DNA of 64,000 bases from Malus domestica. Lineage: Eukaryota; Streptophyta; Magnoliopsida; Rosales; Rosaceae. The position numbers were made by a program, and so were the translations under genes. Shown piece after piece: positions 1 to 64,000 of this stretch (within the stretch, counting starts at the first letter, position 1; each line of letters starts with the position of its first letter). The stretch lies in NCBI RefSeq assembly GCF_042453785.1, contig NC_091670.1, positions 40,373,501-40,437,500 on the forward strand, read 5' to 3'. Below the pieces are notes generated by a model. It was not told where the DNA came from. It saw nothing but the letters and a program-made list of their open reading frames with translations, and ran no database searches.

Positions 1-291
1 TATCTTTTGTCTTCATCATCATCATCATAGACTAGTCTCCTATCTACCAACTCCTACATCAATTTTCTTTTTTTGACGAGACTTGTAGCTCACTATCAAA
101 ATAGTTACGTAAAGTATTTAAGCACCACAAAAGAAAATTAAACAACGACGATTGACATAATATTAGTAGTTAGACATTTTATCCGCCTTGTTTTTATGCA
201 ACTTATATATTAAATTATTGTCAAAATGTACATATAAAATAGCTGATCATCGATGAGATTTTAGGCAAACCATTTTCTTCAACGAAGTCAA

Positions 292-552
292 GGGAGCGTT
301 TGGTACGCAGACGGAACGGGACGGGACGGAACGAAGGTGTAATTTTTAAAAAAGACATGGAGTATATTTGTCTTAAAATGGTAAAACATTGTGTTCCACA
401 GACGTAGAACAAACCCGTTCCACGGGGGGGAGGTGGAACGCAAAAACACCCAAAATCTATCCCGTGGAACAGCCCGTTCCACCCATTTTTGACGCACCAA
501 ACGCGGGACGGAACGCCTCGTCCCGTTCCGTCCCACGTACCAAACACACCCC
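292..552. mobile_element. Small terminal-inverted-repeat element (MITE-like)
   Basis: The two ends are inverted copies: the left end (about 292-325) reads gggagcgtttggtacg and the reverse complement of the right end reads ggggtgtgtttggtacg. Both are followed by runs rich in ggaacgggacgg. There is no coding capacity; the short frames here are chance frames in a GC-rich repeat. A 3-bp flanking duplication (caa) is possible but not certain. The superfamily is not assigned. Confidence 0.55.
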
Positions 553-1264
553 AAAGGTAGTGAGGTGGCCATGTGCGCTACATACGTAAATCAACTAGAA
601 CTATTGCTATTATAACAATTCATGAAATCAATCAAACAATCATTTTCCTTCTGGCAGGCATGTTAGTTATTTCTTATCTGGCCAATTGCCTTGTGGATTT
701 GGTAGATTTAACCTCTCCACCACTAACACATTTAAAAATTTCCAGAAATCGGTAACGTACAATTTAAAAAAAAATATTAATAACAGCAAACCGTGACCGA
801 GATCTGTCACATATCCAAAATGTCACCTTCATATCGCAAAAACCAAATTTGACTTGGGATAAATACCGTGTACAAATTAAACGCGTTTCTGTTGGCCCAA
901 AGAAAAATTCTACTCACGTTACTAGCTAGATCGCTTCGCATATCTAGCTTTTGCGTAAAGAGGCTAGCAACCCAACACTAAACTAAGAAAACGTTGAGAA
1001 AACGTTGGGTTGACAAAGATACCATGAAGAATAAAGGGATTATGCAATCCACTTTGCAAGATAATCAAAGCTCCCCGTTGTAGACTTGTCTTAATCCTTT
1101 GCGAAGCAATAACAAGATGATATATACTGGAGGACTCAAATAGTAACTTCATTAATGATATCGTTAGTGAGTTAAGTTGTTAGTTGTTAAGGAAAAGAAT
1201 GATCGGTGAGTACATAGACATAATTGTTTTCTACTACTGTAGTAAAACACTATCTATAAATAAT

Positions 1265-1391
1265 GGGATGTGCTATCCACACACCACTTGTTAATTTCTG
1301 TCCGTTGATCTTCTTCAATTCATCCGATCTGACGGTCGAAAACCAAAAAGGTGTGGAATAAGTAAAAAGGGGTATGTGGATATCACATCCC
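1265..1391. mobile_element. 127-bp MITE with 8-bp target-site duplication (family A)
   Basis: The left end gggatgtgctatccacac is mirrored by the reverse complement of the right end (gggatgtgatatccacat). The element is flanked on both sides by the same 8 bases, taaataat (1257-1264 and 1392-1399). An 8-bp duplication is typical of hAT-type transposition. Two related copies lie at 42701-42827 and 60316-60463 and share the core around gatcatcttcaattcattcgat. Confidence 0.75.
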
Positions 1392-1639
1392 TAAATAATG
1401 AGGTTTTTGAACTTTAATCCCTCAAAAAGATTAAAATTAAAAAAAAACTTGATGTTAGATTAAATATTAATTTTAGTCCCTAATGTGCCCTTAATTCAAA
1501 ATAATTAATGTGAATTTTATTTAATGTCTCCCATTAAATATTTAAATTTATTAATACACAAATTTTAATTTATTTTTTGACCAAAAAAGAGTTTTTTAAT
1601 TTATTAATTTTATTTAACATTCTTCAAACTAGAAAGACT

Positions 1640-1945
1640 CAATTAATGTACCTAAATGTTAGTACCGGAATATATTATATTGAACTAATATATTTAAATG
1701 TTAGTACCAAAATGTATGAACCTAAATATATGCACCGAAATGTATTAATGTACCTAAATGTATGTACCAAAATGTATGTACTGAAATATTAGTACCGAAA
1801 ATGTATTATATTGAATTAATGCACCTAAATGTTTGTATCGAAATGTATGTACCGAAATGTGTGTACCTAAATGTATGCATCGAAGTGTATTATAATGAAT
1901 TTAATATACCTAAATGAAGAAGATAAAGTACATCAAAATATATTG
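1640..1945. repeat. Degenerate AT-rich minisatellite
   Basis: This stretch repeats variants of a unit close to gtacctaaatgtatgtaccgaaatgta many times with irregular spacing. An open frame runs through part of it only because the unit has few stops. It lies about 700 bp upstream of the polyphenol oxidase gene. No function is visible. Confidence 0.6.
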
Positions 1946-2594
1946 TATAACAAAAATTAGTTTATCTAAATGTTCACAACAAAATATATTACGATGAATG
2001 AAATAAAAATAAAAATTATAATGAAATAAAATTAATACATTAAAAATTAGAAAAAAAAAGATAAATAATTAAAAAATCAAAATATAATTAATAAATGAGG
2101 TTATTAATGTATCAAGGGACTAAAATTAGATTTTGATCTTACTCATGGTTTTAATCAAAAAATTATATTTGTCAAGGATTAAAATGAAGTTTTATAAATA
2201 ATAATTAGCTAGTGAATTTGAATAGTGCTACGGCTACCTACTCGATGTAACCTAAAATATATTGTATTCAAGATAGTACCATTTTATAGTGTATTCGTTG
2301 ATATCTACATTGAGAAAGTACCATTAGATATTGTATGAAAAATCTATCCTATTAGGCTATTGTATTACAATTGTGTGTTAAGCAAAGATTTTCTCCTTCG
2401 TTCTGAAAGTGAACACCTAGAAAAGAAGATTAACATGAAATATTTACCAGGGAGGGAAGGTTCTCTTTGAGTTCCCTTTCTCTTAACCCCGCACGTGGTG
2501 CAAGATATTGGGGGGTCCTTTTTTTCTTTTTAAATTTCGACACCTGCGGGGTATCTACATGGTTATTGGTCATAAAAGTAAAACCTAAATCCTT

Positions 2595-2602
2595 TATAAA
2601 AG
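2595..2602 (+). promoter_or_regulatory. Probable TATA box of the polyphenol oxidase gene
   Basis: The octamer tataaaag lies 52 bp upstream of the start codon at 2654, leaving a short leader. Position and sequence fit a plant TATA box. The transcription start itself cannot be seen. Confidence 0.6.
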
Positions 2603-2653
2603 CAACCTCCCTGATCTTTATCAATGTACCCAACAAAACCAGAGAGCTAAGCC

Positions 2654-4435
2654 ATGACGTCTCTCTCACCTCCGGTAGTCACCACCCCCACCGTTCCCAA
2701 CCCCGCCACAAAACCTCTCTCCCCCTTCTCTCAAAACAACTCCCAAGTTTCCCTACTCACAAAGCCCAAGCGTTCCTTTGCACGTAAGGTCTCATGCAAA
2801 GCCACAAACAATGACCAAAATGATCAAGCACAGTCCAAACTAGACAGGAGAAATGTGCTTCTTGGTCTTGGAGGTCTATACGGCGTGGCGGGTATGGGCA
2901 CAGACCCGTTCGCTTTTGCCAAGCCTATAGCCCCACCAGACGTATCTAAATGTGGTCCTGCAGACTTGCCACAGGGTGCAGTGCCCACCAACTGCTGCCC
3001 GCCGCCTTCCACAAAAATCATTGACTTTAAGCTGCCTGCCCCCGCCAAACTCCGCATCAGGCCACCGGCTCACGCCGTTGACCAAGCCTACAGGGACAAA
3101 TACTACAAAGCGATGGAGCTCATGAAGGCCCTACCCGACGACGACCCACGTAGCTTCAAGCAACAGGCAGCCGTGCATTGCGCTTATTGCGACGGCGCCT
3201 ATGACCAAGTCGGGTTCCCAGAACTCGAGCTCCAAATCCACAACTCATGGCTCTTCTTCCCGTTCCACCGTTACTACTTGTACTTTTTCGAGAAGATCCT
3301 AGGCAAACTCATTAACGACCCGACATTCGCTTTGCCGTTCTGGAACTGGGACTCGCCAGCCGGCATGCCACTGCCCGCGATTTACGCTGATCCAAAGTCC
3401 CCTCTCTACGACAAGCTCCGATCTGCCAATCATCAGCCCCCGACTCTGGTCGATCTCGATTACAACGGGACCGAGGACAATGTGTCAAAGGAAACCACAA
3501 TCAACGCCAATCTCAAAATCATGTACAGGCAAATGGTGTCCAATTCCAAGAATGCTAAGTTGTTCTTTGGGAACCCGTACAGGGCAGGGGACGAGCCTGA
3601 CCCTGGTGGCGGCTCCATCGAGGGGACACCACACGCGCCGGTTCATTTATGGACCGGTGACAACACCCAGCCCAACTTTGAGGACATGGGGAATTTTTAC
3701 TCCGCTGGTCGGGACCCCATATTTTTTGCACACCATTCGAATGTCGATCGAATGTGGAGTATTTGGAAAACTCTTGGAGGTAAGAGAACTGATCTTACTG
3801 ACTCGGACTGGTTGGACTCCGGATTCTTGTTTTACAACGAGAACGCAGAGTTAGTCCGAGTCAAGGTCAGGGACTGCTTGGAGACCAAAAATCTTGGGTA
3901 TGTATACCAAGATGTGGACATTCCTTGGCTCAGCTCCAAGCCAACACCGCGAAGGGCGAAAGTTGCATTGAGCAAAGTAGCGAAGAAGCTGGGAGTTGCA
4001 CACGCAGCTGTTGCGTCGTCCAGCAAGGTGGTGGCAGGCACTGAGTTCCCGATAAGTCTGGGGTCGAAGATAAGCACGGTGGTGAAGAGACCGAAGCAGA
4101 AGAAGAGGAGCAAGAAGGCCAAGGAGGATGAGGAGGAGATATTGGTGATTGAGGGAATCGAGTTTGACAGGGACGTGGCTGTGAAGTTTGATGTGTATGT
4201 GAATGACGTCGATGACTTGCCGAGTGGGCCTGACAAGACGGAGTTTGCCGGAAGCTTTGTAAGTGTGCCGCACAGCCACAAGCACAAGAAGAAGATGAAC
4301 ACTATTTTGAGGTTAGGGTTGACAGATTTGTTGGAGGAAATTGAGGCGGAGGACGATGACAGCGTGGTGGTGACTTTGGTGCCCAAGTTCGGCGCTGTCA
4401 AGATTGGTGGTATCAAGATTGAATTTGCTTCTTAG
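2654..4435 (+). CDS. PPO: Polyphenol oxidase (catechol oxidase), plastid precursor
   Basis: This is a single-exon, 593-residue enzyme that oxidises o-diphenols to quinones in the thylakoid lumen, the reaction behind tissue browning. Residues 1 to about 88 form a two-part transit peptide: a Ser/Thr/Pro-rich stroma-targeting part, then a twin-arginine (R65-R66) and hydrophobic thylakoid-transfer segment with likely cleavage after the AFA motif near residue 88. The copper A ligands are H175, H196 and H205, with C179 placed for the usual Cys-His thioether to H196. The copper B ligands are H327, H331 and H361. The DWL linker domain begins near residue 386 and the C-terminal domain carries the KFDVYVND motif (511-518). 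A Lys-rich stretch (479-490) separates the core from this domain. Length and lack of introns fit apple/pear PPOs. All catalytic residues are present, so the gene looks functional. Confidence 0.97.
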   Translation: MTSLSPPVVTTPTVPNPATKPLSPFSQNNSQVSLLTKPKRSFARKVSCKATNNDQNDQAQSKLDRRNVLLGLGGLYGVAGMGTDPFAFAKPIAPPDVSKCGPADLPQGAVPTNCCPPPSTKIIDFKLPAPAKLRIRPPAHAVDQAYRDKYYKAMELMKALPDDDPRSFKQQAAVHCAYCDGAYDQVGFPELELQIHNSWLFFPFHRYYLYFFEKILGKLINDPTFALPFWNWDSPAGMPLPAIYADPKSPLYDKLRSANHQPPTLVDLDYNGTEDNVSKETTINANLKIMYRQMVSNSKNAKLFFGNPYRAGDEPDPGGGSIEGTPHAPVHLWTGDNTQPNFEDMGNFYSAGRDPIFFAHHSNVDRMWSIWKTLGGKRTDLTDSDWLDSGFLFYNENAELVRVKVRDCLETKNLGYVYQDVDIPWLSSKPTPRRAKVALSKVAKKLGVAHAAVASSSKVVAGTEFPISLGSKISTVVKRPKQKKRSKKAKEDEEEILVIEGIEFDRDVAVKFDVYVNDVDDLPSGPDKTEFAGSFVSVPHSHKHKKKMNTILRLGLTDLLEEIEAEDDDSVVVTLVPKFGAVKIGGIKIEFAS

Positions 4436-4557
4436 TTAGTTATGTCAACCCAGGCATCAAGAATCGTATGATCATCATCATGCTTGGATCGATCATGTGT
4501 TGTAATTCTTCAATTTGGTGGTTTTGTTCCTTTTGAATAGTCAATGTTCGTGTACAA

Positions 4558-4563
4558 AATAAA
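4558..4563 (+). terminator. Probable polyadenylation signal of PPO
   Basis: An aataaa hexamer occurs 123 bp past the PPO stop codon, in a T-rich 3' region. It is the first canonical signal downstream of the gene. Confidence 0.45.
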
Positions 4564-5717
4564 CATGATGATGATGTGGTATTTTCATCACCATGAAATA
4601 TGAATTAGAAATCACATTTTGTTCGTTAATTTAACTTTGTTTAATTTTTTTTTTAAGAAAACTAATGAAAAAAAGTTTGAAAACTTTAAGTTTTAATGAT
4701 AAGGACAAAATAAAAGGTAAAATGAATAGTACTATGATTGACTTTTTAATGTAAAAATATAATTTTTCGTTAAAATGGATAATACCGTAGATTTTTCGTT
4801 AAATTTTTTTTTTCCTATGCATTAACCATTAATAGTCAGCTAGAAACATTTACTTTTTGTCACGTTATATTTTCTTTTCACTATTATAATATATTCCTAA
4901 CTTATAGGATGATTTTGAATTTCACACCTAAAAGTTTATGTTTGATTACTAAAGCTCACCCAATCACCTTATGCTTATTGAAGAAAAATATCATCCTATA
5001 CACCAAATACTATAAAGGGGATTTAACCAGAACGAATTAAGGCGCTTGCGTGCTTCACCTAACTAGAGGAACGACTTCCGAAGTGAAATGATGGAAACTA
5101 AAGTGCCCTTCAAACAACAATTTGTGGCAAATTGGTCCCCAATCTTCTCAACCAATTGTCCGAACTGAAGGATAAATTACCCGAACATCTCTTATATAAT
5201 ATCGTATCTGTTCGTTGATGTAAGCTTTAATTCTCAAAGGAAAAAAAAAGAAAAGAAAAACAACATTTCCTGTAATGTTAAATAGTGTTTTCAACGCAAA
5301 TAAAGCACTTACATGCTTTTGGATAGGCGTGAGCGGTTCGTCTCTCGATCGAGTTTTCAACGACTCCCTTCTTTTCGCAAAATGGTCGGCTTATGTGTAA
5401 TTGACCTACATATCACGATTTGCAGTAAAAATTACAAAGTGAAAGACATATTAGTGTCGTAATAGGCCAACAAATAAAGAAATACGTCAGAAATAGTTAT
5501 TTAGAGAGTTGCAGCCAGATTGGTGGTGCAGCACTGTTATATATACACAGATTGAGAATTGAGTCTCTAGAGTTTGTGCAATATCAATATTACCCCTTTA
5601 AAGTACAGTTTGGACACTTTAAACATGCAGTACAACGCAGTACAGCTTATCATCAAAATGACAAATAAAAATTGTGGAAATTTAGTTGCTTTTTAAAATC
5701 TCTTTTAAAGACGACTT
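4564..5717. other. Intergenic, no gene seen
   Basis: AT-rich sequence between the PPO gene and an LTR-like block. No homologous reading frame, RNA gene or clear inverted repeat was found. The short frames in it show no recognisable protein. Confidence 0.5.
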
Positions 5718-6797
5718 TGACACATCTCGACCCGAAATGTCCACTAGAACTCCGAATCAAGCTGTGTTGGCCGACACCTAGAAGGTGACGAAACCATAAA
5801 GTGTAATGATGTGTAAAATGTGAATAAATTTATACCTAAAAGTGCCTAAATATAAAAGTGCGCTGTGAGCGGAAATGGACCTTATTCACACGTGATGACA
5901 AAGTATAAGTACAATACAGTAAAATAGGGTGAGAATTATATCATCGATGGTAATCGTCCACACCAAGATTTGTCAATAATCCTCGTCAGTACAAAAACTC
6001 TGCTACTAGAACCTTGAGGAGCGAAAAACAAGGGTGAGTGAGCCTGAAAATAAAGTTTTAATAAAAACCTTTTGAAAATGTTATAACCCATCGCTATAAA
6101 ACCTATATAGTTTCTAGAAAATAATAATACTACGAAAGTATAAAAACCAATGCACAAGAGCAGCGAAAACTGAAGTATGTCATGTCATAATATCTCAGCA
6201 ATAATAAATGTAAGCCAGGTGTGAAACCAATATAAAATAGTATGCCAGTCGGAGTCACCAAACGTGACCTGTACAACTGGACTTGTAGCTCATCAATCTA
6301 GGCTAGCACACGAGTCGTAGTTACCTAGTGTGACTTGTACGACATGCTGGGTATAAATATTTACGCTCAAGTGCTACGATCACGTGAAGGCTGTGCGATA
6401 ATTTGCAGGTCACCTACGAGTCGGAACCACTTATTGTGGTCTGTACGACAGGCTAGCACCAGACTTGGATCCAAGGTGAGCATGCGGTGCTGGAGGTGAA
6501 CAGTCACGTGAAGGCTGGCCCTAGTCCCGAGCGGGATCACTAATACTGGGATGCAGTCATGATAAGTTCTAAATGAATATGTGCAAGCTAATATGATGCA
6601 ACAATTCCAATCACAAAGTAAACTCACCTAAACTTACCTACGCATACCGTAGGATCGTTTGGCATTTCATGATTTCTTAACAATGCAACATTTTAAATAT
6701 AACATTATTTAATCATGGCATGACATGCATAACTCAATTAAAAGCATTTGTGGAAACTACACACACACACACACACAATTAAAAGCATTTGTGGAAA

Positions 6798-6841
<44 letters not shown>

Positions 6842-8341
6842 TAAAAAGGAAAAAGACCCATTCACCTGAGGTCTACGCTACAACTTCTTAGCACGAATAT
6901 CGAAGCGTCACGAACAATCGTTACCTAAAACAAATATTCAGTCACGTCTCAGAATTCTTATCGATAGAACACGTAACTTACATAAAACACATCCCTAAAG
7001 ACGTTCTAAAATGATTTGAGACTCATTGACCAAAAGTCAACCGTCGATCAAAGATCGACGGTAGGGTCCAAACCCTACGTAACTCGATCTGGAAGATCCA
7101 CATCACAGATTTCTGATCCGTAAATTCCAAAGATACACATTATTCTTCTAAAACATCGTACTAAAGTTTCATTACGATCCAACGGTTGGATATCCGCTAA
7201 TTGCAAATTCAAGTGGCGGTTAACGTTTTATTTTATGAACTAACAAATCCAATTCGAAAAGATCCGTATGTCGGATTCCCAATCCATATGTTTCTAATAT
7301 CCTCAAATATTACATACTATATTATATTAAAGTTTGGTGACGATCTAACGGTCGGATCGTCAATTAATATAAGGATCAAGTAGCGGTCTCTATCAAAACT
7401 ATGTTCAAACGATGAGATTTCATCAATCGGACTTAACCTATGGAATTGGGGTATCACACTTAGCTTAGGAAGGTCAGGGGGATCCTTGGCCCATGTGATG
7501 CCGCACACGGCGATCGCCCGCCCCGACTTGCCCGAAAAATCAACTATTTCTAAAAAAAATCAAATTTTACAGGAATGAAGATATCAATGAGTAGAGAAAG
7601 TTTCATACATGTGGCTAAGTCCAATTTGGCCGGAAAAAAGCTTCAAATCACCAAGAACCCGCGAGAACCCTAGATTTGGGTGTTCTTCAATTTGATCAAT
7701 CCGCAATACCACCGCCCATAAAACTGTTTGGGCTTTGTTTCTAACCTCTAGAGAAGTGTTTTGGTGGTGGTGATTGAAGGTAAGTGTTTCATAAATGGGT
7801 GGATCGCCGCCTAGTACCCACCAAGCTATGCGTCAGCCTTCACGAAATTGGAACTAAAACTCTCTGTTTTTGGGCTGAGACGGTGGATGGGAGGCCACTG
7901 TGTGATTTGTAGGTGATTGAGGGTGGTGATTCAACAAGAAAAATAGCATGATTTGCCTGGAATCAAACCGGGTCACAAACGGGTTAGTCGTGGGTGTGCA
8001 TAGGTCGATGGGAAGGAGACCCCTCTATTTCTTTCCCGATTGGCTGCTTCTCTATCATCTGATTGGTCAGTCTTCCTACAAGGTGGGAGTTCAATTTATT
8101 TAACTGAACTTTAAATAACTAATTTCAAGCATCCGTAACTATATCGTTATAATCCGAACTCGCAAATAGCTTTCGCCTATGCGTTCGTAGTGATGAGTAC
8201 TATGAGGATACGCTAAAAGAATAAGTCCTATGTTTCTTTAACCGATGGTCAACGAAAGTCAAAATCTTTGCCTCAAAGGCATTTTCGTAAAATCACTAAT
8301 TTAAAATTTATAAAGCTTAGAATTAGGGACGGGCTGTTGCA
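5718..8341 (-). mobile_element. Long LTR-like retrotransposon remnant, minus orientation
   Basis: Read on the minus strand, the block begins tgcaacagcccgtccctaa at 8341 and ends cgggtcgagatgtgtca at 5718, giving the TG...CA ends expected of an LTR. Inside, 6240-6540 holds repeated motifs such as gtgacttgtacgac and cacgtgaaggctg, which I associate with large rosaceous gypsy-type LTRs. No protein domain is found and the immediate flanks do not give a matching 5-bp duplication. It could be a solo LTR or a truncated copy. Confidence 0.45.
6736..6838. repeat. Duplicated unit with (CA)n microsatellites
   Basis: A unit beginning aattaaaagcatttgtgg and ending in a CA run occurs twice in tandem (6736-6776 and 6777-6838). 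The second CA run is longer, so the pair looks like a duplication followed by microsatellite growth. It sits inside the LTR-like block. Confidence 0.85.
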
Positions 8342-9048
8342 ATTTGGCTTCAAATTTTTATTTTTGCAGATTTATTTGTTATAGAACTTCGTTTTCATCC
8401 TTTAACATTTGACGTTCTAGCTATATAGTGTTTTTATGGCCTTTTAGCCAACATAGTTATTGAGATTAACATAACTCTTTATTTTGGTCATCGACAATGA
8501 AAATCGATAGAAGTGGTCTTTGAGTTTGTCCATCATAAATAATTTTGATCATTCCTCAAAAATTCTGTTAATATCCTAGTTAAGTAGAGGGTTTGTTTGC
8601 CAAAAATACCTTTAAAAAGGTGGTTATGTGGTCTTTCATGTGACAATTTAACAAGGATATTGATAGATTTTTAACGGAATTACTAAAACGATGTACGATG
8701 GACAAACTCATGAATCACTTATCGATTTTCATTGTCAGAAATTAAAATAAAGAGTTGTGCCAATCTCAAAAATCATTTTAGCTAAATTTTATTTTATAAA
8801 GGTTAACAGTGACTCTGAGAGCATGTTTAAAGTGTTACGACTCTTACGGTTGTGAAATGTTGATGAGGTATTTGATCAAATTCAAATTCCATCTCATACA
8901 ACAAATGAAGTTTTTGTTCGCTGCATCTAGAAATTAACAACTCTATTGAATGAATTTGATAGATAAACCAAAAGTAAAAAGGTACCATATCCATGGCCAC
9001 AGTGCTTCCATCATTCAATTACTTGCTGTATATATGTGAGTAATGGAC

Positions 9049-9259
9049 AAGGATTGTCTGCCCTCCACTTCCGATGCCTTCTCCGTGCCTTCTTGTTTTG
9101 TGTAGTTACCGTTAAGTCACGTTAACATTTTATATTGTTTTTTTATAAATATAATAAGATAAAAATGAATAGTAATATAAAATGTTGACGTGGCTTAACC
9201 GTGACGACAAAAACAGGAGGGCACAAGAGGGCACCAGAAGTGGAGGGCAGACAATCCTT
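9049..9259. mobile_element. MITE with perfect 23-bp terminal inverted repeats (family B)
   Basis: Bases 9049-9071 are the exact reverse complement of 9237-9259 (first bases aaggattgtctgccctcc). The AT-rich middle shows no coding capacity. Related copies, with the same centre around gtcacgttaacattttatatt, lie at about 32165-32337 and 46247-46432. No clear target-site duplication was found. Confidence 0.75.
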
Positions 9260-9490
9260 ATCCCTAACACTACATTTATCATCTGTTTATCATTTTTCTA
9301 ATTGAGATAGGACGCTAATGAATATAGATCTCATCTCTATTAGAGAGATAATAGAAATATGTGAAAAAGTACTATTTTGGTATACACACACTAAATGAAG
9401 ATGTTGTTGCTCAAAGAATAAAAATAATTAAAAGATTTGATTATTAGGTAAAGCACTTCCATTCAATACCTAATATTCTTTGTATATCCT

Positions 9491-9650
9491 TAGTCACAAC
9501 TCCCTATTCATGCTAATATTTATGGTTCTTGTAAATCTTGCCGCCGTCAAAGTAAGCTTCGGCGACCATTTAGTCACAACTCCCTATTCATGCTAATATT
9601 TATGGTTCTTGTAAATCTTGCCGCCGTCAAAGTAAACTCTGGCGACTATG
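9491..9650. repeat. 80-bp tandem duplication
   Basis: The 80 bases from 9491 are repeated almost exactly from 9571, with only a few differences at the end of the second copy. The unit contains tagtcacaactccctattc and ccgccgtcaaagtaa. No function is evident. Confidence 0.9.
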
Positions 9651-9743
9651 AATCAGCAACCTAACAAACATCAAAGGTGAAGACCAACCACGCTCCAACA
9701 ACAAAAAGAGAAGCAGATGTCGACATCCTCCATCGAACTCCAC

Positions 9744-11148
9744 TAGGGATGGGCAAACACTCATTGATTATGGGTAACTGCGGTTACTCGCTCATTAAAC
9801 GGTTACGATTATGGGTAACCGTTTAGATAAATAAACGGTTACGGGTATAACCGTTTACCCGCGAAATTTAAATGAGCGGTTATGGGTATTAACCGCGGTT
9901 ATAAACGGGTAACCGTTTATCCATTTATTTTATATATGTAAAACTAACACAAATCATGTTCTCGATCCAATAATACTTAGTACCCAATAAATTAGCAAGG
10001 AATTCATCGGTCATTCTCTCAATAACACTACTACAGGAATGATGATTCTCATCATCAAGGAATTGACCAAATTAATTTAAATTCCTTGCGGATAACCGTG
10101 AAATTGAAAGAAATGCTTTGACATAAATGTCTTCTAAACAATTTTTGTAACCCAATAATACTTAGCAAATATTATATTTAACTTCATTGGTAACAGTTAA
10201 AAATATCATCCGTAAACTATTTGTTGATGCACAAAATCAGTGAGGACTTTGGTACAACAGAAAGTGTTAAGTTTGTGACCTTCGCTAGATTACTCTGGTC
10301 ACTAGTGTGGATAAATATGTAAATGGATAGGGACATGGAAGCAAACACAAGATGTACGTGGTTCATCCAGATTGGCTACGTCGACGGAGTAGAGGAGTTC
10401 TCATTAATTGTGAAGGGTTTACACAAGTACATAGGTTCAAGTTCTCCTTTAGTGAGTACTAGTGAATAATTTAGTACAAATTGACATTAGGAAATATTGT
10501 GAGAGAATGATCTCTATTTATACAAAAGAGTTTCTAGTTTCATTTTGACATTGACACGTATCGTGTTGTGATTGGCTTCTGATGTTAACACGTGTCGCGC
10601 TATGATTGGCTTCTGATGTCGACACGTGTCGCGCTGTGATTGGCCTCCTGATTGGAGGGAAACTCTTCTAGGTCCTTGATTGTATAGTGTTGACCGGTGC
10701 TCAGTAGTTTTGGGATTGATCAAGTATGGTACAAACACTATTATTTCAATTACTGGAATGTTATAAGGACTTAAAAAAATTAAAATATGGAAATGTATGA
10801 TGAATGTACCTATAACGTTGTTTAATTGTCAAAAAAAAAAAAAATTATGACAATTTTTTTTTAATTTTCAAGTTGTTAAAAAACATGTAGACATGTGAAA
10901 AAAGGGTAATGGTAAAAAAAAAAAGATAAACGGGTTAAAAATGATAAATGGGTAAACGGGTATTAAACGGTTACGGTTAAATGGGTATGCGGTTATGGGT
11001 ATGGTTAACCGTTTATAAACGGTTATGGGTATGGGTATAACCGTTTAGGTAATTACCCAACAGGTAAACGGTTATGCGGGTATGAGCATAAATAGTTATG
11101 GATAAATTAACCACGGTTACCCGTTCGCCATAACCATTGTCCATCCTA
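9744..11148. mobile_element. Non-autonomous hAT transposon with 8-bp target-site duplication
   Basis: The ends are inverted (tagggatgggcaa at left; the reverse complement of the right end begins taggatggacaa). The same 8 bases, aactccac, flank both sides (9736-9743 and 11149-11156). The subterminal regions carry many copies, in both orientations, of a motif near aaacggttatgggta, as expected of subterminal transposase sites. There is no transposase gene. A solo LTR is inserted inside it (10222-10737). Confidence 0.85.
10222..10737. mobile_element. Solo LTR nested in the hAT element
   Basis: This 516-bp block starts tgttgatgcacaaaatc and ends gtatggtacaaaca, with TG...CA termini, and is flanked by the same 5 bases, ctatt (217-221 and 738-742 of the 10-kb block). 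It contains three diverged copies of a 30-base motif around gacacgtgtcgcgctgtg. No primer-binding site or coding region is present, so it is the product of LTR-LTR recombination. Confidence 0.85.
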
Positions 11149-11658
11149 AACTCCACACATAATTTGATCCAATACGCCGCCACCAATAAAACTACAGTTG
11201 TATCATAGAATCACAAACTCGAATTCGACGGTGGGTTTGAGAATGAAAAAGAACTCGAAGATGGAGATTGTAGAATTAAAAGCTCGAAGAATCGGACTTG
11301 AAAATAATAGGATCAAAAGTTCGAAGAATCGGACTTCAAAATAATAGAATCAAGATTTAAGAAATAAGAAGCGGAGAGGGAGAAATAGTGAGAATAACAG
11401 AGAGAGGGAGAGAGACAAAGTTCTGTAAAGCAAGCACCCATGGGCTTGATACAACCTTTGTCAGCACATGGTTTCTGGTGTGTAGCGGAAGAGAGATATC
11501 AGAGTGTGCCTTCTTGGTTGTAGAGAAAGAGAGATAACAGAGAATTAGAAAGAGAGACAGCTTTCTGTTTTTAGAAAGCAAGCACCTCAACTTTTGTCAG
11601 CCACACTTTAATTATTTTAATAATATAATAATGACCCCATTACACATTCCAACACACA

Positions 11659-11677
11659 TATATATATATATATATAT
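11659..11677. repeat. (TA)n microsatellite
   Basis: A pure TA run of about 19 bases in AT-rich intergenic DNA. The following stretch (11745-11910) is an AT-rich repeat with many gttcggttcagtt motifs. Confidence 0.8.
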
Positions 11678-12197
11678 TATATCCAAAACAGATATTTACA
11701 TAATAAAAAATTAAAAATATATATTAATTTAATTAATTCGATTCGATCCGGAATTCGAACCTTAAAAACTGAACCGAATCGGCTAAATTCGGTTCAGTTC
11801 GGTTTTGACAGTTTCGGTTTGATTTTTTTTTGGTTCAGTTTTTTTTTATCTTGGTCCGGTTCGATTCTCGATTTTTTTCGGTTTTCGATTTTTTGAACCC
11901 AGCCCTAATTATAACTGTAAAATTAAATTAACATAAGTTTAAATTTCTTGAATGACAGTTCAAAACTATTTTATTTTTCCTTCCTTTTTTAAAAAGGGAA
12001 ATAACGGAATAGGAATAGGCCCAAATAAGAGACGGGGCAAAAACAAGAAAAATTCAGAAGCCGAAGGAGTAAACCTTGATCTAAAACATTGCCTCTTTTT
12101 ATGTGTCTTTGCTGTTTTTCTTTTGGCCAATTTTCTTCTATATATATTGTGCCTTCGGCATTTTTTGTCAATTCTTCCATACCTACAAACCTTAACT

Positions 12198-12373
12198 CGT
12201 TAAAAAACTATGAAATCTAGATACTGTAGTCTAGAGCTAATTCAATGCTAGAAGAGGTCCCAAGTACGAATATTCGTTATCCCAATGACAAAAGAACTAT
12301 GAAATCTAATTACTATAGTCTAGAGCTAAATCAATGTTAAAAGAGGATGGATATTCGTTATCCCGGTGATAAA
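12198..12373. repeat. Diverged tandem duplication
   Basis: Two tandem copies of about 80-95 bp share aactatgaaatcta, agtctagagctaa and attcgttatccc. They lie roughly 430 bp beyond the stop codon of the minus-strand gene ending at 12803. No function is visible. Confidence 0.7.
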
Positions 12374-12802
12374 AATAAAATAAAATAAAAACTCACAGCA
12401 GTATCGCCAAGGATATTAAGCATAAAATTGTATGTGAAATATGAAATCTTCAACTCATGGAACTAATTAATGTAACAACTCAGATATATATGCATATATG
12501 ATATATATATAAGAAGATACAATTACAAGGACACAACAAAGACAAGATCTGTACTCATGTCAGCCTTGGAGTGGTACTAATTAATTCCTAATCAAAATCA
12601 TACTCATACATACAAAGCCTTAATTTTTTACAAGATTTTTTTTTGGACCGGATTATTTACAAGGGTCACAACAAAAGAAAATTATACTTTTTTTTTTGGG
12701 TTTTACAAAAACAGAATGCTGTTAATCATACGGAGATTAAGTTATGGGTAATACTATGATTTATTGCTTTCAAAACCCTTAGACCGTCTGGGAATTAGGG
12801 TT

Positions 12803-15800
12803 TCAGTGGTGCTGCGGTTCGGACTCAATTTCATTAGCCAATTCTTTTGTGAGCATGTCAGCCCGATCATCATGTCCACCAGCAAACGTATAAACCCTAA
12901 AAGCAAACTGAAAAGCCCTCCACAGCATTTTAACACAAATCTTTGTTTGCTTCTGATCAGTTTTTGTTCCAGTACTCTTCTCTGCAGCCTTTGCTTCTCT
13001 CCTTTCCTGCATCATATAACAATTCAAAGTCAAACTCTCTTTTCCAAATCATTGTTATATGATTGTTTAAAGTAATTAACTCTCAGTAGCTAACCTTTAG
13101 TGCCATCTCCATGCAGCTTGAGGAAACATCCACCATGGCTTCTTTGATCCGGATGAGGATATTGAAGTCGAAATGGATATTCTGGCTCTGAAACTTCTTG
13201 GCTTCGTCGTCTTTAGTTCGTTCCATCGCGTCTATTTCTCCTTTGATCTGTGTATTACATTTTTTTATTAGTTTATGGAAAATGGAAAGAGACGATTAAG
13301 TAATTAAGATTGTATAAAATGAACATTTATGCACCTTATTGAAGTAGCGTTCTGCCTTGTCAAGGAGCTGACCCAATGGAGCCACTAGTTTCCAATTCTG
13401 CAGTTCAGTGAGCATTGTGTTTAATTTTTTGTGCAGTGCTGCTGCCATCCTTATTGTTTCCAACTTCTTTGTTGGGAACCCTTCAATCCTTGATAGCACC
13501 TACAATTCGCAAAACGGCATGTCATGAAACACGATCATGAAGTGATCATATAACTACTATGGAAATGAACAAAACTAAAGCGGACAATGAATGGTTATTG
13601 ACCTGTGACTCATCAGTCAAGTGTTCAAGAACAGATTCGACTTTCTTGTGAAACTGCATCAGCTCATTCATGTCTTTTGTTTTGAAAGAACTAAGGGTAG
13701 TTCTCATTTCCGTGATAGGCTTTGTATACTTCTTAACATCCTCTTCAATTTGTTGAAAGTATGCTGATCTGAGACACAAAAATTAGAAACTTATATGATT
13801 TTCGCTTTATTTGGCTTTGAGTACTTAGATTACTTATCCATACAAGAAATACCTCTTTGTCATCTCTGCTAGAGCATCAGCCATTCCTTGTTTTCCGCCA
13901 GAGCTGCTTCCAACTCCGCCCTTTCTCCCGTTGGATGCTTTTCCATCCAAGCTAGATCCTTCCACCTTTCCCTTGAGAAGGCGATAGAGACTCCCCATTT
14001 GGGATGATCTCTTCAGTTTGGTGTCTTTCTTGGGGTGCAAGGATCTTCCTGCGCCGAGTGCAGGAGGTGGGGGTGGAGCAGCTCCATTTGATGGGCCATT
14101 TAACATGGGTGGTGGGGGTGGAGGACCTCCATTTGATGATCCTGGTGGAGGTGGTGGGGGTGGAGGGCCGCCAATTGACGATCCTGGTGGAGGAGGTGGT
14201 GGTGGAGCTCCATTTGACGATCCTGGTGGAGGTGGGGGTGGAGCCACTATTGTTGACCCTGGTATCATTGGTGTTGGTGGTGGGGTTGGTGGAGTTACTG
14301 ACACTGATCCTGGTGCCATTGGTGGAGGTGGTGAGGGTGGTGGCCCCCCAACTGCTGCTACATTTTGTGGTGTTAATGTTGGTGGTGGCGGAGGAGGTGC
14401 TGCAACTTGTGGCTGCAAGGTGGGTATTGATGGTGGTGGCGGCGGTGTTGCAAAATTTGGCTTCAATGTGGGTAATGACGGTGGTGGAGGGGGTGTTGGT
14501 ATTCTTGTTGCTGCTTGTGTATTAGGCAGTGAAAGTTGTTGCGCTGGTGGAGGTGGAGGCGGAGGCGGAGGCGCTGATTTTTGTTGTGGTGGTGTTGGGA
14601 AGGGAGGCAATGACACTTCTGTGGTGTCTGCTTCCAATGTTTCAGGGGTTGTGGTTGGAGTTTCAACATCATCACTTGTGTTGTCTATTCCCTTTCCACT
14701 AGAGTTCTCATTCAAACTTAGATTTGGGGCTACTACTTCCTCATCTGTTGCTGCAATTTTCTTTTGAGGGTTGCTCTCTAATTCTGTCCCAATTGATGGT
14801 TCCTCAACCAAATTTTCAATCTTTTCCATACCATTGCTAGTGCCATGAGCTCCTTGTTTCGACAAGTGAAGAGACAAGTTCTTAACATCAATTAGATTCA
14901 GCTTCCCAACTGCTTGCACTCTCAAAGTCCAAAGCAATGGTGATTTGGAGCCAATGTTGGCCTTCTTTCGTGCTCTAGAAGAACCATCAATCTCGGGAAG
15001 GACAGAAGATGGAGTGACCGGAGAAGGGCAGGTGGAGCCTGAGGTGCAGCTTTCTGAATCGCTCAAGAACTTCCCGAATGAGCTATTCCGAGGGCTGTAA
15101 TCTTCTCCTTTCTGGTCATCCTGATCCATCATATCGAACTTGTCCCATGCCATCTTCATCAAGCAATCAAGTGTTCCCAACACCGTCTCAACTACAAAAT
15201 CGTAGAGTTGCAATCAGCCTTAACTTGAAATTTCACAAAAGGAAGAAACTGTTAGATTGTTGCTTCCTTTGCCAAATGGAGAGGCCTCATCTAGTCCTAG
15301 AGAAAAATTTGAACCTACCGAGTTGCTCAGAATTGACATTCTCCTTGAGTGATGGGAATTCATATCTCGGTTTGTCCAACCTGTCATAACTTGTCATCCA
15401 AGACTCTCCAATAGATTTCAATGCCTTGCAGAAGGAGGCCAGGACCTGAATGCAGATGTTTAATTTGTACATAAGCTTAATGGTCTCGAATATAATTACA
15501 TATGCGTTTTAAGCCATTTCTTATGGATCTTAAATTCTTAATTACCTTTTCTATAGATGCTCCCTTTATTTCTGACAACTGTTTATGCAGCACAATTTCA
15601 GGGTAAAGTTTCTGTAGATCTCTCATCAACCTCATTACCATCTGCATGCAGAAAATAATAGGAACATTAAACAAATTGTCTTTTAATCCAGAAAATTAAA
15701 CAAGATTTCAACGGAAAAACATCTTCTTTTAGGGAAGTGTACGATGACATTTTTAGAGTTACTATAAGAGCTCTTTGGAAAAAAGGAAAAAAAAGGGATA

Positions 15801-16343
15801 CATACCTCATTTGTGGCAGCAGAAGCATCACCAGCTGGTAGGTCAATGATGTCCCTGAAGAAGATGATCTTCTTCCGGAGCTCAGTCATCCGAACCCGGT
15901 TGCCTGAATCTTCGGAAGACCTATCTTTTGGCATGCCTCTCCTAGAAGCATTCTTCTGCTTCACGGGAAGACCCTTGGGCTCCCTAGAGTCTTTCATTGC
16001 CTGCAAGAGCAACTCTTTTCATGTTAACTATTTTCTAGTCTAGACCTTATTGCTAATCCATACCTAATAAAAGATTATTTTCTTTTATGAACCTTAATCA
16101 AAGATTTATGGCTACATGCAACAAACTTAATCTGGGCAAGAAACAAGGCCGCCATGTTTCCCTAAAGAATACTAGCATGCCTAGATGTAGATGGTCAGTT
16201 TTTGTTAGAAACTAGATTTAAACACGATGTGTCACATATATATAACACATGCTTAAGGAAATTAAACATGGAAGCACAAAAAGTACCTTAATTCCAGAAG
16301 GCTTGCGACGAAACAATGGACCGAAACAGCTTCCGATAGCCAT
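12803..16343 (-). CDS. Proline-rich At4g04980-like protein with CHUP1-type C-terminal region
   Basis: Nine exons join in phase: 16343-16287, 16000-15806, 15641-15546, 15445-15319, 15191-13853, 13768-13603, 13499-13335, 13247-13095 and 13006-12803, giving 833 residues. The protein starts MAIGSCFGPLFRRKPSGIK. Residues about 352-537 are formin-like polyproline runs broken by Gly/Ser. After these comes a basic Ser/Gly-rich linker and, from about 590, a helical region ending LWRAFQFAFRVYTFAGG and a short acidic tail. That C-terminal motif matches the conserved region of CHUP1, the chloroplast-positioning actin factor, and the whole layout matches Arabidopsis At4g04980, annotated only as an uncharacterised or hydroxyproline-rich protein. 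An actin-related role is an inference. No FH2 domain, signal peptide or membrane segment is visible. Splice sites are all GT-AG. Confidence 0.9.
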
Positions 16344-17949
16344 GGCTCGAACCTACGCTGAGACTTGTAATAAAGACTTACACCGGGCAAGGGTGATGGT
16401 GATGATGATGATTGAATGACGAAGAAAACAACGACGACAAAGATGATGATGATGATGATGATGATAATATTGTTAAATGATCATACAACTGGGTTTTCAA
16501 CGATTACTGGTCAGCACACCTTTAAAGCTTAACGAGGAAAAAAAACAACTCCAAAATATAAAATTGTAATGCGTTCAACAAGATGGAAACACAATTTCTT
16601 TGAAAAAGAAAATGAGATAAAAACACAATTACGTGCGAGGCACTTAATCCTTGGGTTAATTAGTATGTACAAGAAACTGGAAAAACCATTTCTTTCTTTC
16701 AGCCTTGGAACTTTCTCTGAAAAGAGAAGCCAAGGAAAGACAGAAGGACAAAGTCCCTTTTATTAAGGAAGATCATCTAGTAGGCTGTAGCCGTCTCAGA
16801 CCTAAACTTTCCTCTCTTTTGTTTTTTTCTATTTTATTTTTAATTAGGTTTTTTAACTAATTAATTAATTAATTACCTGTTTAGTTATCTAAATCGTGCT
16901 TTCCTTGATTGCAGGAACTGGTGCTAGATTTTGATGGCTGGCAGCTATTACAGAACGATACAGCTTCTCACTGTGTAAGATGAGGTGGTGGTTGTATTAT
17001 CGTTGTACCAGAAAAAATTGAAATTTCCAAATTTTATTTTCTGTATCAATTATCCATTTAAACAAAATTGATACTATAATTAACAAAATGCATTCTTATC
17101 AAAAGTTTTGTTATCAATTTGAGAAATTTATCGGAGTGATAACTAGGTGCTTATGTTCTAACATATACACGTGTCTATTTATTTCTACAAAATATAAATT
17201 TTAGTTAAACTTTTTCAACAAAGTTTTTAATAAAATTTTATACGAAATATCCTACATCGACTAGGTCAAAATAAAAATACCTACACGTCAAATAAATAGT
17301 AGCTAAGGTCTTGATTACCCCAAAAAACGTGGTGTTATTAGTCAATGTCCACATCTCATTTGTTTTCCATTTTTTATTTGACTTGACAGCAAGCACCCCA
17401 TATGGCGATTAGAAAGTTGGAACCCGGAACATTTCTATCCTCTTCTTTTCACCAAATTGGGCAGTGAAGCCTTCATATATTAGGTCGTTTTCCTTGGTCA
17501 AACTGAGAGTCCTGAGTCCGTGGTAGCCTTTGCAAAGGAAGATGCATGATATTGTAATTTCACCATAAGAGGGACAATTGTTCGTGTAGTTTGTATACCA
17601 TGTAGATATAAACACTTCAAGCCATTTGGTGAAAATTCCAAGCGCGACTGTGGCCGGCATGGACAAGGGAGGTTCTAATGTCTAATCAGGAATATATCTT
17701 CTTTGAGTCACGTGATAAATGAGATATACTTGAATTTAAGTAAATGGAGAAGAATCACTTTTTTATTATTCCAAACTGCCAAACTCAGCATCCCATGAAT
17801 AAATAAAGAAGCAAAAAGTAGAGGCATCATGCCAAAGTTATATGTCTATAAAAATATATAGCTGGGGATATTATACAAACAAATCATAAGTATGAACAAA
17901 TATATATTGCAGTTTGAAGAACTCATGGACTCAACTGCTTTGTATCCAT
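16344..17949. other. Intergenic region with a GAT repeat and one unrecognised frame
   Basis: A (GAT)n run lies at about 16439-16463, just upstream of the At4g04980-like gene. On the minus strand, 17409-17666 is an open 85-residue frame with non-random-looking composition (STWYTNYTNNCPSYGE), but I recognise no family and see no splice partners. It may be a gene fragment. The rest is AT-rich with no feature. Confidence 0.45.
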
Positions 17950-20900
17950 TTACAGATTTAGAGTTCTCTTGGTAGGTTGTAGTTTACTCTTGGGAGAGCC
18001 CTTTGCTGTTTTGCCTTCTAATGAAGCTCTTCTGGGTGCTACCGGAGAAAAGCCACCCGCTGCAGTTTTCTCAGCAATTCGCTTTTGGCGTTCTATCCGC
18101 AGTTCCTCCATCTTTTGCCGAATTTCTTCTTCCTGTATACAAGCACATTCTCATCAGATTCCATAAAAAGAAAATCAAAAGTACGAATAAAATAGACAAT
18201 GAGAGGTATCTAAATAAATACTACATAATAAGCAACTGCACGCTCATTATTTACCTTCTCGAATTTGCTCTTTTGTATTATAGGCCCTCTTGTAGGAAAT
18301 ATTTTTTTGCTTTTGATATCAGGTGTGTTGTTAACTAGGGATCTCCGTACGATGTTAGACTTTGCTTCTTTACAGCGTTCTTTTGGTCCAGGAACTTTAT
18401 TGCTCTTCACATTGGTTGCCATACCGTTCGAAGCAGGCTTGTTATCCACACCATCAGTTGTCTCAACACCAGAACGTTTTCTATTTGCCTCGGTAAATGA
18501 AATATCTGCTCCATAGTCTATAGTCCAAGAAATTTCCGCAGACTCAAAGTTGGAATCCCTTTCAAGAATCATGCAAAGGTCATCTGGCTCAGATGTTCGA
18601 GTCTGTGGAGTATCTATAACTCCATTTTCCTTCTGGGCAGCTAAACTCAGATTATTATCCATGCTTATTTCTGTTTTCCATGGTGATTCATACATATCAT
18701 CAACTGCTGACCGAGACTGTATAAAGAAAGAATCATCTACCAATATATTGCTTTTTGTCTCCGACGTGATGATGCAATCACCATCAAAAACTGTTTGCTT
18801 CATTGGTACCTTCTGGTCTTCTGTACTTCTTGAATGATTCAAGACAAACCAATCTTCTCCCCTTACAGTCCTGGTTACAGTAGACTCAGCAGCGGAAGCA
18901 GAAAACGCAGACCTAATTTCAGTTTCTGATTTTGCTGATCTCGGCAAAAGTAATATGTCCTCATCTGCACAATCTTTTCTCTCCATAGCTGAACTGAAAT
19001 TTTCTTCATTCTGAAAATCTTCCAACTTAACCTCATAGTCATTTGTTCCATTCCTCTCCATCGCAACCAAAGGATCAGCTGCCGCTGAAACTGTTAGTTT
19101 CTTTGGAGTTCTCTCGAGATTGAGCCCCAAAGTAGGCCTCTCTGCTAATGAATTACCATCTTCAGACTTCACTATAAAATGTGCATCTTGAACATCAATG
19201 GGGACTACAGCACGAACTGTCAAATCCTCATTACTTGATCCATTAAACATAGAGTGACTCTTCTCCACATCTCTTTCTTGCGAGTGTGACTCATGGGATA
19301 CCTCCAATACTTCTGCTTTCTCAGTCACCTCATCTGAAAAAGATTCATCAGAAACTCCTCCTTTATTACCATCCCTCCTCTTGGGTGTGATGTAGTTGAT
19401 GTTTTGAATGACCACTTTCCGCGAGGATTTCTTCTTAAACTTCTTTCTGGATGAATTCTCCATATCAGAATGCTTTCTCTCTTGATGTGTCTCTGAATCT
19501 GAATTAGTCTCAGAAGTGGAGTCCCTGGACTCAGTCTGGTTGCCTTCCCCTGAGTATTCAGGTCGTGTTTTATTCTTCTTCTTTCTTCTTGAAGATGGCT
19601 TCTGAGTCCTATGATAATTCGGTTCCCGACCATAGCTTGCTTCATCCATGTTGGGAGGCCATTGCATGTTCCTTGGATAATGAGGAGGGAAATACTGCAT
19701 AGTAGGGAAAGGATATCCATGATATGGAGGCAACTGGTTTGTATGGCCTAGTGAACCATAAAAGTACTGAGAATTCTGATGCGGAAATGGCATTGGCGCT
19801 TGAACTTTTTCACTACTTAGGATACCGCTAGAGGGAAGATTTAACATAACATTTTGATTAGTGACCTCTGCTTCATTTGTAAGTGTAATTTCAGACGCTC
19901 CCGTGAATTGCAGATCTGATGAAGAACAGGCCACTACTGCTGCTACTTCTTTTATCCATAAACCATCTGTCTGCTTTTGCTTGTATAATTCCTTGAAGTT
20001 AATGCATGCTTCCCTACAAATAACCAACACCTGATCTTAAGAAACTCCAGCAGGCTCAACATTACAGCAAAATAAAATGAACTATATCTAATTTCTCCAA
20101 AATGACGTGAAAAGTAGACCATGAAAATGCGATTAGAATAAACAACGGATATTAATTTGCAAAACAAAGAATCCGAGGTCCATCTGGTGACTGATATATA
20201 TCACCCTAGTGTAGATTAAAAAAAAAAAAAAAAAAACAGACTAATGAAACAAAACATAATTCAAACAATCAACTTTACTGGTTACAAGTTCATACCTTAA
20301 GCGTGAAGCACCAAATGCATCCGAAAAAGAAATGAGATCATCCATATTGTAGATTTCAAAACCAGCAACAAGGCCACGGGCATAAGCCATGGCTTGCTGT
20401 TTCCGAAGCAATGCCACTCGAGTTTCAAGAAGGCGTCGAAGGCAAACCCTGCCATATTACATTAAAACTGAATGAATCAATGACAAAAATACTGAATGAC
20501 ACTGCAAGTGAGACTAATTCATTCATAATTGTAGCCATCCAAAAGAAATAGTTACTTGGAGTTTTCGTTTTTTACAACATCCCCTGCTTCTTCAAGTTCA
20601 CCTCTTTTCTGAAAAGAAAAATATAGTAGCTTAAGTAATGAGATCATTCTTTGAGAATACCTCACTTGTTATGTAATCTATAAATAAAATACCTCCAAAG
20701 AACCAGCTGATTTCCTTGTACTCTGATTAGCAGATACAATTCCTGATAAACCAAGATTAATTAGGGATCAAATTGCAAAGTTCAAGTCCTCATTCAATCC
20801 AAATCGAAGAACATTCTTTCCATAATGTAAGAACATTATCTGATAAATCAAATGCCTTAACCTAGCCTCCAAAGCCAATTATCAAAAAGAGAAAAACAAC

Positions 20901-21787
20901 GGTTTTTAATGCCGGAAAACGAGCAATATGATTAATGCCCAGAGTTGGATTTGCCCTAAGATCACTAGAACAGAAACAATACATTCAACACAAAGAACAG
21001 AACTTACCCAATACAGCACCAGAAAGCTTGATCTTAAATCATAAAACCCATAAATTAAAAATGAAAAATTCAAAGATTTTGATGAGATACCTTCCTCCGG
21101 TTGGACTGAACTCTCAATCTGCAAAATCTCCTTTTCAATACTGACAAACCTCTCCAGAACAGCTGGGGTGCTAACAAACCTCACAAATCTGCCCCACAGT
21201 ACATAATTAAAGAGAACCAAAATAAATTTTTTTATCCAAATTAGAAATTATCATTTGTATCAGTGAGAAATGACACAAATTTGGGAACTACCGTACCTTT
21301 GAAATGTGGATTTGGTGAACCAGGGTGCCATTTGGGTAGGCGGGCGAAGAGTAATGGAATACCCACCTCTGGAAATCTCATCTTTTACAGATTTGAGGTG
21401 AGAAACAAAGGGTTGGAACAACCCAGATGCCAGTTTCTCAGATTTGGCTCCATAGAAGATCACCAAGTCACATCTGCACTCATTTAATTTAGACACAAAA
21501 TTAGAAAGAAATTCAATATTAACACTAAGCAGAGTGAAATACAAATTAGGCATAGTGGGCGAGAAAGTGGAAAGAGTGCAAATGGAAGTGATTTCTGTAC
21601 ACAATTTTCCTCTCCATGCACAATCTGGTTATTGGATTGAATAAATAGAGAATTGGACTACGTAAATAAACAAGAGCATACTGTAGGATAAAAGGGTTGT
21701 GCGGAAATCATTTGCCTAGTGCAAATATAGTTACCTGGTTCGAGTTGGAGTGAGCTGAAACAAAGCATGGTCGAGGGGAGCTTCCAT
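17950..21787 (-). CDS. COP1-interacting protein 7 (CIP7)-like protein
   Basis: Eight exons join in phase: 21787-21735, 21473-21297, 21188-21091, 20742-20693, 20608-20556, 20448-20296, 20013-18255 and 18132-17950, giving 841 residues. The N-terminal region (1 to about 215) carries the family signature: the start [20 protein letters not shown], then [16 protein letters not shown], and later [15 protein letters not shown] and [15 protein letters not shown]. Arabidopsis CIP7 is a nuclear partner of the photomorphogenesis repressor COP1 and promotes light-regulated genes. The middle is acidic and low in structure, with Tyr/Pro-rich motifs (about 275-300) and basic clusters that could be nuclear signals (about 334-345 and 383-395). 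A C-terminal coiled-coil segment starts [18 protein letters not shown]. It is shorter than CIP7 (about 1,058 residues as I recall), so it may be a paralogue of the wider family. Confidence 0.92.
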
Positions 21788-22456
21788 GGTGGAAAATGGA
21801 AGAAAAGAGAGACTACAACTGCGAGTGCATAGTTTCAGTGTGTATATTGCAAACTGTGGAACGTCATATTCCTGGAACGTGCACGTCACATTCCCACAGT
21901 AGTTCCAAGTTGAAGTGGAAGAGACGGAGAAAGAGCAAACAGTTCAGAGACAGCTAGAAAGTGATGAAGCTTGGCACATGCCAATCATAAAGGCGGGCCG
22001 GATTATAGAATCATAAAAACTATTTTTAGATTTTTGTCACGTGGTACAGCTTGATATCAAAATCCATTAGAATCCAAAAACATGACTAAACATCGCGTAA
22101 TACATTGTCATATGAAGAAGCTTACGCATATAATGCATTATTGAATAAGACGTTATTACGACAATAAATTCATTCCATATAAGTTATTCTAATATTGACA
22201 ACCTGTTTCAATGGAGTAGGAAAAAAAAAAAAAAAACTCTAGAACCTATGACCACTTTCAATATCAAAAGGAGAAAAATCTTTGGTTAAAGGATTAAAAA
22301 TGAGAGTCACGTTTTCGCAAGAAAATATGACTGTTGACTTTTACAAGATTTTTTGCGTGTGTAGTAAGAACATAAGGAAATAGTTGTTCATCCCTATCCG
22401 TTATTGGCCGTTAAGTGATTATTGGCTATTGGTTGTTGCTTCGTCGTTGTCCCTAA

Positions 22457-22872
22457 GAGCAACTCCATCCTTGGAGCCCTCCCCTCTAGCAATCCACTAT
22501 TGAATCCACTATATTGAACAATAACTGTCTTTAATGAATAATAACTGTCATTAATGAACATTAATTACCTTTTGCATCTCCACCCTTGGAGCCCTCCCCC
22601 TGGCAATAGGTAATAAAATATTAGTTTTTTTGTTTGTTTAAATAATATAAAATAAAATAAAACATGGAAATGGGGCTACAGGCCCTTGACACAAAAAAAA
22701 TAAAAAAATGCATGGCCCTCGGGCTGCAAGCCTGTCAATTCCCCACCCCCTTGTGCTCGGGCTCCCACCCTCACTCGGGCTCTCCAAGGCTGGAGGGTTG
22801 TCCACCAGGTCTCGGGCCCTTTCCCTTTCCTGGTGCCTGTCCCCCGAGCAATCCACAAGGGTGGACTTGCTC
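22457..22872. mobile_element. PIF/Harbinger-type MITE with TAA duplication
   Basis: The left end gagcaactccatccttgg is mirrored by the right end (reverse complement gagcaagtccacccttg), and both sides are flanked by TAA. A 3-bp TAA/TTA duplication is typical of PIF/Harbinger elements. The GC-rich interior repeats ggagccctccc-type motifs. The short frames inside are low-complexity artefacts. Confidence 0.65.
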
Positions 22873-23099
22873 TAAATGGCATAAAGATCGGGGCTTAAGC
22901 CCCACACAAATAGATTTAATGACCTTACTTGGTGAGTTGGTGTACAAGCACTCCTGATAAAAATTAGTAGATAACATGATCTTTTGATTTAAAAAGTCAA
23001 AGAAGCACGGCATTGAACGATAGTAAAATGAAAATTAGTACTATTAGAGACTAAGTGAAGTCTGGTGGGTCTACATTGGTTAATGAGTGACTTTAGTGT

Positions 23100-24363
23100 A
23101 TGTGATATGGTTATTATCCTGATTTCGTATTTTGTATCCTTTATGGATATCACTTGATTTTATAAATGTGATTAATGTGATTTTTTTAATTTTATTTTAT
23201 ATATATTTACCCATTGATCTATGTTTATTAAATGTGATTTGACTTGTGTATTGAAGATATTTGTGAAATGTAATTTGAAATGCATGTTGGATTGTTTGTT
23301 AAATGTGAGGGCTAGCAATGGATCGTTAACCCATTGTCATGGGGATTTGTTGCTTCGTTATCATTTCATTTATTGCTATGTTAATCCGTTCTAAATTAAG
23401 TACTTGTGCTTGTTTCATTTCGTTGAGCTTTTGTGAATTGAGTAACTTGATTCATGTCTTGTTTCTACGAGCCGTTGTTATGTTTCTTGGACTTCCACTC
23501 GATTCCGTTAAATGGTCCGAAATTGGGTTATATTGAGTGGTTAGGTTCCCTACTTCATCTGGATTCCATTGAGTGGTCCGGAATCCCTCGTGCTCTGCGA
23601 TTCTGTTGAGTGGTCCGAAATCGTATCATGCTTTGGATTTTATTGAGTGGTCCAATATCCATTGTACTCCGCGATTCCGTTGAGTCGTCCGGAATTGTAT
23701 CCACTCGGATTCCATTGAGAGGTCTGGAATCCCTTCTACTTCACGATTTCGTTGAGTGGTTCGGAATAGTATCTTGGTTTGGATTCCGTGGAGTGGTCCA
23801 AAATCTCGTTTGGTACTTTGGTTCCGTTGAGTGGTTCGGAACCCGATGTTGTTGGATTTCGTTGAGTGCTCCGAATTCACATCCTTGACTTTGCTAATTC
23901 GTTGGATTCGGTCTAAATTGGGAAAGCTTCAGAGATGTAGGCTTCGGCCGAACTGTGTTACTCTAGCCCTGCATTTTGGTGTATTGTATGTGTTATTGAT
24001 TGATGTGATTGTAGAATGGTGTTGGAAAACACATGTGTGTGTGTGAATGGCATGATGACAACTCTTGTTTGGCTTATGGTTGATGTGTAGTGTGGTACTC
24101 TATGTTGTCTACTAGGAAGTGTTTTACGAACAGTTCAAAGTTTCACAAATGGTGAACTACGAATGGCTTGATCCTGTCGGAGGGTACGTAGGTAGTCTAA
24201 CAAAGAGGTTAAATGCAGCCATAAAGTATACGAAAAATTACTACATAATCTGAATCTTGTGTTGTGCTTTGTCCATATCCCGGAGGCGGGGTATGTTAGA
24301 TATACGGGTACTTGGTTACGTCAAGTGTCGATCCTGAACGTACTTCGGGATTGGAGCGTGACA
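23100..24363 (+). mobile_element. LTR retrotransposon remnant
   Basis: The right part ends ggattggagcgtgaca, the type of 3' end I associate with rosaceous gypsy LTRs, and includes the motif ggaggcggggtatgttaga. The left boundary was not found. The block contains a minisatellite (23498-23880). No protein domain is present. The left limit given is approximate. Confidence 0.4.
23498..23880. repeat. Minisatellite of about 36 bp, ten diverged copies
   Basis: Ten copies of a unit near gattccgttgagtggtccgg are spaced about 33-40 bases apart, often alternating between two variants. Frames on both strands stay open across it because of the repeat, so they are not taken as genes. Confidence 0.85.
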
Positions 24364-25748
24364 CGGAAGAAGAACAAGAGTTACTTACAAATTTTGTAAA
24401 ATGTTCAATTTTTGAGCTTTCGCTATCTCTATTCTGTGCCAAAGTAAGGAAAATGATATGAGTCAGAAGGGTTCTCTTGGACTTGGCCTTGGCCTAACCA
24501 TCACTCCGGGACCCATATGGAAGAGGTCCTCCCACTAAGGAAAATGATTTAAGCAGAACAATGAAGAACCTATAAAAATACTAACATGGCCGTCAACGTA
24601 GTCAGAATGGGGTTATCTATGTTTGTCATAACATCTTCGAAATGTCCTATTGGAAGCTTAAGCAAGTTTTATAATGTTTTATAGAACTTAGTAAAACCGG
24701 TTAAAAATCGTGAATTATTGGCTGACATACCATTCTTGAGGTTTCACACTATTTTTTCAGTGACTATTAAAGAAAATGCTATAAGCCAGGCATCATGCAT
24801 TGCTAAGGTTAAATGTCTTTGTTGGGTTTCCAGGAATTGATCGTGTAGACAGTGGAAGAGATTCAAGAGAATTAATATATATGTGAAAGGAAATTAAGAA
24901 ATTACTTAATTAGAAAAGTATTTATTTTCCTTCCCCCCATTCTTTTTCGTCCACAGGTACTGAACAAGACTAATGGCTCAATCAAATATTATTTAAGAAG
25001 GAAAGTTACTGGTAATGAAGGAATTAGACCACTCAACCAATTGCCGTATTTGCAGTTTTTAAGCACATGACAGAATACCAAAAAGCTCTGAGTTTGGTCT
25101 CAACCTCTCTTAAACTGGCTTTGAATGAAAAAGTAAATAAAAGAACGGAAAGTAAAGCATTTAGGATGTGCATAATATATATTTGTGTTTAGCCAAATTG
25201 ACTAGAGCATTTCTCCGTTTATACTCAAGTTTAAATTCTCATCCCTGTTGGTTGGTTGAATTGTGTAAAATTTAGAATTTACCTGCTGGGATAGTCCAAC
25301 CCAACATTATAAAATGCATCTTTGATTTCTCAAGGCTGGTGCTGCATTCAAAGATCAGATTAAGCTGTTTGGAAAAATAATGATAATAAAAAGTAGGCTT
25401 AAATGTTAACATGGTCTTTGTGTTTTACTCTATCGGCCAATTTAGTCATTGTGTTTTTAATTCGGTCAAATTTGTCCCTGTGTTTATATTCGTTAGCTAA
25501 TTCAAGACAATCCGTTAAAGAACTGTTAAAATTGACATGTGCTAGGCACGTGAGAGGACAAAAATGTAATTTTATTGTAAACCCACTAAATACAAAAAAT
25601 AAAAATAAAAAATAAAAAATAAACATGGAAGACCTTTGAATCTATTTCTTTCCCATACATATAATATGGATTATCAACATGAATCAGCATCCAGTTCACT
25701 AAAGCTGCATGTGTCAGTTAAAACCACTCACCAATCAGGCAACAAACT

Positions 25749-25910
25749 TCAAACATCGAGTATCATTGTGTATATTCTGGCAACGACCCGAGCAGAAGAG
25801 AAGTTCCATAAATCATCATCGTCAAGAGAAGCTTCATCATCGTCGTTAACTTCTACCGTCTCCAAACCAGCATTATCATTTTCCAAAGCTTCAAGCCGAG
25901 CAAGGGCAGC
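25749..25910 (-). pseudogene. Captured SWC6 (SWR1 complex subunit 6)-like exon fragment
   Basis: On the minus strand the frame reads AALARLEALENDNAGLE, then an acidic stretch NDDDEASLDDDD, and ends at a stop at 25749. This matches the N-terminal part of plant SWC6/SEF, a zinc-finger HIT subunit of the SWR1 chromatin remodeller (Arabidopsis: AAIARLEALENDN, then DDEEASLDEDD). It is preceded by a pyrimidine-rich stretch and an ag, like a splice acceptor, so the capture probably came from genomic DNA with its intron edge. The zinc-finger part is absent and it cannot make a functional subunit. Confidence 0.75.
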
Positions 25911-26190
25911 CTAAAACACCAACCAGCATAACCCATCAACTCTAATAAACTTATACAAATTCACAGAAAAAACAAAAAACACCAAAATATATAAATATAT
26001 ATGTGGAAACCTCTCTAGGTCGGATTAATCTGGAGCTCACTGTGAGTGGTTCAGCTAAAAGTCGTCGTCTTTTATGAAATTAAGATTTGGGTAGTCCATC
26101 AATTCGCAAAATATATCACAAAAATCAGAGACAATTGTATCAGCTAGAATATGAGAGAGAGAGAGAGAGAGTCGATGAGGCTGTACCTCA

Positions 26191-26319
26191 TCACCTGGCG
26201 CACCACCGGACCTTCCCTAGGACCTCCGGGTGTGAGTCGAGCAGAGTCACCGCCCACAACAGCGATGACGTCGAAGTGTCCTGAGCCGTGAAGAGGAAGT
26301 CGATGAGGCAGAGGATCTG
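26191..26319 (-). pseudogene. Captured CYP710A (sterol C-22 desaturase)-like fragment
   Basis: The minus-strand frame reads [18 protein letters not shown], then [14 protein letters not shown], and ends at a stop at 26191. This is the I-helix oxygen-binding region of plant CYP710A (family form [18 protein letters not shown]), the P450 that makes stigmasterol from sitosterol. Only about 40 residues are present, with no haem-binding Cys motif, so it is a captured piece and not a gene. Confidence 0.8.
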
Positions 26320-27092
26320 GATATTAAGGAGAGGGAAGGGAGGCGGTGGAGGCTACAGGAGAGAATGGGTATAAGAGAGGAGCGGCTACGGGAGAAAGAG
26401 AAAGGGTAGAAGCTCTATTTTGTGACGACGCCGGAGAAGCAGCGGGGAAGACGGTGGAGAAGCCATGGTTAGGTTGCTGCAATAAAATTACGTTTTTGTT
26501 CTCTCACGTGCCTAGCACATGTCAATTTTAACAATCTTTTAACGAATTGTCTTGAATTGACTAACAGATATAAACACAGGAACCAATTTGGCCAAATTGA
26601 AAACACAGGAACTAATTTAACCGATAGAGTAAAACATAGGGACCATATTGACATTTAAGCCTAAAAAGTAATAGGAAGGTTTACTTTCATTGATGATCAA
26701 TCATAAGATTACAACCGGTATTTATACAGTGGCTTTACACACAAGATAATGCCAAATTATCCTAACAACCTGCAGTCCTATAACTACCAAATCAAACAGA
26801 ATAATAAACTGAAAAATACAAAGCCAAACAATGTGAACTAAGTTTTATCTTTTACAATAGAATTCTCCTTAATAAAAAGAACCAAACCTTTAAATGGAAT
26901 TTATAAAAAAATAAGCACATTAATCAACACTTAGTAATAATCCAATCATCAACATCTACATCATTTGGTTTACAAAATTGGGTCTCCTAGTGTCACCTTA
27001 TTTATTACCGTTAGATAAGTTTAAATTTTGAAATGTATGTAGTGAATAGACAGAAATTTTAAAATTTAAACTCATCCAACAATGATAAATAG

Positions 27093-28032
27093 GCGAAAAA
27101 CTTGTGTGAGGCTTAACTTGCCACTGAACGATGCTGAGTGGCACTAGCATCCACTCGAAACTTGTCATGTGGCAACCTTTAAATATAATTTTACCATAAT
27201 TTCATAGTTAAAGTGTTTGTAATAAATATTATTCCTAATTAATATTCTAATTCATCTAATATTTTATAATTGTCCTTTCTTTCTCTGTCTCCTTTTCTTC
27301 TCAGCTTGTCTCATTCCTTTTCTTGCATTTCTTCAAAAATATATGCAGCAATAGAGAGAAAAAAAGAATTCACTTCAGAACCAAAGAAACTATCAATCGT
27401 GTTGAAAATCAACCACGTACCTATAAAATCCTCGCCTACATACATGTTGAGCCAATAGAATCATAGAAGTATCTTTATTTGTACATTTTGTTATCTTCTT
27501 ATGGGGTTTGAATTTCTGTACGGTAAATTATGAGAAAATTTTCGTTTGAAAATGGTAGATTCAATTTGTATCATTTTTGTTGAATATTAGAGATTCGTAG
27601 GTTAATCAAGTCAAAGTTCATATGATAAAATCAGCTACTGAATTGAAATAAAAAGGACAAAATCAGTTACTTTCTAGTTTCTAGAATATGAAAAGTTAGA
27701 GAAGGTGGGGGTCTCAATTTTTGTTTTTGTTTTTTTTTGTTTTTGTTTTCAACGAAAAGCAACAAAACAAGAGGAGGGGGAAGAGAAGAAAATATGCGGC
27801 TGGGAAGAAAATCTGACAAGGCAAAGGAGAGGAGGAACTGAGGAAAAAAAATGGGACATTAGATAATTTTAATGGTGTAATTATTTAGTAGAAAATCGTA
27901 TTATGAAAATTTTAAATATAAATTATTACACATATTGTACATAATGCTTACTAGGCATGTTTTGAGTAAATGGTAGTGTAGTGCCACTCATCATTGTCTA
28001 GTGGTAAGTCTAGCCTCACATAAGATTTTCTT
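27093..28032. mobile_element. MULE-like foldback element with 9-bp target-site duplication
   Basis: The left end (gaaaaacttgtgtgaggctt) pairs with the reverse complement of the right end (gaaaatcttatgtgaggcta). The shared sequence continues through tgagtggcac, about 60 bp or more. The same 9 bases, gataaatag, flank both sides (27084-27092 and 28033-28041). No captured gene was recognised in the interior, which has CT-rich and poly-T stretches. Confidence 0.75.
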
Positions 28033-28839
28033 GATAAATAGAGTGGTTGAACATCACTGTCACTACTTAAGGGTAGCGAACAAAAATACGCTCGAATAAA
28101 TGTTCATCTCATTCCAACCGACATATACATAAATATTTTTCTTCGTACTTGTATGCATTTTCCGATACGACAATTTATGTGGAACTTCATTTGCTTCAAA
28201 TTAATTTTAATTTGTGATTTTTATTGCATACATGGAAACTCAAACCATTAGAGTTGATTTTAATTACACATAAACATCTCAAAATTTCGTTGCAATGGAG
28301 AAGCAAGTTATGTATTCACATTGGATGCGGCTGGGTATGCAAGTTCGATTTGTGAACTTTTAATTTTCATGAACTGCCAACAAGCTGCTCGACAAGAACG
28401 AAGTGCTCAGCTCAAATTTGTCGTCCAAAAGGAAACAGTAATGTGGTGCTAGCTATGCATGAATTAAGACCGTTGTGTTCCTATTGTTTTCACAATGAGT
28501 ACAAGACACACACCACATGCTTTGAATTTCAAATAGTCAAGTCAAAGAGCACGTTTCCCATCCCCTTTGTTATATTATATTTATGTTGCATATCAAATTT
28601 AATAATATTTTTCCATAATAGAGACAGCTCTCTAATCCCCAAGAGCACTTCCACCGTGATCCAATCCCTTTGGGGATTGGCTGTGAAATCCAGTCCCCCT
28701 TCCCCCAGCGCAAAAACGGCTTCAGCGCATCCAAGTTCCCTCCCCAGGCAGAAATCGACAGCTCACAAGGCTCTTAACTAATTAACTCTTTTTACAAACA
28801 TATTTTAAATTCTAACCGCTCTTCTAACAATTCTATCAT

Positions 28840-28990
28840 GGAAAAAATTGAAGTTTCACCATAAAATCATTTGATAATATATGAAGAGTAGTTTAACACT
28901 TTATAAACACATGTAGTGTCAATTTTATCCTTAACGTGTGAACACATATAGTGTCCATCTTTTCCTTAACGTGAGATTCATATTTTCAAC
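28840..28990. repeat. Dispersed repeat shared with 48835-49140 and 60060-60190
   Basis: The sequence gaagtttcaccataaaatc followed by a short tract ending in ttataa and cacatg occurs in diverged form at three places in the window. The copy at 60060 lies next to a tRNA-Met-type primer-binding motif, which suggests an LTR retrotransposon origin. No coding sequence is present. Confidence 0.5.
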
Positions 28991-29508
28991 TAATATGTAC
29001 TAATAGGTAACAAGGTGTTGTTAATTTATCTCTAATATTATTTCCATTAAATATTGAGTTTCCGAAATTCTTAAGAGTTACAAAAAAAAAAGTTTGTAAG
29101 GGGTCGGTGTGTGAGAGTAGAAAGAGATTATCTTAGAAAATTAAAAAATAAAACACACGCTGGGCAAAATTGTAACCCTAAAAACAAAAAACAAAATCTT
29201 CAATGCGGTTTTATATGTATTGGCAAATTTTAAATTTTTTACAAGCCTTGAAACCATGCAAATATATCGTGGAGTGACCAAGTAAGCCGTAAATGAAATA
29301 TTTAATGACGTGTTTGAAGGTGTATACTGTTCTAAGTTCTATTAAGACTATACAGTCAAAATTTTCAAGGCTCGCGCTGGTGCTTATACTCCTATTTTCT
29401 ATGTCTTATCAAAATAACTACCAGGCATTTTCTCAAGTCCAATCTTAAAACTTGGAATATTTGCCTTGAATTTGGACCCCAAAAATAAAAATCAAACCCT
29501 CTCCGAAC

Positions 29509-29518
29509 CTATTTATAG
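29509..29518 (+). promoter_or_regulatory. Probable TATA box of the TIR-only gene
   Basis: The sequence tatttatagc lies about 140 bp upstream of the start codon at 29653, with a leader lacking other clear TATA motifs. The assignment rests on position and sequence only. Confidence 0.45.
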
Positions 29519-29652
29519 CTCTCTCACCCACAACCAAAATCGTAACCCTTAGGAAGTACAAACGAAAAACACAAACCCTCAACCGAAACGGAAAGTACAT
29601 AAAAACCATATCTCATATCTCATCATTTTTTTGTTAGCTTCTTCAAGGAGCC

Positions 29653-30665
29653 ATGCAGCGTTCACCAGCTTTGGTTCGCAATTTCCTCCGCCAGGGAAGC
29701 AACCAAATCCTAACCGTTAAATCACACCCGCCATGCGACGTGTTCATTAACCACCGGGGGATCGACACCAAGAGAACCGTGGCCGGATTGCTCTTTTACC
29801 ATTTCTCAAGGCTCAACTTGCATCCTTTCTTGGACAGCAAGAACATGAAACCTGGGGACAAGTTGTTCGACAAAATTGATGCGGCGATCCACAAATGTAA
29901 GGTGGGGGTTGCCGTGTTTTCGCCTCATTATTGCGAATCTTACTTTTGCCTCCATGAGTTGGCTCTGCTCATGGAGTCTAAGAAGAGGGTGATACCAGTT
30001 TTCTGTAATGTAAAGCCGTCTCAACTTAAGGTCAGGGACAATGGAACTTGCTCCCCAGATGAGCTAAAAAGGTTCAGTTGGGCACTTGAAGAAGCTAAGT
30101 ACACGGTTGGACTCCCTTTCGACTCCTGTAAAGGGTAAGTATATATCGTTATATCATAAGGAATTATTAGATTGTCATTCTTTATTAATTTCTTATAATA
30201 AAGTTGTAAAATATATCAATCCTAAGTAAGTGAATGCATGGGTTTCATATGTGTTTTTCTTTGTCTATAGATCTATACCTTTTCTTTTGTAAGAAAACTT
30301 GGAAGTAGAGAAAGTTATATTGATATGAAAAATAGTTACACTTAGTTAGGGAACATCAATATTACCCTCAGAATGCAAGAAAAAAATATATAAAAGAAGT
30401 GAAGGACATAAACCTAAGCCTTCTTGAAGCCCAAAAAAACATTATAAAAAAAGAGGAGGCATAAGACCAAACTTCTAAAATAGAATCTATTCGCACATAT
30501 AATTGTTATCGGAATATGCACTAGGTTTATTTGATCGAACACTACTATTGATTTTTGCTAATTTCGTGATGTTTTGGGTATTTTAGGAACTGGTCGGAGT
30601 TCCTAAAAGAGGCTTCTCATGCAGTGCTGCAGAACTTGGTTGAGGTAGAAGAAGGAGCATACTGA
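29653..30665 (+). CDS. TIR-only protein (TX type), probable NADase signalling enzyme
   Basis: Two exons, 29653-30134 and 30587-30665, join in phase to give 186 residues. The protein is a single TIR domain with a short N-terminal extension and no NB-ARC or LRR part. The core runs CDVFINHRGIDTKRTVAGLL (28 onward), then DSKNMKPGDKLFDKID, then FSPHYCESYFCLHELALLME. The conserved catalytic glutamate of plant TIR NADases is E102 in the HEL motif. It belongs to the small, conserved clade of plant TIR-only proteins that includes the Brachypodium 2'cADPR synthase BdTIR, whose members cleave NAD to immune signal nucleotides. The second exon encodes a helix-rich tail (NWSEFLKEASHAVLQNL). It looks intact and expressed-type, with good donor (gtaagt) and acceptor sites. 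No neighbouring NLR gene is seen. Confidence 0.92.
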
Positions 30666-32164
30666 ACGTAGATACCATGTGCAGCATCCATGTTAATATG
30701 ACTCACACAATCACTTGATTGCTTCACAATTTCACAAGAAAAATAAAAACAATTACTTTACAATTTCTAAAATACACACATTTATTTATTTGTTTTTTAT
30801 TACAAATTAATTGATTCTTTTGTTTAGGAGATAAATTAATAAAGAATATCTTCTAAGTTTCTAATACTGTAGATTTGTCCTTCGTTTGATTATGATACAA
30901 TAAATTGTAAACATCTTCTTTTTCCAAATATTGTAATCAAAGATGTATTGTAATTGTAACAAATTCATGCTTCCTTAATAAATAACGTGAAGTTCAATTC
31001 ATTGTATCTTATATCTTGGTTCTTCTTCATCCTGTACTAAAGAACAATGATACTAGTAGGAATTAGTTCTCTCCTCATTGTTAATTTCTTTTTCTTGCTA
31101 CATTGATTCAATCCTCTCTTTTGTGTGTGTTTAAGAGAGGAAAATAAGATGAATAATGCAAGGGAGACCAAAATGAGCATTACCCAAATGAGATAAATAA
31201 ACAAAATTTAGTAATAACGTCGTAAATCGATTAATAGAAACGGGAGTTTCCTAGACAATGTGCTCAAACAAATTGGTCTCAAATATATAGTAAAATTGGT
31301 TATGTTCAGCATAGCAAACGGCTTCATTCAGAAGAAATCTTGATGGGAGCTGACATAAAAAGGACCAAGATCAGACTGCATGTTGTGAATGCAAACTTTG
31401 AAACGTTAGAAGTGCTGCATCAGAGAATGAGATGCATTCTCGTGAAAATGACTTATTTTACATGATAGTTTGGTTACGGGACTGTTATTTAAAAATTAGC
31501 CATCATGCGCCTCCCATTTAATTTCATATACAATAAATATTCGACCATCTCCATCTTTAGTCTTTTTCAATAACAATTTATTTCAGTAATACCCAACGAA
31601 AAAGGTCAGAAAATTCTATGAAAACGGCAAGAAAACACTAGGAAAGTCAAATGACTCAAATTTCCAAGTCCAGTTTTAATTTTTTTGTATAGTTTGATTA
31701 TTAAAATGCTTCTTACTAACATTAAGGACTGCCGTTTGTTAAAATGTTTCTCACTAACATTAAGGACTATTAACGGAAGCGGCACTAATCAAATAATTAT
31801 ATACATAAATGTATATATTAGGATTGCTTTTAGTCATCACCAAGTTAAACTTATTGGACAAAGTCACAATGTATATATTTTAGTGGTATAGCAATAACAT
31901 TGTAGCATTACATCCAAATTAAGGAGAAATCTTTCAGTGTTGTGAATATGGTCCGGTATATCAACTATCATAATATAAGTCATTGAATTTTTTTTTCTTC
32001 AAATATCCAACCGTTTGTATTATGATATTTGATATCAGGCTATGTTTGCGGCTCATTGAAAAACCTCTCCAAACTAAGATACACATAGAATTTCCATTGT
32101 GATTACCAAGAAGCAGCTATAAGTGGCCAACGGAGCAGTACACCCAGCAATGCAAAAGAAGGAG
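30666..32164. other. Intergenic, no gene seen
   Basis: AT-rich DNA downstream of the TIR-only gene. Short duplicated motifs occur near 31685-31770 (cttactaacattaaggact twice), but there is no recognisable gene or bounded transposon. Confidence 0.5.
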
Positions 32165-32337
32165 GAGGATTCTCTCCTCTCCTAATCTCTCTCCCCTCCC
32201 ATCTCCTTTTATTTGAACGGTCATGGTTAAATCACGTCAACATCTTATATTGATTTTTTTATAAAGACAATAAAACAAAAAACAATGTGTAAGAGGAGGG
32301 GAGTGAAAGGGATGAGAATATGAGGGAAGATAATCCA
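32165..32337. mobile_element. MITE, diverged copy of family B
   Basis: The left end (ggattctctcctctcc) pairs with the right end (reverse complement begins ggattatcttccctc). The centre carries the family motif aaatcacgtcaacatcttatatt. It is more diverged than the copies at 9049 and 46247. Confidence 0.6.
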
Positions 32338-32393
32338 ACTCCGCAAAAGAAACCCAGCATGGCCATCCACCTGTTTATATAGATAGTACTACT

Positions 32394-33398
32394 AGGGGGC
32401 GTTTGTTTGCCCTCACTAACTGTCACTGGACTAGACTGGACTAACTATTAGTCCAGTCCGGTGTTTGTTATCATGCGGGACTAGTCTTAATGAGACTAGC
32501 CCAGACTCGCCTACACTAAAGGCTTCACTAAGAGGTCTTACTGAGCCCCCCCCCCCAAAACTACGGGATTGCTAGTCCCGTCTCTCTCTTCTGCAAGCAG
32601 CGTTGTGCGAACCCTCCCCCGCACCTTTTCATCACCGTGTTTGCTAGAAAACTCACCTTCATCTCTCTAAAACAGAAATCAGAAGTCACAGAAGATATTC
32701 CATTGAAGACTGACCTTTATATCTCTAAAAACAGAGCAAAAACCAAGAACGGAAAAAAGGGGAAAAAATTCACTTCTTGCGCAATCAGCAGAGAAATCAA
32801 GAAGGAAGAAAATAACTGAATCCACAGTTCTCTACCCACTCCCAACACCTCGTCACGCTTAATTCGAGAACCAAGTCGTATATAGGTTCAACTATGACCT
32901 AAGTGGAGATAGAGAGGTTGGGGATTTTGAGTGAATTTTTTGGGTGGGGGATGAGATGGGTTTGTGGGAAGAGGAGGTGAGGAAGATTGGGGATTTTAGT
33001 TGCATTGTTGGTGAGGCAAATTGAGAGACTCTCTGCTATCACTTTGGTTGCATCGCTTGTTTGGGTTAGAGAGAGACGGTGGAAGGGAGAGAAAGGGCCA
33101 GTGGATGGGAGGGACAAAAATGAGAAAAAGGAAAGGATGAAGGTTACAGGGATCAGATAGGGATTAGAGAGATGATTCTAGAAGAAAAAAAAAAGAAAAA
33201 AGATAAAGTAATAATAAAATATTAATTAATATATATTAAATTAATATAAAATATTTTAATATTGCAATCCTACTTCGTAGTCCGACATTGCATCAAACGT
33301 TTCAATAAGTTAGTCCAGTTTAATCTAATCTAAGCCAGTCCAACTTAGTCCCTGAAGCTAGTCCAATCCGAAATAATTCGGTGCAACAAACGCACCCT
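32394..33398. mobile_element. DNA transposon remnant with inverted ends
   Basis: The left end agggggcgtttgtttgcc pairs with the reverse complement of the right end (agggtgcgtttgttgcacc). Internal subterminal motifs with tagtccagtc occur near both ends. A TA dinucleotide flanks both sides if the element starts at the G run, but the duplication length is unclear. The interior shows no transposase. A short frame at 32637-32819 shows no known domain. Confidence 0.6.
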
Positions 33399-35037
33399 AG
33401 AGAAATTAAGATAAATGTACAATTGTGTGGGAAAATTGACCTTGAATTGAATTGACAGCACTGAGAATTTCACCCTCTTCAACTCTAACCACCATTCGGT
33501 CACCATCCATTTCCAACCAAAAGAAGCTTCTCAACAATTCTTTGTCTGGCCAAATTATGGTTTTTAAATGTATAGGACATCTACAAATTCTTTTTTTAAG
33601 CACATGTAGTATTCTATTTAAGTGGAAATTTCTTTTTGTTTTAAAGTAAGAGTAATTAATATCTAAAGTACGTAAGGTGCTAAGGGTCTCCAGCCTAAAC
33701 AAGGGAAAAAAAGTATGCACAAGGACGAGATCTGCTCTCTTTTCACATTTATGCTTTTTCTAGGAACTGAATAATATTGTTGGGCTCAATTTACTAATCC
33801 CATACCTGATTACTTTTTCTAAATAGAGTTCAAATAATAACATTCTATTCTAATTAGTAACCTACAGATATTTCGAATATGCGACTATAAGACGGAAATT
33901 TATGACAAAAAAAGTAGAGGAGGAGATTCTATACCTGATCTCACTTAAGGCTGAGTTGTTGTTTTATTTGAAAACTTGTTAAAACAACTCCAAACAATTA
34001 AAGGAAGAAACAAAGTAATCGAAAAATTAAAAGAATTTCATGATTCAGTCCTGCTATGCACATCCTTTAACCTCATGTGAAGCCAAATTCTTTTTCGACC
34101 ATTTGATTTTTGAATTTGTATTTTATTCAAGCCATTATTTCTTTAAGCCCTTATAGATTCTCATCACGCTACTTGTTTGACTGCATGCCTTACTTTGCGT
34201 AGCTCCAAGCCTCAATACGTGTCTAGTTATTTTACACGCGCTATATGAATTGATGAGGATGTGTGTGATGCTATGGTCACTTGGGTTTTATCACTTTTTC
34301 TCACTTATGTCATGCTCACCGTTCTAAAATTCTCGCTCAGATTCGTGTAGATGGGTCTAGCCGCTAGGCGGTTGGTCATCGTTCCGATTAATTCTTAAGC
34401 ATTCGAAAAATACGAAAGGGCGCTTAGACTTACTTAGGTGCCTGCTTAGCCCACCTAAGTCGTGACTCTTGATTAAACAGAAAATAAATAATTTTTGTTT
34501 TGCATTTTACTTTTTTAATAAATTGTAAGAGATTTGTTGAATACATAGATGAATACACATTATATGCTTGTTCCTCATGTTTTCATTTTGTTCTAATACT
34601 TTATAATCTATATATCATTCTGCTTTGTAGTTTATTAACCCAAATGTATACTTATTTCTACGATATATTGTCAATATACTTAAATCAACCTAGGCCATGC
34701 CTAGTCACCTAGGCACTAAGCTCCAGCCTGCTGCCTTACTAATGCCTAACGTTTTTTAAAACTTTGGTCATGCTATGATCAATAGGTTTAATAGTTCTGC
34801 AACTCTTTGGACCTTTGGTCATGCTATGATCAATATGTTTAAATTATAAAAAAAATTATACGATATCGATTTAAAGTGATTGGCACACTGTCTTGATTAA
34901 CAAGTCTTACTCAAAACAAAATTATATGAGTAGGTAAATGATCTAGTTTGAGATCCTCCCAATATTATATACACAACGTCATCATCCAACACTCTCTTGT
35001 GTAATTGAGTTTTATTCAAATAAAGCTAACGTTTCCT
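33399..35037. other. Intergenic, repeat-like, no gene seen
   Basis: AT-rich DNA. Around 34331-34750 there are inverted motifs of the type cgctaggcg and cacctaggcac, suggesting an old inverted-repeat element, but I cannot define its ends. No protein homology is visible. Confidence 0.4.
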
Positions 35038-35046
35038 TAAGAAAAA

Positions 35047-36192
35047 TAGTAAATTACACAAAACTACCTCAACTATAGGTCGAACCATAATCTCATATCT
35101 TATGTTTTAAGCATTGCAATGTCATACCTTAACTTATGGATTCGTTGCAATGTCAAACTTCCTTTAAAATTTTTGTTTAAATGATGACATGACAGGAGCG
35201 GGGTCCATCCTTTTCCCAATTAAAATTAAAAAAAAAATTAATTAAGATAAATTATTAATTTTTATTTAGTAATTAAATTAATTAAAAATTCTCCAAGTTG
35301 CCTCCACCACCCTTCTCCTCCCCTTGCCGACTCCCCTCCCTAATACCAGTAGCGTCCACCCACCTATCCCTCCCTTTCTCTCAGGTCTCCCTCTCTCCCA
35401 TTTATCTTTCATTTTCATTGTTTATCCCCTTCTCTCACGTCTCTCTCTCCATTTCTAACGAACTGATAGATGAGGAAAAGAGAGAAAAGATGGCGTGCCA
35501 GCCCGTGGAATCACAAGGCGGCGATGGAGGTGGGTGGTTTCTGGGAACCGTTTAACTGGCGAAATACCCAAGTCCTTTTCGATTTTCGCCATAACCGCTT
35601 TCGCCCAAAATCCGGGTCTATGCGGGTGTCCGGTGCAGAGCTGCAAGGGCACATCAAATGACCCGACCCGGCCCGGACCGAATTTGAGGCATTTCTCGCA
35701 ACACCAACTGGAGTTTTCTAAGGTTCCCTCCTCACCATCAACGGCGGTGTATCAACCGGTATGGAGGAACTCGACGAGGCGGTCGGAGTGGGAGCCCGTG
35801 GGCGGCGAAGAGAGCGTTGAGGTCGAGGGAGATGTCACTGGGGAACAGCGCAGGAAATTCGGCTGTGTTTAAGGAGAGAAAGGGAGAAGGGGGACGGAGG
35901 AAGGAGTGAGGGGAGGAAGAATGGGGACGGAGGAAGAAGCGATAGCAGGGAGTGGGGGTAAGGAAGAGAGTTTTTAATTATTTAATTAAAATTAATTTTT
36001 TATTTCAGTTGGGAAAAGAGTGGATCCTGCTGGTGCCACGTCATCATTTAACAGACAAATTGATAAAAATTTTAACAGAAATTTGATATTGCAATAGATT
36101 CATAACTTGAAGTATGACATTGCAATGTTTAAAACATGAGTTATGAAATTGTAGTTCAACTCATAGTTGATGTAGTTTTGTGTAGTTTCCTG
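35047..36192. mobile_element. Pack-MULE carrying an LRR receptor kinase fragment
   Basis: Terminal inverted repeats of about 160 bp: the left contains attacacaaaactacctcaac and the reverse complement of the right contains actacacaaaactacatcaac. The same 9 bases, taagaaaaa, flank both sides (35038-35046 and 36193-36201). The interior is GC-richer than its surroundings and contains a captured LRR-RLK piece. Other interior DNA (35690-35950) is also gene-like in composition but unrecognised. Confidence 0.88.
35543..35684 (+). pseudogene. Captured LRR receptor-like kinase fragment
   Basis: The frame reads NRLTGEIPKSF and then AFAQNPGLCGCPVQSCKG. This is the end of the last leucine-rich repeat and the C-terminal cap (N-P-x-L-C-G) found just before the transmembrane segment in LRR receptor-like kinases of the GEIP type. 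No signal peptide, membrane helix or kinase part follows. The frame stays open to 35872 but the remainder matches nothing I know. It is interpreted as a transduplicated gene piece. Confidence 0.7.
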
Positions 36193-38551
36193 TAAGAAAA
36201 AATATTTGTGACCTAAAGAATATTTGTGGGGCGTCCTTATTATATAATGTTATTTCTTACTAAAAGAATCTAAGACTCTAAGTAGGTTGTGTCGATACAT
36301 CCACCCCCGTATGCAATTGTATAAATATGGAGTTATCTGTTTGTATTTGCCGATTTTCACATTTAAACTTCTGTCACACTCAAAAATCCTTCCTCAGTCT
36401 TACTCTTCCCGCACTAATTTCTTAGCCTCTTTAAAGCTCTTGGATCAGATCTCATACAAATATTCATCACACTCTCAATTTCTGCCACAATGGGTTGGTA
36501 AGGCACGAGCTCACTCTTTGTTCTGCTTTTGTAATATCACAATAGTATATATCGTACAGTTGCAGTACTTGCTTTTGTAATATATATCAATAATTATGCT
36601 CGTTTTAATACGAGCATCCAGCCCGTAACCAATTGACAATAGTTGAAGAGGTTAAAATTTTTTATGTACTTATGCCAGACTTCCATATTTCCTTCAACGC
36701 TTCTTACTAATTCATGACGCAACATTTTGTATTATGTTACGTTGATATAAGCACATGCATGATCTACTGTTTGCTAGCTATCTCTTACAAAGAATATTGC
36801 GGCATTATCATTGTGATTTTGATGCTCTTGTTTCGACTGGCTTGGCAGCACTTGGATACAAATATGTCAATCTAGGTCAGTATCCTCACCTCAGTTCCTT
36901 TATTAGGGTGGTTTTGAGTGAGCTTTTTGCTTGTTATTGTGTGGACCAAAAAAAAAAGAGATGATTGTTGGGCTGAAAGAAACAGAGACAAGAGGGGTAA
37001 TCTAAGAGCAAAATCATCAAATTTTCCTTCTGGAATCAAGGCCCTTGCTGATTATGTTCACGCAAGAGGTTTAAAACTTGGCGTATACTCTGATGCTGGG
37101 TAAATATATGTTCAAATTCTTTGTTATCTGAAATAGCACCCGGCATATCATCGTTACTTCTCATCTTTCTGTATTTTTAGTTATTATACTTGCAGCAAGA
37201 CAATGCCAGGCTCACTTGGGCATGAAGAGCAAGATGCAAGAACCTTCGCTGAATGGGTTTGTGTCCGATACTATTCTACTGTTCTACATTAATATATATA
37301 GTTTGTTAAGATAAGTAGTTTGTCTTGTTTTCTACCTTTGATGTAGGGTGTCGATTATTTGAAGTACGATAACTGCTACTCTGATGGTTCTAAACCTAAA
37401 ATTAGATATCCTAGAATGAGTTCTGCATTACGAAAGGCTGGAAGGCCGATTCTGTACTCCATATGCAAATGACCTCATGAAATCGTTCTATATATACTCC
37501 TCTAAATTTGTTTACAAGGTGTTTGTTTGCATCACTAGAAGGTTGGAAATTTTTTGGTTTTGTCAAACAAAGCTTTGATAAAGAAATATGTTCTTAAAGG
37601 GGACAAGAGGATCCTGCGAAACGGGCTGGTCAGTACGGCAACGCTTAGAGAACTACAGGAGACACTAAGGACAACTGGGAATGGTTCGATAAAAAATAAT
37701 TCCTTTTTCCTTTCAAGTTCTCAACCTGAATTCTGATATGCCAGAGAATTCTAACTATGAAAACATTAAGACGGTTGCTTGAATTAATCTAATGTATACT
37801 ACAATTTTAGTATCACGTCGAATGCAGATCAAAACAACATTTGGGGGAGATATGCAGGACCTGGGAAGTGGAATGGTAATATTTTATGTTGTTGCATTGA
37901 CTGCCCTGTTTTCTTATCTTTGTTAAAAAAAAATGCTGTGTAATTATTCGAAGTTTAATTAATCGTAATACATCCTGACATGTTGGAAGTGGGAAATGGA
38001 GGGATGAGTTTTGAGGAGTACCGGCCTCATTTTAGCATTTGGGCTGTTATGAAAGTATGTACTCTCCACATTGTCTGATAAATTTCAGTTCATTGGTTTG
38101 ACTCGCATTTATACATTGATGATCCCAAAAATATAATTGCAACATGCTCCCTTACTTGTCGGATGTGACATCCGATCTGTAAGCAAAGAAACTCTTCAGA
38201 TTCTCAGAAACAAAGAAGTCATTGATGTTAATCAGGATCCAGTCGAAGTTCAAGCAGGGAAACTGCGATCTAAAGATGGCCTAGAAGTATGTTGTGTAAA
38301 ATGCCGCCATTTTCCATAACTTCTACAATTAATTTTACGTTTCTGACTGGTCATGCTTGGGCTGCAAGGCATCGGCTGACTTTGAATTTGATGCAGGTAT
38401 GGGCAGGACCACTATAAGGAGAAGAGTGGTGGTAGTGTTGTGGAATAGAGGCAGGTAATTACTCATTAGCACCTATGACTATGACATGGAGGAAAGTTGG
38501 ACTCTCACCACATACGCCTGTTGTAGTCAGAGATGTATGCGTGGTATGACT

Positions 38552-38681
38552 AAAAAAAAAAAAGGTCGTACCCAGTCCCGCTTTACGCAAGGTCTGGGAG
38601 AGGTGAATGTCGGCTAGCCTTACCCCCATTTATGGAGAGAGACTGCTCCCAAGTCTCGAACCCGAGACCTACCGCTCATGA
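38552..38681 (-). mobile_element. SINE (Au-like) with 11-bp target-site duplication
   Basis: A 130-bp block is flanked by identical 11-base copies of gtggtatgact (38541-38551 and 38682-38692). Read on the minus strand it has a pol III B-box-like ggttcgagac, then gtaaggctagccgacattc, then a terminal T run. This matches my recollection of the Au SINE family of flowering plants. The 5' part is shorter than full length. It sits in the last intron of the alpha-galactosidase pseudogene. Confidence 0.75.
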
Positions 38682-38735
38682 GTGGTATGACTGCCACATT
38701 AAAAAAATTCTCTTTCTAGTACCTCATAAAATAAA

Positions 38736-39701
38736 GGGTTTTTATCACAAATAGTCCCTGACATTGATCAAACACATCATTTTGGTCCCTGACATTGAAA
38801 ATCAATAGAAATGGTCCCTGACATTGATCAAACACATCACAAATGGTCCTTCCGTTAAAAACTTTTTGGCAATTTTCAAAGTTTCGTAACTCAATCGTTT
38901 CTTAACCAAATTCGACCCATGATATATCAAAATGAAGATAGGAAAGTGTAGAACAAGATTATACCTATTTGGAAGCCCAATGGTTGCCGGAGATTGCCGG
39001 AACATAGCCTCAAATGTGACTGGTCCGCGAAAAAACTGTAAAACTCGCCTGAAATGGGGTAAACTTTAAACATTCATAACTTCTTCAATACTCAACGAAA
39101 TTGAGTGATTCAAAAATGAAAATCATATTTCTCAATGAGAAAAAGAGAATGGTATCTTTATTGACAGCTAATTTACCGTGGTTTGACCGGAAAATGGCTC
39201 AAACTTGGATAACCATTTTCGAGTTAGCCAATTTCGAGTCGTTTTACGGCCAAACTACGACGAGTTAGCCATCAAGAAAGCTACCATTCTCTTAGTCTCA
39301 TCGAGAAGTATGATTTTCGTTTTTGAATCACTCGATTTCGTTGATTATTGAAGAAGTTATGAATGTTTAAAGTTTACCCCATTTCAGGCGAGTTTTCCAG
39401 TTTTTTCGCAGACCAGTCACATTTGAGGCTATTTTCCGGCCATCTCCGGAAACCATTGGGTTTCCAAATAGGTATAATCTTGTTCTACACTTTCCTATAT
39501 TCATTTTGATATATCATGGGTCGAATTTGGTTAAGAAACGATTGAGTTACGAAGCTTTGAAAATTGCCCAAAAAGTTTTTAACGGAATGACCATTTGTGA
39601 TGTGTTTGATCAATGTCAGGGACCATTTCTATTGATTTTCAATGTCAGGGACCAAAATGATGTGTTTAATCAATGTCAGGGACCATTTGTGATAAAAACC
39701 C
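38736..39701. mobile_element. Foldback MULE-like element (family F) with 9-bp target-site duplication
   Basis: This 966-bp block is almost one large palindrome: the left half, beginning gggtttttatcacaaatagt, is the near reverse complement of the right half. The same 9 bases, taaaataaa, flank both sides (38727-38735 and 39702-39710). A diverged relative lies at about 57107-58013. There is no transposase and no recognised captured gene. The open frames inside are by-products of the palindrome. Confidence 0.88.
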
Positions 39702-40444
39702 TAAAATAAATGAACTATATCTTAGTCCTCACTAACAGAAAACCGTAATGTCATTTGGCTGCAGCACTCATTTGTTTCAAGGAACATGCAACTAGGCTGA
39801 CTGCAAACGTTGCTCTTCATGGTTGTAACTCGTAAGATGTATGTCCTGATTACTTAATTAGTCCTACCATAGGGGATTAATATCTCCAAAGATTTATAAA
39901 ATAAATATATAAACATCTGTTGAATTGAATTGAATGGTTTGACTTGTATATTGAATGAGAAGTTATGGGATTGCTTGTATGAATTTCTCCATTGCCCCTT
40001 CCAGAAACATTACCCCATAAGGAAAAATAATAGAACCACTTGGAAAATATGCACAAATTTGTACAATCTCTCCTGTTCATATGAAGGGCTTATTTTAACA
40101 ATAACCCTTTGTAATCTTTATCAAGTCTCACTTTATCACTGCACTTTATTGGGTCTCACTTTTCTTCTTGTACTCTTGTTTAGTGTCCCAGCTTCGTCTA
40201 TCTGTTAATTTTGTTAACAACACCATGAAGTAGCTGATGTTGCATAAACATTACGTTTAATTTCTCCATTAACATCAAATACAATTAGAAAGTTATGTGA
40301 TATAATGAAATCCCTCAATATTTTGCAACTTTCAGCTACCCCGGTCCAACATAAGGCCTGCTAAGTCCATGCATAAAAAATAACTAGCCTTCATGCAAGC
40401 GCTCACGCGCATGCTTAAGACATTTTTTGAATCACGACGTGCTA

Positions 40445-40973
40445 TGTAACATCCCACATCGCCCAGGGGAGTGATCCTTAAATGTATATTCTCATCCCTA
40501 CCTAGTACGAGGCCTTTTGGGAGCTCACTGGCTTCGGGTTCCGTCGAAACTCTGAAGTTAAGCGAGAAGGAGGTCAGAGCACTCCCAGGATGGGTGACAC
40601 ACTGGGAAGTTGTTCATGAGTTCCCAAAAACAAAACCGTGATGAAATGGTAAGCCCAAAGCAGACAATATCGTGATACGGTGGTGGAACGGGCCCGAGAA
40701 GTGGTCCGCCCCGGGCCGGGATGTGACAATTTGGTATTAGAGCCAATCCCTGGCCGGAAGTGTGCCGACGAGGACGTCGGGCTACTAAGGGGGGTGGATT
40801 GTAACATCCCACATCGCACAGGAGAGTGATCCTTAAATGTATATTCTCATCCCTACCTAGCATGAGGCCTTTTTGGAGCTCACTGGCTTCGGGTTCCGTA
40901 GGAACTCTGAAGTTAAGCGAGTAGCGCACGAGAGCACTCTCATGATGTGGTGGACCCGGGTCGAGATGTGACA
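40445..40973 (+). mobile_element. Cassandra-type TRIM retrotransposon with 5S rRNA-like LTR
   Basis: The left LTR (40445-40728) runs tgtaacatcccacatc to gggatgtgaca. A primer-binding site complementary to initiator tRNA-Met follows (ttggtattagagcca, 40730-40744), then a very short interior, a purine tract (aaggggggtgga) and a shortened right LTR (40800-40973) that lacks the 3' half of the 5S-like part. The LTR contains a 5S rRNA-derived segment (about 40536-40612: gaactctgaagttaagcg type, then ccaggatgggtgac), the defining trait of Cassandra. The flanks tgcta and tgata are nearly a 5-bp duplication. Confidence 0.92.
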
Positions 40974-42700
40974 TGATACGCGTTATTTACACGTTTTAAA
41001 TGTATTTATATGCACGAATTGCTTGTATAATTTTTGTTATGACAAAAAGAAAGTCAAATATTTGAATTAAATGTATAATATTAGACCATGCTAGAAGAAA
41101 CCTCTTAGTGTAGATAACATCTTTTGTTCAAAAAAAAAAAATCATTTGAAAACTAATTGAATCACATTATTATGTGTGTGCGAAAGACCTTTTTTATAAC
41201 TAGCACTACGCGCGCTAGTGTTTAAAAATAGATAAATAATATTTAATAAACAATAGTGTGCAAAAAGTATTTTTTAAATCACATCGCGCTACACACGACT
41301 TACATTATTTTCCTTTTTATCATTGGCGTTATACACCTCTTAAGATGTCTTGAACACAACTTTCATGATTTTCCTTAGTTTTTATTATATTTTCCTTTCC
41401 CCTTCAAGTGATCACCATCAACTTTCCACTCATCCTTTTATTTATTTTTTATTCTTTTCTCTTTCCGTTTATATTTATTTTATATTTTTATGATGACAAA
41501 ATTACCAAATTACTCATGTATTATTATTATTATTATTATTAGATTTAATATCAAGATTGAGATTAAACATTGAAAACATCTTTTTATTTTCCATCTTTGA
41601 TATCAAATTCAAAGTTGAATTAACATTTCAGATTGATTTAGAGGACAATTAGTTGAGCGAAAATGACTTGCTAAAGACAAACTGGAATTTGAGACTTCTT
41701 TCCAGAAACATTATTCATTAAGCCTTAATTTCAATTCGAACTTTGAAGTCGGGCCAAAAAATGATTAAAAATTGTTTGAACATGAAGCCACGATGTTTTA
41801 GATACCATCTGACCTTCGAGTATGTTCATGTGCATGTTTACACAATTTTGCACCATATGAACTAATGAAGTGTGATGGGTCGCAGATTTTAAGCCACAGA
41901 ACACCATGTTGTAGTACACATGATAATGGCAGCTGTCATATGATTATAATTTTAATTAAGAAAAGAAATTTTTTGATGTTCACGGGCATCTGGGCCAACC
42001 CACTTGTTGATTTCCTAAACGCTTTATAATCGTTTTTATTAATGAGACTGTTATTAGTATTCTAAAAAAATTATTCTACACTCTTCACGAGTGTATTTTT
42101 TTTTAATTATAGAAAGTTAAGAGTGCCAAATAAAATTTTTAGAGTACTAATAACAATTTCCTTATTAAAATTTAAATAAATGCTTTTAGAAAGCACTTCT
42201 ATAGCTTATAAATGGTTTAAGTTTTTTTTTGAAACATTTGCATATAGCGTTTTTTTATAATCATATAGCATTTTAGCTCTTCCAAAAGTATTTCAATCAA
42301 CACACCAATAAATTAGTGTGCATTCAAATTAGAATTTTTTTACTACATTTGGTAAAGCGAAGCTAAGTTGTATCATCATCATGCATCAACTACATCATTG
42401 ACCCTAATTAAGCTTTAATTAAACATCAGATAATGAAGAAATTAATTCCACATCCCTCAATCATAAGCTGATCACAGATCACTAATATAACTTATATTAT
42501 GCCAGCATGTGGCTATTAATAATCCTAAATAGATCTCATCAGCAAAGTTTGGATTTTGTGATGCACAAAGCATCCCAAGTCACGGATCAATGTGATATGG
42601 TTCAGAAGCAAAACTGCAAAGGTATATAAAGCTATAGAAGCAAAGCAAATGACCTCATTTGTTTTTATAATTTGTGGATGGTGATGGATGGTTTTGGTTA
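40974..42700. other. Intergenic, no gene seen
   Basis: AT-rich DNA with a (TTA)n microsatellite at about 41519-41543. I find no homologous frame and no bounded transposon. Confidence 0.5.
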
Positions 42701-42827
42701 GGGTGGTGCTATCTATACATTCTTTTTTACCTTTCATACATTCTTGTTAATTTTTTTTTCTTTTGATCATCTTCAATTCATTTGATCTCACAGTTGAAAA
42801 TTTGGAGGTGTATGGATAGCACCACCC
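42701..42827. mobile_element. MITE, family A copy
   Basis: The left end gggtggtgctatctatac pairs with the right end (reverse complement gggtggtgctatccatac). The centre gatcatcttcaattcatttgat matches the copies at 1265 and 60316. The flanking duplication is not preserved. Confidence 0.75.
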
Positions 42828-43511
42828 TTCAATGATGCTCACCTAAGGTCTTAATTTTGAGGAACTTTTTATGTGAATCAATAGATTAAATTGACGGTAG
42901 CTAGGTTTATTAGCTTAAATACTCCATGTTACACCTAAACAAAATATTAATTGATAAAAAAATAAAAATAAAAAGAGGGAAGAAGGTTTCACATATTCCC
43001 TCCATCTACAAAACCCATCCATCCTAATCGTGTATCTCAACAAAATTCAACGTTTGAAAATTGCTTCAACAATTCAAGAATTCAATTTTTCTGACAAAAA
43101 CGACGCAAAATCCCATTCATGCAAAATCCCAGTCGGACCTTATTTTTAATAGGCAAAAAATGAAAATTTGAGATAGAGAAAGGATTTCCGAGTGAAAGGG
43201 ATTCGATGTTGGACATAATCAACAAGGTGCAAACGATAGCACGCTATTCTCCGTTGACTGGGAGAGATTTTTCAATGTGATCGGCACATGAGGTGGTATA
43301 TCATATGTCACTATATGAATGGTAGGATATAGTGTTAAAAAGTTAATAACTTAAAAAGTAAAATTTCTCACCGCTTACATAAAAACACGTGGTGTACCAC
43401 CCGTGTTCTCGTCACAATAAAAAAATTATCGTCGACTAGAAGAGATTGATCCCCATCTTCTTTTTTAATTGGTTCATGTGCTAGATTTGTTTTGGTACAA
43501 CATAGCTTATT

Positions 43512-44710
43512 GGGTAAATTACATTTTACCCCCTATGTTTGGGGTCAATTTCAATTTGTTACAATATTTTTAAAACATTTCAATTTCATAAATTTACTTA
43601 TCATTTTATTTCAATTTCATACATCTGTTAGAAAATCCGTTAAGTGATGACGTGACAAATATGAGATCCACATTTGTGTTGTGGCTGGCACGTGGCAAAA
43701 AAAAATTTTATGCATTTAAAATATAATAATTTACCCTTTAAGAAAAATAATAAATTAAAAAAAATAAAATAAAACCCATCTTCCTTCCCCGACCCCTTCC
43801 CCTTCCCCCCAACCCAAACCCCACCCCCACCCCTATCTCCCCCGCAACCCCCCCCCCCCACCTCACCCACCCCCACCTCTCCCGCAACCCCCCAACCACA
43901 CCCCACCCCACCCAAAACCCAAAAAAACCCAGATGTTCAACCCACAACCATGGCCGGTGAAATTAAGCCGAAGACAAATAATATAAGTCCAAACTGCCTC
44001 TGCCACCTCCATCTGCTCTCGCAGCCCAACACAATCTTCAAGCCCAACAAAACACAGCAGCAATCTCGTGCCCACCACCGTTGCCGAGTCTCTTGCACCG
44101 TTTGATTTGAAGGTTAGACAATTAAGGTTTACAATTTGCTGGGCTTAGCCGTGGAATGAGGCACGAAGACAGAGAGGATGGTTGTTGGAGAGAATGGAGG
44201 GTGGGTGCGAGTTGCAGAGGAGAGAAGGGTGGGTGGGGTTGTAGATGAGAGAATGGAGAAAGGGGTGGGGGTGATGAGGTATGAGACATGTGGGTTTTAG
44301 GGTTTTCGGTTGAATAGCTAGGTTTTTTGGGGCTTTGGGTGGGATGGGGGGGTTGCGGGGGAAGGGTGGGTTTTTGGATGGGAGGGGAGGTGAAGAGAGT
44401 GGAGGACAGGGAGGTGGGTCGAGGGGAGAAGATGAGTTTCAGGGTTTTTTTTTTTTTTTTTTAAATAGGGTAAATTATTATATTTTAAATGCATAAAAAA
44501 TTATTTTTTTACCACGTAGCACAAATTTGGCAACTACGTCAACACAAATGTAGATCCCATATTTGCCATTTCATCACTTAACGGATTTTCTAACGGATGT
44601 ATGAAATTAAAATAAAATGATAAGTAAATGTACGAATTTGAAATGTTTTAAAGATATTATAAGAAATTGAAATCGACCCCAAACCTAAAGGGGTAAAATA
44701 TAATTTACCC
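43512..44710. mobile_element. Long-TIR MULE-like element with C-rich and G-rich halves
   Basis: The left 220 bases (gggtaaattacattttaccc onward) pair with the right 220 bases read in reverse complement (gggtaaattatattttaccc), giving long inverted repeats like those of the other elements here. The interior has C-rich runs (43780-43920) and G-rich runs (44260-44400), and may hold captured DNA near 43940-44090, but I recognise no gene. The 9-bp duplication could not be resolved. Confidence 0.7.
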
Positions 44711-46083
44711 TTATTTTAGTTAATAAGCTTAGCTATCGTTAGATTAATCTAACAACTCATATGAAAGAGGTCCTCACATGCTCTCAAAACAAGGACCTTA
44801 AGTGAGCATCACTGTACCACCGTTTGGTTATTGAAAGCAAATTGAGTGGACAAAAGTAACATGGACCGTTCGTATAGTAGTCAAAGTCGGAAGAAGATCC
44901 TCTCTGAATTCATTTTATGGGGATCTTGGGAATCCTCACATCCTAGCCGTTCAGTATATATTGTGCGACCAGTATTTGTCAGATACTATTTGTGTTTAAT
45001 TTTAAATAAAAAAATCAAATAATTTATTATCGCATGAGGTACGATGAACGATTAAGATGTGAGAATTCCTATAATCCTCACAATTTAGATCCGTATGGGA
45101 TCCAAATCCGTCGAAGTCCATCCATGCATGATTAGGCCTATATAATTGATTCCATGGATTAGTAGTTCTCGCCCATGTGATAATCTGTAGAAATCGAAGT
45201 AATAATACAACAAAATGAGCCAATAGATGATTGCGTTTTAATTACCTAAAAGGAAATTAGAAAATAACATTCAACTGAATCTTCTAGCTAGCCATAGCTA
45301 GGCCACGTTATATGGGTAAATTACAATTCAAATGTCATTTGGGTCTTATTTTAAATGGCTAAATTAATTTGATCACTAGCTACTTGAGCTTCTAAATTAA
45401 TTAATACACATGCAATGAGGAGCTAGTGGTGGAAACTACACTAACTTGACGTGTTTACTTATGAGAAATGAATGTTAAGGTTATTCAATTTTGGATTTTC
45501 ATGTGTTTATTAATACATATGAATTAATAAAAATAATATGTTAATTTCCATATTAAAATTTGCAATCCAATTTCTAAAAACTTAGAAATTAGATTGGTCA
45601 CTTTTTATTTTTTTTATTTGAAAAGTTGATCACTTGTATATGCCTATTTCCTCTTAACCTAGCCCTATTTTAAGTAAGTAAACATGTTATCTGCTTGACT
45701 ATAGATTCAATCCGATAAAGCTTGTTGCCTTTAATTAACATCTATTACAAAAAAATTTAAGTCAATCACATCTACAAGCAATGAACTCACTCACCTGGTA
45801 AACAAAAGTAAAAGACAAGTTCAAGAGGTAGGTGTAATTTTCCCATACGATATTCATTGAAAATTGAATACGTACAATATTAAGGATATGGTGCATACAA
45901 TGAATCTCGATAAAAACTTTGTCGGAAATTTTAACTCGAATGAGAAAAAAAAAAGCGTTCATCACCAATATAAAGATCACAAAAAAATACTATATCCTCA
46001 ATGAGAAGATCACAGATTACATCAGGATCTTCCCTTGTGTTTTTGGTTCATCAACAAATTGAGAAAATGGAATCTACAACATG

Positions 46084-46115
<32 letters not shown>

Positions 46116-46246
46116 TCTGTTATTTGGAGGGAGTGTTTGGCTGTCCAACAAGAAAAGCATGACATGAAAGGCGTACAGGCAGTTCCAAAACTCCGACCCA
46201 CATAACCTGTCCCTCCCCCATTTCGTTTCTCCCTCGTATCCGAGAT
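44711..46246. other. Intergenic upstream of the NAC gene
   Basis: AT-rich DNA with a (CT)n microsatellite at about 46083-46111. No gene or bounded element was found apart from the MITE that follows at 46247. Confidence 0.5.
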
Positions 46247-46432
46247 GGATTGTCTGCTCTTCCCTTCCCATACTCTCTTCATACCTTCCTGTTTTGTGTG
46301 GTCATGATTAAGTCATATCAATATTTTATATTAATATTTTTATAAAAATAATAAAATAAAAAGTAAATATTAACGTGACTTAACCATAACTACATAAAAT
46401 AAGAGGGTATGAGAAGAGATGGCAGACAATTC
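46247..46432. mobile_element. MITE, family B copy in the NAC promoter region
   Basis: The left end ggattgtctgctcttccc pairs with the right end, whose reverse complement reads gaattgtctgccatctc. The centre has gattaagtcatatcaatattttatatt, as in the copy at 9049. It ends about 230 bp before the NAC start codon and about 115 bp before its TATA box. Confidence 0.7.
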
Positions 46433-46547
46433 ATCTTCCCTCACATCACCGCCCCCTTGCAAATTTGTGGTCCCCGACCCCCACGTGTCGCCAAACCATT
46501 GCGTAGAAAATCCACATGTCGGGCGATCACCTGTTCCCCTTTTGTCT

Positions 46548-46554
46548 TTTATAT
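46548..46554 (+). promoter_or_regulatory. Probable TATA box of the NAC gene
   Basis: The sequence tttatat lies 114 bp upstream of the start codon at 46662. The leader between them is pyrimidine-rich. The call rests on position and sequence. Confidence 0.4.
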
Positions 46555-46661
46555 CCAGCTCCCACTGCCAACTCTCAAAACCTTTCTAAATCCTCATCAA
46601 TTCATATTCGTATTTTTCTTTTCTTTCCAATATTAATTATTTGTTGAGAGGGAGAATTTTG

Positions 46662-48083
46662 ATGGAGAGCACAAATTCATCATCAGGTTCACAGCACCCG
46701 CAGCTCCCGCCGGGGTTCCGGTTTCACCCGACGGACGAAGAACTGGTGGTCCATTACCTCAAGAAAAAGGCCGCCTCCATCCCGCTTCCGGTCACCATCA
46801 TCGCGGAGGTCGACTTGTACAAGTTTGATCCATGGGAACTGCCAAGTACGTTTCTTTGGTTTTGTTTACACTATACGAACTGACCTAATTCGCGTCTGAA
46901 ATTGAATTTCAATTTGGGAAAATTTTGATTTTGGTTTTGGTGATATAGGTAAGGCGACGTTTGGGGAGCAAGAGTGGTATTTTTTCAGCCCAAGGGACCG
47001 GAAGTATCCAAATGGGGCACGGCCAAACAGGGCAGCAACTTCAGGGTATTGGAAGGCAACTGGGACGGATAAGCCTGTTCTATCATCAATCGGAAACCAC
47101 AAAGTCGGTGTGAAAAAAGCTCTTGTTTTCTATGGAGGGAAGCCCCCAAAAGGGACTAAAACCAATTGGATTATGCACGAGTATCGGCTTGTCAACAACA
47201 CCACCACCACCATCAACATGAGTTCTAGTACTACTAAGCCTTCTGATGCAGCTAACAAGAAACCCTCCCTAAGGGTATGCACTTTTTTTGTACAACAAAA
47301 AAGACATGTGTAGCACAAGATGGACTGACTGAAAGTGTACGGCATATCGTGTTATCAGGCACAGTCCACGAATAGCACTTTCACTCAAGCCATCATGTGC
47401 GACATATATCTTGTGTTCATTTTTTTTTTGTCATGACTGTATGATCTATTCCTTGTTATGTATTGTTGATCATGTTGTTGTTGTAGCTTGATGATTGGGT
47501 TTTGTGTCGGATTTATAAGAAAAACAAAGGGCCTGTGATGTCTATAGATGGTGATCATTTTCTTCACAAGGCCGAGGACTCTAATAGTTCTATGGAAGAG
47601 GGTATGTTTCTCCACCCGTCAATACTGCCAACTCAAAAACTGCCGCCGCTGCCGCCGCCACCATCATCAAAGCTGCCAACTACAGATTACACCGCGTTGC
47701 TAGAAAGCGATGATCACGAGAGCTATCTTGAGGGCATACTATCGTCAAGCGATCATCAACCAGGCTCTCACTCTCATGATCATGATCAGTTTGGCACTAT
47801 ATCAACTTCCATCTCAAAAAGCAGCCTACCCTTGAAACGTCATCTTCCTTCGCCGTTTTGGAACGACGTGGGATCGATAGGGACTGCTGCTGCTACTACT
47901 ACTTCATCGAGCAAAAAGTTTCATGCTGATCTCATCAATGAAAACAACTCATTTGTTTCTATGCTGAATCAGACGCCACAGGGCACGGCACCGTTTCACG
48001 CTAATGCTGCACTTCTTGAGTTGCTAGGAGATGGGGTTTTGCGCCCACAGTTTCAACTCCCAAGCATGAACTGGAATTCCTAG
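46662..48083 (+). CDS. NAC transcription factor, NAC56/NAC18 (NARS) clade
   Basis: Three exons, 46662-46845, 46949-47274 and 47487-48083, join in phase to give 368 residues. The NAC DNA-binding domain (about 15-180) shows all five subdomains: [68 protein letters not shown] with [17 protein letters not shown], and WIMHEYRL ending [12 protein letters not shown]. The intron positions are those usual for NAC genes. The variable C-terminal region is Ser/His/Pro-rich with an LLELLGDG motif and ends QLPSMNWNS, like the QLPGLNW end of Arabidopsis NAC056. That clade acts in seed coat development in Arabidopsis, and apple NAC18.1 of this group is tied to fruit ripening. Which member this is cannot be settled without a tree. 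A MITE lies in its promoter region. Confidence 0.95.
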
Positions 48084-49401
48084 TTTGGTTTTGGTAAGGT
48101 TTCGTATATATGTTTTATGTTATTATATTTTTTTTAATGAACATGTGATTTAAATTTTTAGTTTAGTTTCACTCTCAAATTATATACTTGTTATATAGGC
48201 GATAACAAATATGTTATATGTAGTTACAGAAACAATTGATAAAAAAAAATTAATTTGATAGTTTTATCCAACTCTAATTTGTATTAAGTGTGAATATATA
48301 GAAACCTTGATTTATTTATTTTTAAATTAAAAGCAATACTCTATACTAATTTACACTATGAGTTTAGCATGCCTAACCACCGGGACAATCTATTACTTAA
48401 TTTTTAATGTGGTATGAGGTGTATCAAAAAAAAAAAAATGTGGCGTGATCTGAAATTATCTTAGTAAAATTCTAACCAATTCCCTCACCAGACCGTACTT
48501 AAGCCACATGAGATGTTTCTCAATTACGTACGATAAGCCCATATGAGATGTTATCTACATTTATGCACAATTACTTAATATACACTAATAATTTTCGACT
48601 CTTTTTATTTATTTATTTATTTATTTTCACATTTATAGAACAACACTAGGCAATTCGATTTTTCTTGGAAAAATGTTTTTAATTGTTAGAATTATTTTCT
48701 TTATTTTAATAAATTTAAAACCTATGTAGGCCAGCCCAAAAACCCTTTGATTAAAAGCTAGAATTTTTAGAACTATTAAAACGACTTTAATCTACTGTAA
48801 ACTAATGACATTAACTAGGCATGCATGCAACAAATCGAAGGAGTTGAGGTTTCACCATAAAATTAATTTGTAATATGGAGATTAGTTCAATTACTTATAA
48901 CTTATAAGCACATGCAATGTCATCTCCCGTTAATGTGAAATTCATTCTCAACATACCCCTTAAGTGTGGCTTTCAAACCTAACACGTAGACAACACAAAT
49001 CGGGTGATGTGAAGTACGTGTGTCCGCTGAGCTTCACACATTGGACCCCTTGATAACCAATTAGCAATATATGAAATAGACCAACTATTTATAAGCACAT
49101 ATAAGGTCTCTTATTCCATGCGAGATTTATTCTCATCACAAACTTGTACGAAGCTTCTTTCAGTTTTTTTAGTTGTCTCCAATATATATACTTTCTTTTG
49201 ACTAGCTAGGGTTTAGCTATCGGCTAGCAGCACCTTATTTCATTTGCTTAATTTCTTTCATTTTTAACATGAAATGTTAAATTCTGTCTAACTAAAGATA
49301 TGATTTTGTATCTTCATCAAAACAAAGGATTTCGTTTTATATTTTTGTTGTAGATATTACCTACATCTTAGACATCTTTTTTTCTTTTTGGAAAATACAC
49401 A
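48084..49401. other. Intergenic, 3' of the NAC gene
   Basis: AT-rich DNA with a (TTTA)n microsatellite at about 48603-48628 and a diverged copy of the dispersed repeat also seen at 28840 and 60060 (about 48835-49140). No gene is visible. Confidence 0.5.
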
Positions 49402-49410
49402 AATGTTCTT

Positions 49411-50324
49411 GGAAAATTTTGATAACTAGCCATATTTTTCACCACAAAATGATTTTTAATCAACCTTTTATTATTCTTACAAATTTAACAAAAAACTCAT
49501 GAAAAAGTACTAAATTACCCCCTCCCTTCTTCTTTTATCTCTTCCCCCTCTCGAATCCCATCAGTCCACCATACCCCACCCCAATCCAACTCAACCTGGC
49601 TTTTCTCCCAAATCCACCACCACCATTGCCACACCCACTACGACCGACGCCGCCGCCATATCTTGCTTTGTTTCTCAATTTGGAAATCAAATTAAAGTTT
49701 AATCTTTCTATGCTTGCATTTTGATTGTTGGATGTTGTATTCAGTTTTGACTCTATTACTCTTTTGTGGTAGAGTAAACTCTATGAATATCATTTTTTCT
49801 CTTCATGTTTGTCATTCTTCTCCGTTTTGTGAATGTGCTGTTAGTTTTGTTGGTGATAAGGACAATTATGATGTTTCTTGCCACTGCTTCTATGGCTTTT
49901 GTTGGAATGGTTTACAAAAAATGAGAATTCAAAGTATGCAAAAATGCTTTAATGGAGGCAAATTAGAACAACGTATATTCTTATTTATTCCACATATCAT
50001 ATAAAACGATGAGATGAGAAATTGCATATTTAGATGCATTTTCAAAAATCTTCTATCGTAAGGAGAGAGCGAGATGTGGTGGCAGTGTCGGTCGTACAGG
50101 GTGCCGCGACGGTGGTGATGGATTTGGGAAAAGGGATGGAGTAGGGTGGAGTGAACTGTGGAGTGGACTGTAGAGTCGAAGAGGAAGGAGGAAGAGACAA
50201 GGGAGAAGGGAAGGGGGCATTTTAGAATTTTTGCATGGATTTTTTGTTAAATTTGTAAGAAATGTAAAGGGTAGGCTAAAAATCATTTCACGCTACAAAA
50301 TATGGTTATTTATCAAAATTTCCC
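49411..50324. mobile_element. Pack-MULE carrying an ARIADNE-type E3 ligase fragment
   Basis: The left end ggaaaattttgataactagc pairs with the right end (reverse complement gggaaattttgataaataac). Pairing continues for about 90 bp through cttacaaatttaacaaaaaa. The same 9 bases, aatgttctt, flank both sides (49402-49410 and 50325-50333). The interior contains a captured RBR ligase piece on the plus strand. Confidence 0.88.
49810..49923 (+). pseudogene. Captured RBR (ARIADNE) E3 ubiquitin ligase fragment
   Basis: The frame reads CHSSPFCECAVSFVGDKDN and then YDVSCHCFYGFCWNGLQK. This matches the in-between-RING region of plant ARIADNE proteins, whose zinc-binding pattern reads CPAPGCEYAV, then NYDVSCxCSYxFCWNC. 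One zinc-ligand Cys of the usual CWNC is replaced (CWNG) and the RING domains are absent, so it is a decayed fragment. The frame continues to 50004 without further similarity. Confidence 0.7.
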
Positions 50325-50333
50325 AATGTTCTT

Positions 50334-53111
50334 TATACCTTGTTATATTATTTTAAAACTTTAATAAGAAATATTATCAAAATAAACCTTTATCAGTTTA
50401 GAATTAATTTATTAACTAGTTTCGGGGCGCGGTAAAAAACCACTAATGGCATAGAATTTTGGAGACTTTATAAAACATATGATATGGACACAAACCATAA
50501 TATTAAAAGGACTGATAGTGATTATTGACAGCCAAGTGGCTCAAATCTAATTGAATGTAGGAAGAAAAACCTAAGATAATATATGAAGATATGGAAAATG
50601 GGGAGAGACCCAGTGAGGCCAATATTTTCCACGAAATGACGCATGATTATTCCATGTCGCTATCCGCCGTTGATTACAAGATGAGATTTTGGATTTCAAA
50701 TGTCAACGTGTCAAAAGTTGGCATTTAATTACGCGCTAGAATATTTCATCCGAGCTAATTTTTTCTCTAATTCTAATTTCTAATGCACATTATGTATCGC
50801 CCTGGTAATGGCAGGCTTATCTCAAAAGCACTTCCACCTAATTGTCGCGTTTTCTTGATCGGCTGCAGTTCATAGAACTTCATAGCGTACGTGTCCTTGA
50901 CCTATTTGCCCTAAATCTTAATTGATTAGCAAAATAAGAATTATGCTACTGAAAAAAGAGCATAAAGTACTGTTGAAATCCAATCACAAATATACAAGTG
51001 TCCAAATACAATTTAAATTCAATTATTCATATACGTGTCAATTTGTGATTGGTTTTTCAGTAATACTTGCTGCTTTTCTTTTAGCAGAGAAGCATAGTTC
51101 GCAAAATAATATGCAATGCAAGGTTTGGAAAACTCTAGGGAGACATCATTTTTATATCACATTTGTGTACCATACGATGTCATAAGTGATGTGTAGACAT
51201 CACGTCAATTAATAAATTTATCTCATTAATTGAATGTTGATTGTATACATCACTTACTGCATGAAATGATATACAAATAAGGTATAAATATGTGATCTCC
51301 TTACCATCATCATCGTGCCAAAAACTAAGATCTTTTACATGATGTTTTGTAAATGTCAAGAAGACATATTTATATCTTGTTGAAGTAAGAAATTATGGAT
51401 CCACGGAATAATTTCTATATAAAAAAATAAAAAAAATAAAAAACATCATATCTTCATTACCACCTAATTAAACATGCTTTGTAAGCAATCACTTTCTCTA
51501 GTTAAGAAAGAGAACAAAATATCTTTATGAAAATATCCACATAATTAGTCCTTCATTTTGGAATAGAAATCGAAACCGGCCATGAAAGTCGTTTGGGGAT
51601 AAAGCATTTCTTCTTCGAATTCCTCTATATATGTACGTTGAACTTCACCCAAAATCTTAGTATAGTATAGGCATTTCATAATTATCTTTTTTTTTTTGGA
51701 CAAAATATAATCATCTAAACATTGAAAAGGAGATATCATTTTCATTTCCATCAATGACAATCAAGATCGACGTCACAGCCCACGTCCACACTTTTATTTG
51801 TGCACCGATTGTGTAACTTGAAATTGTTCAAAAATCGTAAGAGACTTTTAGTTTAAATAATTAAAAGTATTTATTCTTACACATGAAGTTCTGTGTTAAC
51901 GCCCACTGCCTCCCACATTGCTTGCAAAATATTGAAACCCCTTGGGCCATTCCATGACAGTGGCATAATGTCAATTGTCCCCTGTCCATTGAGCCTAATC
52001 AAACAAAATTAGTAATTTTAAAATGATTAATAGGTACTTACTAGAGAAAAGAGTGATTCTTTGTACGCTTAAATTTGGTCTCTAAACACTTTTGTTTTTC
52101 TGAACATCTAATTTACTTCATTTCTTTGAACACCCAAAATATATTCGTTTACATTTTATGAATTTATTTTCTCTAAACACTGATTTTTTATTTTTTATTT
52201 TTACACCCATTTTCCCTTACCCAACTTGAAAGGTTGAATTTTTGGGTTATCTGATTGGTCTCGAATTCAAGAGGCAGATGAAGGGGTGTGGGTATGGCTG
52301 GGCTGGGATTAGGGTGGGAGGGTGTGGGGCGCAGATGGGCCGGAGGATATCTGGGTACGAAAGCTTGCTTTTTTCTGTCTTTTCACCCACCATTCAACTT
52401 GGTATTCATTCTCCTTCACAGACAAACATTTCAATTATTTCTTGGAAATTATTTCATAATGCCCCAGCCCCCTCCTTTGCTCTGTCTAATGCTAAAAATA
52501 GATAGTATTCCGGTTAATTGTGATTGATCCACAACTGATACTCTAAATGTTGGTTTGAGCCAGGATATCCGGTCGACAACTGATATTCTAGATGTTGGTC
52601 TGGGTGAGATCTATATGTGTACCACATCAACACACTAATATAAAATTTGACAAAAGGTAACAGAAGAACCAAATTGATTTCGAGATTCATTTTTCGGGAC
52701 CAGAATGAAGGATTTTCTATTCCAAGGACCTTTTGATTAAAAGGTTCAATTTCAAGACCAAACTTGATAAAAACCCTAAAAAAATTGATAGGTGTACAGA
52801 TACGAAACTTGAATATACAAAGAACCACTCAGAAAAGTAGATACCAGAACATTTGAATGATATCTGAAGGTTTTATTTTGGATACGTAGTTTTGTATACA
52901 ATACTAGTTAATTTCTTGGCACCGAGGGCTTTATTTTATATAGAAATATTTGAAGGGTTACTCCTCTTGATGTGTAAACCAACTTGTTATCCTTTATTTT
53001 GGCTATATATAGTCTTCTACTACATATGTCGTCTAGCAATAGTTGGTATAGTACTAAGGGCAAAATCATTTTGAGCCCTATACATATTAATATAGGATCT
53101 ACTTTAATTAG
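50334..53111. other. Intergenic, no gene seen
   Basis: AT-rich DNA. A short motif, caactgatactctaaatgttgg, is repeated with changes near 52530-52600. No homologous frame or bounded transposon was found in this 2.8-kb stretch. Confidence 0.5.
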
Positions 53112-56905
<3,794 letters not shown>

Positions 56906-57000
56906 ATTGTTGGATATATGGAAGTACAAAACTCAAACTATATCTTAGCTAGAGACAGCTACCATAAAACAAGGATGAAACATAAGCGAATCCACGTCTC

Positions 57001-57010
57001 TATTTATAAG
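57001..57010 (-). promoter_or_regulatory. Probable TATA box of the SCPL gene
   Basis: Read on the minus strand, cttataaata lies about 95 bp upstream of the start codon at 56905. An ABRE/G-box-like cacgt core is close by (56994-56998). Confidence 0.5.
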
Positions 57011-57106
57011 AAACCATACGAGGATGATATAAAATTGAAAAAAATAAAAAAGCTAGGAAAGAAAAAGAAAGTAGATATAGTCCTACGTGGCAATGTAATT
57101 TTTTTA

Positions 57107-58013
57107 AGGCTAAATAGTCAAAATGTTCCCTGAGATTGTCCACCATCCATGATTTTAGTCATTCCGTTAAAAACTTTTTGGACAATTTTCAAGGCTTCGT
57201 AACTCAATTGTTTCTTAACCAAATTCGACTCATAATATATCAAAATGAATATAGGAAAGTGTAGAACAAGATTATACCTACTTGAAAGTTCAATGGTTGC
57301 CGAAGATGGCCGGAAAATAGCCTGAAAGGTGACTGGTCCATGGGAAAATTGGAAAACTCGCCGGAAATTGGGTAAACTTTAAACGTTCATAACTTCTTCA
57401 ATACTCAACGAAATCAAGTGATTCAAAAACAAAAATCATACTTCTCAACCAGACAAAGATAATGATATCTTTCTAGATGGCTAACTCGCCATGGTTTGGC
57501 CGAAAAACGGCTTGAAAGTGGCTAACCATTTCCGAGTTAGTCACTTTTGAGCCATTTTCCGGCCAAACCATGGTGAGTTAGCCATCAAGAAAGGTACCAT
57601 TCTCTTCGTCTGGTTGAGGAGTATGATTTTTGTTTTTGAATCACTTGATTTCGTTGAGTATTGAAGAAGTTATGAACGTTTAAAGTTTACCCAGTTTCCG
57701 GCGAGTTTTCCAATTTTCCTGCAGACCAGTAACCTTTCAGGCTATTTTCCGACCATCTCTGGAAACCAATGGGCTTCCAAATAGGTATAATCTTGTTTTA
57801 CACTTTCCTATCTTCATTTTGATGTATTATGAGTCGAATTTGGTTAAAAATCGATTGAGTTACGAAGCTTTTAAAATTGCCTAAAGAGTTTTTGACGGAA
57901 TGACCAAAATCATGGATGGCGGACAATCTCTGGGACCATTTCTATTGATTTTCAATCTCAATGACCATTTCTATTGATTATGCAAATCTCAGGAAACATT
58001 TTGGCTATTTAGC
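57107..58013. mobile_element. Foldback MULE-like element, second copy of family F
   Basis: The ends are inverted (gctaaatagtcaaaatgttc at left; the reverse complement of the right end reads gctaaatagccaaaatgttt) and the halves are near complements over most of their length. The interior matches the element at 38736-39701 (for example aacaagattatacctac and ttaaccaaattcgac). The flanks are T-runs, so the duplication cannot be defined. It lies about 200 bp upstream of the SCPL start. Confidence 0.8.
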
Positions 58014-60059
58014 ATTTTTTTTTTAATTTCGTTGAGGAATCTTGCATTGACATCTGACGTGGGTTAATTACGCAAGCTCAGCTACTAGGGTATTCATGCA
58101 GGAGCAAGAGTGTGATAAGTGGTACCTCCATTGTCTAGTGTGTGGGTTGGATATGACATGATGAACAAACTAAGTGAATGAGTTCAAAACAATACACGTA
58201 TTTGATTTTGAAACCTCATACGAAGAATTCAAACATATATGCAATGAATTTACTTGAGTGATGTTTTTTATTGGATGAGTTGATACGTGATATGGTCTTA
58301 TGATGTTGGATAAGTAATTAACTTTTGACCGTTCCTCTTGGATTTGCATTTATCGTGTAACAATTGAAAATTCTGTGCAAATAACTTTACATTGTGGAAG
58401 TAGTCAGCTCTTCCACAGCAACTAGCATGATAAATTCAAGAACACAAAGGAAAAAGTTACCCAGCAAATTAAAGGTCAATACATTTTTTAGCATTATCTT
58501 ATCTGCAAATAATCAAATTAGATATTGCAGTTAATGGTATATTTCTAATTTAAAATTACTAACCTATAGGATTAGAGAAAATATATACAGAGGGGAGATA
58601 GCACTATAAAAAACCAGTGGTATTAGGCTTAGCTTTACATGTGGAAAAGCAGTCATTAAAACAGATGGATGGGACTAGAGTCCCATAGTAAGTACTAACT
58701 AAACCTAGGGAATCATTATCCTTAATATACATCGTTGTGATGCCGAAGCCACTGTTACAGAGTCTAATGACGACTAATGGCTACATGTTCATGATTGAAA
58801 AAGGATAAACCAGGACAGCTCGTGGCGATCTCTTGGTGCATATATATATCAGATAGATCATGTTCTTGCCAGTCAATGAGTATATCACACAGTGGAAAAG
58901 CCATTTTGGTATATATTCCAAATTGGTGGTGTTCTCTCTAATAGAAAAAGGAAAAAAACTACTCTCAAGAATCTCATCATAAAAAAGTAGGAAGACGGAT
59001 TTTGTGGCGAACCTTGTGCGTAATGACTCTTGAATCTGGCGAAGGCAAAGAGGCGAAAAGGAATGAAGACAACCAATTAAGTAAGTGGGGTTGAGCAATG
59101 ACTTGGATTCCAACTTTATTAGTTGAAAATAGAATGGAATAATCTCTTAATTATTCAATTTTCAATCTAATTTAACTTTAATTTGTTAAATCCTTGTGTA
59201 AGACATCTACACTTTAGAACAAACCCTAGTTGCTATTTTCAGGTTCACTCAATACAACTCGAGATGGTTTCAGGCAGTTTTATCTTTACTGCAAATCCAA
59301 TACTATGACAGCAGATTAGTACTGGAAGTGTAAACACATCTATTGAAAAGCAATTATTCTCAGTCCCACCGGTGTGTCATCTCGTTAGGGACGTGAAAAT
59401 ACATCTCTGGCAAAGGACTTGCCACATGCATCTATGACCTACCTCCAACTTAATGAGTAGATCTCCACCTATTTCTTTAGGAAACTATTTTCCTCATTTC
59501 ACTTTTTGTGTTTTTCATTGCCACTGAGGTGGAGTTTAGTCAATGCAAATAGAGGAAAGTGCAAATCTGTATTATACATGCTCATTAGGATTAAACTTGA
59601 TCGCCACTCAACTAACATCTCAAGTAAACACGCATCAGAACATGTAATATTTATGCCCGCGTTCGGTGTATGCATTCAGTGCTCAAAATTCATCATCAGT
59701 TTTGCTACCAACCATATGCAGAATGAAGACACCTTTTCCTAAAATCAGGAACTCTACATACTTTACGTGTAGGTTTCATTTGACCAAGCGCGATCATCAC
59801 TTGAGTCACCAAATGCTGAAAGGCTCGAGCTTGCTGTGTAATTTTTTTCCTTTCTATAACCCTGTTAGGTAACAAGGCATCAGCAATCTGATCAAACTTC
59901 AGATAAAGCGCACTGAATAGCTACAGGATTGAAATCAACTTTACAAATTAAAAAATTCAATGTCAAATTTAACCAACTATTGAGGTACACGTGGATAATA
60001 CAACAAGTTGACATGGAGCACATGTGACCGTTTGACTTCACATGTAGGATAACCTGCTC
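58014..60059. other. Intergenic, no gene seen
   Basis: No recognisable gene. Several short frames (for example 58781-59113 on the minus strand) lack known motifs. No bounded transposon was found. Confidence 0.45.
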
Positions 60060-60190
60060 TGATACCATGAAGAAAGTTGAGGTTCCACCATAAAACCAAT
60101 TAGCAATATGAGGAGTAGCCTAACCTCTTATAAATTCATGCAAGATTCCTCCTTCTATCAATGTGGGACTCATTTTCAACACATGATATA
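60050..60190 (-). mobile_element. LTR retrotransposon fragment with tRNA-Met primer-binding motif
   Basis: The motif gctctgataccatg is the reverse complement of the usual initiator-tRNA-Met primer-binding site (tggtatcagagc). It is followed by a block (gttgaggttccaccataaaa) that recurs at 28840 and 48835. This suggests an LTR and primer site in minus orientation. No internal coding domain was found. Confidence 0.5.
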
Positions 60191-60315
60191 TGCTTTTATG
60201 TATATAGAATTGAGAAGACAACACAATTCCCATTACAGATTAAAAGTACTATGTATGCACATACGCATGTCATCGAACATTATGCTTCTAAAGGTAGAGA
60301 AAAAGCTTATATTTA

Positions 60316-60463
60316 GGGGAGTGCTATTCGCATTTTCCTTTTTACTTTCCACACACTCTTGTTAATTTTTATCAATTGATCATCTTCAATTCATTCGATT
60401 TGACGGCAGAAAGATGAGAGAGGTGTGTGAGAAGTAAAAATAGGTGTGTGGATAGCACCAACC
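60316..60463. mobile_element. MITE, family A copy
   Basis: The left end ggggagtgctattcgca pairs with the right end (reverse complement ggttggtgctatccaca), with the family centre gatcatcttcaattcattcgat. The flanks tatattta and tattttta differ by one base and are a likely 8-bp duplication. Confidence 0.7.
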
Positions 60464-61522
60464 TATTTTTACTGTCATTGTCAACGTAGATAAACATTCA
60501 ATTAGTCTTTAAGGTTTTTAGATCCCTCCATGGTGAACCAGCCAGACACTTTAGTATAAACTAGTAACTAGATAATTCAAACAGGATGACTAGATTTGTT
60601 TGTACTCGGAAGACTTGGATAATGCAAACCGGTCTAGGCTATTAGTGCCATGGAAACCAATTATCGCTGACTTTACACACTGTGAATCTACAGGGACTAT
60701 TGGTTTTAACATCTAGCAACATATACTCTTGCTTCTAATTTCCCTCCCATTTTTGAGGTAAATTTCCTGACAATTAAACGAGACTTTTCATATGTGCATA
60801 TGTCTGATGCATCAAACACTATAGGTTTTCGTGCTCACGCAAAAGTGCACGTCTAAAAATAATAAACAAAATAACGAGTGCTACTAGCAGGACGAGGACA
60901 ACCATAATCTTCTGTCTATTGCCTCATGTACCTGCTTGCAGAGAAGAAACCATCTAATGATCTCATTGGTTGGATGGAGAAAAGGCAACGCCATGTGGTT
61001 TACGTGTTAACATATTGAGATCTTTCTTCCCTGTAAAACGATGTCACCAAGCAATTAAAATTTTTTAAGAGGACTACCGACATCATAATCCATGGAGAAG
61101 CAGCTATAACCTATAACATACATTTTTTATGGGAGGAAAGGATACTTTTAGAATTCATAATCATGTAATACTGAAAATGTTATATCTATCATAAAGTATA
61201 TAACATATGGCTGAACCAGAAGAAAATCGTTCGTAATCCATTCAACAAGTTATTATTGCCCCAATATTTTGGTTCACACTACAAAAAGCTAGCTTACACT
61301 TAATGGGAGACTTCTTTTTGAGGGTGATATAACTGTGCATAGAGTTCTTCATTGATTGTGATAGGCTTTCCATCCGAGCGTACGTCATTCTTGCTTACAT
61401 AACACTTTTCCTAGAGCATTTACTTGAACCTATATAGATTTACATAAGAGGAACAAGCTCCATTACCTTTTCCAGTTGGTTGGTGTGAGAGTTATCTAAT
61501 GTAAGATTTGATAAGAGATGAT

Positions 61523-61552
61523 CCTGGTGCCTGGTGCCTGGTGCCTGGTGCC
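61523..61552. repeat. Four copies of a 7-bp unit (cctggtg)
   Basis: A perfect short tandem array of cctggtg. It is isolated in AT-rich DNA and has no visible function. Confidence 0.9.
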
Positions 61553-61832
61553 CTACAATCGAGTTGCATCCAATTAACTGAAACATTAACATGATGACAT
61601 TTAGATGAACAAAATATGCAGCTGTTCTGTGCATTGATGGATTATATACACACTATGTTACTTTCATCTTACTTGTCAAGTATTCATGCAGTTTTACTTC
61701 ACTTCCTCATCAGTGTAAGAAGAAAAACTTTCGTAGATAGTAAAGGTCACACGGGCTTTGGCATACTCTTAGTGAATCCTTTAGATTGAAACTTTTCATT
61801 GACCAAAGAAAAAGATTGTAACTTTTCCATAA

Positions 61833-61960
61833 GGGAAGTGATTTTCGCATTCCCTTTTCTCCTATGCACCGTTCCCTTTTTTTCTAACCTTAAAATTAGA
61901 TAAATTAAAGAAAAATTAGTGCATAAAAACAAGAAACTAAGAGGCGTGAAAATCACTACC
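61833..61960. mobile_element. Probable small MITE
   Basis: The left part (gaagtgattttcgcattcc) pairs with the right part, whose reverse complement reads gtagtgattttcacgcctc. The size is about 128 bp. The exact ends and flanking duplication are unclear. Confidence 0.5.
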
Positions 61961-62459
61961 GTTTTAATAATTTCACCAGACTACATGAGAACCTTCAAAG
62001 TTCTTTTGGAAGACCATGCTTTCACTTTTTAAAGCAAAACAAATCTGATTAAGCTGCCTAAGATTCGCATCATTAGTCAAATCACTTGGAGAACCCAGAC
62101 ATATTAGGTAAAGATCAATAACAGAAAAATGTGGGGGTCTCTGGGAGACTTATTCTACTCTATGTCATCGGTAACATATTCCGTTAGTTAATTATTCAGT
62201 CTAACTTTTTCGCAATCTAAAAGCTTCCTTGCGTATTTAGTGCAGAAATTCTTTAATCATACTCTCAGCCCTTTCGCCTTTTAATACTAGCATTATTACC
62301 TCCTCAGTGCCCTTAGTGGAACCGCTATCATATTCCCTCCAACAACTCTGAACTGTGCACCTTTTGTTTTTCTTCTTCCCTTTTGCCTGTTGCAGTTGAC
62401 TATACCACTTCCCTTTTCTATTTTTTTTTTTCAGTTAAGATGTCAGATTCTAAAGTTCT

Positions 62460-62595
62460 TGCGGAATTCAGGGTAAGCAAGAATGACATGCGCTTGGATG
62501 GCATTCAGATTAGAAACAAATGATAGATAACTAATACTTGATTCGATTCGTATCCGAGCGCATGTCGTTCTTGTTCAACAAAACTCCGTATATGT
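62460..62595 (+). ncRNA. Candidate microRNA-like hairpin
   Basis: The 5' arm (about 62477-62499: caagaatgacatgcgctt, then ggat) and the 3' arm (about 62552-62574: atccgagcgcatgtcgttc, then ttg) pair over about 23 bases with only G:U exceptions, around a loop of roughly 50 bases with partial extra pairing on both sides. Such length and pairing are typical of plant microRNA precursors, but I do not recognise the mature sequence. A near copy of the 3' arm lies at 61372-61396. Expression is unknown, so this remains a candidate. An old inverted-repeat transposon is the main alternative. Confidence 0.45.
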
Positions 62596-62822
62596 CATCC
62601 TGATTAAACAATTCATCTGTTAGGGTTTGAATCGGCCGGTTCATATAACTCACACCAGATAAGACCCTTAACTCATTATCTTGCTAACTCTTCCCTTGAA
62701 GTAGTCTTACTAATCTCCATTACACCATCATAATTAACCAAGGTAAATCTGGAAATTTACAAATCACAGACGTATACCGGATGAACTGGAACCCTTAATC
62801 TATTCTAGTCATTACCCAAATA

Positions 62823-62935
62823 TGAACTACTTTACATTGTTCATTATAATGATTAAAGTAATGTGAACTACTTTACATTGTTCATTATAATGATTAAAGT
62901 AATGTGAACTACTTTGCATTGTTCATTATAATCTT
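62823..62935. repeat. 41-bp tandem repeat, about 2.7 copies
   Basis: The unit gaactactttacattgttc, continuing through attataatgattaaagta, is repeated with period 41 and almost no divergence, so the array is young. No function is visible. Confidence 0.9.
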
Positions 62936-64000
62936 TTGAGCTCCCTATCACTGTTACACGAATTCAACCAACATGGAAGTATCATAAAAAAAAAAAAAAA
63001 AAAAAAAGAGTAATCTTAGAGAGAGCAACTTTTTAAACCAAATTTTATAAATCATATGATGTGGTTATTGATGATTGAATTATTACTTAAGTATTGATTA
63101 ACGTGTTTATTTCTTATCTGTGACATGTCATATGGTTTGTAAATTTGGTCTAAAAAGTTGATCTACCTAACATTATTTTAAAGAAAAATATCATTCAGTA
63201 ACAATTAGGGTTGAGTTTGGTTTTATTCCAGGTTTTTTTTCAGTTTGTTTTTATTTTGGTTTTTTTTTTTTCAATTTTTTTTGTTTTTGTTTTTAACCTA
63301 GGAATTGAGAGAAGAAGAAGAAAACTCTAGAGAATAAGGCTTTCAACATATTTGGGCCTAAAGTTGGGTTTTACAAATTAGACTAATGGTTGACTTGGAA
63401 TTGGCTTAGAAAATGAAAACCCAACATAAATAAATAAAAAATATAAGTTATATCTCATTTGGTTTAGTTTGTTTTGATTCGGTTTTTGAACCACCAAAAT
63501 CGAAGCTGAACCATAATTTTTTATTTGGTTTGTGTTTTTTTTATTTTTTTTGTTTCCATTCAATTTTCAATTTTGATTTGATATTCGTTTTACCTTTTTT
63601 ATTTTCATTTTTTCGAGTCCACCCCTAGTTATGATATCATTATCCTAGCTATAACGATTGTTAGTTGCATAAGAACCCATAGGCAAGCCGTTTAGTGGGA
63701 GAAATTTTTTATTGTAACGGGAACACAAGTGGTACATCACATGTTTTAATAAAAGTTGTGAGAAATTTTATATAGTGATACGCCTCTTTACCAATCACAC
63801 TAAAAAATATCTCTTGTAGAGGAGAGATTATTGGGTAGACCGTAGAGGCTTCCGTTCCCCGTCATTTGTACACTCAAATACACATGAAAAATAAATCCGC
63901 TACATTTAGGTCCACACAAGCCCATTTTGGTATCGAATTGTCATTGGTGTAGGTGTCAGGTTGACCCAAAAATAAAAGCATCCAAGTCAAACACACCTCG
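62936..64000. other. Right-end intergenic DNA
   Basis: Contains a poly-A run near 62986-63007 and an AT-rich block (63206-63630) dominated by ggttttgttt-type motifs, resembling 11745-11910. The latter starts tagggttgagtttgg and ends ccacccctag, which suggests an old hAT-like element, but the flanks do not confirm it. No gene is seen. Confidence 0.4.

Follow-up and report, generated by a model that had tools for sequence, protein, structure and literature searches.

A Pack-MULE of apple that combines SWC6 fragments with a CYP710A fragment probably acquired second-hand from a Harbinger-like transposon

RESULTS AND DISCUSSION

The locus and the ends of the element

The window, i.e., the whole 64,000-nucleotide stretch of Malus domestica DNA analyzed here, corresponds to C10:40373501-40437500 of the 651-Mb, 19-contig assembly that served as the genome searched. 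Pfam domains in the window mark a polyphenol oxidase gene (2651-4435), a TIR-domain (resistance-type) exon (29638-30138), and a NAC-domain exon (46906-47313), while a search of the whole window against Rfam at the gathering threshold returned no matches. At 25396-26661 lies an element of 1266 bp with terminal inverted repeats, a flanking 9-bp duplication, and an interior built largely of host-gene pieces (Table 1). The original prediction, made from the letters of the sequence, had described it as a Pack-MULE joining pieces of a CYP710A P450 and of the chromatin factor SWC6.

Table 1. Features of the element and its flanks, in window coordinates
Feature	Position	Strand	Match or remark
Target-site duplication, left copy TAAAAAGTA	25387-25395	.	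Equals 26662-26670
Left terminal inverted repeat, 182 nt, begins GGCTTAAATGT	25396-25577	+	85.7% to right arm; also in dispersed relatives
AT-rich stretch	25578-25664	.	First 13 nt prolong the family's inverted repeat; inner 49 nt also in copy 2
SWC6 last-exon end (FCSGRCQNIHNDTRCLKFVA-stop) and 3′ UTR	25665-25798	-	97.0% to C3 gene L010 2764-2896; 91% to C11 gene L011
SWC6 exon 2 (25812-25910, AALARLEALENDN...), slightly beyond, and 3′ part of intron 1 with real AG acceptor	25796-26002	-	90% to L010 1895-2107
SWC6 upstream region (CT repeat)	26009-26171	-	93% to L010 1506-1667
Junction filler GCCTCATCGACT between P450 and SWC6 blocks	26170-26181	-	Exact second copy at 26298-26309
CYP710A K-helix remnant, fused to I-helix piece over an 85-bp deletion, 3 bp overlap	26181-26208	-	85.7% to L027 2798-2825
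CYP710A I-helix piece	26206-26303	-	90.8% over 98 bp to intact CYP710A gene L027 2618-2715
Trihelix transcription-factor start-codon region (CCATGGCTTCTCCACCG...)	26429-26477	-	30 bp at 96.7% to C7 gene L039; C2 gene L040, 34 bp at 88% and 19 bp at 95%
Whole block common to Harbinger-like elements L012-L015 (putative second-hand donor family)	26181-26479	-	76-80% over 26181-26447 in 4/4
Right terminal inverted repeat, 182 nt	26480-26661	-	Pairs with left arm
Target-site duplication, right copy TAAAAAGTA	26662-26670	.	Equals 25387-25395

Inverted ends of about 190 bp had been proposed; they are real but slightly shorter than that, although the match of several family relatives extends to query position 195. 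The two arms differ at 26 of 182 positions, and 23 of these differences are transitions. The flanking duplication is exact, as had been claimed: its two copies agree at 9/9 positions, and equal 9-mers turned up in 2 of 196847 random pairs drawn from the window. With the low-complexity filter on, the sole match of the AT-rich stretch among 38 of 40 loci (the self-loci L001 and L023 being excluded) was to a second copy of the element (L009, L002), described below. A Pfam scan of 19 distinct reading frames found no transposase within the 1266-bp element, p450 being the only domain below E 0.1. The inverted-repeat search reported no second pair of inverted repeats within the interior, and a 23-mer from the terminal repeat gave 0 matches against each of genome_contigs and viral_contigs.

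Read inward, the differences between the arms include 19 C/T and 4 G/A, a strand-asymmetric pattern (Fisher p = 1.2e-4); the same test revealed no bias in seven further inverted repeats within the window (p = 0.053 to 1). Over 14 family arms the asymmetry shrinks to 68 versus 36 (p = 0.0012, for arms that are not independent of one another). Inward transcription from both ends may be one reading of this pattern. Preservation of the arms for hairpin pairing through G-U pairs was considered and rejected, as the C/T differences fall 9 versus 10 by direction and so display no preference.

The window holds further inverted-repeat elements. A second probable Pack-MULE, at 35047-36192, has arms that are 76 to 82% alike and an exact 9-bp duplication (TAAGAAAAA); a plus-strand frame within it (35474-35872) matches BRI1-like 2 in PDB (E 1.2e-11) and has no Pfam match. 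Its ends occur at many genomic loci, and a near-complete relative lies at C5:29169230-29170365 (77 to 78%). Exact 9-bp duplications, found after trying several end offsets, also flank inverted-repeat elements at 38736-39701 (TAAAATAAA), 49411-50324 (AATGTTCTT), and 27093-28032 (GATAAATAG). Two long foldbacks, 38857-39579 (within the 38736-39701 element) and 57121-57941, have arms of 357 and 406 nt with 9 nt between the arms and are 85 to 89% alike.

A Mutator-like family with transposase-domain relatives

Searched against the genome, the element gave 118 matches, and at least one of its arms occurs at 28 or more other loci by hand tally, a minimum given that scoring covered 40 of 292 candidates. 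The original prediction had named terminal repeats and flanking 9-mers shared with other copies as a check on its reading; the ends are indeed shared, and the 9-mers vary between copies, as they should. Three relatives with the same ends measure 7919 bp (L016), 7850 bp (L017), and 2729 bp (L018). Among 10 frames scanned in these three, the MuDR DNA-binding domain DBD_Tnp_Mut was found in L016 (1.1e-11) and L018 (2.6e-11), and a SWIM zinc finger was found in L017 (6.3e-8). A copia-type retroelement, with gag, integrase, and reverse transcriptase pieces, is nested at positions 1561-5416 of L016. All six other end-sharing elements examined are flanked by 9-bp duplications, four of them exact (copy 2, L017, L018, and L020) and two matching at 8/9 positions (L016 and L019). 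The inverted repeats, the 9-bp duplications, and the relatives with MuDR domains thus place the element in a Mutator-like family in a tested sense, and together with the host-gene pieces they uphold its status as a Pack-MULE.

SWC6 blocks captured from genomic DNA

Arabidopsis CYP710A1 and SWC6 proteins served as queries for tblastn; the SWC6 query itself matches ZNHIT1 in PDB (2.3e-20), and scores in 50 simulated (Markov) windows went no higher than 27.3 bits. The SWC6 N-terminal piece that had been predicted on the minus strand was recovered at 25910-25812 (70% to Arabidopsis SWC6, E 1.0e-11, 54.3 bits) and also matches, at the DNA level, SWC6 genes on C3 and C11. The same query matches a C-terminal piece in the window as well, so that the protein comparison supports the SWC6 identity independently of the DNA matches. 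Compared with PDB, this C-terminal piece aligns with the C terminus of ZNHIT1 at E 0.052, and the N-terminal piece gave no matches. The C-terminal piece with its stop and 3′ UTR, the SWC6 upstream block, a trihelix piece, and the second copy of the element all go beyond what had been noticed originally.

The three SWC6 blocks are collinear with the C3 gene. The upstream block stops ~105 bp before the ATG of this parent (position 1772 of L010), and the element is without exon 1 (L010 1772-1876) and without L010 2108-2763. The edge of the N-terminal piece had been called splice-acceptor-like, and the parent gene has its true intron 1/exon 2 border at the same place. Since part of intron 1 is present in the captured block, the source was genomic DNA, as had been proposed. 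A GT at 26010 was rejected as a true intron donor, the parent donor (L010 1877) being missing and ~6 nt of filler occupying the junction.

In 478 gap-free SWC6 columns, the element in the window (copy 1) has 20 differences to the C3 gene, 24 to copy 2, and 50 to the C11 gene; copy 2 has 30 to C3 and 55 to C11; and the two genes have 51 between them. Copy 1, copy 2, and C3 are grouped against C11 by 37 sites. By these distances, the capture was from the C3 lineage and postdates its split from C11, lying at about half the C3-C11 distance.

A P450 piece with a probable second-hand history

The CYP710A I-helix piece, likewise predicted on the minus strand, was detected by tblastn at 26307-26206 (82% to Arabidopsis CYP710A1, E 1.9e-11, 58.2 bits) and by its DNA match to a gene on C5; both the P450 and the SWC6 pieces therefore match genes at the nucleotide level, the test on which the prediction had been staked. 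Against Pfam p450, the piece scored E 5.3e-4, below the curated cut-off. The C5 gene has an open frame of 531 residues (505 aa from the first ATG) with a p450 domain (3.6e-46) and is 68% identical to the CYP710A1 query over 473 aligned positions. When all 35 candidates were scored, the 34-residue P450 piece was located at six places in the genome, namely, the element, the C5 gene, and four copies that are short and broken, an in-frame stop being present in three.

The remainder of the block has a different affinity. The leader, from the deletion region to 26479, does not significantly match the CYP710A gene and aligns with four dispersed elements, L012 to L015 (in L013 without the start-codon part). 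The start-codon piece is 92 to 94% alike in three of these four and absent from L013. The 85-bp shift of the P450 piece is repeated in L012, L013, and L015 and measures 93 in L014, and all four elements carry more of the 26181-26479 block than the element in the window does. Because the block recurs with its deletion junction in four dispersed Harbinger-like elements, it looks second-hand, and the most likely source of the P450 piece is a Harbinger-like transposon with a preexisting trihelix-CYP710A fusion, not a CYP710A gene itself. The joining of CYP710A and SWC6 pieces, as originally described, thus stands for SWC6, which came from the C3 gene, and needs amending for the P450, which probably did not come straight from its gene.

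We consider it unlikely that both pieces were taken directly from their genes. The SWC6 half of that explanation holds, and the I-helix piece is closer to the sole intact CYP710A gene found (11/102 differences) than to the four repeats (15/102 to 21/96), which leaves two readings: the true donor copy escaped the search, or decay was faster in the four repeats. However, the leader and the 85-bp deletion are absent from the gene and common to dispersed elements holding more of the block, and an independent capture that yielded both leader and deletion is improbable.

The identity of the trihelix piece came from full-length genes. The frame of the C2 gene (378 residues), the counterpart of the gene on C7, contains Myb_DNA-bind_4 (E 9.2e-17), which is the trihelix type, whereas Pfam found no trihelix domain on the repeat's own trihelix-like frames. 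The match is short in the element; for the Harbinger-like family it is secure, since L014 matches the same trihelix genes over about 190 to 220 bp at 70 to 72%.

By hand tally, the ends of L014 (~250 bp on either side) recur at some 34 or more further loci, most of which have one end only; the tally draws on 65 matches, with scoring that covered 40 of 442 candidates. The donor family has inverted ends of the form GGTA..TACC, selected by hand among the listed end pairs, and 3-bp duplications flank 6 of 8 readable distinct insertions: L013 (TAA), L014 (TCA), L030 (AAA), L031 (TTA), L032 (CAA), and L034 (TAA, with a looser right end). The duplication is absent in L012 and in L028/L029, which have the same flanks and were counted once; L015 and L033 were not readable and stand outside the count. 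We call the L012-L015 family Harbinger-like as a putative label, resting on end shape and 3-bp duplications. L028 and L029 (C5:32.178 Mb and 32.236 Mb) lie 58 kb apart, and their identical flanks make segmental duplication probably the better explanation than two insertions.

A second copy of the chimera

Copy 2 lies on the same chromosome at C10:24173421-24174648 and is 82.8% identical to the element over its full length. It has the same order of segments, the same filler at the P450/SWC6 junction, and its own, different, exact 9-bp duplication. The existence of this second full copy indicates that the chimera moved as a unit, in keeping with the original description of unrelated gene fragments brought together in one mobile unit. 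The main SWC6 deletion has a clean junction in copy 2 (parent 2118|2756), and copy 1 is ~20 nt shorter there. Substitutions alone are neutral on whether the copies had a single origin, as two sites join copies 1 and 2 against both SWC6 genes, two sites conflict, and copy 1 lies closer to C3 than to copy 2. A single origin is instead indicated by the common ends, order, junctions, and filler, and the history would most simply be a single assembly of the chimera followed by movement and then divergence.

Coding potential and small RNAs

Among the single-intron models tried, none gave an in-frame P450-SWC6 product, and a fusion protein was accordingly rejected; the P450 frame has no ATG. Seven single-intron models with the real acceptor keep the SWC6 frame, all of them beginning in the terminal inverted repeat and splicing out the P450 piece. 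Perfect matches to the C3 SWC6 locus extend over 78, 67, 63, 42, 42, 35, 31, and 23 nt, so that small RNAs against SWC6 would be possible in sequence terms, while the CYP710A gene has no perfect match of 18 nt or more. Small-RNA action is therefore plausible for SWC6 rather than for CYP710A, and such pressure on SWC6 would be the only function that the sequence speaks for. In the predicted fold of the minus strand, the arms are paired and the gene pieces lie in a loop, not in a long stem.

The function proposed earlier, a chimeric transcript or small RNAs acting on the parent genes, appears weak. We think it unlikely that the element functions as a chimeric gene or as a source of small RNAs repressing SWC6 or CYP710A. 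The longest frame, of 102 residues, does retain SWC6 exon 2 in frame, but it leaves out the P450 piece and relies on a CAC|GTGAGA donor. For small RNAs, the long perfect SWC6 matches, the predicted pairing of the arms, and the naming of Pack-MULEs among siRNA sources in maize, in the available text of a review (PMC13317346), are offset by the lack of a perfect CYP710A match of 18 nt or more and the loop position of the gene pieces. The element is probably decayed and silenced.

Junction filler and a model of assembly

The filler GCCTCATCGACT is an exact duplicate of a 12-mer located 128 nt away in the P450 block. In 20000 shuffles of that block, the 12-mer occurred 0 times, its first 10 nt occurred 6 times, and a 9-nt core occurred 69 times. 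It was likely copied from 26298-26309, with some uncertainty as to source because both trihelix genes also contain an 11-nt match.

We hold with high confidence that the element is a nonautonomous Pack-MULE whose interior was copied from genomic DNA, which transposed as a chimera, and which has since decayed and most likely makes no protein. The MuDR-type transposase of longer relatives with the same ends would have acted on its inverted ends in trans. The interior would have been copied as a Harbinger-like block with trihelix and CYP710A scraps plus three blocks collinear with the C3 SWC6 gene, and the small gaps between blocks and the 12-nt junction filler suggest template switching during gap repair, models of which are discussed in the consulted portions of PMC8277862 and PMC4858842. 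The completed chimera would then have transposed at least once, given two copies with two different 9-bp duplications, and decayed afterwards, its ends chiefly by C-to-T changes of a kind that would fit methylated DNA.

C-to-T changes are expected of methylated DNA. Across 14 arms of seven family members, with the majority base used in place of an ancestor, 104 of 169 arm changes are C to T (68) or G to A (36), with 15 T to C and 15 A to G. Changes in the interior are not clearly of this kind and less so than those in the arms, the deamination type accounting for 2/7 on the copy 1 branch, 7/14 on the copy 2 branch, and 1/10 on that of the C3 gene.

Two nested insertions, in which an old P450-bearing transposon and an SWC6 insertion came to lie between unrelated MULE ends, would account for an interior of distinct origins but are very improbable, as no second inverted-repeat pair was reported, the matched block is the interior of a Harbinger-like unit without its ends, and copy 2 has the same order with its own duplication.

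Comparison with known systems

Pack-MULEs are known in several plants, and the mode by which they capture DNA is unsettled. The element resembles those of rice, maize, tomato, and Arabidopsis in its long terminal inverted repeats, 9-bp duplication, host-gene fragments, and absence of a detected transposase, as well as in its size of ~1.2 kb, its pieces of several genes, and its presence in more than one copy. In tomato, Pack-MULEs are commonest at 1000 to 1200 bp (PMC3310237, in the portion consulted), and multicopy Pack-MULEs in rice make up 36% (481/1337) according to the passages seen of PMC8277862. The captured DNA is also partly GC rich (0.55 to 0.61 versus 0.37 for the window), as in these Pack-MULEs. 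The element differs in that its SWC6 part is not GC rich and in that part of its interior apparently came second-hand from another superfamily. In the portions of the literature covered (including PMC8597121, PMC11275358, and PMC11197308), we found no Pack-MULE with CYP710A plus SWC6, nor any from apple, which is a statement about those texts and not a claim of absence from print.

With autonomous MuDR/Mutator elements, the comparison runs through the relatives that have the same ends together with DBD_Tnp_Mut or SWIM domains; the element differs in that no transposase was found in its 1266 bp. Harbinger-PIF elements of rice and maize have been surveyed for Pack-TYPE members (PMC8903248, in the portion available). 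The donor family L012-L015 is like such Pack-TYPE elements in that its inverted ends are short, its duplications are mostly of 3 bp, and it carries gene scraps, whereas the element in the window, with its MULE ends and 9-bp duplication, is unlike them.

The element is thus a clear case of a known phenomenon, and the likely second-hand capture is its most interesting feature. We think it probable that gene fragments were relayed between transposon superfamilies, a Harbinger-like element having first joined scraps of a trihelix gene and CYP710A into a fusion that was later taken up by a MULE, which added the SWC6 blocks. Transposons would then draw on a common pool of circulating captured DNA, and a three-gene chimera could arise without three captures from genes. 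This suggests that the nearest intact gene of a fragment need not be its immediate source and that counts of donor genes by best protein match can overlook second-hand capture. With donor genes, the order of deletions, junction filler, and a sister copy all readable in one genome, a stepwise history of such an element becomes possible.
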